Shown here one piece after another: positions 1 through 64,000 of a stretch of 64,000 nucleotides of DNA (position 1 is its first letter; each line of letters starts with the position of its first letter). This stretch comes from Fundidesulfovibrio soli (GTDB lineage Bacteria > Desulfobacterota > Desulfovibrionia > Desulfovibrionales > Desulfovibrionaceae). The stretch is taken from contig NZ_JAKZKW010000011.1 of NCBI RefSeq assembly GCF_022808695.1, positions 1 to 64,000 of the forward strand. The letters are read 5' to 3'. The notes beneath the pieces are model-generated. The model worked only from the letters and a program-made list of their open reading frames with translations, was not told where the DNA came from and searched no databases. The translations under genes were made by a program, and so were the position numbers.

Positions 1-55
1 CGGGGGGCGGCGCAAGCCGACATATCGGAAGAATATCGTCATGCGCCGCCCCCCG
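1..55. repeat. Perfect 14-bp inverted repeat at the window edge
   Basis: Positions 1-14 and 42-55 are exact reverse complements (GC-rich arms). The 27-nt loop holds a smaller CCGA/TCGG pair. No T-tract follows, so a rho-independent terminator is not supported. The left neighbour lies outside the window and the function is unknown. Confidence 0.6.
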
Positions 56-120
56 CTGCCCGGCCAGGGAGACAACTCGTCTCACGGCGGCGAACCAGGG
101 CATGGGGAACCGGGTAGAGT

Positions 121-175
121 GCGAAGCGGAACGGGTGTCCAGGGGGCCGAAGGCCCTTTGGCCGCCGGAGGCTTC
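121..175 (+). repeat. Dispersed intergenic repeat, copy A
   Basis: GCGAAGCG is followed by GGGTGTCCAGGGGG, a short hairpin and GGCCGCCGGAGGC. It lies just past the 3' end of the phosphatase gene. It belongs to the same family as the copies near 1.06, 1.13, 6.5, 27.4, 27.55 and 52.6 kb. Confidence 0.6.
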
Positions 176-186
176 TTAAGCCGGTT

Positions 187-876
187 CTACTTGAGCCCCA
201 GTTGCGCCCGCACCTCGGTCTTGGCCTGGGCGAAGTCGCTCTGGAACTGCGGGCTGGCGTACAGCGCGGGCAGCAGGAGCGCGGCCTCCATCTGCCCGGC
301 GGTGACATCGGTGGGCCAGTGCGCCCCCAGGATCAGGCGGTTCAGGCCGAACTGCACGCCGTAGGTCAGCAGCTGGTCCTTCTTCTCGGGCACCATGTCG
401 GCCAGGATGACGCCGTCCACAAAACCCAGCAGGGTGTGCGCGCTGGGGTAGGAGTCCGGGCTCACCGGTCCCTGGCTGTGGTAGAGCTTGTCCAGGTTTA
501 TGTTCGTGTTTTCGATGTTGATGATGACTTTGTTGAAGAAGGTGTTGGTCACGGGCAGCTTCTCCGCCGAGAAGTTCGGCCCCAACACCTGGGAGAAATC
601 GAACACCGAGGGGTTGGCGTCCCACTGGGCCGCCGCCACCATCTGCGGGGTGGCCGTGCTGCTGACGATGTTCAAGAGCTGCACGTTGGCGGCCTGGTTG
701 GCCGTGCCGGGCTGCGGGGGCGCGGGCAGGAGCGTCAGGGCCTCCAGCGTGGCCGCCTGGCTGGGGAAGTAGGGGTCCGGCCCGAGGACTTGGGCGCGAC
801 CGTGGCCGGGAGAGGAAAGAATCGGAAGGGCCAGGGCCGCCAAGACCATCAAGGACCGTAGCAACAGTGACTGCAT
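187..876 (-). CDS. Secreted PAP2-family (class A-like) acid phosphatase, atypical active site
   Basis: The 229-residue protein has an N-terminal signal peptide (about residues 1-28) and a PAP2/class A acid phosphatase core, so it should act in the periplasm on phosphate esters. Motif 2 is PSAH (144-147). Motif 3 is Arg180-x5-His186-x3-Asp190 in NRLILGAHWPTD, where the family usually has Ser before the Arg. Motif 1, normally K-x6-RP, reads Lys106-x6-Phe-Phe, so the phosphate-binding Arg-Pro is missing. The length fits the family. It is monocistronic, and the 420 bp upstream hold no gene. Known: these three motifs bind phosphate and carry the catalytic His. Inference: activity may be altered or lost. 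The fold assignment is firm; the substrate is unknown. Confidence 0.8.
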   Translation of the reverse strand: MQSLLLRSLMVLAALALPILSSPGHGRAQVLGPDPYFPSQAATLEALTLLPAPPQPGTANQAANVQLLNIVSSTATPQMVAAAQWDANPSVFDFSQVLGPNFSAEKLPVTNTFFNKVIINIENTNINLDKLYHSQGPVSPDSYPSAHTLLGFVDGVILADMVPEKKDQLLTYGVQFGLNRLILGAHWPTDVTAGQMEAALLLPALYASPQFQSDFAQAKTEVRAQLGLK

Positions 877-1058
877 GGTTCCCCCTCGTGTGAGCGTCGC
901 GGGCCGTGCTCAGACCCGCAGCCTGACGGTAGCGGTTTGCATGTTTGGCGTCCATCGGAAAATCGCTACAATACCGAGTGGATGCATCCACCATACTGTA
1001 GTCCGTTGAGGCAATCCGCAGGCCGGAGGGGGGTGAAGGCGAAAGGGGCTCCGCCCTG

Positions 1059-1094
1059 CACCCGCCAGGGGGATGATCCCCCCGGACCCTGCGA
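1059..1094 (-). repeat. Dispersed intergenic repeat, copy B1
   Basis: Read on the minus strand, GGGTCC is followed by a GGGGGGATCATCCCCC-type hairpin and GGCGGGTG. It is the same family as the copies at 27387 and 27550. Confidence 0.6.
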
Positions 1095-1128
1095 TTGGGC
1101 GGGGCAAGCCGGAATATGCGCCATGAAC

Positions 1129-1205
1129 GCGAAGCGATATGGGAGTCGAGAGGGAGGAACTCCCTCTCGCGGGGTCCAGGGGCGGCGCCCCTGGCCGCCG
1201 GAGGG
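1129..1205 (+). repeat. Dispersed intergenic repeat, copy B2
   Basis: GCGAAGCG, then GGGGTCCAGGGGCGGCGCCC and GGCCGCCGGAGG. It lies close to copy B1 and points the opposite way. Confidence 0.6.
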
Positions 1206-1296
1206 CTGCCGATTGTCTCGGCCACGGCTGGCCCCGTTACGGTTCACCGCGCCTGAAACGTGGCAACCATGCAAGGCGCGCTCTCAGCGAACCGGA

Positions 1297-1566
1297 TCAG
1301 CGGATGTACTGCGGGATGGCCAGGATCAGGTCCCGCGTGAAGGCGAGCATGGTGTCCATGAGCCATGGAAAGGCGATGATGAGCGTGATGAACATGGCGA
1401 CCAACTTGGGCACGAAGGTGAGCGTGGTCTCCTGGATCTGGGTGGCGGCCTGGAACACGGAGAGCACCACGCCCACGATGAGGCTCACTGCCAAAAGCGG
1501 CAGCGAGAGCATCAGGGTGGTCTCGATGGCCGAGCGGGCCAGGGTGATGACTGTTTCGGGCGTCAC
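1297..1566 (-). CDS. fliQ: Flagellar export apparatus protein FliQ
   Basis: At 89 residues it has the usual FliQ length. Two long hydrophobic segments (about 15-38 and 50-75) flank a short polar loop with the typical FQAATQIQE sequence. FliQ sits with FliP and FliR at the core of the flagellar type III secretion gate in the inner membrane. It is the last gene of the leftward fliL-M-N-O-P-Q run and starts 35 bp after the fliP stop. fliR is not seen next to it; the following region is non-coding and then carries a phosphatase. Confidence 0.95.
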   Translation of the reverse strand: MTPETVITLARSAIETTLMLSLPLLAVSLIVGVVLSVFQAATQIQETTLTFVPKLVAMFITLIIAFPWLMDTMLAFTRDLILAIPQYIR

Positions 1567-1601
1567 GGCGTGCTCCGGCGATAAAAATTGCTACAGGCGG
1601 C

Positions 1602-2363
1602 CTAGCTGAAGCTGTTGACCAGCGAGGCCGTCATCAGGGCCCAGCCATCCACCATGACGAAGAGCAGCAGCTTGAACGGCATGGAGACCATGGCCGGGGG
1701 CAGCATCATCATGCCCATGGCCAGGAGCACGCTCGATACCACCATGTCCAGCACCAGGAAGGGGATGTACACCAGGAAACCGATGGTGAAGCCGGTCTTG
1801 AGCTCGCTGATCATGTACCCGGCGGCCAGCATCATGGTGGGCACGTCCTGCTTGGTCTTGGGCTGCTCCATCTTGGTGATGGTGTAGAAGATGGAGAGGT
1901 CCTTCTCCCGGGTGTGCTTGAACAGGAACTCGCGCAGCGGGGCCTCGGCCTTCTTGAGGGCCTCGTTGAAGCCCATGCGCTCCTCCATGTAGGGGTTCAG
2001 GGCCTCGTCGTAGATCTGCTTGCCCGTGGGGTACATGATGACCACGGTCATGAAGATGGCCAGGCTGGCCAGTATCTGGTTGGGCGGCATCTGACCCGTG
2101 CCCATGGCCTGGCGCAGAAAGGAGAACACCACGATGATGCGCGTGAAGGAGGTGACGCACAAGACGATGGAGGGCGCCAGCGAGAGCACCGTGAGCAGGA
2201 AGAGGATCTCCAGCAGCAGGCTGACCTTTTCCGGCTGCGGCTGCCCCCCCGCCAGGTTGAGCGTGAGGGTCGGCTCAGCCGCCAGCGCCAGTGTCGCCAG
2301 GCCCAGCGTCGCCAGGACGCTGGCGAGCGTCGTCAAGAGCGGTCTTGAAATCCGTGCTTTCAT
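1602..2363 (-). CDS. fliP: Flagellar export gate protein FliP
   Basis: The 253-residue protein begins with a cleavable-type signal sequence (about 1-29), as FliP does. FliP-family stretches follow, including LAPSIVLCVTSFTRIIVVFS and PFKLLLFVMVDGW near the end, with four membrane segments. FliP builds the helical export gate with FliQ and FliR. The ATG at 2363 gives the signal peptide directly and puts the start inside the end of fliO, an overlap of about 89 bp. That is long, but no later start keeps the signal peptide. Confidence 0.95.
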   Translation of the reverse strand: MKARISRPLLTTLASVLATLGLATLALAAEPTLTLNLAGGQPQPEKVSLLLEILFLLTVLSLAPSIVLCVTSFTRIIVVFSFLRQAMGTGQMPPNQILASLAIFMTVVIMYPTGKQIYDEALNPYMEERMGFNEALKKAEAPLREFLFKHTREKDLSIFYTITKMEQPKTKQDVPTMMLAAGYMISELKTGFTIGFLVYIPFLVLDMVVSSVLLAMGMMMLPPAMVSMPFKLLLFVMVDGWALMTASLVNSFS

Positions 2364-2667
2364 CGGTGCAGTCCGTTTGCGAGAGCAGGTTGATGCTGTT
2401 GTCGGTGACGCCAAGGAGCAACAGCTTGCCCGCGAAGCGCACCACCATGAGCGACTTGCGGGGCCCCAGGCCCATGTGCCCCTCCAGGCGCAGGCCGTGG
2501 GGCCTGGCCATGGCGCCGAGGCCCAGGCGCGGCCCGAAGCGGCGCAGCATCCAGTACCCCAGCAGGATGATGCCCAGGATGAGCGCCAGGGCCAGGGCCA
2601 TCTGCAGCACCGTGCCCCCCAGGCTGACCTGGTGGACCGTGGAGATCGTCTCGGCCGCGTCAGCCAA
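2275..2667 (-). CDS. fliO: Flagellar biosynthesis protein FliO
   Basis: The 130-residue protein has one N-terminal membrane helix (about 18-42) followed by a basic cytoplasmic domain with the FliO pattern GLRLEGHMGLGPRKSLMVV. FliO helps stabilise and assemble the FliP ring. It overlaps fliN by 8 bp and runs into fliP, which suggests translational coupling. The Gly/Asp-rich tail lies in the part overlapping fliP and may be poorly conserved. Confidence 0.88.
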   Translation of the reverse strand: MADAAETISTVHQVSLGGTVLQMALALALILGIILLGYWMLRRFGPRLGLGAMARPHGLRLEGHMGLGPRKSLMVVRFAGKLLLLGVTDNSINLLSQTDCTDESTDFKTALDDARQRPGDAGPGDTGAGG

Positions 2668-3208
2668 GCTGTTTCACCCGCTCGATGGGGCTGATGATGT
2701 CGGTGAGGCGCACGCCGAACTTCTCGTTGATGACCACCGCCTCGCCCCGCGCCACCAGCTTGCCGTTGACGTAGATCTCCAGCGGCTCGCCGGCCAGCTT
2801 GTTCAGCTCGATGACGGAGCCCTGGCCGAGCTGGAGAAGCTCGTTGATGAGCAGCTTGGTGCGCCCCAGCTCCGCCGAGACGTCCAGGGGGATGTCCAGG
2901 ATGAAGTCCAGGTCGCGCCTCCCGGTTTCGGGCCGGGGGGCCTTGGACTCCTGGGTCATGTCCTTGAAGGTGGCCTCGCGGCTCTTGGAGGCCAGCTGGG
3001 CCTGGGCCCGCTCGTTCTTGACCGAGACCTCCTCGTCGCCCGCCAGGGCCGAGGCCCACTGCTCGGCCAGGGCCGCGTCGCCGCCGCCTCCGCCCGCCGC
3101 GCCCAGGGCCTGCTCAAAGGGGTCCAGCGCGCCGTTGGAACTGTCGGTCTCCTCCAGGGCTGCGGCCCATTCTGCGGCCAGCTGGTCTTGATCTACATCG
3201 TCGGCCAT
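2660..3208 (-). CDS. fliN: Flagellar motor switch protein FliN
   Basis: The 182-residue protein has a C-terminal SpoA/FliN domain (about 105-182, with LLINELLQLGQGSVIELNKL and GVRLTDIISP). The acidic, Ala-rich N-terminal extension of about 100 residues is longer than in the enteric protein. FliN forms the lower C-ring with FliM at the base of the flagellum, binds FliH and helps set the direction of rotation. It follows fliM by 15 bp and has a good AGGAGG-type ribosome site. Confidence 0.95.
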   Translation of the reverse strand: MADDVDQDQLAAEWAAALEETDSSNGALDPFEQALGAAGGGGGDAALAEQWASALAGDEEVSVKNERAQAQLASKSREATFKDMTQESKAPRPETGRRDLDFILDIPLDVSAELGRTKLLINELLQLGQGSVIELNKLAGEPLEIYVNGKLVARGEAVVINEKFGVRLTDIISPIERVKQLG

Positions 3209-3223
3209 CGGAGCCTCCTCCGC

Positions 3224-4201
3224 TTAGAAATGCGTTTCCTCTTCCCGGAGAACCTGGAAGGCTTTGTTCGATTTCACCGTGCCGGGGATGCCCCAGAACT
3301 TCCTCACGCCCTGCACTTCGGCCTTGAGCAGGGCCTCCACGTCGGTGTTGAGCAGCAGGATGTCCCCCTCCTTGAGGGAGAGCAGCTGCCTGCCGGAAAG
3401 CTGCGTGGTGCCGAACTCCACCTTGAGCTCCACCGGGGTCTCCATCAGGCGCTCCTTGAAGCGGCTGATCCAGGCGTGGTCCACTTCCAGGCGCTCGGAC
3501 TGGAAGGACGCGTACAGCTTGGAGCGGATGGGCTCGATGGTGGCGTAGGGCAGGCAGGCCACCATGGAGCCGATGGCGTTCTCCAGCTCCACCTCGAAAG
3601 TCACGACCACCACCACGTCCGAAGGCGGCACGATGGCCGCGAACTGGGGGTTGATCTCGGAGCGCACCAGCTCGATGTGCACCTCGTGCACGGGCCGCCA
3701 GGCGTCCTCCAGGTTGGCCAGGGCGATCTTGACCACCTTGGAGATGATGGCCTGCTCGATGGGCGTGAAGTCGCGGCCCTCCACCTTGGGCTGGGAGCCG
3801 GCCCCGCCGAAGAAGTTCTCCACCAGGGCGAACACCAGGCGCGAGTCCACCACGAGGATGGCGTTGCCGCGCAACGGGTCGAGCTTGAAGATGTTGATGG
3901 AGGTCGGCACCGGCAGGGAGCGCATGAAATCCCCGAACTTTGACATGTCGATGGAGATGGGGTTCACGTCCACGCGCTTGCGCATGGCGTTGGCCATGGC
4001 GTTGGTGGCCAGCCGGGAGAAGCGGTCGTTGATGATCTCCAGAACGGGCATGCGCCCGCGGATGATGCGGTCCTGGTTGGAGAGGTCGAAGGGCACTATG
4101 CCCGAGTCGTCCTCCAGGATGTCCGTCTCGGCCTCCAGCTCGCCGCCGGTGAGGCCGCGCAGGAGGGTATCGACCTCGTCCTGGCTGAGAATCTTGCTCA
4201 T
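3224..4201 (-). CDS. fliM: Flagellar motor switch protein FliM
   Basis: The 325-residue protein is full length. The N-terminus (MSKILSQDEVDTLLRGLTGG) is the conserved peptide that binds phospho-CheY. A CheC-like middle domain and a C-terminal SpoA domain ending near LLNTDVEALLKAEVQ follow. FliM links FliG to FliN in the switch complex. It starts 9 bp after the fliL stop in the same operon. Confidence 0.97.
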   Translation of the reverse strand: MSKILSQDEVDTLLRGLTGGELEAETDILEDDSGIVPFDLSNQDRIIRGRMPVLEIINDRFSRLATNAMANAMRKRVDVNPISIDMSKFGDFMRSLPVPTSINIFKLDPLRGNAILVVDSRLVFALVENFFGGAGSQPKVEGRDFTPIEQAIISKVVKIALANLEDAWRPVHEVHIELVRSEINPQFAAIVPPSDVVVVVTFEVELENAIGSMVACLPYATIEPIRSKLYASFQSERLEVDHAWISRFKERLMETPVELKVEFGTTQLSGRQLLSLKEGDILLLNTDVEALLKAEVQGVRKFWGIPGTVKSNKAFQVLREEETHF

Positions 4202-4210
4202 GGCCGTTCC

Positions 4211-4789
4211 CTATTGGATCACGCGGTCGGTGATGAACACCTGTTTCACTTTGCCCTGGCCCATGATCTGGTTCACCCGGGCCTGCAATTCGCTCCGGAA
4301 GGCGATCATGCCGTCCACGGAGGAGAGGTCCTCCGAGGTTTTGGACCACAGCAGCGTGAGCACGGCGTCCTTGATGCGGGCCTGGTACTTCTCCTCGAAC
4401 TCTGCCTGGGCCTCTGAGTCCTTGAAGTCGAACTCCACGGAGAGGCGCACGTAACGCCTGCCGCCGGAGTCGGCCAGGTTGGTGACGACGTTCTGCAAGC
4501 CCACGGGGGGCTTCTTCTCGTCCTTCTTTCCGCCCTCTTTCTTTTCTTCCTTCTTCTCTTCTTTCTTTTCTTCTTTCTTTTCGGCCTTTTTCTCGTCCTT
4601 CTTCTCTTCCTTCTTTTCGCCCTCGGCTTGCCCCTCTTCCGTTGCGGGCTGGGCCTTGAAGTACTTCGGATAGACGTAGAAATACCCGGCGGCGCCCAAG
4701 CCGCCGAGGATCACCACCAGGATGATGATGAGCAGCAGCTTGCTTTTCTTCTTTTTGGGCTGCTCTTCGCCTTCTTCGATCTTGGCCAT
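4211..4789 (-). CDS. fliL: Flagellar basal-body protein FliL with long Lys/Glu spacer
   Basis: The 192-residue protein has a short cytoplasmic tail, one membrane helix (about 18-40) and a periplasmic C-terminal FliL domain (about 95-192). Between them, residues 58-93 are almost only Lys and Glu in KKEE/KKDE repeats, far more extreme than in most FliL proteins. FliL surrounds the stator near the MS ring and supports torque or swarming. It heads the fliL-M-N-O-P-Q run and starts 36 bp after a YggS-family gene, so the transcript may begin further upstream. The repeat DNA (about 4510-4620) is a likely site of length variation. Confidence 0.92.
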   Translation of the reverse strand: MAKIEEGEEQPKKKKSKLLLIIILVVILGGLGAAGYFYVYPKYFKAQPATEEGQAEGEKKEEKKDEKKAEKKEEKKEEKKEEKKEGGKKDEKKPPVGLQNVVTNLADSGGRRYVRLSVEFDFKDSEAQAEFEEKYQARIKDAVLTLLWSKTSEDLSSVDGMIAFRSELQARVNQIMGQGKVKQVFITDRVIQ

Positions 4790-4825
4790 GTGCGGCTCCT
4801 TGAGAGTGTGCCAGTCAAGCTGCTG

Positions 4826-5545
4826 TCATCGGGCGCAGGGACGTTGCCCGAAAAGGTCCGTTCCCACGCGCACCAGGGTCGCGCCCTCTTCCACGGCCTG
4901 CTCCACATCGTGGGACATGCCCATGGAGAGCTCCGGCAGGGCCAGGCCCAGGTTCCGGGCCAGGGTGTCGCGCAGCTGGCGCGCCTGGGCGAAGAGGCCC
5001 CTGTTGGCCTCGGGGTCCGGGTCCCAGGGGGGCATGAGCATCAGGCCGTCGAGCCTGAGCCCTTCCATGCCCATGATGGCCCGGGCCAGCCCCTCGGCGT
5101 CCCCCGGCTCGCAACCGGCCTTCTGCTCCTCGTGGGCCAGGTTGACCTGCAGGAGCACCGGCTGGACCAGGCCCAACGCCGCGGATTTTTTATGCACAAT
5201 CGATGCCAATTCAAGGCTGTCGATGGTGTGGAGCAGGGCGAACTTCCCTGCGATGTATTTCACCTTGTTCTTCTGCAACCGGCCGATGAAGTGCCAGGCC
5301 AGCGTCCGGCCTTCGCGTGCTTGGCCCGCAAGCTCCGCCATCTTGGGCAGGGCCTCCTGCACGTAGGACTCCCCGAAGAGGTCCTGCCCGGCCGCGTGCA
5401 GGGCCAGCACGTCCTCGGCGGGGTGCGTCTTGGAGACGGCCACCAGCGTGACCTCCGCCGGTTTGCGCCCGCACCTGGCGCAGGCCCGGGCGATGCGCTC
5501 CCGCACGGCGTCCAGGCGTTGTCTCGGGGTCATGGCGTCTTGCAT
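4826..5545 (-). CDS. YggS/PLPBP family pyridoxal-phosphate homeostasis protein
   Basis: The 239-residue single-domain protein has the alanine-racemase-like N-terminal barrel fold. The predicted PLP lysine is Lys39 in VAVSKTHP. The family motif [12 protein letters not shown] and the C-terminal [15 protein letters not shown] phosphate-binding stretch are present. The family keeps PLP pools balanced and has no known strong catalytic activity. It lies upstream of and in line with fliL, so the two may be cotranscribed. The ATG at 5545 was kept; Met5 is an alternative start. Confidence 0.93.
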
Positions 5546-5655
5546 GGCTGATGCCTACCACATTCGGAAGCGTTGGAAAATGGGGCGCGACCCCGCGCCG
5601 GGGCTTGAATTGCCTGCGGCAAGGCGTACTGATTTTCCCAGACAAGGAGTGCGCC

Positions 5656-6528
5656 ATGCGAGACATCGTCCTGAACGTAGCGGCCTGGATGGACGACAGG
5701 TCCAACAACTCCATCGAGCCCGGGTCGGACCTGCCGGCCTTCGACACCCCGCTGCTGGGCTGCGCCTCGGGCGCGGACCCGCTCTTCGAGCGCATCAAGG
5801 CCGACATCGGCCCCGAATTCTACTGGACCCCCCTGGACGCCTACCGCAAGGCCTTCCCCGAGGAGGCCCCCGACCCGGCTGAACTCTCCGTGATCTCCTG
5901 GGTGCTGCCCCAGACGGCGCACACCCGAGCCGCCCAGCGCAAGGCCGGGCCCATGCCCAGCATCGAGTGGAGCCGCGCCCGCCACTTCGGTGAGATGGTC
6001 AACCGGGGGCTGCGGCTGTTCATGGTCGAGCTGCTGGAGCGCCGGGGCGTCAACGCGGTGGCGCCCGTGATGCTGCCCGCCTGGGGCCGGGCCATGTCGC
6101 CGCGCCACGGCTTCGCCTCCATGTGGTCGGAGCGGCACACCGCGCACGTCTGCGGCCTGGGCACCTTCGGTCACTGCGACGGGCTGATAACCCCCCTGGG
6201 AAAGGCCGTGCGCCTGGGTTCCGTGGTGGCCCGCATCGAGCTTGAACCCACGCCGCGCGCCTACGCGGCGCATAACGAGTGGTGCCTGCGCGTCTCCAAG
6301 GGGGTGTGCAAGGCCTGCATCAAGCGCTGCCCCGCCGGAGCCATCACCGAAAACGGCCACGACAAGCGCAAATGCAAGGACTACATCCGGGGCGTCACCG
6401 GACCCTTCGTGGAGAGCGACCAGCTTGGGTTCAGGGTCAACAGCTGCGGCCTGTGCCAGACCGGCACGCCCTGCGAGGCCCGCAACCCCAGCGCGCCCAA
6501 GGAGAAGAAACAAGAGGAGACGGCATAG
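5656..6528 (+). CDS. QueG-like (epoxyqueuosine reductase family) iron-sulfur protein
   Basis: The 290-residue protein has a cobalamin/reductase-like N-terminal part and a ferredoxin-like C-terminus. One 4Fe-4S motif is visible (CKACIKRCP), and a further Cys cluster follows in [15 protein letters not shown]. This layout matches the QueG and reductive-dehalogenase-related family. The start at 5656 has AAGGAG at 5644-5649, 6 nt upstream. It lacks the HEAT-repeat extension of classic QueG, so it may be a family relative with another substrate rather than the tRNA queuosine enzyme. It is convergent with rubredoxin, with a dispersed-repeat copy between them. Confidence 0.75.
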
Positions 6529-6580
6529 CCTCCGGCGGCCAAAGGGACTTCGTCCCTCTGGACTCCCATCAGGCTTCGCG
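6529..6580 (-). repeat. Dispersed intergenic repeat, copy C
   Basis: It lies between the convergent QueG-like and rubredoxin genes. On the minus strand it reads GGAGTCC, then the AGAGGGACGAAGTCCCTTT hairpin, then GGCCGCCGGAGGC. Confidence 0.6.
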
Positions 6581-6591
6581 TCGCGTCCCCG

Positions 6592-6759
6592 CTAGTCGTC
6601 GCGCTTGGCGAAATTGCGTTGCGGGCCGCCGCACCCGGGGCAGGTCCACTCCGGGGGGAGCTTGTCCCCGGGGGTGCCGGGGGCGATGCCCCCTTTGGAG
6701 TCGCCGCGCTTGGGATCGTAGGTGTAGCCGCAGAGCAGGCAGACATACCGGTCGTTCAT
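6592..6759 (-). CDS. Rubredoxin
   Basis: At 55 residues it is the standard rubredoxin size. It carries two CxxC iron ligand pairs (CLLCGY near the N-terminus, CPGCGG near the C-terminus) and the family's PPEWTCP. It is a small cytoplasmic one-electron carrier, commonly used in oxygen and superoxide defence in anaerobes. The ATG at 6759 has GGAGG 7 nt upstream; a longer in-frame start has no such support. It is divergent from the ABC exporter, with only about 40 bp between the starts, so the promoters must overlap. Confidence 0.95.
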   Translation of the reverse strand: MNDRYVCLLCGYTYDPKRGDSKGGIAPGTPGDKLPPEWTCPGCGGPQRNFAKRDD

Positions 6760-6797
6760 AGGTTTTCCTCCGTGAGGGGTTGGCGTATACTCCCTTG

Positions 6798-8558
6798 ATG
6801 CGCATCCCATCAAGTTGGACCCTTCTTCGTCTCTGGCCCTTCGTGGCTCCGTACCGAAACCGCTATCTGTTCGGCATCGCCGCCAATATTCTGGCGCGCT
6901 CCTGCGACCTGGTGCCCATGGTCATCGTGGGCAAGGCCGTGGACGCCATCACCGCCGCCAAGGACGGCGCCGCACCCGGCGCGGACACCCTGGTCTACTA
7001 CGGGCTGGCGGTGCTCCTCTCCTTCGTGCTGCTGGCCGTGTTCCAGTCCGTGTCGGACTACACCCTGGACGCCCTGGCCCAGCAGGTGCGCCACGACCTG
7101 CGCGTGGCCCTCTACGACCACCTCCAGCGCCAGGATATGCACTTTTTCGAGGAGCGCCAGTCCGGCGACCTCCTGAACATCGTCTCCTCCGACGTGGACA
7201 CCCTGGAGAACTTCCTCTCCGACGCCACCACCTCCACCATACGGCTGATCATCACCTTCGTGGGCACCTTCGCGGTGCTCTTCTGGATCGACTGGCGTCT
7301 GGCCCTTTTGCTCATGGCCCCCATGCCCTTCGCATTCGCGGCGGTGCGCACCTTCTCCACGAACATCCGGCCGCGCTACCGCCTGGCGCGCCAGGCCGTG
7401 GGCCAGGTGGCGGGCATCATCGGCAACAACCTGCGCGGCATGGGCGTGATCCAGGCCTTCACGGCCGAGGCCGAGCAGTCCGCCCGGGTGGCGGAGCAGT
7501 CCGCGCACTACCGGGACGAGGCCATCGGGGCCTCCCTGGCCAGGGCGCGCTTCGTGCCCATCCTCTACGCGGTGGCGGGCGTGGCCTTCGCCCTGCTCAT
7601 CGCGGGGGGCGGCTGGCTGACGCTCACAGGCAACGGCCCCACCGTGGGCGACTACGCCACCTTCATCCTGCTGGCCACGCGCCTGGTGCTGCCGCTGTTC
7701 GTGTTCGGCATGCTCATCAACCAGTTCCAGCGCTCCGAGGCCTCGGCCGGGCGCATCTGGGGCGTGCTCTCACTGGCCCCGGCCATCGCGGACCTGCCCG
7801 GGGCCGTGCCCCTGGAGGAGACCCCGCGCACCCTCGCCTTCGAGGACGTGCGCTTCTCCTACCCGGACCGCGATCCCGTGCTCAAGGGCGTCAGCTTCGA
7901 GCTGGAACGCGGCAAGGTGGTGGGCGTGGTGGGGCCCACGGGGGCGGGCAAGTCCACCCTGGTCAAGCTTCTGCTGCGCCACCTGGAGCCGGAATCCGGA
8001 GTGATCACGCTGAACGGCCGCGACCAGCGCGGCTTCACCCTGAATAGCCTGCGCCGCCGCCTGGGCTACGTCTCGCAGGAGGCCTTCCTGTTCACGGGCA
8101 GCGTGGCCCAGAACATCTGCCTGGGCGCGGCGGACGCCACGGACGCGCAGCTGCGCGAGGCCGCGCGCATCGCCGGGGCCCTGGAGTTCATCGAGGCCCT
8201 GCCCCAGGGCTTCGACACGGCCATCGGCGAAGGCGGGATCAAGCTCTCGGGCGGGCAGCGCCAGCGCATCTCATTGGCGCGGGCCGTGCTGCGCGACCCG
8301 GACGTGCTGGTGCTCGACGAGGCCACCTCGGCCGTGGACACCCGCACCGAGGAGGTCATCCAGGAGAACCTGCACGCCTTCCGCGAGAACAGGATGACCC
8401 TGGCCGTGGCGCACAGGCTCTCAACCGTGCGCCAGAGCGACCTGATCATCGTCATGGTGGACGGGGTCATCGTGGAGCGTGGGCGCCATGAGGAGCTGCT
8501 GGCGCTGAAGGGCGTGTACGCGGGCTTGTGGTCGGTGCAGAGCGGAGAGAGGAAATAA
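6798..8558 (+). CDS. ABC exporter with fused membrane and ATPase domains (MsbA-like)
   Basis: The protein of about 586 residues has an N-terminal six-helix ABC type I exporter domain (about 10-310). A C-terminal ATPase (about 340-586) carries Walker [13 protein letters not shown], signature [14 protein letters not shown], Walker B VLVLDEAT and the H-loop AVAHRLST. It should work as a homodimer exporting lipids, drugs or peptides; the substrate cannot be read from the sequence. The ATG at 6798 is chosen; an in-frame TTG at 6780 would add six residues but has GAGGGG directly against it. It stands alone. Confidence 0.92.
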
Positions 8559-8693
8559 CAGCACCCCACGGGCGATCAACCGTGGTTCTCGCGTCGGGAG
8601 CGCACCGGGAACGCGTCCTCGGGGGCAAGCCGTTGCAGTTGTCCCTGGGCGCGCCTGCGGCTCCGCCTTCCACCCGGCACAGGCGCTACGAAG

Positions 8694-9800
8694 CTACTTC
8701 GAATACGTGTCGCACAGGCTCCAAGCGCTCGCGCCGTCGCTGCAGTAGGTCTGCACGAGCAGCTTCGCCGTTGGCCCCGAGCCGTCCACGTCGACCACGG
8801 AATAGTTGTAGAGCGTCTTCACGTTCCAGTTCGGCGCGGCGTCCTTGTCCCCCTTCCCGGCCGAGGCTTTGCTGATGGGGGCGCCGCAGGTTCCGGCGAT
8901 GATCTGGGGGACGGAATTCCTGAATTCGTAGCCCGGATTGCCGACGCTAAAGCCCGCGTCGACCTCTACCCGGGAATACAGGTGGACGTGGCCGTTGAAC
9001 ACGGCCGTGGCCTTGTGCTCGTCGACGATCTTCCAGAACTCGCACATGCTGGGCGAGCCGCAGGCGGTGGCGGCGTTTTCGGAGGGCCTGAAGGCCGGGT
9101 TGTGCATGAACACGAACTTGGTCTTGGCGCTGCTTTGCTCAAGGGTCGCCTTGAGGTAGTCCAGCTGGGCCCGGTCAAGGGAGCCCGCCCCGACGTAGGG
9201 CACGCTGGGGCAGTCGCCCACGAAGTAGCCGTCAAGCGCCACGAAGAGCGACTTCCCGCCATCCGCGGTGAAGGAATAGGCGAGACTCTCGTAGTCAGCG
9301 TTCAGGCTGGCTGTCTTGGGCATGAACGTGGCCGAGGCGTTGGCCCGGATGAAGCCTTGATAGTCCCTCTGGCATTCGCAGGTCAGCACGCCCGTGGGGC
9401 GCGTGGCGCTGGCGCGCTCGTCGTACAGCTCGTGGTTGCCCACCACCAGGTAGAGCGGCAGCGAGGCGGGCAGCCCTGTGTCGGGCGCGCGCATGAAGTC
9501 CAGCCAGGGCTGGTAGGTGTACGCCTCGCCCCCGCCGGACGGGACCTTGGCCCGGGCGGACATGTCCCCCAGGAACACGAGGAATTCCGGTGCCGGGCTC
9601 AAACTCTTGATGCGCTGGTTCACCTGGGCCAGGACCGCCGTGTTCACGAGATCAACGGCGTCGCGGCCGCGCGAATCGCCCATGACCACGAAGCGCAGGG
9701 CCTGGGCGTCCACAGGAGCCAGGGCGAACAGCAGGGCGCAGACCGCCAGGAGCCGGACGAACCGGTTGCGCGCGGAACCCGGGGCGGGCGCGGCGCTCAC
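8694..9800 (-). CDS. Secreted metallophosphoesterase, second of a tandem pair
   Basis: The 368-residue protein has a signal peptide (about 1-31) and a calcineurin-like phosphoesterase domain. Metal-binding motifs visible are MGDSRG, FLGDMS, GNHELYDE and NGHVHLYSR, so it is predicted to be active and periplasmic or secreted. It is clearly paralogous to the upstream neighbour over its whole length. Its GTG start at 9800 overlaps the neighbour's stop codon in a GTGA junction, which points to translational coupling. Several conserved Cys (for example LTCECQRD, TACGSPSMCEF) may form disulfides. The substrate is unknown. Confidence 0.88.
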   Translation of the reverse strand: MSAAPAPGSARNRFVRLLAVCALLFALAPVDAQALRFVVMGDSRGRDAVDLVNTAVLAQVNQRIKSLSPAPEFLVFLGDMSARAKVPSGGGEAYTYQPWLDFMRAPDTGLPASLPLYLVVGNHELYDERASATRPTGVLTCECQRDYQGFIRANASATFMPKTASLNADYESLAYSFTADGGKSLFVALDGYFVGDCPSVPYVGAGSLDRAQLDYLKATLEQSSAKTKFVFMHNPAFRPSENAATACGSPSMCEFWKIVDEHKATAVFNGHVHLYSRVEVDAGFSVGNPGYEFRNSVPQIIAGTCGAPISKASAGKGDKDAAPNWNVKTLYNYSVVDVDGSGPTAKLLVQTYCSDGASAWSLCDTYSK

Positions 9801-10993
9801 TGGCCCTGCCCTCCGCTCCGCAGCAGGAGCGAGTCGGCGGGCGCGACCGTGACGGGGGCGTTGGTGTAGCGGTCGCACAGGCTCCAGCTTCCGGACCCGT
9901 CCCCGCAATAGGAGTTGATGGTCACCTTCGCCTGTGGCCCTGAATCGTCCACGTCCACCACGGAATAATTGAACTGCAGCTTCCCGTTCCAACTGGCCGC
10001 GAGGGGGGGCTTGCCCGGTTCGTCGTAGGTGCCCGAGATGGGCGCCCCGCAGGTTCCCGCTATGACCTGGGGGATCGATTTCGTGAAGCTGTAGCCGGGA
10101 TTCGCGCCGTTGAAGCCGGAATTCACGAGCACCCTGGAGAACAGATGATCGTGGCCGTTGAACACGGCCGTCGCCTTGTTGTCATTCACGATCTTCCAGA
10201 ACTCGCACATGCTGGAAGCGACGCAGGCCGTCGTGGGCTGGGTGGAGGGGCCGAATGCGGGGTTGTGCACGAACACGAACTTGGTCTTGGCGCTGCTTTG
10301 CGAGAGCGTGGTCTGGAGATAGTCCCGCTGGGTCTGGTTCAGTGCGCCCGCCCCGTCATAGGGCTGCGTCGGGCCGGTGGCTATGTAGAAGCCGTCCAGG
10401 ACCACGAAGAGCGACTTGCCGTCTTCCGAGGTGAAGGAATAGGCGAGGTTCTTGTAGTTGTCGTTCAGGCTGGTGACGTTAGGCATGAACGTGGACGAGG
10501 CGTTGGTCTGGATGAAATTTTGGTAGGCTTGCTGGCAGGCGAGGGTGATGGATGCCTCCGCGTGGGGAGCCAGGCCTTCGTCGTAGAGTTCGTGGTTGCC
10601 GATGACCATGTAGAGCGGCAGCGAGGCGGGCAGGCCGGTGGACGGGGCGCGCATGAAGTCCAGCCAGGTCTTGTAGGTGTAGTGGTCGTGGCCGTCCACC
10701 GGGATGTTGGCCCGGTAGGACAAGTCCCCGAGGAACACGAGGAACTCGGGCGCCGGGCTCAGGGCCTTGATCCGCTGGTTCACCTGGGCCAGCACGGCGG
10801 TGTTGAGGGGGGCGTCCACCGTATAGCCGCGCGAATCGCCCATGGTCACGAAGCGCAAGGCCGAGGCCTGCACCGGGATGAGCGCGAGGAGCAGGACGCC
10901 GAGGGCGGCGAGGCGGAGGGGAAGCCGGAACTGGCGAAGGGGAACCGGGGGGTGAGGCCGGGCGGCCGTGGGCCGTGTCGATGCTGTATCCAT
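9797..10993 (-). CDS. Secreted metallophosphoesterase, first of a tandem pair
   Basis: The 398-residue protein has an N-terminal signal sequence after a Pro/Arg-rich leader (hydrophobic core about 28-45). A calcineurin-like phosphoesterase domain follows, with MGDSRG, LGDLSY, GNHELYDE, HNPAFG and NGHDHLFSR. The ATG at 10993 has AAGGAG 7 nt upstream; an in-frame TTG two codons earlier is less likely. It leads a two-gene unit with its paralogue. Known: such enzymes cleave phosphomonoesters, phosphodiesters or nucleotides in the periplasm. The specific role is not visible. Confidence 0.88.
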   Translation of the reverse strand: MDTASTRPTAARPHPPVPLRQFRLPLRLAALGVLLLALIPVQASALRFVTMGDSRGYTVDAPLNTAVLAQVNQRIKALSPAPEFLVFLGDLSYRANIPVDGHDHYTYKTWLDFMRAPSTGLPASLPLYMVIGNHELYDEGLAPHAEASITLACQQAYQNFIQTNASSTFMPNVTSLNDNYKNLAYSFTSEDGKSLFVVLDGFYIATGPTQPYDGAGALNQTQRDYLQTTLSQSSAKTKFVFVHNPAFGPSTQPTTACVASSMCEFWKIVNDNKATAVFNGHDHLFSRVLVNSGFNGANPGYSFTKSIPQVIAGTCGAPISGTYDEPGKPPLAASWNGKLQFNYSVVDVDDSGPQAKVTINSYCGDGSGSWSLCDRYTNAPVTVAPADSLLLRSGGQGQ

Positions 10994-11186
10994 GACCAAC
11001 TCCTTGAGGGTCGAATCATCATCGACACGGTCGAAAACAACCGTGCTCGCGGCATGTTGGCCTTATCCGGCCTTCGCCCGGCGACCCGACATTGCTACGC
11101 GACGCCCCGCGCGCTGTCCAGTTGGAGTCACCAGGCGATGTCCCCAGGGGGATGTCGGGGCCTGGTTGCGGCGCCCCCTCGGGAAC

Positions 11187-11837
11187 TCAGTCGATCATCT
11201 GCCCGATGCTGCCCCAGCGGACCTTCATCGTGCCCGGCTCGCGGGAGAAATACTTGATCATGGCCTGGCCCTTGACGTTGGCCATGGGCACGAAGCCCCA
11301 GAAGCGGCTGTCGTAGGATTCGTCGCGGTTGTCGCCCATGACGAAGTAGGCGTCTTGGGGCACCTTCACGGGGCCGAAGTTGTCGCGCGGGCCCATGTAG
11401 GCGGGCAGCACGTTCTTGTCGCGGTGGTTCTCGCCGGGGAACTCGCGGAGCGCGCCGTTGACGTACACCCGCTTGTCGCGCACCTCCACCAGGTCCCCGG
11501 GCGCGCCCACCACGCGCTTGATGTAGTCCTGGCTGGTGTCCTGCGGGAACTCGAAGATGATCACGTCCCCGGGCTTGGGGTCGCGCAGGCCGGGCAGGCG
11601 GTGGGCGGTGAAGGGCACACGCACGCCGTAGACGAACTTGTTGGCCACCAGGTAGTCCCCGATCTGCAGGGTCTCCAGCATGGAGCCGGAGGGGATCTCG
11701 AAGGTCTGGATCACGGCCGTTCGGATCACCAAGGCCAGCACCAGGGCCCAGCCCAGGGCCGCGCAGTATTCCCGCAGCAGGTTCTTGGAGGGGGCCGCTC
11801 TCTCGGCGGCCAGGGTGGTCCCGGGCTGTTCGCTCAT
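11187..11837 (-). CDS. lepB: Signal peptidase I
   Basis: The 216-residue protein has one N-terminal membrane anchor (about 25-45). The catalytic Ser52 lies in EIPSGSMLET and the general-base Lys107 in YIKRVVGAPGD; the C-terminal box is VMGDNRDESYDSR. It cleaves signal peptides on the periplasmic face of the inner membrane. A strong terminator (11870-11901) separates it from topA on the same strand, so it probably has its own promoter in the short gap at 11838-11869. The unusual placement next to topA gives no functional hint. Confidence 0.96.
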   Translation of the reverse strand: MSEQPGTTLAAERAAPSKNLLREYCAALGWALVLALVIRTAVIQTFEIPSGSMLETLQIGDYLVANKFVYGVRVPFTAHRLPGLRDPKPGDVIIFEFPQDTSQDYIKRVVGAPGDLVEVRDKRVYVNGALREFPGENHRDKNVLPAYMGPRDNFGPVKVPQDAYFVMGDNRDESYDSRFWGFVPMANVKGQAMIKYFSREPGTMKVRWGSIGQMID

Positions 11838-11869
11838 CTGTCTCTCCGGCCGCGCCGTGTGCGGCGGTC

Positions 11870-11901
11870 AAAAAAGCGGCCCTCCGTCGCCGGAGGGCCG
11901 C
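11870..11901 (-). terminator. Rho-independent terminator of topA
   Basis: A perfect 11-bp stem (11876-11886 with 11891-11901) has a 4-nt loop. Six A residues at 11870-11875 on the + strand become the T-tract on the minus strand, so it ends leftward transcription from topA. Confidence 0.9.
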
Positions 11902-11910
11902 CGCGTGCGC

Positions 11911-14316
11911 CTATTGCTGAAGCTTTCGGTACTTGCAGGTCTTGACCGGGCAGGCCAGATGTTCGCCGTGGGTCTTGGTGGTCTTCTTCACCAGGATGGG
12001 CGAGGCGCACTGCGGGCAGGGCTCCACCACGGGCCAGTCCCACACGGCCATGTCGCAGTTGGGGTAGTTGGAGCAGGAGTAGAACAGCTTGCCGTAACGC
12101 GAGCTCTTCTCCACCAGCTCGCCGTTGCAGCCCTCGCGGGGGCAGGCCACGCCAGTGGTGAACGGCTTGGAGTACTTGCACTTGGGGTAGCCCGAGCAGG
12201 AATAGAAGCGGCTGCCGGTGCGGGTCTTCTTGAGCAGGACGTCCTTGCCGCATTCCGGGCAGGAGCCAACGACCTCGGGCACCATCTGCTCCGGGGTCTC
12301 GACGAACTGGTACTTGCCGGATTCATCCCGCGTGAAGTTGGCCGTGGTGCTGCAGTCGGGGTAGCCCGCGCAGGCCAGGAACGGCCCGCGCTTGCCGAAC
12401 TTCACCAGCATGGGCTTGCCGCAGCTGGGGCAGACCAGGCCGCTGTCCGCGTTGGCGATCTTCTCGGCCAGCTGGTAGGCTCCGGTCTCGTCCTTGGTGA
12501 AGTTGGAGGTGAACTTGCACTCGGGATAGCCCGCGCAGGCCAGGAACGGGCCGGAGCGGCCGAACTTGGCCTTGAGCGCCTTGCCGCACTCGGGGCAGGC
12601 CAGGCCGGTGTCCTCGTTGGCCATGTCCTTGGAGGCCTTGTCCAGGTCGGCGTTGAAGCCGGAGGCGAACTCGGTGAGCAGGGCGCGCCAGTCCTTGCCG
12701 CCCTCGGCCACCTGGTCCAGGGCCTCCTCCATGCCGGCGGTGAAGCCCACGTCCATGACGGTCTGGAAGTGCGCGGTGAGCTGGTCGGACACGGTGACGC
12801 CGAGCTCGGTGGGGGCGAAGTGCTTCTCCTCCAGGCGGGCGTAGTCTCGGTCCAGCAGGGTGGAGATGATGGCCGCGTAGGTGGAGGGGCGTCCGATGCC
12901 CTTCTCCTCCAGCTCGCGCACCAGGGAGGCTTCGGTGTAGCGCGGGGGCGGCTGGGTGAATTTCTGTTCGCGCTTGAGCTCCAGGAGCTTGAGCTCCTGC
13001 CCCTTGGCCAGCGGCGGCAGGGCCTTGGAGGCCCCGGACTCGTCCTCGGCGTCCTGGCCGTAGACCTTGAGGAAGCCGGGGAAGATCAGGCGCTCGCCCT
13101 TGGCCTTGAACTCGGCCGGGCCGCACTCGATGGCGGCCGAGGTGTCCCAGAAGCGGGCCGCGGCCATCTGGGAGGCCACGAAGCGCTCCCAGACCAGCTT
13201 GTAGACCTGGTACTGGTCCTTGGGCAGAAGCCCGGCCACGTCGCGCGGGGTGATGGCCACGTCGATGGGCCGTATGGCTTCGTGGGCGTCCTGGGCGCCG
13301 GCCTTGGTCTTGAAGACCCGGGCCTTTGCGGGGTAGTATTCCTTGCCCAGCGTGTCGACGATGTAGGCCTTGGCGGCGTCGCGGGCCTCGTCGGCGATGC
13401 GCGTGGAGTCGGTACGCATGTAGGTGATGAGCGCCGTGGTGCCGCGTTCGCCCAGGTCCACGCCTTCGTAGAGCTTCTGGGCCGCGCCCATGGTCTTCTT
13501 GGCGGCGTAGCCCAGGCGCTGGTTGGCGGCCTGTTGCAGCGTGGAGGTGATGAACGGGGCCGGGGGCTGCTTGGAGCGCTCCTTCTCGGCCACCTCGCGC
13601 ACCACGAAGGGCTTGCCATTGAGCTCGGCGTCGAGGGCCTGGGCGGCGTCGGCGCTGCCCACGTGGGCCTTCTTGCCGCCGATCTTGGCCAGGTCGGCCT
13701 CGAAGGGCGGGGGCGCGTCGCCTTCCAGGCGGGCCTTGAACAGCCAGTACTCCTCGGGCTTGAAGGCCAGGCGCTCCTTCTCGCGGTCCACCACGATGCG
13801 CAGCGCCACGGACTGCACGCGCCCGGCGCTGATGCCCTTGCGCACCTTGCGCCAGAGCAGGGGGGAAATCTTGTAGCCCACCAGCCGGTCCAGGATGCGC
13901 CGGGCCTGCTGGGACTGGAAGAGCTTCTCGTTGATCTCGCGCGGGTGCTCCAGGGCTTCGCGCACGGCCTTGGCCGTGATCTCGTTGAACTGGATGCGCT
14001 CGATGTTGGGGTTGGTCTCCTTGAGGAGCTCCGCCATGTGCCAGGCGATGGCCTCGCCCTCGCGGTCGGGGTCGGGGGCCAGGAAGACGGTCCCGGCCTT
14101 GGCGGCGACCTTCTGCAACTGGTCCACGACCTTCTGCTTGCCGGGGATCACTCCGTACTGGGGTTCGAAGCCCTTGGATTCGTCTACGCCGAGCTTCTTC
14201 TGGGGCAGATCGCGCACGTGCCCCACCGAAGCTTCCACGTAGAATTTTTCTCCGAGGAACTTCTTGATGGTTTTCACCTTGGCCGGGGACTCGACAATTA
14301 TGAGGTCTTTCGCCAT
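11911..14316 (-). CDS. topA: DNA topoisomerase I with five C-terminal zinc-finger modules
   Basis: The 801-residue type IA topoisomerase relaxes negative supercoils. The N-terminal Toprim domain has IVESPAKVKTIKKFLG and the DPDREGEAIAWHM acidic cluster. The active-site region carries ITYMRTDSTR with the nucleophilic Tyr. After about residue 580 there are five four-Cys topoisomerase zinc modules in tandem, starting CPECGKALK, CPSCGKPML, CPECGKDVL, CPREGCNGE and CPQCASPIL. The length fits Gram-negative TopA. It is divergent from era, 88 bp apart, and ends at its own terminator. Confidence 0.97.
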   Translation of the reverse strand: MAKDLIIVESPAKVKTIKKFLGEKFYVEASVGHVRDLPQKKLGVDESKGFEPQYGVIPGKQKVVDQLQKVAAKAGTVFLAPDPDREGEAIAWHMAELLKETNPNIERIQFNEITAKAVREALEHPREINEKLFQSQQARRILDRLVGYKISPLLWRKVRKGISAGRVQSVALRIVVDREKERLAFKPEEYWLFKARLEGDAPPPFEADLAKIGGKKAHVGSADAAQALDAELNGKPFVVREVAEKERSKQPPAPFITSTLQQAANQRLGYAAKKTMGAAQKLYEGVDLGERGTTALITYMRTDSTRIADEARDAAKAYIVDTLGKEYYPAKARVFKTKAGAQDAHEAIRPIDVAITPRDVAGLLPKDQYQVYKLVWERFVASQMAAARFWDTSAAIECGPAEFKAKGERLIFPGFLKVYGQDAEDESGASKALPPLAKGQELKLLELKREQKFTQPPPRYTEASLVRELEEKGIGRPSTYAAIISTLLDRDYARLEEKHFAPTELGVTVSDQLTAHFQTVMDVGFTAGMEEALDQVAEGGKDWRALLTEFASGFNADLDKASKDMANEDTGLACPECGKALKAKFGRSGPFLACAGYPECKFTSNFTKDETGAYQLAEKIANADSGLVCPSCGKPMLVKFGKRGPFLACAGYPDCSTTANFTRDESGKYQFVETPEQMVPEVVGSCPECGKDVLLKKTRTGSRFYSCSGYPKCKYSKPFTTGVACPREGCNGELVEKSSRYGKLFYSCSNYPNCDMAVWDWPVVEPCPQCASPILVKKTTKTHGEHLACPVKTCKYRKLQQ

Positions 14317-14404
14317 GACAGGGCGGCTATAGCCATCGTCAACCGCTAAGGCAAGGGGGCGCGGGCTCCCGGCAACCCCTTTTCATGTATATGGAGCAAG
14401 AAAC

Positions 14405-15322
14405 ATGAGCGCCCACCGCTTCGGCTACGTCGTCCTGATCGGACCCCCCAATGCGGGCAAGTCCACGTTATTGAACGCCCTTCTCGGGCAGAAGCTGGCC
14501 ATCGTCAGCCCCAAACCCCAGACCACCCGCAACCAGCTTGCTGGCATCCTGACCACTGACGACGCCCAGATCGTCCTGCTGGACACCCCCGGCGTGCACA
14601 TCCCGCGCGGCTCGCGCCTGAACAGCCGCCTGGTGGAGGCGGCCTGGCAGTCCCTGGCGCAGGCCCAGGCCATCGTGGTGGTGCTCGACGCCGCGCACCA
14701 CGCCCGCAAGCCCGACGTGCTGGAGAGCGACCTGAAGATGCTCTCCCGCCCGGTGGAGCGCTCCGGCCTGCCCGTGATCGTGGCGCTCAACAAGACCGAC
14801 GCCGTCTCGGACAAGGGCCTGCTGCTGCCGGTGATCTCCCGCGTGGCTGAGCAGTGGCCCGGCGCGGAGGTGGTGCCGGTGTCCGCGCTCAAGAAGCAGG
14901 GCCTGGACGGCCTGATCGGCCTGATGACGGCCCGCCTGCCCGAGGGCGACGCCATGTACGCCGACGACGAGCTGACCACCGCGCCCATGCGCTTCCTGGC
15001 CTCGGAGATCATCCGGGAGAAGCTCTTCCTGCAGCTCTCGCAGGAGCTGCCCTACAACACGGCCGTGGCCATCGAGCACTGGAAGGACACCCCCAAGGGC
15101 GCGCGCGTCTCCGCCGTGATCTACGTCGCCAAGGACCGCCACAAGGGCATGGTCATCGGCAAGGGCGGCAAGGTGCTCAAGGACGTGGGCTCCCAGGCCC
15201 GGCAGGAGATCATGGAGCTCACCGGCAGGCCCGTGCACCTGGAGCTGTGGGTCAAGGTGCGCGAGGACTGGACCGAGGACGACCACTTCATGAACGAACT
15301 GGGAGAGGACCTGGGATCGTAA
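14405..15322 (+). CDS. era: GTPase Era
   Basis: The 305-residue protein has an N-terminal GTPase domain with G1 [13 protein letters not shown]3 DTPGVH and G4 NKTD. A C-terminal KH RNA-binding domain follows ([20 protein letters not shown]). Era binds the 3' end of 16S rRNA and helps assemble the 30S subunit. It reads away from topA and is followed by a 194-bp gap before hisG. The start at 14405 has AGCAAGAA-type weak Shine-Dalgarno spacing but gives the canonical N-terminus. Confidence 0.96.
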
Positions 15323-15461
15323 CGCGCCCGCGGCCCGTCGTACCCCCCGGACGGCATGTGCCGCCGGGGCCACGGCGGCCTTTCCGCCGTGACGCAAACG
15401 TCACCTGCGAAGGCCCCGCAAGGCTTGCCAACAGCCGCGATCCCGGCTACCAACGCTGCTT

Positions 15462-15479
15462 CGGACGTATTTACGTCCG
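15462..15479. promoter_or_regulatory. Palindrome upstream of hisG
   Basis: CGGACGTA and TACGTCCG face each other across a TT spacer, 37 bp before the hisG start. It could be a repressor operator or an RNA hairpin in the hisG leader. No T-tract follows, so it is not a simple terminator for era. Confidence 0.4.
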
Positions 15480-15516
15480 TATGCCGCCTTTTCCAGATCC
15501 ACATCAGGAGACCCGC

Positions 15517-16395
15517 ATGTCCGCCCCCAAGCTTAAACTGGGCATTCCTAAAGGCTCCCTCCAGGAAGCCACCATCAAACTGTTCGAGAAGTCCGGCTGG
15601 AAGATCAAAGAACACCACCGGAACTACTTCCCCGAGATAGACGACGACGAGATCACCTGCTCCATGTGCCGCGCGCAGGAAATGTCGCGCTACGTGGAGA
15701 GCGGCCTGCTGGATTGCGGCCTCACCGGCAAGGACTGGATCCTCGAGAACCAGTCCGACGTGGTGGTCGTCACCGACCTGATCTACTCCAAGGTCAGCTC
15801 GCGCCCGGCGCGCTGGGTGCTGGCCGTGGCCGGCGACTCCCCCTTCCGCCGCCCCGAGGACCTGCAGGGCAAGCGCATCGCCACCGAGCTGGTGGGCTAC
15901 ACCACCCGCTACTTCGCCCAGGCTGGGGTTGACGTGGAGGTCCAGTTCTCCTGGGGCGCCACCGAGGCCAAGGTGGTCGAGGGCCTGGCCGACGCCATCG
16001 TGGAGGTCACCGAGACCGGCACCACCATCAAGGCCCACGGCCTGCGCATCATCGCCGAGGTGTTGGTGACCAACACCCAGTTCATCGCCAACAAGGAAGC
16101 CTGGGCCGACCCCTGGAAGCGCGCCAAGATCGAGAACATGATCATGATGCTCCAGGGCGCGCTGCGCGCCGAGAAGCTGGTGGGCCTGAAGATGAACGTG
16201 CCCCTGGCCGCCAAGGAGGCCGTGCTGGCCCAGCTGCCCAGCCTGAACTCGCCCACCGTGTCCCACCTGCTGGATTCCGACTGGCTCTCCGTGGAGATCG
16301 TGGTGGCCGAGAACGTGGTGCGCGACCTGATCCCCAAGCTCAAGCAGGCCGGCGCCGAAGGCATCATCGAGTATTCGCTGAACAAGGTCGTCTAG
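15517..16395 (+). CDS. hisG: ATP phosphoribosyltransferase, long form
   Basis: The 292-residue enzyme catalyses the first step of histidine synthesis, joining ATP and PRPP. The N-terminal catalytic domains include [10 protein letters not shown] and the PRPP-site region around [19 protein letters not shown]. The C-terminal ACT-like regulatory domain (about 215-292) marks the long, HisZ-independent form that is feedback-inhibited by histidine. The ATG at 15517 has CAGGAG 7 nt upstream. No other his gene is adjacent, so hisG appears to stand alone, with a terminator right after its stop. Confidence 0.96.
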
Positions 16396-16405
16396 GTTCC
16401 GTACC

Positions 16406-18190
16406 GTGCCGCACCAACTGAACGCTCCCTGCACTCCCGTATGCAGGGAGCGTTTTTGTTTGGCCCTGGTCCTGGCCGCCGCGGCGCTCATCCGGCTGTG
16501 GCAGTTCGACACGCCCTCGCTGTGGTTCGACGAGGCCCTGGTGGCCATGGTCGCCAAGCTGCCCGTGGACTCGGTGATCCGCCGGGCCCTGATGACCGAC
16601 TTCCACCCTCCCGCCTACTACCTCCTGACCAAGCTCATGCTGGCCGTGGGCGACGACGACGCGGTGCTGCGCGCGCCCTCCCTCATTTTCGGGCTGGGCG
16701 GGGTATGGCTGGCCTGGTGGACGGGCCGCAGCCTCTGGAACGCGCGGATAGGCCTGTCCATGGCGGCTGTCGTGGCCGTGCTCCCATGGCACGTGCTGCT
16801 GTCGAGGCAGCTCAGGCCCTATGCGATCATCTTCTTTTTCTCCCTGCTGGCGTTCTCCTTCACCTGCCGCTACGCCCGCGAAAAACGAACCCGCGACGCC
16901 GCCTGGGCCGCCCTGGCCCTGTGGCCGCCGCTGCTGCTCAACCACGGGGCGCTCCTGTGCGCGGGCGGGGCCGGGCTCGCGCTGCTCGCCGCCTCCATCG
17001 GGCGGGCGAAGCGCCTGTTGAACGTCCTGGCCTTCGGGCTGCTCTGCCTGGTGCCCGTGGCCGCGAACCTTCCGTTCCTGCTGGCCTCCCTCGGGCACGA
17101 GCGGGGCCTGGAGCAGCCCGCCGACAGGGGACAGCTCGCCCTGACCTGCCTCGTCAAACTGTCGGAGCTGCTCTTCCGGGAGAACATCGCCTGGGCGCGC
17201 CTGGCTCTGGCCGCCTCCGCCCTCGCGGGGTTGGCCCTGCTCCTGCGCCGGGACCGCCCCCTGGCCCAAGCGTCCGCCATCTGGCTGGCCGCGCCCCTGG
17301 CGGCCCTGGTGGTGGTGGGGTACGGCTCCTACTTCAACCCCTGGCACCTCATCTTCCTGCTCCCCGTGGCCGCCGTGTGGCTGGGCTGGACCCTGAGCCT
17401 GCTCCCCGGCCCGCTGCCGCCGCTCGCCTTGTGCTTCGCAACGGCCTGGCTGTACCTGGGCTTCGGCGCCCCGGCCTACTACCAGGAGCAGAGCTACACC
17501 GGCACGGCCAAGGCGGCCGCGCGCCTCCTGGCCGGCAGCGGTTTCCCCGGGAAGGTCTACGTCTACCCCGAGGCCGGGGTGGTCAGCCCCATCAACTGGT
17601 ATCTCGACCGCTTCAGCGACCCCAACCCGCTACGCGCCCAGCGCCTGACGCCGCGGGACGCCACGGCCTGCGTCAACGTCCCCGGCCAGGGCACTGGCTG
17701 CGCCCCGCTGGCGCGGACGCCCGTGCAGGAGCTCGGCACCCTCCCGGCCCGGCATTGGCTCACGGCGCGCCCGGCGGACCTGCTCTCCAAGGTGTCGTCC
17801 CTTGAAAACCTGGCCTGCATGCCCGTGCTCGAGGACATCCTGGTCGCCACCCAGCCCGGCGTCACCGGCTTCGCAGAGTTCCAGTACCGCAACGCGGACC
17901 CCCGCGGCCAGATCGTCACGGTTCATTTCGGCTTCTCCAACCGGCTGTCGGGCAACCGCTTCACCGTGCGATGCCGCTTCGACGACGAACCGTGGGTCGC
18001 CGCCTTTGAGAGCACCGGCCCGGACCCGCGCGGGTTCGACAAGCTGGTTCTGGAGCGGCGCGCCCCCTACCGGATGCTCACCGTGCGTTTCGAGTTGCGG
18101 CGCACCGGCCACGACCCCAGCCATACCGGGGAAGACCTGGAGGCCGTCCGCATGACCGACTTCAAGGTGGAAGCCGACCAAGCCCCCTGA
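16406..18190 (+). CDS. GT39-like polytopic membrane glycosyltransferase, start uncertain
   Basis: Up to 594 residues. The N-terminal two-thirds are hydrophobic with about ten membrane helices and the PMT/ArnT-type signature near the start (SLWFDEALVAM ... HPPAYYLL, Asp-Glu after the first helix). The last 190 or so residues are a soluble periplasmic domain. Such enzymes transfer sugars from polyprenyl-phosphate donors onto lipids or proteins outside the membrane. The GTG at 16406 places the hisG terminator inside the coding start, so a TTG near 16460, which begins just before the first helix, is a reasonable alternative. Acceptor and donor are unknown. Confidence 0.8.
   Translation: MPHQLNAPCTPVCRERFCLALVLAAAALIRLWQFDTPSLWFDEALVAMVAKLPVDSVIRRALMTDFHPPAYYLLTKLMLAVGDDDAVLRAPSLIFGLGGVWLAWWTGRSLWNARIGLSMAAVVAVLPWHVLLSRQLRPYAIIFFFSLLAFSFTCRYAREKRTRDAAWAALALWPPLLLNHGALLCAGGAGLALLAASIGRAKRLLNVLAFGLLCLVPVAANLPFLLASLGHERGLEQPADRGQLALTCLVKLSELLFRENIAWARLALAASALAGLALLLRRDRPLAQASAIWLAAPLAALVVVGYGSYFNPWHLIFLLPVAAVWLGWTLSLLPGPLPPLALCFATAWLYLGFGAPAYYQEQSYTGTAKAAARLLAGSGFPGKVYVYPEAGVVSPINWYLDRFSDPNPLRAQRLTPRDATACVNVPGQGTGCAPLARTPVQELGTLPARHWLTARPADLLSKVSSLENLACMPVLEDILVATQPGVTGFAEFQYRNADPRGQIVTVHFGFSNRLSGNRFTVRCRFDDEPWVAAFESTGPDPRGFDKLVLERRAPYRMLTVRFELRRTGHDPSHTGEDLEAVRMTDFKVEADQAP
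16421..16457 (+). terminator. Rho-independent terminator of hisG
   Basis: A perfect 13-bp stem (16421-16433 with 16442-16454) has an 8-nt loop and five T residues at 16453-16457. It sits 26 bp past the hisG stop and overlaps the proposed start of the next gene. Confidence 0.85.
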
Positions 18191-18297
18191 ATAATCAGCG
18201 GTTTCCATCGGTTGCCCTTCCATGTCCCAAAATTAATAATTTTGAGGCCATTTCCTCTTGCCATCGCCACGGCAATGACTATTTTCTGTAATCAGAA

Positions 18298-18993
18298 GTG
18301 AGAGGATGCGGCGCCAGCCAACCCCGAACAGGAGAACGCCGACACTGCCGCACCTCGAGCCGGGGCCAAGGCCCCAAAGCCGTCGGGCGGAGAACGCCCC
18401 CGGCCGGGCCCATCCAGCCCGACCGGCTCGGGCGCCCAAGGGCCCGAACCGAACGGCGGCAAGACGCGGCACTGGAGACAGGCAACAGGGCAACCAACCG
18501 GATTCCGCTTCGGGCGGGATCAAGCCGGACAGCGTGAGCCTCGAATATTCGCCCCCAACGAGTCGAGGCGACAGCAGCAGGTCCGGGTGGTTCGAATGGA
18601 CGGCACTGGAATCAGGCAACTGCGTAAACAAAAGCCCCAAGCCGCGATCGGCGGGGCAGGCCGGTAAAAAGCCCTCCACGGCCCAAGCGGGAGAGGGCGG
18701 CGAGGTCCCAAGAGGACCCCTACCGGCCAGGTTTTTCGGACAGGCTCTGAGTCAGGTAAACGAGCAACCAAGCGCGCCCAGTCCATGTGGGCTGGCGTGC
18801 CGGACGAAAAAGCCTCCAAAGGCCGCCTGCAGGCGATTCCCGGAGGCCCGAGCGACCAAACGTCCGAGATGGTTTTCGAAACCCTGGAGACAGGCAACCG
18901 GGCAACCGAACCCACAACAAAACACTCCGGCTCACGCATCATGCGTCAGCCCCGTCTGAGCCCCCCTCCCGCGCGGAGGGGGGCTTCTTTTTT
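18298..18993 (+). ncRNA. Candidate large structured non-coding RNA with four ~137-nt units
   Basis: This roughly 700-nt stretch has no convincing coding frame but is packed with hairpins. A core with CAGGCAAC, usually preceded by CTGGA, recurs at 18479, 18613, 18753 (as CAGGTAAA) and 18891, giving spacings of 134, 140 and 138 nt. Each of the first three cores is followed by its own hairpins: an 8-bp stem near 18501-18527 and GCCTCGA/TCGAGGC at 18538-18568; GCCCC/GGGGC with an inner GCCG/CGGC near 18633-18656 and a GGCCGG/CCGGCC closing helix (18659-18664 with 18723-18728); and an imperfect GC-rich stem near 18771-18800. A terminator on the + strand closes the region. A weak promoter (TTGCCA at 18259, TATTTT at 18280, 15-nt spacing) lies upstream. 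It matches no RNA class I know: tmRNA and RNase P landmarks are missing. The strand is set by the terminator. Confidence 0.65.
18960..18993 (+). terminator. Rho-independent terminator of the candidate ncRNA
   Basis: A perfect 10-bp GC stem (18960-18969 with 18975-18984), a 5-nt loop and a TTCTTTTTT tract at 18985-18993. The opposite strand has no T-tract, so it acts on + strand transcripts. Confidence 0.9.
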
Positions 18994-19130
18994 CACCCCG
19001 GCCCAGCCTGCCGGTGAAAATGCCCGCATCCGCCCCTCGCCCCGCAAGTGGGCCGGCCCGGCCTGAAACTCCCGCTGGCGCGGTCCACCGACCCCTTTGC
19101 CTGACCCCGGTTTCGTTGTATCGGGCCTCC

Positions 19131-19805
19131 ATGGACGCACAGCCATTCCAGCTCCCCATCTTCCTGGACCTCTCCGCCGTGTTCCTCATGGCCCTCACGG
19201 GCGTGATCGAGGCCATCCGCCGCGAGTTCGACATCATCGGCCTGTGCGTGCTGGCCCTGGCCACGGGCGTGGGCGGAGCGCTCATCCGCGACGGGGTGTT
19301 CCTGCATGCGGGCGTGCCCGCCGTGCTCTCGGACGACCGCTACCTCATGGTGGTGGCGGCCGCGGCCGTGTTGGGCGTGGCCTTCGGCACCCGGGCGGTG
19401 CTCTCAGAGCGGCTGATCGCCTGGGTGGACGCGGCCGCGCTGGGGGCCTACGCCGTGGTGGGGGTCGAGAAGTCACTCGCCCTGGGCCTGGGCTTCGCCC
19501 CGGCCGTGCTGGTGGGCGTGGTCAACTCCTGCGGCGGCGGCGTGCTGCGCGACCTGTTCACGGGCGAGCGCCCCATGGTCTTCAAACCCGGGCAGTTCTA
19601 CGCCTTCGCCGCGCTCATCGGCTGCCTGGTCTACATCCCTCTGCGCCTGCACACCGCCGCGCCCCCGCTGCTGGCCGCCCTGGCCGCCATCGTGGTCACC
19701 TTCGGGCTGCGCGTGCTGGCCATCACCCGGAACTGGACCACCGCGCCCGTGGGGGAACGGGGGCTGCTCAGCATGAAGCGCAAGACGCGCCGCAAGAAGC
19801 GCTGA
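19131..19805 (+). CDS. TRIC/UPF0126 (YicG-like) membrane protein
   Basis: The 224-residue protein has about seven membrane helices built as two similar halves. Each half carries a Gly-rich signature (ATGVGGALIRDGV and NSCGGGVLRDLFTGE), the hallmark of the UPF0126/TRIC family. Prokaryotic TRIC proteins are trimeric cation channels; some YicG relatives have been linked to glycine uptake. The very basic C-terminal tail (MKRKTRRKKR) faces the cytoplasm. It follows the candidate ncRNA terminator and should have its own promoter in the GC-rich 137-bp gap. Confidence 0.85.
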   Translation: MDAQPFQLPIFLDLSAVFLMALTGVIEAIRREFDIIGLCVLALATGVGGALIRDGVFLHAGVPAVLSDDRYLMVVAAAAVLGVAFGTRAVLSERLIAWVDAAALGAYAVVGVEKSLALGLGFAPAVLVGVVNSCGGGVLRDLFTGERPMVFKPGQFYAFAALIGCLVYIPLRLHTAAPPLLAALAAIVVTFGLRVLAITRNWTTAPVGERGLLSMKRKTRRKKR

Positions 19806-19847
19806 CGCATCCGCCAACGGAATGGGCGTGCCCAGGTCGCGGATTCC

Positions 19848-20678
19848 TCACGCTCCCAGCGGCTCCGGGGCGCTCACGCCAAGGCGGTCGAAATAGCCTG
19901 GCCTTTCGGCCACGTAGCGCATGGAGGCCTTGTAGGCGTCCTGGGTGTGGGGCTCGAAGGTGACGGTGGGCTCCAGGCCGCGCGCCTCCAGCCAGGGGAA
20001 TACGGTTTCCCAGGGGATGGAGCCCTGGCCCAGGCCCTTGTGCTGGTCCGTGGAGCCGTCGTTGTCGTGCAGATGCAGATGGGAGAGCCTGGGCGCGAAG
20101 CCCTCCAGCCACTCCAGCAGGTTGCCCCGCCCCTGCCCGCCCGCGAAGCTGTACCAGTGGCCCACGTCCAGGCAGATGCCCACATTGCGCCCGCGCCCGG
20201 CCAGGGCCTCCACCAGCCGGGCCACCATCCAGGGTTCGGGCTCGAAGGTGTTCTCCAGGTACAGGGGCGGGTGGTCCGGCCAGGCGTCCATCACGGCCTC
20301 CCAGGTCTCCACGGAGCGCTCCAGCCATTGGTCGTAGGTGCGCATGTAGAGCAGGTGGTCGTACTTCACGTGGCCCACCAGGTGCGCGGGCCGGTAGATG
20401 CGCGCGGTCTGCATGGCGCGGACGAGCCTGTCCCGGCTGGCGGCGCGGATCATGGCGTCGGCGCTGCCGGGCTGCAGGTCGAAGAAGGGCAGGTGCAGCG
20501 AAGGGGTCAGGCCCTGGGCGTCCAGCCGCTCGGCCAGTGCCTGGTGCCAGCCCTCCCCGGCGCGGTCCATGAGCACGGGGTCCAGTCCCAGTTCGGGGTT
20601 CACGCCGCGCGCGAGGAACTCCGTAAGCAACTGCGGATCGCGGTGCGCGGCGCGCAGCGTGAGGTTGACGAAAAACAT
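19848..20678 (-). CDS. Xylose-isomerase-like TIM barrel protein (AP endonuclease 2 superfamily)
   Basis: The 276-residue soluble protein has the metal-binding pattern of the sugar isomerase/AP-endonuclease 2 superfamily: HLPFFD, HVKYDH, LENTFE, LDVGHW, LHLHDNDG and VTFEPHT along the strands of a TIM barrel. The superfamily includes sugar isomerases, endonuclease IV and the cobamide hydrolase CbiR, so the reaction is not fixed. The ATG at 20678 has GGAG upstream. It is divergent from thioredoxin, 74 bp apart, and convergent with the TRIC-like gene. Confidence 0.78.
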   Translation of the reverse strand: MFFVNLTLRAAHRDPQLLTEFLARGVNPELGLDPVLMDRAGEGWHQALAERLDAQGLTPSLHLPFFDLQPGSADAMIRAASRDRLVRAMQTARIYRPAHLVGHVKYDHLLYMRTYDQWLERSVETWEAVMDAWPDHPPLYLENTFEPEPWMVARLVEALAGRGRNVGICLDVGHWYSFAGGQGRGNLLEWLEGFAPRLSHLHLHDNDGSTDQHKGLGQGSIPWETVFPWLEARGLEPTVTFEPHTQDAYKASMRYVAERPGYFDRLGVSAPEPLGA

Positions 20679-20752
20679 GGCGTCTCCTGTCGACAATCTG
20701 CTAAAAGCGTCTATTATTTCCTTTTCCAGGCCAATACAACAAGGAGCCGCAC

Positions 20753-21187
20753 ATGTCCGATACGCGCCGCGTCCCATGCCCGCACTGCCACACCAAGAAC
20801 CGCGTCATCCCCGGCAAGGAGCTTTCGGCCGTGTGCGGCAAGTGCTCCAAGCCCCTGTTCCCCGGCAGATCCGTGGAACTCACGGAGGCCACCTTCCCCA
20901 AGCACGTTCTCGAATCCGACGTGCCCGTGCTGGTGGACTTCTGGGCGCCCTGGTGCGGCCCGTGCAAGATGATGGCGAACGCCTTCGAGGAGGTGGCCCG
21001 CCGCCTGGAGCCTGAAATCCGCGCCGCCAAGGTCAACACCGAGACGGAACAGGTGCTGGCTGGACAGATGGGCATCCGCAGCATTCCCACTTTGATACTG
21101 TTCAAGAACGGCCGCGCCGTGGACTCCATCTCCGGAGCCCTGGACGCCAACAACCTTGAAAGCTGGGCCAGATCCCGCGCCATGTAG
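20753..21187 (+). CDS. Thioredoxin 2 (zinc-containing thioredoxin)
   Basis: The 144-residue protein has an N-terminal zinc-binding extension with two Cys pairs (CPHCHTK and CGKCSKP) before the thioredoxin fold. The active site is WCGPC, and the cis-proline is in SIPTLILF. This arrangement is typical of TrxC. It is a cytoplasmic disulfide reductase, in other bacteria tied to oxidative stress. AAGGAGC stands 7 nt before the ATG. It is followed by a 246-bp gap before the PocR kinase. Confidence 0.93.
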   Translation: MSDTRRVPCPHCHTKNRVIPGKELSAVCGKCSKPLFPGRSVELTEATFPKHVLESDVPVLVDFWAPWCGPCKMMANAFEEVARRLEPEIRAAKVNTETEQVLAGQMGIRSIPTLILFKNGRAVDSISGALDANNLESWARSRAM

Positions 21188-21433
21188 ACCATCCTCCCCG
21201 GGGCGCCGGCCGGCGCCCCGCCCCCGCGCCATCCATACCGCGAAAGTAGCCTTTGCATTTGTTCTTGCCCTGAAATTGGGAAGGGGTGTAACTTCCAAGC
21301 AAAGAAAACAAATCAGGACGCCCGCTTCTCCCGCGCGGGCGCGTTTCGGCTCAGTGCGTCCGCGTCTGCCACGACGCTTCCGCCCAAACCGGGCGCAACA
21401 CTTCCGCTCCCGTCGGAATGCGAGCGCAAGGAC

Positions 21434-23935
21434 ATGCACAACGGCCAGTCAGGCACCTGCGAATTCGAGCTTTCCAGCCTCTTCGACATGGAGGAGCTGC
21501 AGGCCATGCAGGACGCCTTCGCCCTCGCTACGGGCGTGGCCTCCGTTGTCACTGATACCCGCGGCACCCCCCTCACCAGGCCGAGCAACTTCTGCAGGCT
21601 CTGCAAAGACATCATCCGCAAGACTGAAACAGGCCGGCTGAACTGCTTCAAGTCCGACTCCGTGCTGGGCCGGTTCAACCCGGTGGGCCCAACCGTGCGC
21701 CGCTGCCTGAGCAGCGGGCTCTGGGACGCGGGAGCCTGCATCGTGGTGGGCGGCATGCACGTGGCCAACTGGCTGATCGGACAGGTGCGGGTGGACATGG
21801 CCGACGACGAATCCATACTCGCCTACGCCGACGCCATCGGAGCCGACAGGGACGCCTACCGCGAGGCCCTCTTCGAGGTGCCCATCATGCCCATGGAGCG
21901 GTTCCAGGCCGTCGCCAGGGCCCTGTACCTCATCGCCAACAAGCTGGCCGAATCCGCCTACCAGAACCTTCGCCAGGCCCAAATCATCCGGGAGAAAAGC
22001 GCCGCCGAAAGGTCCTTGCGCGCCAGCGAGGGCCGCTTCCGGCGGCTGCTTGAGATGGCACCCTTGCCCATCTCCATCTGCGGTCCGGATGGAAGCGTCG
22101 AATACCTCAACGAGAAATTCCTGAGCACCTTCGGCTACACCATCGATGACATTCCGCATCTGGACGACTGGTGGCCCCTGGCCTACCCCGACCCGGCTTA
22201 CCGAGCCTATGTGCACGAAAGCTGGCGGAGCAGGATGACCCTCGCGCATATCCCCCCCAAGCCGTTCGAGGTGACATGCAAGGACGGCTCGATTCGCCAC
22301 GTGGAGATATCGGGAGCCAACATCGGCGAGAACATCCTGATCCTCTTCCGGGACGTCACCGAACAGCACCTGGCCGCACTCAAGCAGCGCGAGAGCGAGG
22401 AGAGTCTCCAGACCATCTTCGACTCCGTGAGCGAGTGCATCTTCGTGCACGACACCGGCTCCGGCGCCCTGTTGGACGTCAACCAGCGGGCCTGCGAGAC
22501 CTACGGCTACTCCCGCGAGGAACTGCTCGCGCTGGACGTGGGCCAGCTCAGCTCCGGCGAACCGCCCTATGACCAGCGCCATGCCTTGGCGGTGATGCGC
22601 AAGGCCACCAAGGGCCAGACCCAGACCCTGGAATGGCGCGCGCGCAAGCGCTCGGGCGAGCTTTTCTGGATGGAGGTCTCCTGCCGGATAGCCCGCTTCG
22701 GCCAGCAGGACCGCCTGATCGTCTCCGGACGCGACATCTCCGACCGAAGACAGGCCCAGGAGGCCATGCTGCGGGAGAAGGCATTCTCCGAGGCCGTCAT
22801 GGACAGCATTCCGGGGCTTCTCTACGTCTACGACGACCAGGGCCGCCTGGTGCGCTGGAACAGGAAGCACTCCGAGCTCACCGGCTACTCGGACGAGGAG
22901 CTGGCCCGCATGACCCTCTTCGACTGGTACAAGGACGACCCAGAAGAGATCGCGAACATCACCGCCGCCGTGGCGCGCATCCCCGTGGACGGCTACTCCG
23001 AGGCCGAGGGCAACCTGCAGTGCAAGGACGGCTCCAAGAGGCTCTTCCTGTTCACCGCCGTGCCGCTGACCATGGAAGGCAAGAACTACTTCACCGGCAT
23101 CGGCATCGACATCACCGAACGCAAGCGCATGAACGAGCTCATGGTCCAGACCGAGAAGATGATGAGCATCGGCGGGCTGGCAGCGGGAATGGCTCATGAG
23201 ATCAACAACCCGCTCTCGGCCATCCTGCAGAGCGCCCAGGTGCTCAGGATGCGCCTCTTCTCCGAAACTTCGGCCAACATCGCCGCCGCCGAGGCCACCG
23301 GCTGCGCCATGGCTCCCCTGCGGGACTACCTGGAGAAGCGCAGCATCCCCCGGATGCTCGAAGGCATCGAGGAAGCCGGGCGCAGGGCCGCGCGCATCGT
23401 GGCCCACATGCTGGAGTTCAGCCGCAAGGCCGAGTCCTCCAAGTCTCCGGTGCCCGTGGGCGAACTGTTCGCCAAGGCCGTGGAGTTCTGCTCCAACGAC
23501 TACGACCTGAAGAAAAAGTACGACTTCCGCAAGATCAGCATCCACACCGACATCGAAGAGGGCCTGCCTCCCGTGCCCTGCACCTCCACCCAGATCGAGC
23601 AAGTGCTCATGAACCTGCTCAGGAACGCCGCCCAGGCCATGAACGCGGCACGGGAGAACGGTCGCGAGCCACGCATCGACCTCCGGGCGCACAGGGAAGG
23701 GGATGGCGTCGTGCTGGAGGTGGCCGACAACGGCCCGGGCATGCCCGAAGCCGTTCGCAAGCGCGTGTTCGAGCCTTTCTTCACCACCAAGGGCACGGGC
23801 GAAGGCACGGGCCTGGGGCTTTCGGTCTCCTATTTCATCATCGTGGACAACCACAAGGGCAGCATCGAGGTGGACTCGGCCCCCGGGGCGGGCACCCGCT
23901 TCGCCATCCGCCTCCCCCTGCACCCCACGGGCTGA
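21434..23935 (+). CDS. PocR-domain multi-PAS sensor histidine kinase
   Basis: The 833-residue soluble kinase has no membrane segments. Residues about 10-170 form a PocR-type sensory domain (FCRLCKDI and nearby Cys). PAS domains follow at about 195-310, 320-435 and 445-560. The histidine kinase core has the phospho-acceptor His in AAGMAHEINNPLSAIL, then N box NLLRNAAQAM, G1 DNGPGMPE and GTGLGLSVS. PocR domains bind small organic molecules or metals in known cases. No response regulator is adjacent, so this is an orphan kinase. The ATG at 21434 has AAGGA 5 nt upstream. Confidence 0.9.
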   Translation: MHNGQSGTCEFELSSLFDMEELQAMQDAFALATGVASVVTDTRGTPLTRPSNFCRLCKDIIRKTETGRLNCFKSDSVLGRFNPVGPTVRRCLSSGLWDAGACIVVGGMHVANWLIGQVRVDMADDESILAYADAIGADRDAYREALFEVPIMPMERFQAVARALYLIANKLAESAYQNLRQAQIIREKSAAERSLRASEGRFRRLLEMAPLPISICGPDGSVEYLNEKFLSTFGYTIDDIPHLDDWWPLAYPDPAYRAYVHESWRSRMTLAHIPPKPFEVTCKDGSIRHVEISGANIGENILILFRDVTEQHLAALKQRESEESLQTIFDSVSECIFVHDTGSGALLDVNQRACETYGYSREELLALDVGQLSSGEPPYDQRHALAVMRKATKGQTQTLEWRARKRSGELFWMEVSCRIARFGQQDRLIVSGRDISDRRQAQEAMLREKAFSEAVMDSIPGLLYVYDDQGRLVRWNRKHSELTGYSDEELARMTLFDWYKDDPEEIANITAAVARIPVDGYSEAEGNLQCKDGSKRLFLFTAVPLTMEGKNYFTGIGIDITERKRMNELMVQTEKMMSIGGLAAGMAHEINNPLSAILQSAQVLRMRLFSETSANIAAAEATGCAMAPLRDYLEKRSIPRMLEGIEEAGRRAARIVAHMLEFSRKAESSKSPVPVGELFAKAVEFCSNDYDLKKKYDFRKISIHTDIEEGLPPVPCTSTQIEQVLMNLLRNAAQAMNAARENGREPRIDLRAHREGDGVVLEVADNGPGMPEAVRKRVFEPFFTTKGTGEGTGLGLSVSYFIIVDNHKGSIEVDSAPGAGTRFAIRLPLHPTG

Positions 23936-23952
23936 AAGCCGCGCCGGAAAGT

Positions 23953-23991
23953 AAAAAAAGAACCCCGCCGGGAGGTGTCGCCCGGCGGGGT
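23953..23991 (-). terminator. Terminator between convergent kinase and Spy-like genes
   Basis: A perfect 11-bp stem (23962-23972 with 23981-23991) has an 8-nt loop. The A-run at 23953-23959 gives a T-tract on the minus strand. On the + strand only a weak T-rich stretch follows, so it mainly serves the minus-strand gene. Confidence 0.85.
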
Positions 23992-24015
23992 CTTGCTTGT
24001 TGCCGCCTCAGCCGA

Positions 24016-24522
24016 TCAGGACTTCAGGGTCTGGTCGATCCACTCGTCGAGCTTCCTGCCCTTGTCCTGGAAACTATCCTTGAACTTGTCTTTGCGCTCC
24101 TGCTTGAGCTGGGCCAGCTTGACCTTCTGCTCCTGGGTGAGCACCCCGTCGATTCGGGCCTTGACCTTGCCCGCGTGCACCGCAAGCTCCTCCCCGGCCT
24201 TGGACACGACCTGGGCGGCCTTGCGCACCGCGGTCTCGTCGCCGGGGGCGGAATCCATCACGGCGTGCATGCCGTCCATGGCCTTGCGCATGGATTCGCG
24301 CAGGGCCTTGCCCTGTTCGCGGCTTTCCTTGAGGATCTGGGCCACGGAGCGCTTCTGCTCCGCGGAGAGGCCAAGCTCCTCCGACATCTTGATTATGCCG
24401 CGCCCGCCGTCGTGCATGAAGCCTCCGCCCGGATGCGGCGGCATCTGCGGGGCGTCCTGCGCCGCGTAGGCCGACACGGCCAGCGCGGCCACGACCGCCA
24501 GTGCTGCTGCGAAATGTTTCAT
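24016..24522 (-). CDS. Periplasmic Spy/CpxP-like LTXXQ protein
   Basis: The 168-residue exported protein has a signal peptide of about 24 residues. It is followed by helical, Lys/Glu-rich sequence with two LTxxQ-type repeats (LGLSAEQKRSV and VLTQEQKVKL), the signature of the Spy/CpxP/Zra family. Relatives are periplasmic chaperones or metal and stress sensors. The ATG at 24522 has GGAGG 9 nt upstream and yields a clean signal peptide. Monocistronic, divergent from the DUF3124 gene. Confidence 0.85.
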   Translation of the reverse strand: MKHFAAALAVVAALAVSAYAAQDAPQMPPHPGGGFMHDGGRGIIKMSEELGLSAEQKRSVAQILKESREQGKALRESMRKAMDGMHAVMDSAPGDETAVRKAAQVVSKAGEELAVHAGKVKARIDGVLTQEQKVKLAQLKQERKDKFKDSFQDKGRKLDEWIDQTLKS

Positions 24523-24688
24523 TGCGATAACCTCCGAGAGTGATTCGATGCGAACGCGTTCGATGTGATAGTGCCCTCCAGCCCGGGATCGGTTACATCG
24601 CACTTCCACGTTGCATGGACCCGCCCGGGAACGCTATTGAATCCGTGCCCGGCGTCGGAAGCCGCCATCACAACGGCAAGGAGGCCCC

Positions 24689-25150
24689 ATGCTGCCCACG
24701 GCCCTTCGCACACTTCTCTGCGCACTCCTGCTCGCGGCGCTGGCGCACGCCCCGGCCCGCGCCCAGACGCCGGCCGCCCAGGCCATCTACGTGCCCTGCT
24801 ACTCCCACATCTACCACGGCATGAAGAACCTGCCACTGGACCTGACGGTAACGCTCTCCATCCGCAACACGGACCCCGAGCGCCCCCTCCGGCTCGTCTC
24901 CGTGGACTACTACGACACCAACGGCGGGCTTGTGCGCTCCTACCTGACGGAAAAGGCGACGCTCGGCCCCATGATGACCTGGGAGGCCATCGTGGCCGAG
25001 CGGGACCGCTCCGGGGGATCCGGAGCCAACTTCCTGGTGCGCTGGGAGGCCGACGCCCCGGTGAGCCAACCCCTGGCCGAGGCCGTGATGATCGGCACCA
25101 GCTCACAGCAAGGCATCTCGTTCTCTTCCCGCGGGGTGCCGGTGCGCTGA
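24689..25150 (+). CDS. Secreted DUF3124 protein
   Basis: The 153-residue protein has a signal peptide (about 1-25). The mature part matches the DUF3124 pattern: IYVPCYSHIYHG, then LTVTLSIRNTDP and VDYYDTNGGLVR. The family has no established function; the fold looks like a small periplasmic beta-sandwich. AAGGAGGCCCC precedes the ATG. It is followed 87 bp later by a Cys-rich lipoprotein on the same strand, possibly in one transcript. Confidence 0.82.
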   Translation: MLPTALRTLLCALLLAALAHAPARAQTPAAQAIYVPCYSHIYHGMKNLPLDLTVTLSIRNTDPERPLRLVSVDYYDTNGGLVRSYLTEKATLGPMMTWEAIVAERDRSGGSGANFLVRWEADAPVSQPLAEAVMIGTSSQQGISFSSRGVPVR

Positions 25151-25237
25151 GGCTCCGCCGGGGATGTTGCTTTCCGCGGGCGCACGTGTATTCATGCCTT
25201 GTCGGGCCCTGTCAGGCGCCCAAGGAGGAAAAATCCC

Positions 25238-25576
25238 ATGCGTACTCTGTCGCTCTGCGCGCTGCTGACGGTGCTTGCCGCCACCGCCGGCTGCCTGGCC
25301 ACGACCCCCCTGACCATCTCCGAATTCAGGGGCAACTGCTACCAGACCAGCACGGGCCGATTCAGCGACTGCGACTCCATTCAGGTATGCGAGGCCTACG
25401 CCACCATGCTCGAAGCCGAGGTGGCCAACCAGGAATCCTGCATGGCCGGATGCCAGAAATCCTACGCCATCCTCACACGGCAGTACGCCTACGGTGGCTG
25501 CGGCCCGGTTGTGGACGCCGGGAACGACTGGTGCGTCCGCTTCTGCCGCACCAACTACCCGCCGTCCGGTAAATGA
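25238..25576 (+). CDS. Small cysteine-rich lipoprotein, function unknown
   Basis: The 112-residue protein has an N-terminal lipoprotein signal ending in ATAGC (Cys19 the likely lipidated residue). Eight further Cys follow, including CMAGC and CVRFC pairs, enough for four disulfides in the periplasm. I do not recognise a family. AAGGAGGA lies 6-7 nt before the ATG, a strong ribosome site. Same strand as the DUF3124 gene and the 81-residue protein after it. Confidence 0.78.
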   Translation: MRTLSLCALLTVLAATAGCLATTPLTISEFRGNCYQTSTGRFSDCDSIQVCEAYATMLEAEVANQESCMAGCQKSYAILTRQYAYGGCGPVVDAGNDWCVRFCRTNYPPSGK

Positions 25577-25624
25577 CGGCCCGGCAAGGCTATCACACCC
25601 AACGCGCAACCCTGGAGGTTCCAT

Positions 25625-25870
25625 ATGGAATGGATCGATAAAGTGAAGGGTTTCTTCGCGGGAGAAAGGAGGGACCTGACAGACCCCGAAATCCGCAAAG
25701 AGGCATTCTTCCTGCTGTCCGAGATCTACGGCATCGCCCGCTGGGACGAATTCGCCATGACGGTGCGCCAGACCATCATCACCCGCCACCCGGTGCAGAA
25801 ACCCTCCTTCGCGGAGATGGAGGCGGAGATGAGAGAGGTTCACAAACTCTTCGAGCCCTGGCTGAACTGA
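25625..25870 (+). CDS. Small conserved-looking hypothetical protein (81 aa)
   Basis: This short soluble protein has no signal peptide. It is rich in charged helices (EIRKEAFFLLSEIYGIARWDEFAMTV) and ends in an acidic helix with a Leu/Phe/Trp face. GGAGGTTCCAT precedes the ATG. No family is recognised. It follows the cysteine-rich lipoprotein by 48 bp and may be cotranscribed with it. Confidence 0.65.
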   Translation: MEWIDKVKGFFAGERRDLTDPEIRKEAFFLLSEIYGIARWDEFAMTVRQTIITRHPVQKPSFAEMEAEMREVHKLFEPWLN

Positions 25871-25932
25871 TCGCCCTAACCCGGACGCGCCTGCCCGCCG
25901 GGGTGCGCCCCGCCTTTCCACGCTCTAAAGAA

Positions 25933-25968
25933 CCGGGAGCGGACGCCAGTGCGCGTCGCGGCTCCCGG
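25933..25968. terminator. Bidirectional terminator between convergent genes
   Basis: CCGGGAGC (25933-25940) pairs with GCTCCCGG (25961-25968), with an inner GC-rich stem. CTTTCTC follows on the + strand and TTCTTTAG on the minus strand. Confidence 0.7.
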
Positions 25969-25999
25969 CTTTCTCGCCTTCCGGGCCGGGTCTGCCCCT

Positions 26000-27124
26000 C
26001 TATTCTTTGCCGCGCCGGGGCACCAGAACGTTGACCGGCTCCTGAATGGACCGCGTCCTGGAAAGGCTCGTCAGCCTCCCCAGCATGTAGCCGCTCAGCT
26101 CCAGTCCTTTGGCCAGCACCAGCACACCTTCCGGCGTGCGCGCGTCCTGCGCGAGGATCATGCCCGGCTCCAGCCCCGAAAGCGGCACCTGGAGCAGTTC
26201 GTACCCTTCCTGGCGCAGCACGGTGCGCTCGAAGGCCAGGAACACGTCCTCTCCGTAAGCCTGCCTCCCTTTGGAAAGCTCCGCCGCAGCCTCGTCGCGG
26301 GCCATGCCGCGCTGGAGCAGGTCGTCGAAGTCCTGGGCCAGTTTGAGCAGCCTGGCCCCAAGCGGGGGGGTCCGCTCCTGGCAGAGCCCGCTGGTCTGGC
26401 AGGCGATGATCTGGCTCACCTCCTCCATGCGCGGGATGTTCGAAACCAGGCTCACGGCAATGCTTATGCGCATGTCGTAGATCTGCTGCTCCTCGGGGCT
26501 CAGCTTCTCGCCCGCGTACTTGCGGTGCAGGATGTCTTCCGGGATGGACACGCACCCGATCTGCGAGAGCATGGCCGCCAGTTCGTACTTCCAGGCCCCG
26601 CTCAGGCCCAGCTCCGCCACGGTCTCGGTGACGGTGCGCTTGATGCGCTCGCCGCGGCCGAAGGCCTCCGGGTTCACCAGGGAGAGTATCTCGGTGAGTA
26701 TCTTGATGGAGCCGCGCAGCGTGCCGCGCAGCAGCTCCTTTTCGGCGGTCACCAGCCTGTGCTGCTCCACGCAGGCGTCCAGGGTGCGGATCAGGACTTC
26801 GGTTGAGCAGGGCTTGGTCAGGAAGCGGAAGACGTGCCCCTCGTTGATGGCCGCGATGGCCGAGTCCACGTCGGCGTAGCCGGTGAGCATCACGCGCACC
26901 GTGTTGGGTGAGCTCTCCCCGATGAGCGAGAGCAGCTTGATGCCGTTCATGCGCGGCATCTTGAAGTCGGAGACAACCACCGCGAAAGGGCCCTCCTCGG
27001 CCGCCATGCGCAGGGCCTCCTCCGGGCCCAGGGCGGTGTGCACGTCGAATTGCCTGCGCAGGGTCAGGCGGAAGGTGTTGAGGATCTGCTGGTCGTCGTC
27101 CACGAACAGGACTCTGGCTGCCAT
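26000..27124 (-). CDS. Response regulator with a degenerate HD-GYP-like output domain
   Basis: The 374-residue protein has an N-terminal receiver (Asp9-Asp11 acidic pocket, phospho-acceptor Asp53 in SDFKMPRMNG, Lys104 in FLTKPCS) followed by an RpfG-like HD domain. The position that normally reads HDIGKIGIPD reads SQIGCVSIPEDIL, and the expected HD and GYP metal ligands are not visible. The output therefore probably no longer hydrolyses cyclic di-GMP but may still bind partners. No kinase is adjacent. The ATG at 27124 is at the usual distance from the receiver start. Confidence 0.85.
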   Translation of the reverse strand: MAARVLFVDDDQQILNTFRLTLRRQFDVHTALGPEEALRMAAEEGPFAVVVSDFKMPRMNGIKLLSLIGESSPNTVRVMLTGYADVDSAIAAINEGHVFRFLTKPCSTEVLIRTLDACVEQHRLVTAEKELLRGTLRGSIKILTEILSLVNPEAFGRGERIKRTVTETVAELGLSGAWKYELAAMLSQIGCVSIPEDILHRKYAGEKLSPEEQQIYDMRISIAVSLVSNIPRMEEVSQIIACQTSGLCQERTPPLGARLLKLAQDFDDLLQRGMARDEAAAELSKGRQAYGEDVFLAFERTVLRQEGYELLQVPLSGLEPGMILAQDARTPEGVLVLAKGLELSGYMLGRLTSLSRTRSIQEPVNVLVPRRGKE

Positions 27125-27386
27125 CGGCTCCCCCTACTCAGGTGACCGCACCCCCTCCCGGCAGGAGGCACGGGGCATTCGCGCAATCTGGTTTGTTGCC
27201 GCAACATAGCACCAGGCCCGGGCCCTGTCAGCCAGTGGCCCGGGTATACCCTGCGCCCGGGGATGGGCTGCGGGATGGCGTGAACACGCGGGAGCGCTGA
27301 TACGGCGGACGGACCGGGGAAGCGTCATCGGGACTGGCTGGAAGGGGCGGCGAGGGAGACGGAGGAAGAGCGGGGCGCCGCCCCGC

Positions 27387-27432
27387 ACCCCGCCGGGGGG
27401 ATGATCCCCCCGGACCCCGCATCGGCTTCGCG
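27387..27432 (-). repeat. Dispersed intergenic repeat, copy D
   Basis: On the minus strand: GCGAAGCC, GGGGTCC, the GGGGGGATCATCCCCCC hairpin and GGCGGGGTG. It lies in the 510-bp gap between the degenerate-HD regulator and leuS. Confidence 0.6.
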
Positions 27433-27477
27433 CCCAGGGAGGCGGATGGCGCGTTCTCAGGCCCCATTACTACGAAT

Positions 27478-27510
27478 AAAGCCCGGGAAGGCTACGCCTT
27501 CCCGGGCTTT
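27478..27510. terminator. Strong hairpin terminator downstream of leuS
   Basis: A perfect 15-bp stem (27478-27492 with 27496-27510) has a 3-nt loop. The ends are AAA/TTT, so it can act in both directions. It is the likely end of the leftward rib-nusB-leuS transcript. Confidence 0.8.
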
Positions 27511-27549
27511 AGAGTATTTTATAAGACCGCAAGCCGTACGCCCACGAAT

Positions 27550-27622
27550 GCGAAGCTATTGCGGGGTCCAGGGGGATCATCCCCCTGGCGGAGGGGTCCG
27601 GGGAGGCTGGCCTCCCCGGGAA
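27550..27622 (+). repeat. Dispersed intergenic repeat, copy E (two hairpins)
   Basis: GCGAAGC, GGGGTCC and a GGGGGATCATCCCCC hairpin, then a second GGGGTCC with a CCGGGGAGG...CCTCCCCGG hairpin. It sits directly after the leuS stop codon. Confidence 0.6.
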
Positions 27623-27634
27623 TCGCATCCCGCG

Positions 27635-30124
27635 TTAATTGGCGACGATGTTCACCAGCTTGCCCGGCACCACGATGATCTTGCGCACCGTCTTGCCTTC
27701 GATGTGGCGCGCCACGTTCTCCTCGGCCAGGGCCTGGGCCTTCACGGACTCTTCGTCCGCGTCGGTGGCCACGTCGATCTTGCCGCGCAGCTTGCCGCAG
27801 ACCTGAACCACCACGGTCACGGTGTCCGTGGCCAGGGCGGCGGGGTCGTGGGCGGGCCAGGGGGTCTGGGCCAGCAGGGTCTTGTGTCCGAGCATCTCCC
27901 ACAGCTCCTCGCAGATGTGCGGCGCCATGGGGGAGAGCGCGGTGATCAGCGAGTTCACCGCCGAGGACAGGGCGTCGCCGCCCTCGCGGCGCAGCTCCTC
28001 GGCGTTGGCGAACAGGAAGTTCACGAACTCCATGATGGAGGCGATGGCCGTGTTGAACTGGAACTGGCCCTCCACGTCCTTGACCACCTTGGCGATCATG
28101 GCGTGTTCGCGGCGGCGCATGTCCTTGGCGAGGGGGGAGAGGGCGGCGGGGTCCAGGGCCAGGCAGGGGCCGGTGGGGCGCACCAGCCCGGCGAACTCCT
28201 CGGTGGCCAGGCGCCAGGTGCGCGAGAGGAAGCGCGCCGCGCCCTCGATGCCCGTGTCGGACCATTCCAGGTCCTTCTCGGGGGGGGCCGCGAAGAGCAT
28301 GAACACGCGCACGGTGTCCGCGCCGTACTTGGCCACCATCACGTCCGGGTCCACCACGTTGCCCTTGGACTTGGACATCTTGGCCCCGTCCTTGATGACC
28401 ATGCCCTGGGTGAGCAGGTTGGCGAAGGGCTCGGAGTGCTCGATGAAGCCCAGGTCGCGCAGGGCCTTCACCCAGAAGCGCGCGTAGAGCAGGTGCAGGA
28501 TGGCGTGCTCGATGCCGCCCACGTACTGGTCCACCGGGGACCAGTAGGACACGGCGGCCTTGTCGAAGGGCTCGGTGTCCAGCTTGGGGCAGCAGTAGCG
28601 CAGGAAATACCAACTGGACTCCACGAAGGTGTCCAGGGTGTCGGTTTCGCGCCGGGCAGGGCCGCCGCAGGTGGGGCACACGGCGTTGACGAATCCCGGG
28701 GTGTCGGCCAGGGGCGAGCGGCCGTCGGGGCGCACCTGGGCGTCCAGGGGCAGGAGCACCGGCAGGTCGGACTCATTCACCGGGGTCATGCCGCACTTCT
28801 CGCAGTAGACCACCGGGATGGGCGCGCCCCAGTAACGCTGGCGGGAGATGTTCCAGTCGCGCAGGCGGTAATTCACGGCGCGCGTGCCCAGGCCCTTGGA
28901 CTCCAGCCAGTCGGCGATGGCGATCTTGGCCTCGTCGCTGCGCTTGCCGCTGAACTCGCCGGAATCAACCAGCACGCCGGGCGTGGTGAAGGCCTCGTCA
29001 AGGGCAGCGGCGTCCAGGGTCTCGCCCGGCGGGGTGATGACCACCTTGAGGGGCAGGTCGTACTTCCTGGCGAACTCGAAGTCTCGCTGGTCGTGGGCGG
29101 GCACGGCCATGACCGCGCCGGTGCCGTAACCCATGAGCACGAAGTTGGCCAGGTAGATGGGCATTTTCGCGCCGGTGACCGGGTTCAGGCAGTAGCTGCC
29201 GGTGAACACGCCCTCTTTCTCCAGGTCGTCGGCCTGGCGCTTGATGCGGTCCAGGTTGCGGATCTTCTCGATGAAGGCCTCGGCCTGGGCCTGCTGGGGC
29301 TTGCCCGCGATGAGCTTCTGGGCCAGCGGGTGCTCGGCGGCCAGCGACATGAAGGTGGCGCCCCAGAGGGTGTCCTGCCGGGTGGTGAACACGCGCACGC
29401 TGCCGGAGCCGTCCTCCAGGGGGAAGTCGATCTCGCAGCCCACGGACTTGCCGATCCAGTTGCGCTGCATGGTCAGCACGCGCTCGGGCCAGGCCCCGGA
29501 CAGGGTGTCCAGGTCGGTGAGCAGCTCCTCGGCGTAGTCCGTGATGCGCAGGAACCACTGCTCCAGGTCCTTCTGTTCGACCTCGGAGTCGCAGCGCCAG
29601 CACTTGCCCTCCTCCACCTGCTCGTTGGCCAGCACGGTGTGGCAGTCCGGGCACCAGTTCTGGGGGGAGTTCTTGCGATAGACGAGGCCCTTTTCCAGGA
29701 ACTTGAGGAACATGAGCTGCTCCCAGCGGTAGTAGCTGGGGTCGCAGGTGGCCAGCTCGCGCTCCCAGTCCAGGGAGTAGCCCATCTTCTGGAGCTGGGC
29801 GCGCATGTTGGCGATGTTCTCGTAGGTCCACTTGGCGGGGTGGAGGTTGTTCTTGATGGCCGCGTTCTCGGCGGGCAGGCCGAAGGCGTCCCAGCCCATG
29901 GGATGGAGCACGTTGAACCCCGCCATGCGCTTGATGCGCGCCACCACGTCGCCGATGGTGTAGACGCGCACATGGCCCATGTGGATGCGCCCGGACGGAT
30001 AGGGGAACATCTCCAGCACGTAGTACTTGGGCTTGGAGGGATCCGCCTCCACGTGGAAGTGGCGGCCTTCGGTCCAGCGCTGCTGCCACTTGGCTTCGAT
30101 GGAAAGGGGTTCGTAGCGTTTCAT
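27635..30124 (-). CDS. leuS: Leucyl-tRNA synthetase
   Basis: The 829-residue class I enzyme charges tRNA-Leu. The HIGH-type motif is HMGH in [11 protein letters not shown] and the KMSKS motif is in [10 protein letters not shown]. The zinc-binding Cys cluster [11 protein letters not shown]...CWRC is present. The editing domain (CP1) has the [12 protein letters not shown] proofreading pocket. The length is usual. It is the last gene of ribE-ribBA-ribH-nusB-leuS; its ATG is one base after the nusB stop, so translation is probably coupled. Confidence 0.97.
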
Positions 30125-30125
30125 C

Positions 30126-30605
30126 TCAGCTGTCTTCCCTGCTTCGTGAGAGGTCTTTCTTCACGTCGAAGCGGCCCTGGTCCACGGCCTTGGCCACGGC
30201 GTCCAGGATGCCGTTGACGAAGCCCGGGGAGTTGTCGTCCCCGAACTCCTTGGAGAGCTCCACGGCCTCGTTGAGGGCCACCCGCAAGGGGATGTCCTCC
30301 ACGTTCATGATTTCATAGAGGGCCAGGCGCAGCACGGTGAGCTCCACCTTGCCGATGCGCTCCAGCTTCCAGTTCTGGGAGTGCTGCCCGATGACGCGGT
30401 CCAGCTCCTCGTGGCGGGTCCAGACGCCGCGGCAGAGCTCCAGCACGTATTCGTCGCCGGATTCGGGCACGTTCTCGTCCCTGGGGGCCTCCTTGACGGC
30501 CTTGAGCAGGGCGCGCTCGTTGACCGGGGGCTCGAAGGCGAAACCGTAGAGGATCTGGAAGGCGCGGCGCCTGGCCTTGCGCCTGGGGGTCTGCGGTCCT
30601 GACAC
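30126..30605 (-). CDS. nusB: Transcription antitermination factor NusB
   Basis: The 159-residue all-helical protein has the family start [14 protein letters not shown] and the C-terminal pattern [18 protein letters not shown]...FVNGILD. NusB binds boxA RNA with NusE (S10) in rRNA antitermination. The GTG at 30605 overlaps the last base of the ribH stop codon (TAGTG), which supports this start and tight coupling. The ribH-nusB pairing is common in bacteria. Confidence 0.95.
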
Positions 30606-31075
30606 TAGCACTGCTCCAGAACGCGGACCAGCTCCAGCGCGGCGGCGGCGGCCTCGACGCCCTTGTTGCCGGCCTTGGTGCCCGCGCGCTCGATGGCCTG
30701 CTCCAGGTTGTCGGTGGTCAGCAGGCCGAAGCCCACGGGCACGCCGGTCTCCAGGGAGATCATGGCCAGGCCCTTGGTGCATTCGCCGGCCACGAAGTCG
30801 AAGTGGGGGGTGTGGCCCCGGATCACCGCGCCCAGGCAGATCACGGCGCTGTACTTGCCGGAGGCGGCCAGCTTCTTGGCGGCCAGGGGCATCTCGAAGG
30901 CGCCGGGGACGCGCACCAGGGTGATCTCCTCGCGGGAGGCGCCGTGGCGCGCGAGGTAGTCGATGGCGCCGCCAACCAGGCGGTCCACGATGGTGTCGTT
31001 GAAACGGGCGGCCAGGATGGCGAAGGAAAGGCCCGAGGCGTTCATCTGGCCTTCAATGGTGCGGATGTGCGGCAT
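30605..31075 (-). CDS. ribH: 6,7-dimethyl-8-ribityllumazine synthase
   Basis: The 156-residue enzyme joins ribityl-aminouracil and dihydroxybutanone phosphate in riboflavin synthesis. Family blocks seen are [33 protein letters not shown] and [16 protein letters not shown], with the conserved His in the last. It assembles into a large hollow shell in known cases. It lies 12 bp after ribBA and shares its stop with the nusB start. Confidence 0.96.
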
Positions 31076-31087
31076 GGCTGCGGCTCC

Positions 31088-32314
31088 TTACTTGTTCTCG
31101 GTGGAGAGGTTGAGCATGTGGCCCATTTTTTCTTTCTTGGTGAGCAGGTAGTCCAGGTTCTGCTCGCAGGCGTTCATCTCGATGGGCACGCGGTCCACCA
31201 CTTCCAGCCCGTAGCCCTGCAGCCCGATGATCTTCTTGGGGTTGTTGGTCATCAGGCGCATCTTGGTGACGCCCAGGGCCACCAGCATCTGCGCGCCGAT
31301 GCCGTAGTCGCGCAGGTCGGCCTTGAAGCCCAGCTTCTGGTTGGCTTCGACGGTGTCGTAGCCCTTGTCCTGCAGGGCGTAGGCCTTGATCTTGTTGGCC
31401 AGGCCGATGCCACGGCCCTCCTGGCGCATGTAGAGCAGCACGCCCTTGCCCTCGCGCTCGATCATGCGCAGGGCCTGGTGCAGCTGGCCGCCGCAGTCGC
31501 AGCGCATGGAGCCCAGCACGTCGCCGGTGAGGCACTCGGAGTGCACGCGCACCAGGGTGGGCTCGCCGGGCTTGATGTCCCCCTTGACCACGGCCACGTG
31601 GGTCTTGGGGTTCTCCTTGTCGTCGGTCTCGAAGGCGATGACCTTGAAGCCCGAGCCGTAGCAGGTGGGCAGGTCGGCCTCGGCCACCTTGTTCACCGAG
31701 AGGTTTCCGAAACGCATGCGGTAGCGGATGAGGTCGGCGATGGAGGCGATCTTGAGGCCGTGCGTCTTGGCGAACTCGATCAGGTCCGGCATGCGGGCCA
31801 TGTTGCCGTCCTCGCGCATGATCTCGCAAATGACGGCGCAGGGCTTGAGCCCGGCCAGCTTGGCCAGGTCCACGCTGCCCTCGGTCTGCCCGGCGCGCAC
31901 GAGCACGCCCCCGGCCTTGGAGCGCAGGGGGAAGATGTGGCCGGGGGAGACCACGTCCTCGGCGACCACGTCGTCGGCAACGGCGGTGAGGATGGTGGTG
32001 GCGCGGTCGAAGGCCGATATGCCGGTGGTGACGCCCTTGCGCGCCTCGATGGAGACGGTGAACCCGGTGCCGAACTGGGACTGGTTCTGGTTCGTCATCA
32101 TGGGGAGCTTGAGCTTGTCGGTCCACTCGGGCGACATGGGCAGGCAGATGAGCCCGCGGCCGTGAACGGCCATGAAATTGATTATCTCGGGAGTGACCTT
32201 TTCGGCGGCGATGGTCAGATCGCCTTCGTTCTCGCGGTCCTCGTCGTCCACCAGGATGATCATGTTACCCTGGCGGATCTCCTCGATGGCTTCTTCGGTG
32301 GTGCAAAGGGGCAT
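31088..32314 (-). CDS. ribBA: Bifunctional DHBP synthase / GTP cyclohydrolase II
   Basis: The 408-residue fusion has an N-terminal 3,4-dihydroxy-2-butanone 4-phosphate synthase with the acidic [11 protein letters not shown] loop. The C-terminal GTP cyclohydrolase II has the zinc ligands in [18 protein letters not shown] and the catalytic stretch RQEGRGIGL. It supplies both branches of the riboflavin pathway. The ATG at 32314 has AGGAGGACTCCC upstream. It lies between ribE (104-bp gap) and ribH in one leftward unit. Confidence 0.96.
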
Positions 32315-32418
32315 GGGAGTCCTCCTGACGGCGGGCTGGTGAGCGTCGCCGGAACACGTCCTCGTAGTGCAGAGCGGCTAAAAGGGCAAGACGCCCGGGA
32401 GGCCGGACCCGGCCTGGG

Positions 32419-33066
32419 TTAAAATCCGTGCTGCCTCAGGAAATCCTCGGTGATGCGCGAGGGTTTGGCCGCGCCCGGGTAAGGGCCCAGCATCCTGGCC
32501 ACGTACTTGCCGATGATGTCGGTCTCCATGTTCACGGCGCGCCCGGGAGCCCAGGAGTTGATCGTGGTCTCCCCCTGGGTGGCGGGGATGATGTTCACGC
32601 TGAGCCAGTCCTTCCCGCAGGCGTTCACGGTGAGGCTCACGCCGTCCAGGGCCACGGAGCCCTTCTCCACCACCAGGGGGCCGAACTCCTCGGGGAAGTC
32701 CATGGTGATGCGGCGGGATTCGCCCGCCGGTTCAACCGCGCGCACGGTGGCCAGGCAGTCCACGTGGCCGCTGACCAGGTGCCCGCCCAGGCGGTCGCCA
32801 AGGGCCAGGGCCCGCTCCAGGTTCACCAGCGACCCCGCGCCCAGGCCGCCCAGGCTGGTCTTGTCCAGGGTCTCGGCGGAGGCGTAAGCGGTGAAGGCGT
32901 TGCTGCCCCCGCTCTCCACGGTGAGGCATGCGCCGTTGACCGCAATGGACTCGCCAAGCACGATGTCCGCAAGTTCGAACAACGCCCTGATGGTCAGCCG
33001 CATCTGGCCCCCGCGCGCCTGAAGCGACTCCACCTTCCCCATACCTTGAACCAAGCCGGTGAACAT
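32419..33066 (-). CDS. ribE: Riboflavin synthase alpha chain
   Basis: The 215-residue protein is built from two lumazine-binding repeats. The N-terminus MFTGLVQGMGKV is canonical; each half carries the SIAVNGACLTV or SVALDGVSLTV block. It converts two lumazines into riboflavin and a pyrimidine. It is the first gene of the rib-nusB-leuS unit. I see no FMN riboswitch in the 347 bp upstream and no ribD in this window. It is divergent from mucR. Confidence 0.95.
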   Translation of the reverse strand: MFTGLVQGMGKVESLQARGGQMRLTIRALFELADIVLGESIAVNGACLTVESGGSNAFTAYASAETLDKTSLGGLGAGSLVNLERALALGDRLGGHLVSGHVDCLATVRAVEPAGESRRITMDFPEEFGPLVVEKGSVALDGVSLTVNACGKDWLSVNIIPATQGETTINSWAPGRAVNMETDIIGKYVARMLGPYPGAAKPSRITEDFLRQHGF

Positions 33067-33413
33067 GCTCTCCTCCCCGATATATCGGCGCTACATTTGC
33101 CCGGGCGGGGCGTCTTTGTCAAAGCCGGGCGGGCGGACGCAACACGCCGCATCCGGGACGCATCGCCCGCGGACGTTGCGTTCCACATTTCGGACCATCC
33201 CTCAGTTCGCCGGGGCTTGCCCTCCAATTCCCGGGCGCTTTGCTCCAACCCTTCGGGAGCTTCCAGACCCACTTCCTGCGGCCGCTGCAACATGGCGTGC
33301 GGCCCGGTGCATTTTTTTTGATCACAAGAAAAAGTGCATTTCCGATATTTACATCAAGCTGCAGTTTCGTATACTGGTCGAGGACACCACCCGTGATTGT
33401 GAGGAGCCACACT
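33067..33413. other. 347-bp divergent promoter region of ribE and mucR
   Basis: No gene is seen. The mucR-proximal half is AT-rich, with a T-run at 33311-33318, TTGATC at 33317 and AT-rich -10-like stretches before the ribosome site. The ribE-proximal half is GC-rich and lacks the conserved FMN riboswitch blocks. Exact promoters cannot be fixed by eye. Confidence 0.5.
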
Positions 33414-33809
33414 ATGGATGATTATCTTAAGGAAGCGCTTGAAATCGTCAAAGCGCAAGCGAGCGTCCGCAACATGACCGAGGAGGAAATCACCTCCATG
33501 GTCAAGAAGGTTTCCGAAGGCATCCGCGGCATCAGTGAGGGCGTCGTCGTTGTTGAAGAAGGCGCAGCACCTGTGAGCGACCCCAAAAAGGCCATCAAGG
33601 AAAAATCCGTCACCTGCCTGGAATGCGGAAAGACCTTCAAGATCCTCACCAAGAAGCATCTTGGCACCCACGGCCTGACCGCCGACGACTACAGGGCCAA
33701 GTACGGCTACAAGAAGGGCACCCCCCTGGTGAGCAAGTCCCTGCAGCGCGAGCGCCGCACCAAAATGAAGGACATGAAGCTCTGGGAAAAGCGCAAGAAA
33801 GCCGTTTAA
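33414..33809 (+). CDS. MucR/Ros-family zinc-finger transcription regulator
   Basis: The 131-residue protein has a helical, charged N-terminus (oligomerisation in relatives) and a C-terminal Ros/MucR domain. The zinc finger starts CLECGKTFKIL and continues KKHLGTHGLTADDYRAKYG, followed by basic sequence (LQRERRTKMKDMK). Family members are broad silencers that bind AT-rich DNA. GAGGAG precedes the ATG. It stands at the edge of a gene-poor region and has its own terminator. Confidence 0.9.
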   Translation: MDDYLKEALEIVKAQASVRNMTEEEITSMVKKVSEGIRGISEGVVVVEEGAAPVSDPKKAIKEKSVTCLECGKTFKILTKKHLGTHGLTADDYRAKYGYKKGTPLVSKSLQRERRTKMKDMKLWEKRKKAV

Positions 33810-33837
33810 CCCGCATTTACACCACCACCCGCAGCAT

Positions 33838-33866
33838 CGCCCCCCGAACCGCAGGTTCCGGGGGCG
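33838..33866 (+). terminator. Terminator of mucR
   Basis: Arms of 13 bases with one mismatch (CGCCCCCCGAACC against GGTTCCGGGGGCG) surround a 3-nt loop. GCTGTTGTTT follows on the + strand. Confidence 0.75.
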
Positions 33867-34098
33867 CTGTTGTTTCCGGATTCTCGGCTTCCTTTGAGGA
33901 CTGCGCCCCTGCTGGCTCTTGGACCATGTTTCTGCGGGCGTCGTACACGCTGGATCCTTGAAACTTACATCACCGGCTGCCGGGACTGCATGCCGGGATC
34001 GTCCTTCGCCCTGACCAGACAACCGGATTGCATTTTATCAGGGAATCTCCCGCCGATGCAATCCGCCGCGATATGCTACCCCACCAGGATCATACACT

Positions 34099-34305
34099 TC
34101 AAGCGGCGTTGCCTTCCGCCACGACCACGGTGACCACGCCCGGCTTGGCCGCCTCCCCGCGCGGGCGGCCCGAGGCGACCACCTCGTGGGTCTGGAACAG
34201 GTGCCTGCAGGCGCCGTTGCGGCACCAGCGCACCCTGCACACCGTCTTGTTGAGCTTTTCGGTCTCCACAACCCGCGTATCCATGCCGCACTTGGGGCAC
34301 CACAT
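34099..34305 (-). CDS. Small zinc-ribbon protein (Ogr/Delta- or NrdR-like finger)
   Basis: The 68-residue protein starts MWCPKCGMDTRVVET and continues CRVRWCRNGACRHLFQTHE, giving two Cys pairs in the style of phage Ogr/Delta activators and of the NrdR zinc ribbon. The ATP-cone of NrdR is absent. The ATG at 34305 has GGGGAG 8 nt upstream; the longer in-frame start lacks support. Its place near an S24 repressor suggests a phage remnant. Confidence 0.6.
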   Translation of the reverse strand: MWCPKCGMDTRVVETEKLNKTVCRVRWCRNGACRHLFQTHEVVASGRPRGEAAKPGVVTVVVAEGNAA

Positions 34306-34452
34306 GCGCTTGTCTCCCCGGCGCTCCAAACGCCGCACTGTTTACCGCTTGCAACCAGTGGCGCAGCGCCACGACTTGCACATCCGACCCCGCCATGCGG
34401 CATGCTCCCGCATTCGCCGTAGCGGGACTGCCCGAACTGGCACGGCAGTCCT

Positions 34453-34716
34453 TCAACGCCTCAGGCTTGCCGGAAAGTCCTGCCCGGCCGCGCCGCGCAG
34501 CTCCCGCTGATGCCGGGATTCGGCCTCGGACTCGGCCCTGGCCTCCCCCGAGAGTCCGAAGCGCAGACACCAGCCCGTGGCGGATGTCCTGCACGTCGCC
34601 AGGCCGTGGACCAGCAGCGCCGCGTCCAGGCGCAGGTGCTCCGTGATCTCCTGGCAGAATCCCACCAGGCTGTCCCGGGTGTCCCAGTTCGAACAATTCG
34701 CGCACCGGCGCTGCAT
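34453..34716 (-). CDS. Small cysteine-rich protein, possible phage remnant
   Basis: About 87 residues. The N-terminal half has the spacing CANCSNWDTRDSLVGFC, then TCRTSATGWCLRFG, which looks like a metal-binding mini-domain. The C-terminal half is charged and looks less constrained. GAGAGG lies 8 nt before the ATG at 34716. I cannot name a family. Same strand as the zinc-ribbon gene and the repressor. Confidence 0.45.
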   Translation of the reverse strand: MQRRCANCSNWDTRDSLVGFCQEITEHLRLDAALLVHGLATCRTSATGWCLRFGLSGEARAESEAESRHQRELRGAAGQDFPASLRR

Positions 34717-35745
34717 CTCGGCCACCTCTCGGATACTTCGGCACGGCGGCCGGAATGCCTGCCGGGCCTTGCTGGGAAGGCCGGGACGGACCCTGGCACA
34801 TTTCCGTCCCGGCCTGGGTTATGAAGCGTGTCGCCTGCTGCCCCCGTGGAGGGCGGGGGGCCGGGTGCGTACGCCCTCACCGGCTTCGGGCAGTCCTGTA
34901 TTGTAGGACGCCATACGCCTTTTGCGAACATGCGGCCGCCAGCTTGCGGACTTCCCTCCCCCCTGCCTAGCCCTCGTTATTGGGCCTTGGAGCGCATGGC
35001 GCTTCGGGTCTTCCGGTACTTGCCTCGCCGCGTCTGCCACATTCTTTCGCACTCGACGCGTGACCAAATCTATTCGTAAACGAATTTTTGTCAAGCTGGA
35101 GCGAATTATATGAATACGCTGAAACTCTGAGCTGTTAACGCTCAGCAAGCCTATTTCGCTGGAACATTTTTACGCAAAATGAATTTTTAAGTCCCAACTC
35201 ATAGCAGAATCTGACAAACAGCAATCGGCCATGCTTTTTGCGGTACTGAACCCCAGGCCGGTTCTTAGCGCGAAGATATCCCCGGCCTCGTTGACGCAAC
35301 GAAGACGGCGGCAGCTGATCCGGCACGCACTGAACGCATAGAGTGATCGAAAGAACCGGCTCCCAGCGCAATGACAGCCAGAGGGTACGGCTACGCCCTA
35401 CGCTTTTACAAAAACACTGCATGCCTTGCCTCGCCAGCCAACCGCTTGCCGTACCGGCATGGGGCGGAGCCAACCTCATGGCGACGGGCAGACGGGGAGC
35501 GATCAGGCGTCAAGGGCATGCTCGGCTCCGGAACATGCTCGAAAACCAGTGGGAAGGACGGTATACGACGGGAAAACGTGGCCGCTGGCCGGCCTGAGAG
35601 GAACACTCGGGATTTGCCCGGCCGCCCGTACGCCACAGGAGTGCGGGCACCGGCCGGTACGAAGCTGCTCCCGGAGCCGAACGCGCGTTCGAGCGCCCGG
35701 GCAGCGAGGTCGCCGGCGGGCGGATGGCGGGCGCGAGGCCCGGGG
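34717..35745. other. 1-kb gap without a convincing gene, partly AT-rich
   Basis: No frame here looks like a real protein. The stretch around 35040-35280 is clearly AT-richer than its surroundings. A GC-rich hairpin (CCCGTAC against GTGCGGG inside GGCCG/CGGCC arms) occurs near 35618-35665. An operator-like inverted repeat lies at 35072-35085. The gap may be a decayed prophage segment or hold an untranslated RNA. Confidence 0.5.
35072..35085. promoter_or_regulatory. Operator-like inverted repeat, candidate repressor site
   Basis: ATTCGT and ACGAAT face each other across AA. The inner TTCGTAAACGAA resembles TTCCTAAAGAAA, found 21 bp before the S24 repressor start, which hints at a shared binding protein. 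Confidence 0.35.
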
Positions 35746-36492
35746 CTATTTGCGGGTCATGTCCGACCAGGCCCAGACCACGCGGCCGACGATGGCGCGC
35801 CGCAGATCGCCCTGGTAGTCGGCGTCGAGGTTGTAGACCCTGGGTGGGAAGGAGCGTTTGTCCGGATTGTCCGAGATGAAGGTGACGAGCGTCTGCCCGT
35901 CGCGGCGGCTGGTATAGACGCGCTTGACCGAGACCTCGGAGTCCGGCCCGGGCTCCCGCACCAGGAAGATGGAGCCGTCAGGCTCGGGGCGGAAATCGTC
36001 GCGGTCCACCAGGACGATGTCCAGCGGATGCAGGGTGGGCACCATGGACTCCTGCCCGCGCCCGATCTCCAGGGCCACCAGGTTGGTGCGGTAGCGGATG
36101 GAAGACTGGTCCTTCATGGCCAGCACCCAGCCGCGCACGGCGTCCTCGGGGATCAGGCCGGCGCCCGCGGCCACCTGCCCCTGAGCCAGGGGGATGGCCA
36201 TGTAGTTCTCCGGGTCGGGCTGGACGCCCCCGTCAACGGCCCCGCCGGAGCGCCTGGCGGACACGAAGACCACGGGCTTGGTGGTGTCGCGCTCCTCGTC
36301 GGGGAAAAGGATGCGCGCCCCCAGAGTCTCGAGGATGCGCGCGACCGTATCGAACCTGGGAACGGCCTTGCCGGAAAGGAACTTGGAGATGTTGGGCTGA
36401 CCCACCCCGGATTTCTCCGCAAGGTTGGAGGGGCCGCCATGCTCGCGCGCCATCCGGGAGATGCCCTGCCTGACCTTTTCAACAAGATTCAT
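35746..36492 (-). CDS. Phage-type repressor (HTH plus S24/LexA-like protease domain)
   Basis: The 248-residue protein has an N-terminal helix-turn-helix (about 20-60, with NLAEKSGVGQPNISKFLSG) and a C-terminal S24 domain. The predicted nucleophile is Ser149 (GQESMVPTLH) and the base Lys190 (SVKRVYTS). An Ala-Gly self-cleavage site is likely at 109-110 (QVAAGAG). This is the CI/LexA plan: a repressor that cleaves itself when RecA filaments form. AAGGAA lies 9 nt before the ATG. No phage structural or integrase gene is near, so it is an orphan or remnant. Confidence 0.88.
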   Translation of the reverse strand: MNLVEKVRQGISRMAREHGGPSNLAEKSGVGQPNISKFLSGKAVPRFDTVARILETLGARILFPDEERDTTKPVVFVSARRSGGAVDGGVQPDPENYMAIPLAQGQVAAGAGLIPEDAVRGWVLAMKDQSSIRYRTNLVALEIGRGQESMVPTLHPLDIVLVDRDDFRPEPDGSIFLVREPGPDSEVSVKRVYTSRRDGQTLVTFISDNPDKRSFPPRVYNLDADYQGDLRRAIVGRVVWAWSDMTRK

Positions 36493-37037
36493 GGCGTTCT
36501 TCCTTTCCCGAATTCCTAAAGAAATTTATATCGAATGTAAACACTCAAAAGGAATACACGGAAGACCCGCTGGCTCCAGACGGTCCGCCGTCCTAAACGC
36601 TGCAACACTGTAAAGCAATTCAACCCAATTGCAACCATTAACATGACAAGCCTCCCGCGCTGTCATGCCCTGCGGGGCAACATGCCCTGACAGCAGCCAT
36701 TTGTCTTTACACAGCCTGCGCGGCTCACGGCTTTAAACCGCCTCTCCCGTGGGGTTTGGCGACAGACGGAGTTTCGGCGGCGCACGGACCAAGCATGTCG
36801 TGGAATGGCTGGAGGCGGCCGAAACATCAGTGGCGGGAGGTGGATGGCTCACAACATGACGGACCAGGGGTGAACCGCGCGCCAGCGGGAGCTTCACATG
36901 AGAACGGGATGCCCTCGTGGAGGCTTGGGCATGACCTGCAGCGCCTGGAGGCGCCACGACACACTTCGCCGTCCGGTAGCCAAACGGGGCACCCTGCGGG
37001 AAAAGACGAATAATTCGTCCTTCCACCCTCTGTGGAC
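36493..37037. other. 545-bp gap upstream of the S24 repressor
   Basis: It holds the repressor promoter area (AT-rich, 36500-36560) with the operator-like motif at 36513-36524. I see no supported gene in the rest. GACGAAT/ATTCGTC at 37005-37019 directly follows the sigma54 activator stop and, with four T residues on the minus strand, may be its weak terminator. Confidence 0.5.
36513..36524. promoter_or_regulatory. Operator-like motif upstream of the S24 repressor
   Basis: TTCCTAAAGAAA lies 21-32 bp before the start codon, where an autoregulatory site would be expected. It shares TTC-N-TAAA-N2-AA with the site at 35073-35084. Confidence 0.35.
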
Positions 37038-38384
<1,347 letters not shown>

Positions 38385-38519
38385 ACCTCAGGTTCCCCCG
38401 CGTTTCTCCCCACGTTTCGAGGCCTGCCCCCCAGGCCACCGGACTAAAAATACGTCTACTCCGAAGCGGCGAAAGCCGCAACTTTTTGCAACATGGCGTA
38501 ATTTTGGGGCATTCAACTT

Positions 38520-38535
38520 TGGCCCGGATTATGCT
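38520..38535 (+). promoter_or_regulatory. Sigma54 (-24/-12) promoter of the IscU-like gene
   Basis: TGGCCCGGATTATGCT has the required GG-N10-GC spacing (GG at 38521-38522, GC at 38533-38534) and is 70-85 bp before the start codon. A GCAAC direct repeat at about 38478-38492 may be part of the activator's upstream site. Confidence 0.7.
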
Positions 38536-38604
38536 CTTTTTTTCACAAAAGCCAGCCGGCGCGGCCTCCCAGCGAAGCGCGCCGAATACCATAGGAGGCT
38601 CTTC

Positions 38605-39567
38605 ATGAATCTCACACTCACCATCACCGGACGGCGCTGCGACCTCGCCCTGCACCCCGTGTCCTCCAAGACAGTCGAACGCATCAAGGAGCTCGGCCGC
38701 AAGTTCTACACCAAGAAGTACATCCACTGGTGGCGCAACGGCAACACCAGCACCTGCGGAATGAAGATCGACGACGAATGCGTCATCAAGGTGGACCTGG
38801 ACGGCCAGCCCGCCGCCATGGACTCCACGGGCATCGCGGACAGCGCCGTGCTGCTGCGCCGCCGCCACTACCTGGACAGCAAGGCGCGCTACCTGGCCCT
38901 GCTCGGCTACGACGACGAATATTGCCACATGAACTGGACCTGGAAGGACGTGGACTCCTTCGACCCGGCCCGCTTCCACTTCTTCGTGCACCGCTGGGAC
39001 CGCATCCTGGGCTCCACGGACTTCCTGATCCTCGACGACGTGCGCTACAACGGCCGTTTCGCAGACGAGCAGGACTGGGGCGGCAGCTGCGGCTTCAGCC
39101 TGGTGGACCCGACCATCATCGACCTGGAAGCCGTGCGCCGCGAAGTGGCCGTCGAGAGCGTCCCCGAGTTGGTCATGCACACGCCCGAACACGTGCCCGC
39201 CAGCACCAGCGCGGCCATCATGCCCATGATGCCCGAGACCCCGCTGACCATCGCCGTGGAAGGGGCCAACGCCTCGGGCACCTACGGCTGCACCAGCTGC
39301 AGCCTGCCCATCCGCATGGATCTGCGCATCAAGAACGGCACGGTGGAAGCCGCGGGCGGTTCGTCGGAGGGCTGCGAGTACAGCAAGCAGTGCCTCACCG
39401 CACTCTCCAATCTGGTGGAGGGCAAGAGCGTGGACGAGTGCGCCTACCTGACCCACGAGGACCTGCGCAAGCACCTGCCCAAGCTCCCCGGAAGCCTGTA
39501 CTGCGACGTGTTCACTGTGGGCGCGCTCAAGATCGCCCTGCGCAACTGGGAGAGGAAGGCCGCCTAG
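38605..39567 (+). CDS. Unknown protein with IscU/NifU-like C-terminal domain
   Basis: The 320-residue protein has no signal or membrane segment. Residues about 1-210 form an N-terminal region I do not recognise (aromatic-rich, HWWRNGNTSTCGM, MNWTWKDVDSFD). Residues about 215-320 resemble the IscU/NifU-N scaffold: GCTSCSLPIRMDLRIKNG, then GCEYSKQC, GKSVDE and YCDVFTVGALKIAL. Cys232, Cys257 and Cys300 fall where IscU carries its cluster ligands; Cys229 and Cys263 are extra. AGGAGG lies 8 nt before the ATG. It appears to be driven by sigma54 and the divergent activator. A role in Fe-S or metal handling is inference. Confidence 0.7.
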   Translation: MNLTLTITGRRCDLALHPVSSKTVERIKELGRKFYTKKYIHWWRNGNTSTCGMKIDDECVIKVDLDGQPAAMDSTGIADSAVLLRRRHYLDSKARYLALLGYDDEYCHMNWTWKDVDSFDPARFHFFVHRWDRILGSTDFLILDDVRYNGRFADEQDWGGSCGFSLVDPTIIDLEAVRREVAVESVPELVMHTPEHVPASTSAAIMPMMPETPLTIAVEGANASGTYGCTSCSLPIRMDLRIKNGTVEAAGGSSEGCEYSKQCLTALSNLVEGKSVDECAYLTHEDLRKHLPKLPGSLYCDVFTVGALKIALRNWERKAA

Positions 39568-39968
39568 CAGCCGCCTCCACGCGGAGGCGCGAAAGCTGAA
39601 AAGAAACCTCACGGCAACACATGTAACACCGGCCCCCCGTTACAACGGTGGCCGGGACCGATACAAAAGACTTCGTCCCGCCCCGGCCGCCCGCCCCCCC
39701 GGGCGGCCTGCGGACGAACTCGACAGAGAAGGCTCCAGGCCTCTGGGAGCGCCCAAGAGAGCGGGGCGCGCCCGAACCTCCTCGCATCCGCCCCCTGGCC
39801 GCCCCCCCGGCCAGGGGGCGGACTCGTTTCGCGGGGTCGCGTCAAGGCGCGCCGCAGCTTCCCAAGAACTGAAGGCGACCCGCCCATCGGAGCGGAGAGC
39901 ATCGAATGTACATGCTGCGCCGCCCGGGCTGATCTGAGGGGGCAAAGGCCCGGACGGCGGGCGCCGCG
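39568..39968. other. 401-bp GC-rich gap with several strong hairpins
   Basis: No gene is seen. Hairpins include CGCCTCC/GGAGGCG (about 39573-39590), CCGGCC/GGCCGG around 39632-39655, a 9-bp GGCCGCCCG/CGGGCGGCC near 39686-39709, and a 14-bp stem starting CCGCCCCCTGG near 39789. The string of stems looks like a second structured RNA, but no T-tract terminator or core repeat is visible, so this is weak. Confidence 0.4.
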
Positions 39969-41525
39969 TCAGGCCGGAGTGCCCGGGTCGCCGGGGACCG
40001 GGTGCCGGTCGTCCGCTTCGCGGTGCCTGCGGGAGGTCTGGAAGAATTCGCGCTCCATGCGCAGGAAGGCGTCCACCACCTGCGGGTCGAAGTGGGCACC
40101 CCTGCCCTGGAGGATGATCTCCCTGGCCTGGTCGTGCGTCATGCGCGCCCGGTACACCCTGCTGCTGGTGAGGGCATCGTAGACGTCCGCCAGGGCCATG
40201 AGCCTGGACGACAGGGGGATGTTCTTCCCGGACAGGCCGCGCGGGTATCCGCTGCCGTCCCATTTCTCATGGTGGCTCTGGATGATCTCGCGAGCCACGT
40301 CCATGAAGTCACTGCCGCCCATGCTGCTGATGATCCTCTCCAGGGTTTTGACCCCGTACTCGGGGTGGCGCTTGATCTCCTCGAACTCTTCCGGGGTGAG
40401 CCCGCCGGGCTTGCGCAGGATGGCGTCGGGCACGCCGACCTTGCCGATGTCGTGCAGTGGCCCTGCTTCGGCGATCAGCTCGTCGCGCCCGTCGTTCAGC
40501 TGCTCCTCGTAGACGGCGCCCTCCTTGAGCCCCCTGATGAGAAGCCGCAGGTAGCGTTTGGTGCGCAGCAGATGCTCGCCCGTCTCCTGGTCGCGCATTT
40601 CGGCCAGGTCGGCCAGCCCGAAGGCCAGGGCGTCCCTGCTGCGGAGCGCGGAGGCGTAGGCCCGGGCCCTCTCGCTGACCACGGAATGCACCAGCAGGCA
40701 CAACAGCGCGATGATCACGAAATAGGACTGCAGCAACAGGTAGGACTGCGTCGCGGACGAGGTGGGGAACAGCTGGTATCCCGCGTGGGTGGCCCACACG
40801 GCGATGGCCGCCAGGGCCAGCAGCAGGGAGTAGAACTCGCGGTGGCCGAGGCGGAAGGCCCCCCAGACGAAGAACGGCATGAGGATGAACGGCGTGGGGT
40901 AACCCTCCGCGAAGAAGTTGGTTCCCGTCAGGAGGAGAAAACCGGTGAGCAGCGCGCAGCAGAAGATCGCCGCCAGCTCCCGGAGGTTGCCCCCCAGGCC
41001 GCGAAGCCCCATCCTGGCCAGGGCCAGGATCAGGGGGGCGACCAGCGTGACTCCGGTGAAGTCCCCCAGCAGCCAGAGCCACCATATCCTGGCTGTCTCG
41101 CAGCCCGGCAGGTTCGCCAGCGCGTACTCCGTGGCCGTGCCCACGGCGGATGAGATGACGCTCAGCGCCAGAACCGACGCGATGAAGACGAACATGCCCC
41201 GGGGGTGGAGATAAAACTCCCTTCGCCCCCCGAATCGGGATGTGATCCGGCAGCCGGCGTACAAGGCCAGGCCGTTGCCGCAGGCGAACAGCAGGGATTG
41301 CAACGGAGGCGCGAAGAAGAGCGTGGCGGCGAAGTCGGCGGCCATGGTGGCCGGGATGATCTTGCGGCCCCAGAGCAGGGCCATGGCGTAGCCGACCCCG
41401 GCCGCCGGCCAGACGACCGCAATGGAGCTGGTGGCCATGGCTATATTGAACGACAGGATAGCGCAGGCGAAATAGCTCGCCGCCGCAAACAGCAGCCGTA
41501 AGGGGGCAGACACTTCTCGCTCCAA
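39969..41525 (-). CDS. MASE1-sensing HD-GYP cyclic di-GMP phosphodiesterase
   Basis: The 518-residue protein has an N-terminal MASE1 membrane domain (about 1-300, eight to nine helices, with SSIAVVWPAAGVGYAMALLWG). A full HD-GYP domain (about 310-490) follows: HDIGKVGVPDAIL, HPEYGVKTLERI, SHHEKWDGSGYPRGLSG and ALADVYDALTS. All key metal and GYP residues are present, so it should degrade cyclic di-GMP at the membrane. It is monocistronic. Confidence 0.92.
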   Translation of the reverse strand: MEREVSAPLRLLFAAASYFACAILSFNIAMATSSIAVVWPAAGVGYAMALLWGRKIIPATMAADFAATLFFAPPLQSLLFACGNGLALYAGCRITSRFGGRREFYLHPRGMFVFIASVLALSVISSAVGTATEYALANLPGCETARIWWLWLLGDFTGVTLVAPLILALARMGLRGLGGNLRELAAIFCCALLTGFLLLTGTNFFAEGYPTPFILMPFFVWGAFRLGHREFYSLLLALAAIAVWATHAGYQLFPTSSATQSYLLLQSYFVIIALLCLLVHSVVSERARAYASALRSRDALAFGLADLAEMRDQETGEHLLRTKRYLRLLIRGLKEGAVYEEQLNDGRDELIAEAGPLHDIGKVGVPDAILRKPGGLTPEEFEEIKRHPEYGVKTLERIISSMGGSDFMDVAREIIQSHHEKWDGSGYPRGLSGKNIPLSSRLMALADVYDALTSSRVYRARMTHDQAREIILQGRGAHFDPQVVDAFLRMEREFFQTSRRHREADDRHPVPGDPGTPA

Positions 41526-41733
41526 AACTTATGGATATACCGGCTTGTCAGCGGGCAAGGCGCATGTCAACAACAATAGATAAACCAACATGCGAATCTG
41601 TGGCGATAGGTGCGCGAACGGCCGATACTCGTCCGGCCGTCGGCAGAGAACAACGAGCCGGGCCTGTCGAGCCGGACCTTTCGCGGACGCAGCCCCTCCG
41701 CGGCGCCGCCCATCGGGACAACGTGGTGCAGCC

Positions 41734-42324
41734 ATGCCTGAACAGACCGCACAGGATACCCTCGACAGGACGCCGCCCTGCAATGCGGGCGGCCAGGCGC
41801 ATACGTTCCTGTGGCGCATCGCGCTGGAAGCGCGTTCCAGGATGGAAGCCCGCGCGGGATGCTCCCCCGGGGACGGCGTCATCGCGCTGGTCTTTTCGTT
41901 CATGGCCCTGGAGGCCTACGTCAACTTCATCGGACCCCGCCTGGACCCGCTCTGGCCCGCCGACTTCAAGGCCGAAAAGAAGTACTTCGGCAAACTCGAC
42001 ACCAGGGGGACCGTCAGGAAGATCAACTATGTAGCCAGGCTGGCCGGACTCGCAGACTTCAGCGAACACGCCAGGCCCCTGAGGACGGTCATCGCCCTGC
42101 GCGAACTGCGCCACGCCCTCGCCCACGCCAGGCCCGGAAAGGCCAACGGGTCACTGTCGGAATTGGCGTCCCCCGGACACGCGGAGGAGGCCATGCGCGA
42201 TGTGGAGGAACTGGCCGAGGCGCTGCACGCGGCCACGCTGCGCGCCCTGGCGGACCGAAACACGCAACCGGCCGGCTTGCCCGCCCTGGGGCTCAAGGCC
42301 TTCAGCGAACCGGGCGGGGCCTGA
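41734..42324 (+). CDS. Hypothetical HEPN-like protein
   Basis: The 196-residue soluble, mostly helical protein has hydrophobic helices (VIALVFSFMALEAYVNFI) and an RHALAH (R-x4-H) motif in ALRELRHALAHAR, typical of HEPN-type folds. HEPN proteins are often RNases or ligand-binding helices, but many are uncharacterised. The upstream gap gives only a weak ribosome site, and an earlier in-frame ATG at 41590 exists. No nucleotidyltransferase partner is adjacent, which argues against a classic HEPN-MNT pair. Confidence 0.5.
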   Translation: MPEQTAQDTLDRTPPCNAGGQAHTFLWRIALEARSRMEARAGCSPGDGVIALVFSFMALEAYVNFIGPRLDPLWPADFKAEKKYFGKLDTRGTVRKINYVARLAGLADFSEHARPLRTVIALRELRHALAHARPGKANGSLSELASPGHAEEAMRDVEELAEALHAATLRALADRNTQPAGLPALGLKAFSEPGGA

Positions 42325-42349
42325 GCGGTCCTGGGCGCAACACGCTCCG

Positions 42350-43225
42350 TCAACGCGCCTCTATGAGCAGATGTCTGTACTTGGCGGGGATATCCGACGC
42401 CTGCGCGTAGGGGCTCGCAAGCTCGATGGAGGTTCTGCCGCGGAACACGGCTGTGTCGATCTTTCCTTTATAGTGTTCGAATATCCTGATGAACGATCCG
42501 TCGCGAGCCATGATATCCAGCCCTCTTTCCAGGCCCTCCAGCAGGGCCGCCGCATTCGGGGCCGTCTTGGAAACCCAGATGAACCGGAACCACGGATAGC
42601 GGATGACGATATGGTTGTCCGCCACGATGCCCAGACCTTCCTCCTTCGAGCGGTCCAGAAAGGCCTGGAACTCGCTGGCCCCCATCGGCAGCAGATCGAA
42701 ATGCCCGGAGGCCAGCGCGCGCAGCGGCGCGGACTGCGACGTGAACGGGGCCTCTACAACGGAGACGCCAGCCGCCGCATAGACATCTATGTCCCCCCAG
42801 CCGTAGCCCTGCCCCACTTTGAACCGCCTGAAGGCCTCAAGGGATTTGACGTCCTTGAGCAGGTCCTTGTCGGTGCCCCGGACGAGGCAGACCCTGGACC
42901 CCAGCAGTCCCCGTTCCAGGGGTATCCTGATGGCTGCGATCAACTGCCTGCCCTCAAGGGCCAGGCGGTTGGCGTTGGGGGGGATGAAGGCCAGGTGAAG
43001 CTTGCCCGAGGCCATCTCGGCGTCGAGGCGATTTTCCGCCGCAACGGGGAACGGTTCGAAACCGGCGTCCAGGCCAGCCTTCCTCAATGCCTCGATGCAA
43101 ATCTCTCTGGCGAAAGCCAGATGCTGGTCGGACTGGACATAAAAGGTATATTTTTCGGCCGATGCCTGGCCTGAATGCAATACGATCTGTAGAAGAATTA
43201 GAATGGCGGCGGAGGCAACTTTCAT
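42350..43225 (-). CDS. Periplasmic solute-binding protein (family 3 or PhnD-like)
   Basis: The 291-residue exported protein has a signal peptide (about 1-23). The two-lobed binding-protein pattern shows in YTFYVQSDQHLAFAREICIEAL, LHLAFIPPNANR and the hinge region FKVGQGYGWGDIDVYAAAGV. No transport permease or kinase domain is next to it, so it could be a lone sensor or scavenger. The ligand is unknown. It lies just outside the tRNA-Ser-flanked island and is convergent with the HEPN-like gene. Confidence 0.75.
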   Translation of the reverse strand: MKVASAAILILLQIVLHSGQASAEKYTFYVQSDQHLAFAREICIEALRKAGLDAGFEPFPVAAENRLDAEMASGKLHLAFIPPNANRLALEGRQLIAAIRIPLERGLLGSRVCLVRGTDKDLLKDVKSLEAFRRFKVGQGYGWGDIDVYAAAGVSVVEAPFTSQSAPLRALASGHFDLLPMGASEFQAFLDRSKEEGLGIVADNHIVIRYPWFRFIWVSKTAPNAAALLEGLERGLDIMARDGSFIRIFEHYKGKIDTAVFRGRTSIELASPYAQASDIPAKYRHLLIEAR

Positions 43226-43472
43226 TTTCCACCGATAATAATTAGTCGGTCAACAAGCAAGATGTGCCCGGGCGGAATCCTGGCAAGAGTCCATGCGGGA
43301 GCGCCGGTTTTGTGCTTCCGGAACCGGGATGAGGGGGGCCGCCCTCGCGGGCGCGGTTCCAGTTACGGGCGGAAGGCGTCTGCATACCCGGGGATATCGG
43401 TGGCACCGCGGCGATCACCTTCCCAGGCCATGTTATGGCCGCATGCGTTCCCCAACCTCGGGCTGAAACGAA
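43226..43472. other. Gap left of the island, no gene seen
   Basis: About 250 bp of GC-rich sequence with no coding frame I can support. The solute-binding gene promoter should lie near 43226-43280, which is locally AT-rich (AATAATTAG). Confidence 0.4.
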
Positions 43473-43505
43473 AAACCCCGCCCGAAACTCGTCCGGGCGG
43501 GGTTT
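43473..43505 (-). terminator. Terminator next to the tRNA-Ser fragment (original tRNA terminator)
   Basis: A perfect 12-bp stem (43473-43484 with 43494-43505) with T residues on the minus strand. It lies at the same short distance from the tRNA 3' fragment as the terminator 48675-48711 lies from the intact tRNA, so it may be the original terminator displaced by integration. Confidence 0.8.
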
Positions 43506-43518
43506 GAACTGACTTTTC

Positions 43519-43579
43519 TGGCGGAGAGGGCGGGATTTGAACCCGCGATACCGGTTTTGCCAGTATACTCCCTTAGCAG
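43519..43579 (-). repeat. tRNA-Ser 3' fragment, left end of the island (att direct repeat)
   Basis: These 61 bases are identical to 48726-48786, the 3' part of tRNA-Ser from CCA back through the anticodon loop. The match stops abruptly after the loop. Such a partial tRNA copy is the classic scar of an element integrating at a tRNA 3' end. Confidence 0.92.
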
Positions 43580-43909
43580 AGACGGTCTTGTTTCCAGTAG
43601 CCCAGGCGTAGCCTGTATTTTCAGTGAGTTATGCGCTCAACCGGGGGTCAACAGGGGGCCAATTCTAGGCATCTGGGGGATGAAAGTACCCATGGCGGTA
43701 CCCATGAAAATGACGCCCAGGGCTGGCCGCACCTCGAAATATCTAATGACAGATTCAGGGGCCGTCTCCAACGGGAGGCGGCTCCCCACAGGAACCGACT
43801 CGTCAGACTGCTCCAGACCCCTCCATTGCTTTGTAACAATATTGATCAACGGAAGATTTCTCTGCAGATCATCATACAGAGCATTGCCAGACAATCGCTG
43901 AGCTCGCAC

Positions 43910-44065
43910 ATCCCAGAGCTGGTTAGGATCAACGAGTTCACGAGCCCAAGCACATTCCTGGAGGATCTGGACCGCTGGATCGACGGCTACAATGCCAACC
44001 ATCTGCACTCGACCCTCGGCTACAGATCGCCGGAGGCTTACGAGGCAGAACAACTTAGCCACTAG
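43910..44065 (+). pseudogene. IS3-family transposase C-terminal remnant
   Basis: About 51 residues match the end of an IS3-type OrfB integrase domain: LDRWIDGYNANHLHSTLGYR, then SPEAYE. The catalytic DDE core and everything upstream are missing, and the frame before about 43910 has no transposase likeness. It shows a past insertion at the left side of the island. Confidence 0.8.
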
Positions 44066-44202
44066 AATTAATTAGCAGACGCTTGCTAAACGAGGGGCAG
44101 TACAATTCATCTCCGCAACTGCCCACGCTCCAGAGACCGCTTGCCAAGGGCTCGCGACGTGGTGTAGTCTCTCATAGATTTTCAATGTTTAGCCATCATT
44201 AG

Positions 44203-46230
44203 GTGCACAGGCCAACCATGCTCCGAGGGCATATGCGATCATACAACCTGCTCCGCTCCACGAGCTACTTCATCCTCTCGGCGCTTCCGCTCGTTGCCAC
44301 TTGGCTCTTTTATCACATTTTTGCCCAGGCATCATTGTTCGAGGTCGTCCCTTATCCCCATTTCGACCCATTCGACTACTTCCTGCAAATCAACGGGTTC
44401 GCGGCCCACGGGTTCTCCATGGGTCACTTCAGCCAGAACGAGGTGGTCCCCTTCATCGCCACGAGCCCTTTCGGAGTGCACGGGCCAGTCTATGTCTCCA
44501 TCGTCGGCCTGCTTGCCGGCGCCTTCGGCGGACTCGGCGTTCAATCAGCTCCAATCTTCAACTTCACGCTGCTGACAGCGAGCATTCTTACCTTCTATTT
44601 CTTGGTGCGTCCCAAGCCCGTAGCCGCGCTCTACTCCATCGCCCTGATCCTCGTGTATCCGGAGATGATGCATTTCACGGCGACATACTGGCAAGAGCCC
44701 GCCAACATGGGCCTGGCCTACGTACTGGCCGCCCTTTTCCACTGCATGCTGCTGAACCCGGGCAATAAGCGGTACACGGCCTCGCTTTTCGTCATGCTCA
44801 TACTCGCCAGCCTGATCCGCCCCACATGGGGATTCCTCCTGCCAGGGTATTTTGTCGCAATCTCGGACTTCCGCCGATTGTCTATCATTCGCGGGCTTTT
44901 TACCGGCATCGGCTGCCATGTGGCCACGTTCTTCTGCTACCAGTTCTTCGCCTCCCCCTGGGTGGGCCACTACGCGCCCTGGCAGCTGGTGCTGATGGAC
45001 TTGGGCACGAAGAACGCCCTGGACGTGCTTCTCCAGTTCTCTGCACTGCTAGGAGATAATTTCTTAGCGATTTGGCGCCTGGTCTCCCAGGACCGTTTCC
45101 TATTCCTGGTGGCGGGTTTTCTTCCCGTGATCATGGGCGTGCTCGAATACAGACGCAGGCGCGCCACATCGCCAGACGAGAGACTGCTCTATCTCAAATT
45201 GTTATGGGTTTTCGGAGGCTATGCCGCCCTCATCTGCGCAACCAGCTTGAGCCAGTCTTTGCAAACCCGGCATCTGTACCCGGTATTCCTGTTCAGCTGC
45301 CTGCTCCTGGCCTGCCTGGGCCTTATGCCCGGGGTCCGGATGTTTCTGCTCGGCGCCCAGGTCGCGGCCCTTGGCTTCGGGTTCCAGCTGCTTCAGGAGC
45401 GGGCCTATGACATGACGCAGAATTCAGCTGGGCGGCTTGAGCGCATAGAGTGGTTTTCCAGTTTTACAAAAGACATCTTGCGCTACGAGCCAACCAACAA
45501 CGCCTGGTGCAACAGCTTACTGGTGACCGACTTCGCTACCAGTACTGAGTTTCTTGGTCTGCAACCGGGTTTTGGTTTGTCTTACATCCTCCATCCGGCA
45601 CAGTTCTCCTGGAAGGCCAAATCGCGCTTTCTCCTGATTAAGCTTGACCAGGCGGCCGAGCTGTTGCGACAAAAGAATTCCCTGCGGTACCTGGCGAGCA
45701 CGACCGCAGGCGACATCTATGTCAACCTGGACTGCAATTGTCCGGAAAGAGTCGACCCGGACGAACCAAATGGCAGTCCACAGAAGGACCTGGAGCCAGT
45801 GATTCTGGCTTCCATCGTCTCCGGCAACCGCAACGTACGGCTGTCCGAAGTGCTCCGGAACCCGATAGTCACCGGCATGTCCCTGCTGCCGAAACGCACC
45901 GCCGCGGACGAGCGGATTATAACAGCAAGGGTCAACCTCGAGCCAAGACTGTTTCTCAACCTACAACACTCTGGCAGCACGACAGATGACAAAGCGACAG
46001 TGGCTCCTTTGAACTCATACGACAGCATATCTCTCGACTTTGTCTTCATTGAAAAATCCAAGGGGATCTCGCTGGTTGTCAAATCCATCCGCATTCATTG
46101 TGATTCGGGCCGTTTCATGAACTATGTTTTGACAAACTCCGACCTGGAAAACATTGTGGACGGCAAGCCTATCTCAAGCACCATGTGGACCCACAACGAC
46201 CGCAGAATTCCAATCTGTCAGGAGCCATGA
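44203..46230 (+). CDS. Polytopic membrane glycosyltransferase of the island cassette
   Basis: Up to 675 residues. The first 400 or so contain about ten membrane helices with a polar loop after the first (PHFDPFDYFLQINGF ... QNEVVPFIATSPFG). The remaining 270 are a soluble, probably periplasmic domain. The plan resembles polyprenyl-phosphate-sugar-dependent (Gtr-type) transferases, but no exact family is recognised. Lower GC than the host genes supports transfer. Start codons at 44203 (GTG), 44218 and 44233 are all possible; none has a strong ribosome site. Together with the GtrB-like gene it likely adds a sugar to the surface polysaccharide. Confidence 0.7.
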   Translation: MHRPTMLRGHMRSYNLLRSTSYFILSALPLVATWLFYHIFAQASLFEVVPYPHFDPFDYFLQINGFAAHGFSMGHFSQNEVVPFIATSPFGVHGPVYVSIVGLLAGAFGGLGVQSAPIFNFTLLTASILTFYFLVRPKPVAALYSIALILVYPEMMHFTATYWQEPANMGLAYVLAALFHCMLLNPGNKRYTASLFVMLILASLIRPTWGFLLPGYFVAISDFRRLSIIRGLFTGIGCHVATFFCYQFFASPWVGHYAPWQLVLMDLGTKNALDVLLQFSALLGDNFLAIWRLVSQDRFLFLVAGFLPVIMGVLEYRRRRATSPDERLLYLKLLWVFGGYAALICATSLSQSLQTRHLYPVFLFSCLLLACLGLMPGVRMFLLGAQVAALGFGFQLLQERAYDMTQNSAGRLERIEWFSSFTKDILRYEPTNNAWCNSLLVTDFATSTEFLGLQPGFGLSYILHPAQFSWKAKSRFLLIKLDQAAELLRQKNSLRYLASTTAGDIYVNLDCNCPERVDPDEPNGSPQKDLEPVILASIVSGNRNVRLSEVLRNPIVTGMSLLPKRTAADERIITARVNLEPRLFLNLQHSGSTTDDKATVAPLNSYDSISLDFVFIEKSKGISLVVKSIRIHCDSGRFMNYVLTNSDLENIVDGKPISSTMWTHNDRRIPICQEP

Positions 46231-46233
46231 GCC

Positions 46234-46794
46234 GTGGCCAAACTCAAAATTCTGTCCGCCATGGTCCTTTTCATCTTGGGCGTCGTATTTGTCGCCAGCG
46301 GCCAAGGCAACCCCTTGAATCAAATATACTGCAGTGTCCTATTGCCCGTGACCAGGTGGTCGCCGTCTATCGTCGGTTTTTTCTCTTGCAGCAATGTGGT
46401 TCAGTCTAAACTGAACGAATTTGATCGCAACCTTGCGCTGGAGCCTCAGCCAGACTTCCAGGGTTATGCGGTGTTCACCCCCCTCGATGCCAGCCAGCCA
46501 GGTGTATTCCGCATGCAGGTGAAGCACGATCGCCAGCTCATGTTCTTCTTTCCTCGAATGCATGGGGATGATTGCAGGGTGGAGGTCTACGAGGTCGTAG
46601 ATGAGTACAAGAGGAAACTTTTCACCATTCGTGGAGACAAATCAAATTGGACACCCGTTGCACAAAGACAGGTGTTAAACATGGGCTGCACGCAGGACGC
46701 AGTCCTGGGCAAGGTATCCGACACAGTGCTTGAGTTTGTGCTCATTGGAAAGTGGGCACAGATATGGACCAAAGATTCTGCTGTCTTGTATTGA
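46234..46794 (+). CDS. Membrane-anchored hypothetical protein of the island
   Basis: The 186-residue protein has one N-terminal hydrophobic helix (about 5-25) and a soluble, probably periplasmic remainder with scattered Cys (YCSV, FFSCS, DDCRVEV, NMGCTQ). It starts with GTG 3 bp after the preceding stop, so it is in the same operon. No family is recognised. It may be an accessory factor of the glycosyltransferase pair. Confidence 0.65.
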   Translation: MAKLKILSAMVLFILGVVFVASGQGNPLNQIYCSVLLPVTRWSPSIVGFFSCSNVVQSKLNEFDRNLALEPQPDFQGYAVFTPLDASQPGVFRMQVKHDRQLMFFFPRMHGDDCRVEVYEVVDEYKRKLFTIRGDKSNWTPVAQRQVLNMGCTQDAVLGKVSDTVLEFVLIGKWAQIWTKDSAVLY

Positions 46795-46811
46795 AAGGCT
46801 ACGGCGTAAAC

Positions 46812-47834
46812 ATGAGCACTCTTGATTTTTCCCTAATCGTACCCTGCTACAATGAGCAGGACATGCTCCCCCTCTTTCTCCAGGAGGCTGTCCCGCAACT
46901 CGACACACAAATCGGGCGGTCGTGGGAGATCATCGTCGTCGACGACGGCAGCCAGGACAATACGGCCGCGATAGTCGCCCTGCACAATGCCAAAGACCCC
47001 CGGATCAAGGGTGTGTTCCTCAGCCGCAACTTCGGCCACCAGGCGGCGGTCAATGCCGGGCTGGCCTACGCCATCGGGGATGCCGTCGGGGTGATCGACT
47101 GCGACCTGCAGGACCCGATAGCCGTGCTCATCGAGATGTACAACGCCTGCAGCCAAGGCGTCGAAGTTTGCTACGGAATCCGCCAGAAGCGTGATGCCCC
47201 CGCCCTGCTGAGGTTCTTCTATTCCTTGTTCTACTGGCTGATGAGCAACACCTCGAACCACGCCTGGCCGCGCGACGCTGGGGATTTTTGCGTGATGTCC
47301 AGGCGGGCGCTCAACGCGATCCTGCTGCTGCCAGAGCGCTCGCGCATGCTGCGTGGGCTTCGCTCCTGGGTCGGCTTCCCGCAGAAGGGGTTCCCCTACG
47401 CTAGGCCGCGCAGGCTCTCCGGCAGGAGCAAGTACAACATCCGCAAACTTGTCGACCTCGCCCTGCTGGGCTTTGTCGGATTCTCGGACGCCCCACTGAG
47501 GCTGATCGGGGTATTCGGCTTTGCCGTCGGGCTCGTGGCCCTGCTGATCATGCTTTCCGTCGTAATCAACCGCCTTTTCCCCCATTTCACCCTGCTTGGC
47601 TACTGGGTGGGCTCCAGCCCCATGGCTGCGACGATCCTTGTGGTCTTTCTCTTCTTCATGGGCCTGCTGTTCATCTTTCTCGGCATCCTCGGCGAGTACA
47701 TCCGTGTCGTGCTGCATGAAGTCAAAGGTCGCCCCGTAGCCCTGGTTACCACGACCGTGGGAAGCCTGCCGGCCTCGAACTCAACCTCCGTCGTGTCACC
47801 CACAGAGGTCTCCAATTGTCCATGCGAGAAATAA
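46812..47834 (+). CDS. GtrB-like polyprenyl-phosphate glycosyltransferase (GT2)
   Basis: The 340-residue protein has an N-terminal GT2 domain (LIVPCYNEQD, VVDDGSQDNT, the metal-binding DCDLQDP) and two C-terminal membrane helices (about 230-260 and 275-310). This matches bactoprenol glucosyl/mannosyl transferases (GtrB, DPM1-like) that load a nucleotide sugar onto undecaprenyl phosphate on the cytoplasmic face. Such enzymes pair with a flippase (GtrA) and a Gtr transferase; no GtrA is present here. The last 13 bases overlap the methyltransferase gene. Confidence 0.9.
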   Translation: MSTLDFSLIVPCYNEQDMLPLFLQEAVPQLDTQIGRSWEIIVVDDGSQDNTAAIVALHNAKDPRIKGVFLSRNFGHQAAVNAGLAYAIGDAVGVIDCDLQDPIAVLIEMYNACSQGVEVCYGIRQKRDAPALLRFFYSLFYWLMSNTSNHAWPRDAGDFCVMSRRALNAILLLPERSRMLRGLRSWVGFPQKGFPYARPRRLSGRSKYNIRKLVDLALLGFVGFSDAPLRLIGVFGFAVGLVALLIMLSVVINRLFPHFTLLGYWVGSSPMAATILVVFLFFMGLLFIFLGILGEYIRVVLHEVKGRPVALVTTTVGSLPASNSTSVVSPTEVSNCPCEK

Positions 47835-48583
47835 TCCGACTCTCAGAGAGCATCCCCGTCAGCATGACTGAGCACTGGCATGATATCGCCAGCCTGGACC
47901 ATTTCTGGATCCGCCGCCGATTTGAAGTGCTGACCCGCCTTGTGCCTGGATTCGACCAGGCCCGGCTCCCCGTCGCCGACATCGGTTGCGGGCGGGGCCT
48001 GTTGCAGCGGCAGCTTGAAACCGCGTTCGGTCTAAGCGTCGACGGGTTCGACCTCGACGAGCAAGCACTTTCCCGGAACATCAGCACGGCCAGTCGCGTC
48101 TTTCTCTACAACATCCATGACCGTTCTGAGAAACTGTATAAGGCTTACGGCACCATCTTCCTCTTCGACGTCCTTGAGCATATTGAGGACCAACAGCATT
48201 TTCTCCAGTCAGCACTGCACCACCTCCGGCCAGGCGGACAGATGCTGGTCAACCTCCCTGCCTACAATCACCTGTTCTCGACCTATGACACCATGGCGGG
48301 CCATCTCAGGCGGTACACGCTGCCCCAGGCCGTCTCCGTGCTACAGGCCGCAGGGCTCAAGCTGCGCAAGGTGACATATTGGGGGGCCCCCTACTATCCG
48401 CTGCTGCTGGTGCGGAAGGTGATTCTCTCCCGGAAGCAATCGGAAAAGGACGTCATCGAGAAAGGGTTCGAGGTCAATACCGACACCTTGAACAAACTGC
48501 TCGGCTTGTTCGGTCGTCTGGAGCCACTGCCCCAGAAACTGTTCGGCACCTCTGTCATGGCCGTGTGCGAAAAGATGGCGTGA
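47822..48583 (+). CDS. SAM-dependent methyltransferase of the island
   Basis: About 253 residues, class I Rossmann fold: the SAM loop is VADIGCGRGLLQ, with the acidic FDLDEQ and IFLFDVLEHIED blocks. YNHLFSTYDTMAGHLRRYT is typical of sugar or lipid methyltransferases in polysaccharide clusters. The ATG at 47822 lies inside the end of the GT2 gene and has GAGG upstream, so translation is coupled; an in-frame TTG at 47816 is the alternative. The probable target is the glycan or its lipid carrier (inference). Confidence 0.83.
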   Translation: MREIIRLSESIPVSMTEHWHDIASLDHFWIRRRFEVLTRLVPGFDQARLPVADIGCGRGLLQRQLETAFGLSVDGFDLDEQALSRNISTASRVFLYNIHDRSEKLYKAYGTIFLFDVLEHIEDQQHFLQSALHHLRPGGQMLVNLPAYNHLFSTYDTMAGHLRRYTLPQAVSVLQAAGLKLRKVTYWGAPYYPLLLVRKVILSRKQSEKDVIEKGFEVNTDTLNKLLGLFGRLEPLPQKLFGTSVMAVCEKMA

Positions 48584-48674
48584 CCGACCTTTGCCACGGC
48601 TCGTGATCCCGCCAAGGCGAGCCATGCAATCCCGATCACCCTGCACCGGACCGCAAAACCTCCGCAAAAACAAA

Positions 48675-48711
48675 AAACCCCGTTTGGGACGGCTGGTCCA
48701 AAACGGGGTTT
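48675..48711. terminator. Terminator at the right end of the island / of tRNA-Ser
   Basis: An 11-bp stem AAACCCCGTTT (48675-48685) pairs with AAACGGGGTTT (48701-48711). T-rich tracts follow on both strands, strongest on the minus strand. It can end both the glycan operon and tRNA-Ser. Confidence 0.85.
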
Positions 48712-48725
48712 CTCTCTGGAAATTT

Positions 48726-48819
48726 TGGCGGAGAGGGCGGGATTTGAACCCGCGATACCGGTTTTGCCAGTATACTCCCTTAGCAGGGGAGCGCCTTCGG
48801 CCAGCTCGGCCACCTCTCC
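48726..48819 (-). tRNA. tRNA-Ser (GCU)
   Basis: The 94-nt gene has an encoded CCA. The acceptor stem GGAGAGG/CCTCTCC, long variable arm (GGGAG TATACTGGCAAAACCGGTATC) and T-arm GCGGG-TTCAAAT-CCCGC are intact. The anticodon GCT at 48784-48782 reads AGC/AGU serine codons. Its 3' end faces the island, and its last 61 bases are repeated at 43519-43579. Confidence 0.97.
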
Positions 48820-48940
48820 GCGCAAAGCGGGTTGATACATAACCCTCCCTTCCCCGTCAAGAGGGCATTTGCGCCTTTGACACCACGGCCCGCCCCGGCT
48901 ACATTTTCACATTCACTCACCATAGAAGGAGCCGTTCGCG

Positions 48941-50119
48941 ATGCATAAATTCGCGCGCATGGAGCGCCTGCCTCCCTATGTCTTCGCCGTCGTCAACGAA
49001 CTGAAGATGCAGATGCGCCGTCAGGGCGTGGACATTGTCGACCTCGGCATGGGCAACCCGGACATTCCCACCCCCAAGCACATCGTGGACAAGCTCACCG
49101 AGGCTTCCCAGAAGGGTGTGAACCACCGCTACTCGGCATCCAAGGGCATCCCGGGCCTGCGCCTGGCCATGGCCAACTGGTACCTGCGCCGCTTCGGCGT
49201 GGAGCTCGACGCCGACTCCGAGGTGGTGGTGACCATGGGCGCCAAGGAAGGCCTGGCCCACCTGGCCCTGGCCATGCTCCAGCCCGGCGACGTCGTGTTC
49301 GCCACGGACCCCGCCTATCCCATCCATCCGTACGCCTCCATCATTTCGGGCGCGGACGTCCGGCGCATTCCCTTCGGCAAGGGGCGCGACTTCTTCGAGG
49401 ACCTGCTGGCCGCCACCAAGCAGACCTGGCCCCAGCCCAAGCTGCTCATCATCAGCTACCCGCAGAACCCCACCGCCGAAGTGGTCGAACTGGAGTTCTT
49501 CGACAAGATCGTGGCCTTCTGCAAAGACCACAACATGCTCTGCATCCACGACTTCGCCTACGCCGACCTCTGCTTCGACGGCTACAAGGCCCCCTCCTTC
49601 CTGCAGGCCAAGGGCGCCAAGGACGTGGGCGTGGAGTTCTTCTCCATGTCCAAGAGCTACTCCATGGCCGGCTGGCGCGTGGGCTTCTGCTGTGGCAACA
49701 AGGAGATCGTCCAGGCCCTGACCCGCATCAAGAGCTACCTGGACTACGGCATCTTCCAGCCCATCCAGATCGCGGCCGCCGTGGCCCTCAACGGCCCGCA
49801 GGACTGCGTGACCGAAATCTGCGACATCTACCGCGACCGCCGCGACGCCCTGATCGAAGGGCTGGAGCGCGCCGGATGGATCGTCCCGCCGCCCAAGGCC
49901 ACCATGTTCGTCTGGGCCCAGATTCCCGAGGAATTCCGGCACATGGGCTCGGTGGAGTTCTCCAAGATGCTCCTCAAGGAGGGCCACGTGGCCGTCTCGC
50001 CCGGCCTTGGCTTCGGCCACTTCGGCGACGACCACGTCCGCTTCGCCCTGGTGGAGAACCGCCACCGCATCAACCAGGCCGTGCGCGGCATCAAAAAGGC
50101 CCTGTCGGGAGAATCATGA
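48941..50119 (+). CDS. Class I/II PLP aminotransferase (AlaC/LL-DAP type)
   Basis: The 392-residue enzyme has the PLP lysine in [15 protein letters not shown] and the family block [17 protein letters not shown] near the start. The pattern fits alanine/LL-diaminopimelate-type aminotransferases. It is translationally coupled (ATGA) to homoserine dehydrogenase, which suggests a role in aspartate-family or alanine metabolism. AAGGAG lies 9 nt before the ATG. The exact substrate needs assay. Confidence 0.9.
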
Positions 50120-51420
50120 TGTCCGCCCAGCAGGTGCGCATCGGCCTCGCCGGGTTCGGCGTCGTGGGGCAGGGGCTCACGTCCATCCTCTCCGGCAGCG
50201 CCCAGTGGATCGAACGCCGCCTGGGCCGCCCGGTGGCCGTGCACGCCGTGGCCCTGCGCGACCCGCACAAGCAGCGGGCCGTGCCCATTCCCGAGGGGGC
50301 GCGCGTGGTCTTGAGCCCGCTCGAACTCGCGCAGGACCCGGACATCGACATCGTGGTCGAGCTCATGGGCGGGCTGGGCATGGCCTACGACCTCATCCGA
50401 CTGGCCCTGGCCTCGGGCAAGCACGTGGTCACCGCCAACAAGCACCTGCTGGCCGAACGCGGGGAGGAGCTCTTCGCCCTGGCCGCCCAGAAGGGCGTGG
50501 GCCTCTACTACGAGGCCAGCGTCTGCGGCGGCATCCCCATCGTGCAGACCCTCAAGGAGTCCCTGGCGGGCAACCGCATCCTGGCGGTCACCGGCATATT
50601 GAACGGCACCTCCAACTTCATCCTCTCGCGCATGTCCTCCAAGGGGCTGACCTACCAGGCCGCGCTCAAGAAGGCCCAGAGGAAAGGCTACGCGGAAGCG
50701 GACCCCACCCTGGACGTGGAAGGCTTCGACGCCGCCCACAAGCTGGTGCTGCTCATCCGGCTGGCCTACGGGCACGACTACCCGCTGCACAAGCTCCCGG
50801 TGACGGGCATCACCGGCGTGACCCCGCTGGACATCGCCTACGCCAAGGAGTTCGGCTGCCAGGTCAAGCTCATCGGACAGGCCAAGATGGTGGACGGCAA
50901 GATCATGGCCGGCGTGCATCCCATGATGCTCAGCCACTCCTACCTGCTGGCCCAGGTGCATGGCGCGTTCAACGCCGTGCGCGTGGTGGGCGACGCCGTG
51001 GGCGCGGTGATGCTCTACGGGCAGGGCGCGGGCGGGCTGCCCACCGGCAGCGCCGTGCTGGCCGACATCATGGACCTTGCCCGCGACGGCGCGGCCCCCA
51101 ACAACACCGGCTTCCCCGAAAAGATCCTCCCTCCCGCGGACATCCTGCCGCCCGAGGAGGAGTGCAGCCGCCGCTACTTCCGCTTCAACGTGGAGGACAA
51201 GCCCGGCGTGCTCGCCGCCCTGGCCCAGGCCCTGGGCGACGTGGGCATCTCCATCTACCAGGTGGTGCAGAAGGTGGACCCCTCGGCCCCCGACAGCAAT
51301 ATCGTGCCCATCGTGTTCATGACCCATCAGGCCAAGCAGCGCGACGTGGAGAAGGCCCTGGAGAGCATCCGGGCCATGCCCTTCGTCAAGGCCGAACCCG
51401 TGCACCTTCGGGTGCTGTAA
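50116..51420 (+). CDS. hom: Homoserine dehydrogenase with ACT domain
   Basis: The 434-residue enzyme reduces aspartate semialdehyde to homoserine for threonine and methionine. The N-terminal NAD(P) fold starts [12 protein letters not shown], the catalytic domain has [11 protein letters not shown] and [16 protein letters not shown], and a C-terminal ACT domain (about 350-434, [16 protein letters not shown]) gives feedback control, as in threonine-regulated enzymes. The ATG at 50116 overlaps the aminotransferase stop in ATGA. Confidence 0.96.
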
Positions 51421-51480
51421 CGCTCCGGGCGGGGGGCCTTGGCTCCCCGCCCATTCTTCACCCGCCCCGAAGGAGGCCTT

Positions 51481-52536
51481 ATGCCCAGGCCCGGACGCTG
51501 CCTCTTCGCCGTACTTCTCCTGACCCTGACGATCCTTGCCGCACCCCGCCTCTCTCTCGCCGCCGATACGCTGTCCTTCGAACCCGGCGACAGCCTCGAA
51601 ACCCTGCGCGAGAAGATCCGCCTCAACGGCTACGACTTCACCGTGGGCGAGACCTGGGTTTACGCGCTGCCCGAAGCCGCCAAGAAGAACCTGCGCACCA
51701 GGGGGGCAATCCCCTCATCCCCCCCCAAAACCCCGGCCCCGCGCCTGACCTCCCTGGACGCCGCCGCGCCCCTGGCGCTCCCGGCCTCCTTCGACTGGCG
51801 CGACAAGGGCGGCAAGAGCTACATCGGCCCGATCAGGAACCAGGGCGACTGCGGCTCGTGCTACGCCTTCGCCGCCGCGGCCACGGCCGAAGGCGCCTAC
51901 AACGTGGCCACCGGCAGGACCGGCGCCAACTGCGCCGACTTTTCCGAGCAGTTCATCGCCTTCTGCCTGGGCACCTACGGCCCCTACTCCAGCCATTTCA
52001 ACGGCTGCGACGGCGCGGACTACGACTACGCCGAACTGCTCGCCCTGACCCAGGTGGGCGTGGCCCGCGAGTCCGCCCTGCCCTACACCGGCGTGCCCCC
52101 CTCCGGCTGCGACCGCTCGGCCTACGCCGTGATCCGCTTCAAGGGCTGGGGCCGCGTGGCCTGCTCCGACATCGACGCCATCAAGGCCGCCATCATGGCC
52201 AACGGCCCGGTGGACGCGGCCGTGAACGTCACCTCGGCCTTCGACGCCTACAATGGCGGCGTCTACCAGGACGACCAGGCCGGCTGCCCCGGCTACGACT
52301 GCGCCTACACCACCACCAACCACGCCATCACCCTGGTGGGTTGGAACGACAACGGCGACGCCGCCAACAACGGCTACTGGATCCTGCGCAACAGCTGGGG
52401 CACCAGCTGGGGGGAGCAGGGCTACATGCGCATCAAGTACGGCTCGGCCCGCGTCTCCTGCTCGGTGGCCTACCTGACCTACCCGCGCCAGACGGGCGAC
52501 CGCCTGAACGGGGCGCTCAAGCTGCTGCTGCAGTAG
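51481..52536 (+). CDS. Secreted papain-like (C1A) cysteine protease
   Basis: The 351-residue protein has a signal peptide (about 1-27) and a short pro-region (about 28-95) before the C1A domain. Catalytic residues are Gln121 and Cys127 (NQGDCGSCYAF), His281 (NHAITLVGW) and Asn304 (NSWGTSWGEQGYM). Several extra Cys pairs suggest disulfides. Papain-type proteases are much commoner in eukaryotes. AAGGAGG lies 5 nt before the ATG. It follows homoserine dehydrogenase but a 60-bp gap and different role suggest its own unit. Confidence 0.92.
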   Translation: MPRPGRCLFAVLLLTLTILAAPRLSLAADTLSFEPGDSLETLREKIRLNGYDFTVGETWVYALPEAAKKNLRTRGAIPSSPPKTPAPRLTSLDAAAPLALPASFDWRDKGGKSYIGPIRNQGDCGSCYAFAAAATAEGAYNVATGRTGANCADFSEQFIAFCLGTYGPYSSHFNGCDGADYDYAELLALTQVGVARESALPYTGVPPSGCDRSAYAVIRFKGWGRVACSDIDAIKAAIMANGPVDAAVNVTSAFDAYNGGVYQDDQAGCPGYDCAYTTTNHAITLVGWNDNGDAANNGYWILRNSWGTSWGEQGYMRIKYGSARVSCSVAYLTYPRQTGDRLNGALKLLLQ

Positions 52537-52557
52537 CCTCACCCGCGAACGGACATG

Positions 52558-52590
52558 AAAAGGCCGCGACGGGCAACCGTCGCGGCTTTT
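52558..52590 (+). terminator. Terminator of the cysteine protease gene
   Basis: GCCGCGACGG (52563-52572) pairs with CCGTCGCGGC (52577-52586) over a GCAA loop, followed by TTTTG. A matching A-run on the left makes it potentially bidirectional. Confidence 0.9.
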
Positions 52591-52617
52591 GTTAAAGGGA
52601 AGATGTGGAGGAAGACG

Positions 52618-52670
52618 CCTCCGGCGGGCAAAGGGCCTTCAGCCCTCTGCACTCCCTTTCCGCTTCGCAC
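52618..52670 (-). repeat. Dispersed intergenic repeat, copy F
   Basis: On the minus strand: GCGAAGCG, GGGAGTGCAGAGGG, CTGAAGGCCC, then GCCGGAGGCG. It is immediately followed by the long inverted repeat. Confidence 0.55.
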
Positions 52671-52710
52671 TCACTGCTGTGACACTGGTTCTAGCGCGCT
52701 AAGAAGCGCT

Positions 52711-52799
52711 GTCTCCGGGTGTGGCCTCCTGGCGCGCAGCCGATAGATGTTCTTCAAATACATCTTTCGGCTGCGCGCCAGGAGGCCACACCCGGAGAC
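52711..52799. repeat. 40-bp-arm inverted repeat
   Basis: Positions 52711-52750 and 52760-52799 are reverse complements over 40 bases with one mismatch, around a 9-nt AT-rich loop. No coding function or transposase is adjacent. It is far longer than a terminator stem and has no T-tract. A palindromic mobile element (REP/MITE type) or a folded RNA is possible. Confidence 0.85.
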
Positions 52800-52896
52800 T
52801 CCAATCACAACAGGAACGCCCTCCCCCAACAGATGTGTCGTACCCCCACGACCCATATGGGATTCCAAAGGGAGTTCCTCCCTCCCCGCCTTTGCG

Positions 52897-54015
52897 CTAC
52901 GACCTCCTGGTCCGCACGGCGTAGCCGTATTGCGTGGGCCATTTGGCCTCGCCGCCCAGCGCCTGGGCCGCGTTGAGCGCGAAGTAGGGCTCGCGCAGCA
53001 TCTGGCGGCCCAGCATCACCATGTCCGCCTGGCCCGAGGACACGATGGCCTCGGCCTGGGCCGGGTCGGTGATCATGCCCACCGCGCTCACGGGCATGTC
53101 CGCCCTCTTGCGCACGGCCTCGGCGAAGGGCACCTGGTACCCCGGCCCCACGGGGATCTTGGCGTGGGGCACGAGCCCGCCTGAGGTGATGTCCATCAGG
53201 TCCACGCCGACGCCCTTGAGCTCCTTGGCCAGGGCCACGGTCTGCTCCAGGTCCCATCCGCCGTCCACCCAGTCCGTGGCGGAGACGCGCACGAAGAGCG
53301 GCATGGATTCGGGCAGGGTCTCGCGCACGGCCTGGGCCGTCTCCAGGGTCAGGCGCATGCGGTTCTCCAGCGTGCCGCCGTAGGCGTCGTCGCGCTTGTT
53401 GGAGAGAGGGGAGAGGAATTGGTGCAACAGGTAGCCGTGGGCCGCGTGCAGCTCCACCACATCGAACCCCGCGGCCACGGAGCGGCGGGCGGCCGCCACG
53501 AAGGCGGCCTTGATCTCGGCGATGGAGTCAACGTCCAGCGCTCGGGGTGCGGGCTCGCCTTCGGAGAAGGGGATGGCGCTCGGGGCCACGATCTCCCAGC
53601 CGTCCTCGGCCTCGGGGGCCACGCGCGCCCCGCCCAGCCAGGGCGGCAGACAGCTAGCCTTGCGCCCGGCGTGGGCCAGCTGCATGCCCGAGACCGCGCC
53701 CATGCGCCGCAGGAACGCGGTGACGCGCGCCAGGGGTTCGATGTGTGCTTCGGTCCATATGCCCAGATCGGTCGAGGAGATGCGGCCCCGGGCCGTGACG
53801 GCCGTGGCCTCGGCGAAGACCAGGCCCGCCCCGCCCACGGCCCGGCTGCCCAGGTGAACCAGGTGCCAGTCGTCCGCGAAGCCGTCCTGCGCGCAGTACT
53901 GGCACATGGGGGAAACGACGATGCGGCTGGGGATGGTCACGCCGCGTAGGGTCAAGGGCCGCAGCAGTTCCGCCGTGGCCTGACCCGTTGTATTTGGAGT
54001 GGAATCAGCGTTCAT
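52897..54015 (-). CDS. Old yellow enzyme-type NADH:flavin oxidoreductase (YqjM-like)
   Basis: The 372-residue FMN TIM-barrel enzyme reduces activated C=C bonds. YqjM-type features include SPMCQYCAQDGFADDWHLVHLG near the N-terminus with the redox-tuning Cys, the catalytic HAAHGYLLHQFLSPLSN pair of His, and the FMN-phosphate region SGQADMVMLGRQMLREPYF. The ATG at 54015 has AAGGAGG upstream; a longer in-frame start gives an unlikely N-terminus. Monocistronic. Confidence 0.93.
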   Translation of the reverse strand: MNADSTPNTTGQATAELLRPLTLRGVTIPSRIVVSPMCQYCAQDGFADDWHLVHLGSRAVGGAGLVFAEATAVTARGRISSTDLGIWTEAHIEPLARVTAFLRRMGAVSGMQLAHAGRKASCLPPWLGGARVAPEAEDGWEIVAPSAIPFSEGEPAPRALDVDSIAEIKAAFVAAARRSVAAGFDVVELHAAHGYLLHQFLSPLSNKRDDAYGGTLENRMRLTLETAQAVRETLPESMPLFVRVSATDWVDGGWDLEQTVALAKELKGVGVDLMDITSGGLVPHAKIPVGPGYQVPFAEAVRKRADMPVSAVGMITDPAQAEAIVSSGQADMVMLGRQMLREPYFALNAAQALGGEAKWPTQYGYAVRTRRS

Positions 54016-54135
54016 GGGATGCCTCCTTGCGATGCCCCGCCTGCTGAGGCGGAGCTTATCAGCCGTATGGCCCATAGCGGGCGCTATGGCAACCCGATGG
54101 GACGCGAGACTCCTGACTTGCGAGGGGCGGCAAAA

Positions 54136-54161
54136 GAAAAAGGCCGCCCGGAGGCGGCCTT
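54136..54161 (-). terminator. Terminator of the TauE exporter operon
   Basis: AAGGCCGCC (54140-54148) pairs with GGCGGCCTT (54153-54161); on the minus strand TTTTTCTTTTG follows. Confidence 0.88.
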
Positions 54162-54184
54162 CCCAAGACTGGGCGTAGGGGGGG

Positions 54185-54952
54185 CTAGCCCTTCTTCTTG
54201 GATTTCTTCATCGACATGCCCACACCTTCGAACATGAAGAAGATGCTGTAGCCGTACCACATGGTGTAGACCACGTAGAAGGCCAGCAGGAAGGCCAGCA
54301 GGAACACGTTCTTGGAGACGGGCTCGCCCACCACGCCGTAGAAGTTGTAGGCGGGCTCCAGGCCCTTCTTCATGGCGGTGTCCAGGGCCTTGGCCTCGGC
54401 GACCTTTCCTTCCTTCTGCAGGGGCTTGATCATCGCGCTGAAGCCCTTCCACAGGGCCTTGATCTGCTTGCGCTCGGCGACGTTCTCGGGCTTCTCGGCA
54501 TCGGCGCCGACCACCGAGAACACCTTCAGGGCGCGGTCGGAACTGGCCGTCAGCAGGACGCCCATGTCCGCCTTGACGGTGATCACGTTGTCCTTCACTT
54601 CCACCTGCGCGCCCATGGCCTGGAGGGCCTTGGCCGATTCCTGGGCGTCCTTGTTGGCCTTGTCCTGGGCCTTGGCGGGGTCGGGCTCGTCCTTGATGTC
54701 GGGCTTGGGCATGGTGGCGGCCACCATGATCTGCTTGCCCTTCTGCTTCTCGGCGGAAGCCTTCACCTGGTCGGAGTAATCGGAGGAGTTCTTGGAGAGC
54801 TTGTTGAAGAACTCGTCCGCGAATTCAAGACCGGTCTGCTTGTTGCCGTTCTGGTCCTTGAACACGGGGGACATGATCAGCATGAACACAGCGCAGAAGC
54901 TGATCATCAGAATCATGCCCTTGCTGAACGCACCTTTATTGACAATGATCAT
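54185..54952 (-). CDS. Membrane protein paired with TauE-family exporter, unknown function
   Basis: The 255-residue protein has an N-terminal helix (about 10-30) and a C-terminal helix (about 215-240). They enclose a periplasmic, Lys/Glu-rich helical region with a beta-rich segment (QVEVKDNVITVKADMGVLL). It ends in a basic MKKSKKKG tail. No family is recognised. Only 3 bp separate it from the TauE gene, so the two are an operon and probably a complex. Confidence 0.7.
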   Translation of the reverse strand: MIIVNKGAFSKGMILMISFCAVFMLIMSPVFKDQNGNKQTGLEFADEFFNKLSKNSSDYSDQVKASAEKQKGKQIMVAATMPKPDIKDEPDPAKAQDKANKDAQESAKALQAMGAQVEVKDNVITVKADMGVLLTASSDRALKVFSVVGADAEKPENVAERKQIKALWKGFSAMIKPLQKEGKVAEAKALDTAMKKGLEPAYNFYGVVGEPVSKNVFLLAFLLAFYVVYTMWYGYSIFFMFEGVGMSMKKSKKKG

Positions 54953-54955
54953 TGG

Positions 54956-56209
54956 TTACTCCTCCCCGCGCAGCATGGAAATGTTGGCGAAGAACTTCCC
55001 GAACACCCACACGCCGAACAGGCCGACGCTGACCCAGAACACGATGTTGCCGACGTATTCGATCATGTTGTTGAGTTCGGGGGACCAGCCCAGGTAGCCC
55101 AGCTCGGTGAGCTTCTTGGGCAGGGTGGCCGCACGGTTGATGAAGCCGGAGATGATGGACAGCGCGTAGAAGCCGCGGATGTGCACGCCCTTGACCACCT
55201 TGGTCACCAGCGCGCCCACCTGGATGCCCAGCAGGGAGCCGATGAGCATGCCCATGGCCAGGGTGTAGAACACGAAGCCGTACACCGCGTACTGGGCGAT
55301 GCCCGCGAAACCGGCGGTGAAGATGATCTGCAGGATGTCGGTGCCCACCGTGGTCATGGAGGAGACGCCGAACACGTACACGAACATGGGGAAGGTGATG
55401 AAGCCGCCGCCCACGCCCATGATGGCGGCCAGGGCGCCAACGATGAAGCCGCCGCAGGCCAGCACCCACATGGAGAGCTGACGGCCGCCGGGGACGAAGT
55501 CCTCGTCGAAGGTGATCATCGGGGGGATGCGCAGGGCCTGGACCTTGGCGGCCAGGGGCGGCACGTCGCCGCCGGAGGGGCCGCCGTGGGCGTCGCCGCC
55601 GGCGGCCTCGTTGCGGGACTTCAGGAAGTCATACGCGCCGTAGAAGCCCAGGAAGCCCAGCAGCACCGCGTAGATGGTGGAGATGAACAGCTCCGACATC
55701 AGGGGGTCGGTGTCGTAGAGCCACTTGTTGAGCGTTCCGCCCGCCACCGCGCCGAAGCCCGAGCCGAGCAGGAAGCCAAGGGCCAGCTTCACCGAGACGT
55801 TGCCCAGCTTCTTGTGCACCGCGGTGCCCATGATGGCCTTGGCGAAGATGTGGAACAGGTCCGTGCCGACGGCCAGGATGCCCTTGACGCCAGCGGCCAT
55901 CAGCGCCGGGGTGATGATGAAGCCGCCGCCCGCGCCGATGCAGCCCGTGATCAGGCCGGCGGCCAGGCCCACGCCGATGGAGGCCAGGAAGATCGTGGTG
56001 TTGTAGTAGGAAGGCATGTAGGCGGTCTTGCCGCCGATCACGTCGGCCGCCTCGACCAGGCTCAAGCCCAGGATGGGCAGGGCCAGGACCGCGAGAATCA
56101 AAAGTTTCTTGCGGTTCTTGATGATGCTCATGGAGACTTCGTAGTCCCATCTGGCATGGGCTCGAGTCCCCTCCATCATGAACTGGTATACTTCCCTGAA
56201 AAATCGCAT
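54956..56209 (-). CDS. TauE/SafE-family sulfite/organosulfonate-type exporter
   Basis: The protein of about 417 residues has two TauE/SafE halves with the Gly-rich signatures TGCIGAGGGFIITPAL and AAIMGVGGGFITFP, and about nine membrane helices. The central hydrophilic loop (about 200-245) is longer than usual. Family members export sulfite, sulfoacetate or related anions; in a sulfur-metabolising host that role is plausible. The ATG at 56209 has GGAGG 8 nt upstream. It leads the two-gene operon. Confidence 0.88.
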   Translation of the reverse strand: MRFFREVYQFMMEGTRAHARWDYEVSMSIIKNRKKLLILAVLALPILGLSLVEAADVIGGKTAYMPSYYNTTIFLASIGVGLAAGLITGCIGAGGGFIITPALMAAGVKGILAVGTDLFHIFAKAIMGTAVHKKLGNVSVKLALGFLLGSGFGAVAGGTLNKWLYDTDPLMSELFISTIYAVLLGFLGFYGAYDFLKSRNEAAGGDAHGGPSGGDVPPLAAKVQALRIPPMITFDEDFVPGGRQLSMWVLACGGFIVGALAAIMGVGGGFITFPMFVYVFGVSSMTTVGTDILQIIFTAGFAGIAQYAVYGFVFYTLAMGMLIGSLLGIQVGALVTKVVKGVHIRGFYALSIISGFINRAATLPKKLTELGYLGWSPELNNMIEYVGNIVFWVSVGLFGVWVFGKFFANISMLRGEE

Positions 56210-56308
56210 CCGCACCACCTCCGGTTAATCAACGCGTTTGGCCCCTCGGGGCGTTGCATCGGAGCGCCAACCCGCGCCCCCCCAATCCACCTTCCGGGAG
56301 ACCGGGGC

Positions 56309-56695
56309 TCACGGCCCCGAAAAACCCGATTCAATCCCTCCGCGAACGGCATTCACCACCAGCGCCGGGTCCTCGCCCTTGGGCACGAAGAGCACGCGGG
56401 GCTCGCCGAGACACTCCCCGGCCTCGTCCCGGCTGTGGGCCAGCACGGCCACCGGGAACCCGGGCCGCGCCCGGCGCACCAGCCGGATCACTGAGAGCGG
56501 GTCCATGTCGGGCAGCTCGGAGTCCATGACCAGCAGGTCGCCTCCGGCGCTCGCCATGTCCACTGCCTCGCGCCCCAGGGCGCAGCCCTTCACCGCGTAG
56601 CCCTCGCGGTTGAGCTCCCTGGCGAACAGCTCCCGGATGTGCCGGTTGCGATCCGCAAGGATGACGGTGAAGGTCGTGGATGCCGCAGTTGCCAT
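56309..56695 (-). CDS. Single-domain response regulator receiver
   Basis: The 128-residue CheY-like receiver has no output domain. Acidic pocket ADRNRHIRELF (one Asp instead of the usual pair), phospho-acceptor Asp in LLVMDSELPDMDP and the conserved Lys in LFVPKGED. The second acidic residue is replaced, so phosphorylation may be altered. It lies between the TauE gene and the chemoreceptor; the partner kinase is unknown. Confidence 0.8.
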   Translation of the reverse strand: MATAASTTFTVILADRNRHIRELFARELNREGYAVKGCALGREAVDMASAGGDLLVMDSELPDMDPLSVIRLVRRARPGFPVAVLAHSRDEAGECLGEPRVLFVPKGEDPALVVNAVRGGIESGFSGP

Positions 56696-56757
56696 GCCCC
56701 CCCTTAGGCAAGAGGCGTGCCGGAATTCACAAATCGCAACCGCCCAGAATAGCGAAA

Positions 56758-56789
56758 CAAAAAAAGCGGCGAACCATGTGGTCCGCCGC
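56758..56789 (-). terminator. Terminator of the chemoreceptor gene
   Basis: GCGGCG (56766-56771) pairs with CGCCGC (56784-56789) with an inner ACCA/TGGT; an A-run before it gives TTTTTTTGTTT on the minus strand. Confidence 0.8.
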
Positions 56790-56823
56790 CTGGGTGTCCA
56801 TTTTCTTTACAGTTGATAAAGAC

Positions 56824-58884
56824 TCAGACGCCGATGGCCCTGGCTCCGCCCGCCTTGCTTTCCTCCAGGTCCGCGATGACGGCCTTGAGCTCGTGGGCGT
56901 GGCCCGAGAGGCCCTGCACCGCCCGTGCGAACTCGCCCACGCCCTGGGCCAGGTTCTGGGAGAAGCTGCTGATGTCGGAAACCGCCCGGGCGATCTCCTC
57001 GCTGACGCTGGACTGCTGCCCCGCGGCCTGGGCGATGCCGCGCACCTGCCCGGAGCTCTGGTCCACCAGGCCCACGATGAGGGCCAGGGCCTCGCCGGAC
57101 TGGTCGGCAAGCCCGGCTGCCACGGCCACGGCCTGGGCCGCCTTCTTCACCAGCTGCACATTGTCGGCGGTGTTGGCCTGGATGTTGGCGATGGCCTGGC
57201 CCACCTCCTTGGTGGAGTCCATGGTTTTTTCGGCCAGTTTGCGCACCTCGTCGGCCACAACCGCGAAGCCTCTGCCCGCGTCGCCCGCGCGGGCGGCCTC
57301 GATGGCGGCGTTGAGGGCCAGCAGATTGGTCTGGTCCGCGATGTCCGAGATGACGGTCATGACCTGGCCGATGGCCGTGGCCTGCTGCCCGAGCTTGGCC
57401 ATTCCCTGCTCCAGGACCTTGGCCAGGCCGTCCACCTCGTTGATGGCCTTGCGGGCGTTCTCCACCACGTCGTGGCCGCTCTGGGCCTGCACGCGGGTCT
57501 TGTCGGCCAGCTCGGAGGCCTCCGCCGCGTTGCGGGCCACCTCCAGCACGCTGGAGTTCATCTCGTCCATGGCGGCCGCTGTTTCGCCGGTTGTGGCCTC
57601 CTGCCCGGCCACGCCGTTTCGCAGGGCGTCGATCTCCGCCATGAGCGCCTCGGAGCTCTCTGTGATGCCGCCCACCACGCCGTGCAGAATCCCCGCCGCC
57701 TGGAGCATGCCCTCGCGCCGGGCCTCCTCGGCCTCGTGGCGGGCCTGCTCGGCCTGCCCCAGGGCCTGCTTGGCCTCGTGGACGGCATCCTCGGCGCGGC
57801 GGCCTTCCTCCCGGATGGTCTCCAGGTTGGCCTTGAGGGAATCCACCATCTTGCGCAGGTCGTCGGCCAGCACGCCCAATTGGTCGGTGCCGTGGACCTC
57901 CAGCCTGGCGTCCAGACTGCCGCCGGCCACCTCGCGCGCGAAGGCGCCGCAGGCCGAAAGGGGCTTCAGTATGCACACCCGCAGCGACGCCATGATCACC
58001 GCGACCAGCAGGACGGCGATCACCAAGGATATGAGCATGTTGTTGCGGTTGACGGCCTGCACCAGGGCGGCCATTTCCTGGTAGGGGGAGACGATGACGT
58101 AGCGCCAGCCCGTGAGCGGATCGGGCAGCACCGTGACCATGCCCTTGTTGCCGTCCTGGCTGGTGGCGATCTTCTCCATGGAGGATGCAGCCAGGGCCTT
58201 TCGCATCCACTCGGGCGGGTCCTTCTCGGTCTGCATGCGCTTGGCCGTGTCCGGATGGGCCACGTACATGCCGTCGCGGTCCAGGATGAAGGCGTAGCCG
58301 GAATCCCCGATGCGGGTCTTGCCCACCTCGGAGGTGAGGTACTCCAGGTCAAGCCCGGCGTTGAGCACGCCCACGAGCTTTCCCGAGCCGTCCTTCACCG
58401 CCACCGCCAGCACCACCACGGCCTTGCCCACCGTGCGGCTCACCAGCGGCTTGGAGACGGCCCTGTCCTTGCCGGAACTGACGGCCTTGAAATAGTCGCG
58501 GTCCGCCACGTTCACAGAGCCCTTGAGCACCTCGGAAGAGGTCAAAGCCTCTCCCTTGAGGTCGAAAACGTTGAGATAGAGGAGCCCCTTGAGGCTATTG
58601 ACCAGGCTCAGCAGTTCCTCGTGGGTGCCGGGAGGGTTCTTGCCTTCTGCGGCCTGGATCATGTCCTGGCGTTTGGCGATGCCCGCCAGGGCGTGGAGCC
58701 TGTCCTCCACGCCGCCGGTCACGTCGCGGGAGAGGAACTGCGCCAGCAGGGCCGTGTCCTGCCCGAGCATGGTCTCCATCGACGAGCGCACCAGGTTGGC
58801 GTTGAGCACCACCAGGCAGAGCATGCCCAGCAGAATGGCCCCGAGGGCCGGGATCAGAAATTTCAACTGCAGCGACAACTTCAT
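56824..58884 (-). CDS. Methyl-accepting chemotaxis protein with dCache-type sensor
   Basis: The 686-residue chemoreceptor has an N-terminal membrane helix (about 8-30) and a periplasmic Cache-type sensor (about 35-280, with [20 protein letters not shown]). A second helix (about 280-305), a HAMP region and a long cytoplasmic coiled coil follow. The hairpin tip [19 protein letters not shown] is canonical. It signals to CheA/CheW and, through CheY, to the FliM switch encoded elsewhere in this window. The ligand is unknown; Cache domains often bind amino or organic acids. Confidence 0.95.
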
Positions 58885-59020
58885 GAATCCCCCAGGCTAA
58901 GGTGTTTCCAGGCAGTGTGGCACCCTTATATTTGTTTCGGTAGCAACCTCCAAAAGATTAGCCCGCATACCGAGCTGCCGGAACCGGAATTCCGGACGGG
59001 ATGCATGGGCGGCGGAAAGC

Positions 59021-59632
59021 CTACATCACGGGCACCCGAAGCAGGACGCGTTGCCGTTCGGGCGCGGTGCGGGCGGGATCGTTCAGGGCCACCTCGTGCA
59101 GGCGGCCCACGGCGTAGGCCTCGCGCTCCTCGATGAAGGCGTAGAGGGCCCTGATGGAATCCTGCAGGGCCTCGCGCGGCCCCACGTGCAGCATCTGGGC
59201 GCAGCGGCCCTCCTCCATGCCCATGGCCACCGCCAGGCGCAGGGCGGGCGAGACTTCGCCCTTGGCCGCCAGGGCCGCCTTGACCTCCTCCAGTTCGTTC
59301 TCGCCCACGGAGTCGGGCAGGCGCATGCACATGGCCCAGTTGAGGGCGTCGTCCGGGGCCTGGGTGATGTCGAAGTATCCCGGGTCCATGTGCCACAGCG
59401 TCTCGCGGCGGCAGAGCTTGAAGCCCTGCCCCGCCGCCGCGGCCCGGGCCTGCAGCGCCCGGCCCAGGCGGGCGAGCGCCTGGCGCCCCTCGAGATACTC
59501 TCTCCCATCCACGCCGCCGCGCCCCTCGACGCAGAGGTACCAGCCCGACTCCACCTCGGCGAAGCGCGGTTTGCGCCAGGCGGTGTAGTCCTTGCGGTTC
59601 AGGGCGAAGAGGTCTGTTTTCTGCTGGGTCAT
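59021..59632 (-). CDS. GyrI-like small-molecule-binding protein
   Basis: The 203-residue soluble protein has the GyrI/SOUL-like domain pattern: CRRETLWHMDPGYFD in the middle, then CAQMLHVGPREALQDSI and the final RLHEVALNDPARTAPERQRV. Such proteins sense drugs or lipophilic ligands, or act as hydrolases. The ATG at 59632 has GGAG 7 nt upstream. It is divergent from the MetH-activation-like gene. Confidence 0.8.
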   Translation of the reverse strand: MTQQKTDLFALNRKDYTAWRKPRFAEVESGWYLCVEGRGGVDGREYLEGRQALARLGRALQARAAAAGQGFKLCRRETLWHMDPGYFDITQAPDDALNWAMCMRLPDSVGENELEEVKAALAAKGEVSPALRLAVAMGMEEGRCAQMLHVGPREALQDSIRALYAFIEEREAYAVGRLHEVALNDPARTAPERQRVLLRVPVM

Positions 59633-59682
59633 GGACTGCTCCGGGTTGTGTTTGGCGATCAAAGATTCTAACTGCCTGCGTC

Positions 59683-60243
59683 ATGCACGCCAAGCCCGCC
59701 CTGCCCCGGCGCATCGCGCGCCAGTTGCGCGCGCAGCCCGGAAGCCCGGAGCATGCCCTGGCCGAAAGCCTCTGGAGCCAGGCCCTGCTGCTGGCCGCGC
59801 CCAGGGCCTTCGCCCTGCGCCTGGCCCGGCGGGATTTCGAGGCCCTGTTCGGGCCGCATCTGGACGGGGCGGTGCTGACCCGCGCCGCCCTGGAGGGCTG
59901 CCCCGGCGTGTGGGTGCTGGCGGCCAGCATCGGCCCGGCCCTGGAGGAGCGCGCGCGGGAGCTGTTCGATGCCGGCGAGGCCTTCTCCGGCTACGCCCTG
60001 GACCTGTGCGGCAACCTCCTGGCGGACAAAGCCTTGCGTTCCCGCATGGACGCGGCCAAGGCCCAGGAGCCGCCGGGCAGCCGCTTCACCCGCCGCATCA
60101 GCCCCGGCTACCGGGACTTCCCCCTGGCCGCCCAGGCCGTGTTCGCGGAGCTGACCGGGGCCGCCACGGGCATCGCCTGCGGCGCGGGCATGGGCCTTGC
60201 CCCCCGCAAATCCCTCACGGCGCTTTTGGGCCTGCTGCCCTGA
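59683..60243 (+). CDS. Stand-alone cobalamin-dependent methionine synthase activation-like domain
   Basis: The 186-residue protein resembles the AdoMet-binding activation domain of MetH: RISPGYRDFPLAAQAVFAEL, then a MGLAPRKSLTALLG motif near the end. In MetH this domain reductively re-methylates the B12 cofactor. Here it stands alone, as known for split MetH systems. No MetH core gene is in the window. It is divergent from the GyrI-like gene and convergent with the NtrC-type regulator. Confidence 0.8.
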   Translation: MHAKPALPRRIARQLRAQPGSPEHALAESLWSQALLLAAPRAFALRLARRDFEALFGPHLDGAVLTRAALEGCPGVWVLAASIGPALEERARELFDAGEAFSGYALDLCGNLLADKALRSRMDAAKAQEPPGSRFTRRISPGYRDFPLAAQAVFAELTGAATGIACGAGMGLAPRKSLTALLGLLP

Positions 60244-60262
60244 AATCATCCCCCGGTTCCGG

Positions 60263-61695
<1,433 letters not shown>

Positions 61696-61699
<4 letters not shown>

Positions 61700-63180
61700 T
61701 GCCACCGGGCGCCTCCCTGCTTCTTGTTGTCGAAGGGGATGGTGAGGGTGAACTTGGCCCCGCCGCCTTTGGCCTGGGTCAGGGTCAGGCTGCCGCCGTG
61801 CTCGCGCACGATGCGCCGGGCGATGGGCAGGCCCAGGCCGGTGCCCTCCTCCTTGGTGGTGTGGAAGGGTTCGAACACACGCTCGCGCTCCTGCTCGGGC
61901 ACGCCCGGGCCGGTGTCGGACAGGGAAACGATGGCCACGCGCCCCATGGGCTCCATGAAGCCCTCGCTCTCCTCCACGACGATGCGGCCGGGGCCGTGCA
62001 TGGCCTCCATGGCGTTGCTCACGAGGTTCACCAGCACCTCCTTGAGCTGCTCCGGGTCGATGAGGATGGGCTGGAGCGCGCCGTCGCGCGCCACCTCCAG
62101 CTGCACGCCCTGGGCCTCCAGGCGCGGCCCGAGCAGGTGGGCCGCCGCGTCCGTGACGTCCGAGGGGCTGATCCGCTTGAGGGAGAGCTTGAGCGGCCGG
62201 GCGTACTCCAGAAAGTTCTGGATGATGCCGTCCAGATGCTTGATCTCGTGCGAGATGACCTCGAAGTCCTCGCGCTGGTTCTCGCTCAACTCCAGGGAGC
62301 GCTGCAGGGAGAACAGGCGCATCTTCACCGAGGTCAGCGGGTTGCGGATGGAGTGGGCCACGCCCGCGGCCATCTTGCCCACGGTGGCCAGGCGCTCCGT
62401 GGCCTCCAGGGCGGTCTGGCTCTTCTCCAGCTTGGAGCGGGCCTGCACCGCGCGCTCCACCAGGGTGTGCACGCGGTTCTCCAGCGCCGCCACCTCGTCC
62501 GCGCCCACGAGGTCGTCCTCGCCCTGGGCCAGGCGGCGGATGGGACCCAGCAGCTGCCGGGAGAGCACCAGCGCCAGGATCATGCCCAGGATCAGCGTGA
62601 AGGGCAGGAAGGCCGTGGCCATGCCGTTGACCAGGCGCATGCGCCACAGCCCCTCGGCGCGGTCGCGCTCCAGGTCGTGGCGCAGGGTGTCCAGGAAGAG
62701 CTCGCAGCTCACGATCAGGGCGTCGAAGCGCTTACGCGCTGCTGCGTGGAGCGGTGTGGCCAGATCGCGCTTGCCCTCGTCCAGCAGGGCCACCACCTTC
62801 TCGCGCTCGAACGTGAGCCGGATGAACTCGCCCTCGATGTGGTTGAGCATGGCGCGGGCCTCGTCGTTGTCCACGAAGGGCCGCACCCGGATGATCTCCT
62901 TCTCGAAGGAGGCCTGCTGGTCCGACAGGCGCGCCAGCCAGATGGGGTCGAAATTCAGCGAATAGTAGGTCAGGAAGCCGCGCTGGGCGGCCAGCGAGCT
63001 TTCCAGGCGCATGGCCGCGTCCATGGCCGCCACCTGGCGCTCGAAGATGCCCGAGAAGAAGTTCTGCAGCCCCGTGCCGTACCAGAGCATGAACGTGCCC
63101 CCGCCCACGGTGACCAGCATGAGCAGACCGAGCACCAGATAGACGCGCATCCGCAAGGACATGGAGAACTTGAGCCGCAT
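61696..63180 (-). CDS. Membrane histidine kinase paired with the NtrC-type regulator
   Basis: The 494-residue protein has two membrane helices (about 12-35 and 185-207) flanking a helical periplasmic sensor. A HAMP domain and a kinase core follow: the acceptor His is in AAGVAHSIRNPLTSVK, with N box NLVSNAMEAM, then SDTGPGVPE and GTGLGLPIARR. The Ser after the acceptor His is less usual. It is the sensor partner of the regulator with which it shares the stop/start overlap. Confidence 0.94.
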
Positions 63181-63332
63181 CCGTCGATATTGCGGGGGCG
63201 CGCCGGGAAGTCAAGGCCGGTGGAGAGCGCATTCCACCGGCATGGTGGCATTTTTCCCCGGGAGTGCTATGGTCGCCCCACGTTCCGGGCTTGGTTCCGG
63301 GCCTGAACCCGGGCCGCCCTCAAGGAGGCAGC

Positions 63333-63788
63333 ATGTTCGGTTTGTCGCCACCCGTGGCCTGGGCCCTGGCGGGCCTGCTCCTCATCGCCCTGGAGGCCGT
63401 GGTGCCGGGGCTCGTGATCGTGTTCTTCGGCATCGGGGCGCTGGTCACCTCCCTGGCTACGGCCGTGTTCGGCCTCTCCACCGACTCGCAACTGCTGGTC
63501 TTCGCCGCGTCCTCGGTGGGGAGCCTGCTTGCCCTGCGCCGCCTGTTCAAGAAGACCTTCCAGGGCGAGGCCCGCCCGGAGAACCAGCTCCAGCAGCGCC
63601 TGGAGGATTTCACCGGCGAGGCCGCCGTGGTCACCGAGGCCATCCCAGAGGGGGGCGCGGGCCGCATCAAGCTGCGCGGATCCTTCTACGCAGCCGTTGC
63701 GCAGGCGCCCATCCCGGCCGGAACCGCCGTGAAGGTGGCGGCGGACGTGCACGGCGACCACAGCCTGCTCAAGGTCGAAACCCTCTAG
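63333..63788 (+). CDS. NfeD-like membrane protein
   Basis: The 151-residue protein has three N-terminal membrane helices (about 5-75) and a C-terminal OB-fold NfeD domain (about 90-151, FTGEAAVVTEAIPEGGAGRI). NfeD partners with the SPFH protein that follows; together they act in membrane microdomains and quality control. AAGGAGG lies 6 nt before the ATG. It is followed 19 bp later by the SPFH gene. Confidence 0.92.
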   Translation: MFGLSPPVAWALAGLLLIALEAVVPGLVIVFFGIGALVTSLATAVFGLSTDSQLLVFAASSVGSLLALRRLFKKTFQGEARPENQLQQRLEDFTGEAAVVTEAIPEGGAGRIKLRGSFYAAVAQAPIPAGTAVKVAADVHGDHSLLKVETL

Positions 63789-63807
63789 CCAGCCAATGGA
63801 GTCACCC

Positions 63808-64000
63808 ATGCCCTACGTCGCATTCGCCATCGCGGCCGTGGTGTTGTTGCTGATCCTCATGTCGGCAACGGTGGTGCCGCAGCAGAACGCCTACATCGTG
63901 GAACGCCTGGGCAAGTACAACCGCACCCTGGAGGCCGGGTTCCACGTACTGGTGCCCCTGCTGGACAAGATAGCCTACAAGTTCTCCTTCAAGGAGGAGC
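63808..64000 (+). CDS. SPFH/stomatin-family protein, cut by the window end
   Basis: Only the first 64 residues are visible: an N-terminal membrane helix (about 4-22) and the SPFH start VVPQQNAYIVERLGKYNRTL. Together with the preceding NfeD gene this is the standard NfeD-stomatin pair. GGAG lies 7 nt before the ATG. The rest lies beyond position 64000. Confidence 0.9.
   Translation, partial: MPYVAFAIAAVVLLLILMSATVVPQQNAYIVERLGKYNRTLEAGFHVLVPLLDKIAYKFSFKEE

Follow-up and report, generated by a model that had tools for sequence, protein, structure and literature searches.

Locus and neighbouring genes

The window, that is, the whole stretch of 64,000 nt analysed here, belongs to the chromosome of a sulfate-reducing Fundidesulfovibrio and carries an intergenic element of about 700 nt between two genes. 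The upstream neighbour is a gene for a PMT_2-type membrane glycosyltransferase (Pfam match for the window copy) and is of this type in six of the seven species compared, the exception being G002, where an unrelated gene on the opposite strand takes its place. The downstream genes vary: a glycine-transporter/UPF0126-type gene follows in the window (Pfam), a response regulator in G003 and a radical-SAM gene in G004 and G005, the last two names being readings of the translations. Downstream of the element in G002, a short remnant (L033, 2365-2808) resembles the radical-SAM gene of G004 and G005 and looks like a decaying gene.

On the plus strand, a promoter-like site at 18258-18285 (-35 TTGCCA, 16-nt spacer, -10 TATTTT) precedes the element. 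Similar hexamers were found in all seven species and, as read from the sequences, the TTGCC/TAYTTT pair 5' of the RNA is separated by exactly 16 nt in each of them; a scan for the promoter pattern gave 2 matches in the stretch, where 0.1 was expected. At the other end, the intrinsic terminator of the original prediction proved real, with 11-12 pairs followed by a T run at 18959-18993 on the same strand. The element is accordingly delimited as a four-module non-coding RNA of about 700 nt at 18292-18993 on the plus strand, its 5' end (near 18292) being inferred from the -10 box and its 3' end from the terminator. Across the species compared no downstream gene is conserved, and the terminator closes the RNA, an arrangement that does not match a cis-regulatory riboswitch or leader. 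Because the RNA has a promoter-like site of its own, its upstream neighbour in G002 is unrelated and the downstream genes differ, it is not regarded as the 3'UTR or leader of a conserved gene. The two species with four modules, and only these, also have a second promoter-like site and an A/T palindrome (AAAATTAATAATTTT) further upstream, at 18212-18244 in the window.

Modular architecture of the element

An unprompted repeat search over 18298-18993 recovered four copies of a 31-nt core, at 18467, 18601, 18741 and 18879. The spacings of 134, 140 and 138 nt from this independent search bear out the predicted 134-140 nt, and the later copies are 65-81% identical to copy 1. Furthermore, the octamer CAGG[CT]AA[AC] occurs four times within about 700 nt, whereas 2000 shuffles averaged 0.09 occurrences and never exceeded 2. 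As a correction to the original prediction, the first 170 nt or so make up a 5' domain of their own, comprising P1, P2 and the first P3, ahead of core 1.

All parts of the element lie on the plus strand. The 5' domain opens with the P1 stem at 18302-18356 (GAGGAUGCGGC / GCCGCACCUC), for which other species carry different complementary sequences. It is followed by the P2 hairpin at 18362-18375 (GGGGCCAAGGCCCC), which appears in both the consensus and the single fold, and by the P3 domain of module 1 at 18379-18457, where GCCGU (18379-18383) pairs with ACGGC (18453-18457) around a conserved linker, GGAGAA. This P3 stem is absent from the single-sequence fold of G000 and present in that of G001; it is supported by the strand-swap test and by a compensatory change from U-A to C-G between the two species. 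Core 1 (18465-18499), identified by the repeat search and core comparison, keeps the hairpin and the 3' half, and its GGUU partner is missing.

Each further module comprises a hairpin a, a P3 domain and a core. Module 2 consists of hairpin a (18500-18521, single fold), a P3 domain (18524-18586; CCGGAC / GUCCGG) that is found in the single fold but ranks its own partner eighth of twelve, and thus does not favour it, and core 2 (18589-18633; repeat search and core comparison). In module 3, hairpin a (18634-18657, single fold) and the P3 domain (18659-18728; GGCCGGUA / UACCGGCC; single fold and strand-swap test) precede core 3 at 18730-18771, the most canonical copy here (GGUU-UU-UCGG...CUG-AGU-CAG...CGAG-C-AACC), which matches the covariance model R1 of the core with 61.7 bits (E 3e-13), core 3 itself being in the R1 training set. 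Module 4 contains hairpin a (18772-18800, single fold), a P3 domain (18801-18866; CGGACG / CGUCCG; single fold, own partner seventh of twelve in the strand-swap test) and core 4 (18871-18912), which was identified by the repeat search and scores 30 bits with R1 although it lies outside the training set. After core 4, no further module follows, only the tail hairpin and then the terminator. The tail hairpin (18925-18951) has a UCAU loop and an invariant CUCCGG on its 5' side, and in the alignment of seven species three of its pairs show changes on both sides. Genome by genome, no match to the tail motif is better than the one in this RNA, although scattered near-matches tie with it at most.

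Distribution within and beyond the genus

With R1, one element per genome was found in each of the seven Fundidesulfovibrio genomes searched, and blastn against 99 related genomes likewise detected it in most genomes of the same genus. The divergent copy of G002, which was left out of model building, was matched by R1 at E 3e-7. Two species carry a four-module RNA of about 700 nt, and the other five a two-module RNA of about 445 nt; four cores are present in G000 and G001, two in G003-G006, and one good core plus one degenerate (first) core in G002. Module number in Fundidesulfovibrio therefore varies by lineage (four versus two), while the core is retained.

Beyond the genus, the searches of 288 genomes of the family, 348 of the order (with a core-plus-tail model, R2) and 395 of the phylum gave only weak single matches; those inspected looked like chance, and no convincing relative was found. 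With one exception, the inspected matches outside the genus overlapped or lay within sequence that is probably coding (for example L023, in a LolD-like gene, as well as L047-L054, L072 and L074). The exception, a 34-bit match in another genus of the family (L046, 1501-1576) is intergenic, but reproduces only the outer stem of the core, as a plain hairpin beside a terminator; it is matched on both strands, has no CUGGA..CAGG and was judged to be chance. A blastn match (G066/L007) was not reproduced by the covariance model, and R2 matches to the tail hairpin elsewhere in the genomes, considered as a possible dispersed repeat, were set aside since a direct pattern search found no near-exact copy family. 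In addition, no match was found in phages, plasmids or viral contigs, and a pattern scan of GTDB genomes returned two records of Fundidesulfovibrio and five scattered single matches, roughly the chance expectation.

At gathering score, Rfam 15 identified only a tRNA in the whole window and no family on the element; when the E-value limit was relaxed, the matches listed there all scored well short of the gathering threshold. The literature searches turned up no account of this RNA, and papers that mention Fundidesulfovibrio do not deal with RNA, judging from titles and the first lines of abstracts. For a related sulfate reducer, a genome-wide prediction of non-coding RNAs describes Rfam families (PMC11124144). 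The RNA appears to be previously undescribed.

Coding potential and sequence constraint

The original prediction had seen no good coding frame in the region. An open frame of 217 aa does span most of the RNA (18306-18959, plus strand), so that this claim holds only in the sense that the frame is spurious. Between the sister species G000 and G001, indels of 1, 1, 1, 3, 2, 1 and 1 nt break it, and substitutions are spread evenly over the codon positions (24/22/18); these 1- and 2-nt indels and the even substitutions exclude coding. Open frames across the element also differ between species, and none of three frames of the element has a Pfam match. The check for a conserved protein frame suggested at the outset thus returned none. 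With so long an open frame across the RNA in this high-G+C DNA, automated annotation may wrongly report a protein here.

Constraint on the RNA was gauged against fourfold sites of the adjacent gene. Among pairs of G003-G006, RNA identity ranges from 65 to 95% and fourfold-site identity from 28 to 73%, the RNA being the more conserved in every pair (for example, 0.65 vs 0.29 and 0.95 vs 0.73). The margin is small between G000 and G001 (0.908 vs 0.881), and in some distant pairs involving four-module species RNA identity is about level with that of fourfold sites.

Fold and covariation

The element folds more stably than dinucleotide shuffles, with a z-score of -5.2 with the terminator and -4.2 without it; the homologues give modest thermodynamic z-scores (-1.5 to -2.9), and the minus strand folds about equally well. 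When modules were folded singly, most produced a shared core, GGUU-YU-UCGG-(n)AGGCA-CUG-GANN-CAG-KCAA-CCGR-NN-AACC, preceded by a P3 stem that borders directly on it with its 3' strand. RNAalifold, run on four species with no structure supplied, returned P1, P2, P3 with inner stems, core 1, hairpin a, P3', core 2, the tail hairpin and the terminator, an architecture identical to that of most single modules folded alone. One helix that it placed between the promoter columns and the tail is spurious, as the promoter is not transcribed. With the spurious helix left out of the count, 95% of cells in this alignment pair, against 34-50% in slid controls, a comparison biased towards the RNAalifold structure in that this was derived from the same four sequences. 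Changes on both sides were seen in 12 pairs, where shuffles gave 6.9, and only one of 500 shuffles reached as high.

Two alignment-independent tests point in the same direction. The matched pairing of P1 strands ranks first of 120, and the P3 strands, taken together, pair better with those of their own module than with those of others (permutation p=0.0003, 12 modules), the strand windows for P1 and P3 being chosen by the authors and held constant by the swap test. About half of the single modules, however, do not favour their own P3 partner. The core shows no covariation, being near-invariant across seven genomes, a sample of limited covariation power. Furthermore, GGAGG in the 5' domain could form a long-range pairing with CCUCC in the tail in four species, and a reduced or shifted one in the rest; we put this forward as a suggestion.

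Altogether, the homology search and covariation analysis proposed with the original prediction yielded homologues with covarying stems in each of the seven Fundidesulfovibrio genomes searched; with a consensus fold and no conserved protein frame, these largely support the predicted large structured RNA. By computation, the element is conserved, non-coding, structured, single-copy and modular, with promoter-like and terminator signals of its own, and it is very probably a real conserved structured RNA gene.

Comparison with known RNAs

Bacteria have few large structured RNAs, and most of these lack an assigned function; the present one has no Rfam match and occurs in every searched genome of its genus. 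Its suggested likeness to GOLLD and ROOL stands as regards size and complexity, all of these being large multi-domain bacterial RNAs of unknown function without a protein frame, but fails on sequence and context. Genes for GOLLD and ROOL reside in phages or prophages, often near tRNA islands (PMC12286853). The present element, in contrast, is chromosomal, single-copy and absent from the phages and plasmids searched, and is built of tandem copies of one module. Neither the GOLLD nor the ROOL Rfam model matches it, even at permissive E-values, and the single tRNA in the window lies 30 kb away, the element being surrounded by ordinary chromosomal genes. OLE is comparable as a chromosomal RNA of about 600 nt conserved in a defined bacterial set, whereas the element has no match to any Rfam family; OLE is known from Gram-positive bacteria (PMC9723947). 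With CsrB/RsmZ the element shares repeated recognition-like hairpins, a variable repeat number and, presumably, action in trans, and differs in its inconsistently enriched GGA/ANGGA signature, the absence of an Rfam match and far more elaborate stems. Like 6S RNA and RNase P RNA, it resembles a housekeeping-type structured RNA present in all members; since the same genome carries both of these elsewhere, it is neither of them.

Proposed function and alternative explanations

The 3' half of the core (CAGKCAAC-CGNN-CAACCAA) is retained even without its GGUU pairing partner: in cores 1 of both G000 and G001 the GGUU strand is lost and the 3' half kept. Because of this retention, the core sequence itself is suggested to be read directly by a partner, most likely an RNA-binding protein. 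As the core is moreover repeated, a multivalent binding RNA is favoured; repetition and unpaired conservation are the features that point to multivalent binding. The RNA would be transcribed from its own promoter and act in trans. Its fold strings together a 5' stem, the repeated modules, each with a hairpin, a multibranched P3 domain and a compact core, and a tail hairpin. Each core would serve as a recognition element for the putative partner, so that two or four copies could make the RNA a multivalent scaffold or a titrating sponge. Taken as a whole and including this mechanism, the reading as an autonomous gene for a non-coding RNA, bounded by a promoter and a terminator of its own and with a modular, multivalent function, has in our judgement slightly better than even chances.

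Several alternatives were weighed against this reading. Assembly of RNA alone, in which modules pack on each other or between molecules to build cages or oligomers of the kind formed by ROOL, GOLLD and the OLE dimer, with spare AACC and GGUU pairing in trans, is unlikely. The RNA is large and multi-domain, there are up to three AACC per one GGUU in each core, and known large ornate RNAs form protein-free homo-oligomers (PMC12286853); however, no covarying palindromic kissing loop was noticed, the near-invariant cores give no covariation signal on intermolecular pairing, and the variable domain number is unlike a fixed cage. Slightly less likely still is a base-pairing regulatory RNA whose invariant tail CUCCGG, or CAACCAACC strand, would pair with Shine-Dalgarno or other mRNA sites. 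Although CUCCGG is invariant in seven species and its CUCC lies outside local hairpins, CUCC has a possible partner within the RNA, GGAG in the 5' domain, an antisense sRNA of this size and with so elaborate a fold would be unusual, and Hfq was found in none of the seven genomes of the genus by a model that finds it in control genomes.

A CsrB/RsmZ-like sponge, sequestering CsrA on repeated GGA hairpins, is improbable. CsrA is encoded in all seven genomes and most core hairpins read CUG-GANN-CAG, but the first G of GGA is paired in this hairpin. An excess of GGA is seen in the two-module RNAs (16-18 vs about 10 in five homologues) and not in the four-module RNAs (15-16 vs 17), and no homologue shows a clear enrichment of ANGGA; given this restriction of the excess to the two-module forms and the ANGGA result, the sponge is not favoured. 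The PMT_2-type gene directly upstream in six of seven species would suit a cis element, namely a 3'UTR or attenuator of that gene, yet this is very improbable in view of the promoter-like site conserved after the upstream gene in all seven species, the unrelated neighbour on the other strand in G002 and the lack of a conserved downstream gene. Finally, a chance or protein-coding stretch is scarcely credible: a 217-aa frame is indeed open in this high-G+C sequence, but frame-breaking indels between sister species, the lack of codon-position bias and of Pfam matches, and the homologues and covariation all oppose it.

The multivalent binding RNA thus remains the preferred reading. In its broadest form, which we offer tentatively and at somewhat less than even chances, the element would represent a new class of large domain-repeat non-coding RNA, with modules of about 140 nt gained and lost between species of one genus as in repeat proteins, acting as a genus-specific multivalent scaffold for a putative partner. 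The element is a case of domain duplication in an RNA, and its natural two-module and four-module versions provide a built-in experiment on the role of each module. As a separate observation on the genus, Hfq went undetected in all seven Fundidesulfovibrio genomes (G000-G006), while CsrA was detected in all seven.
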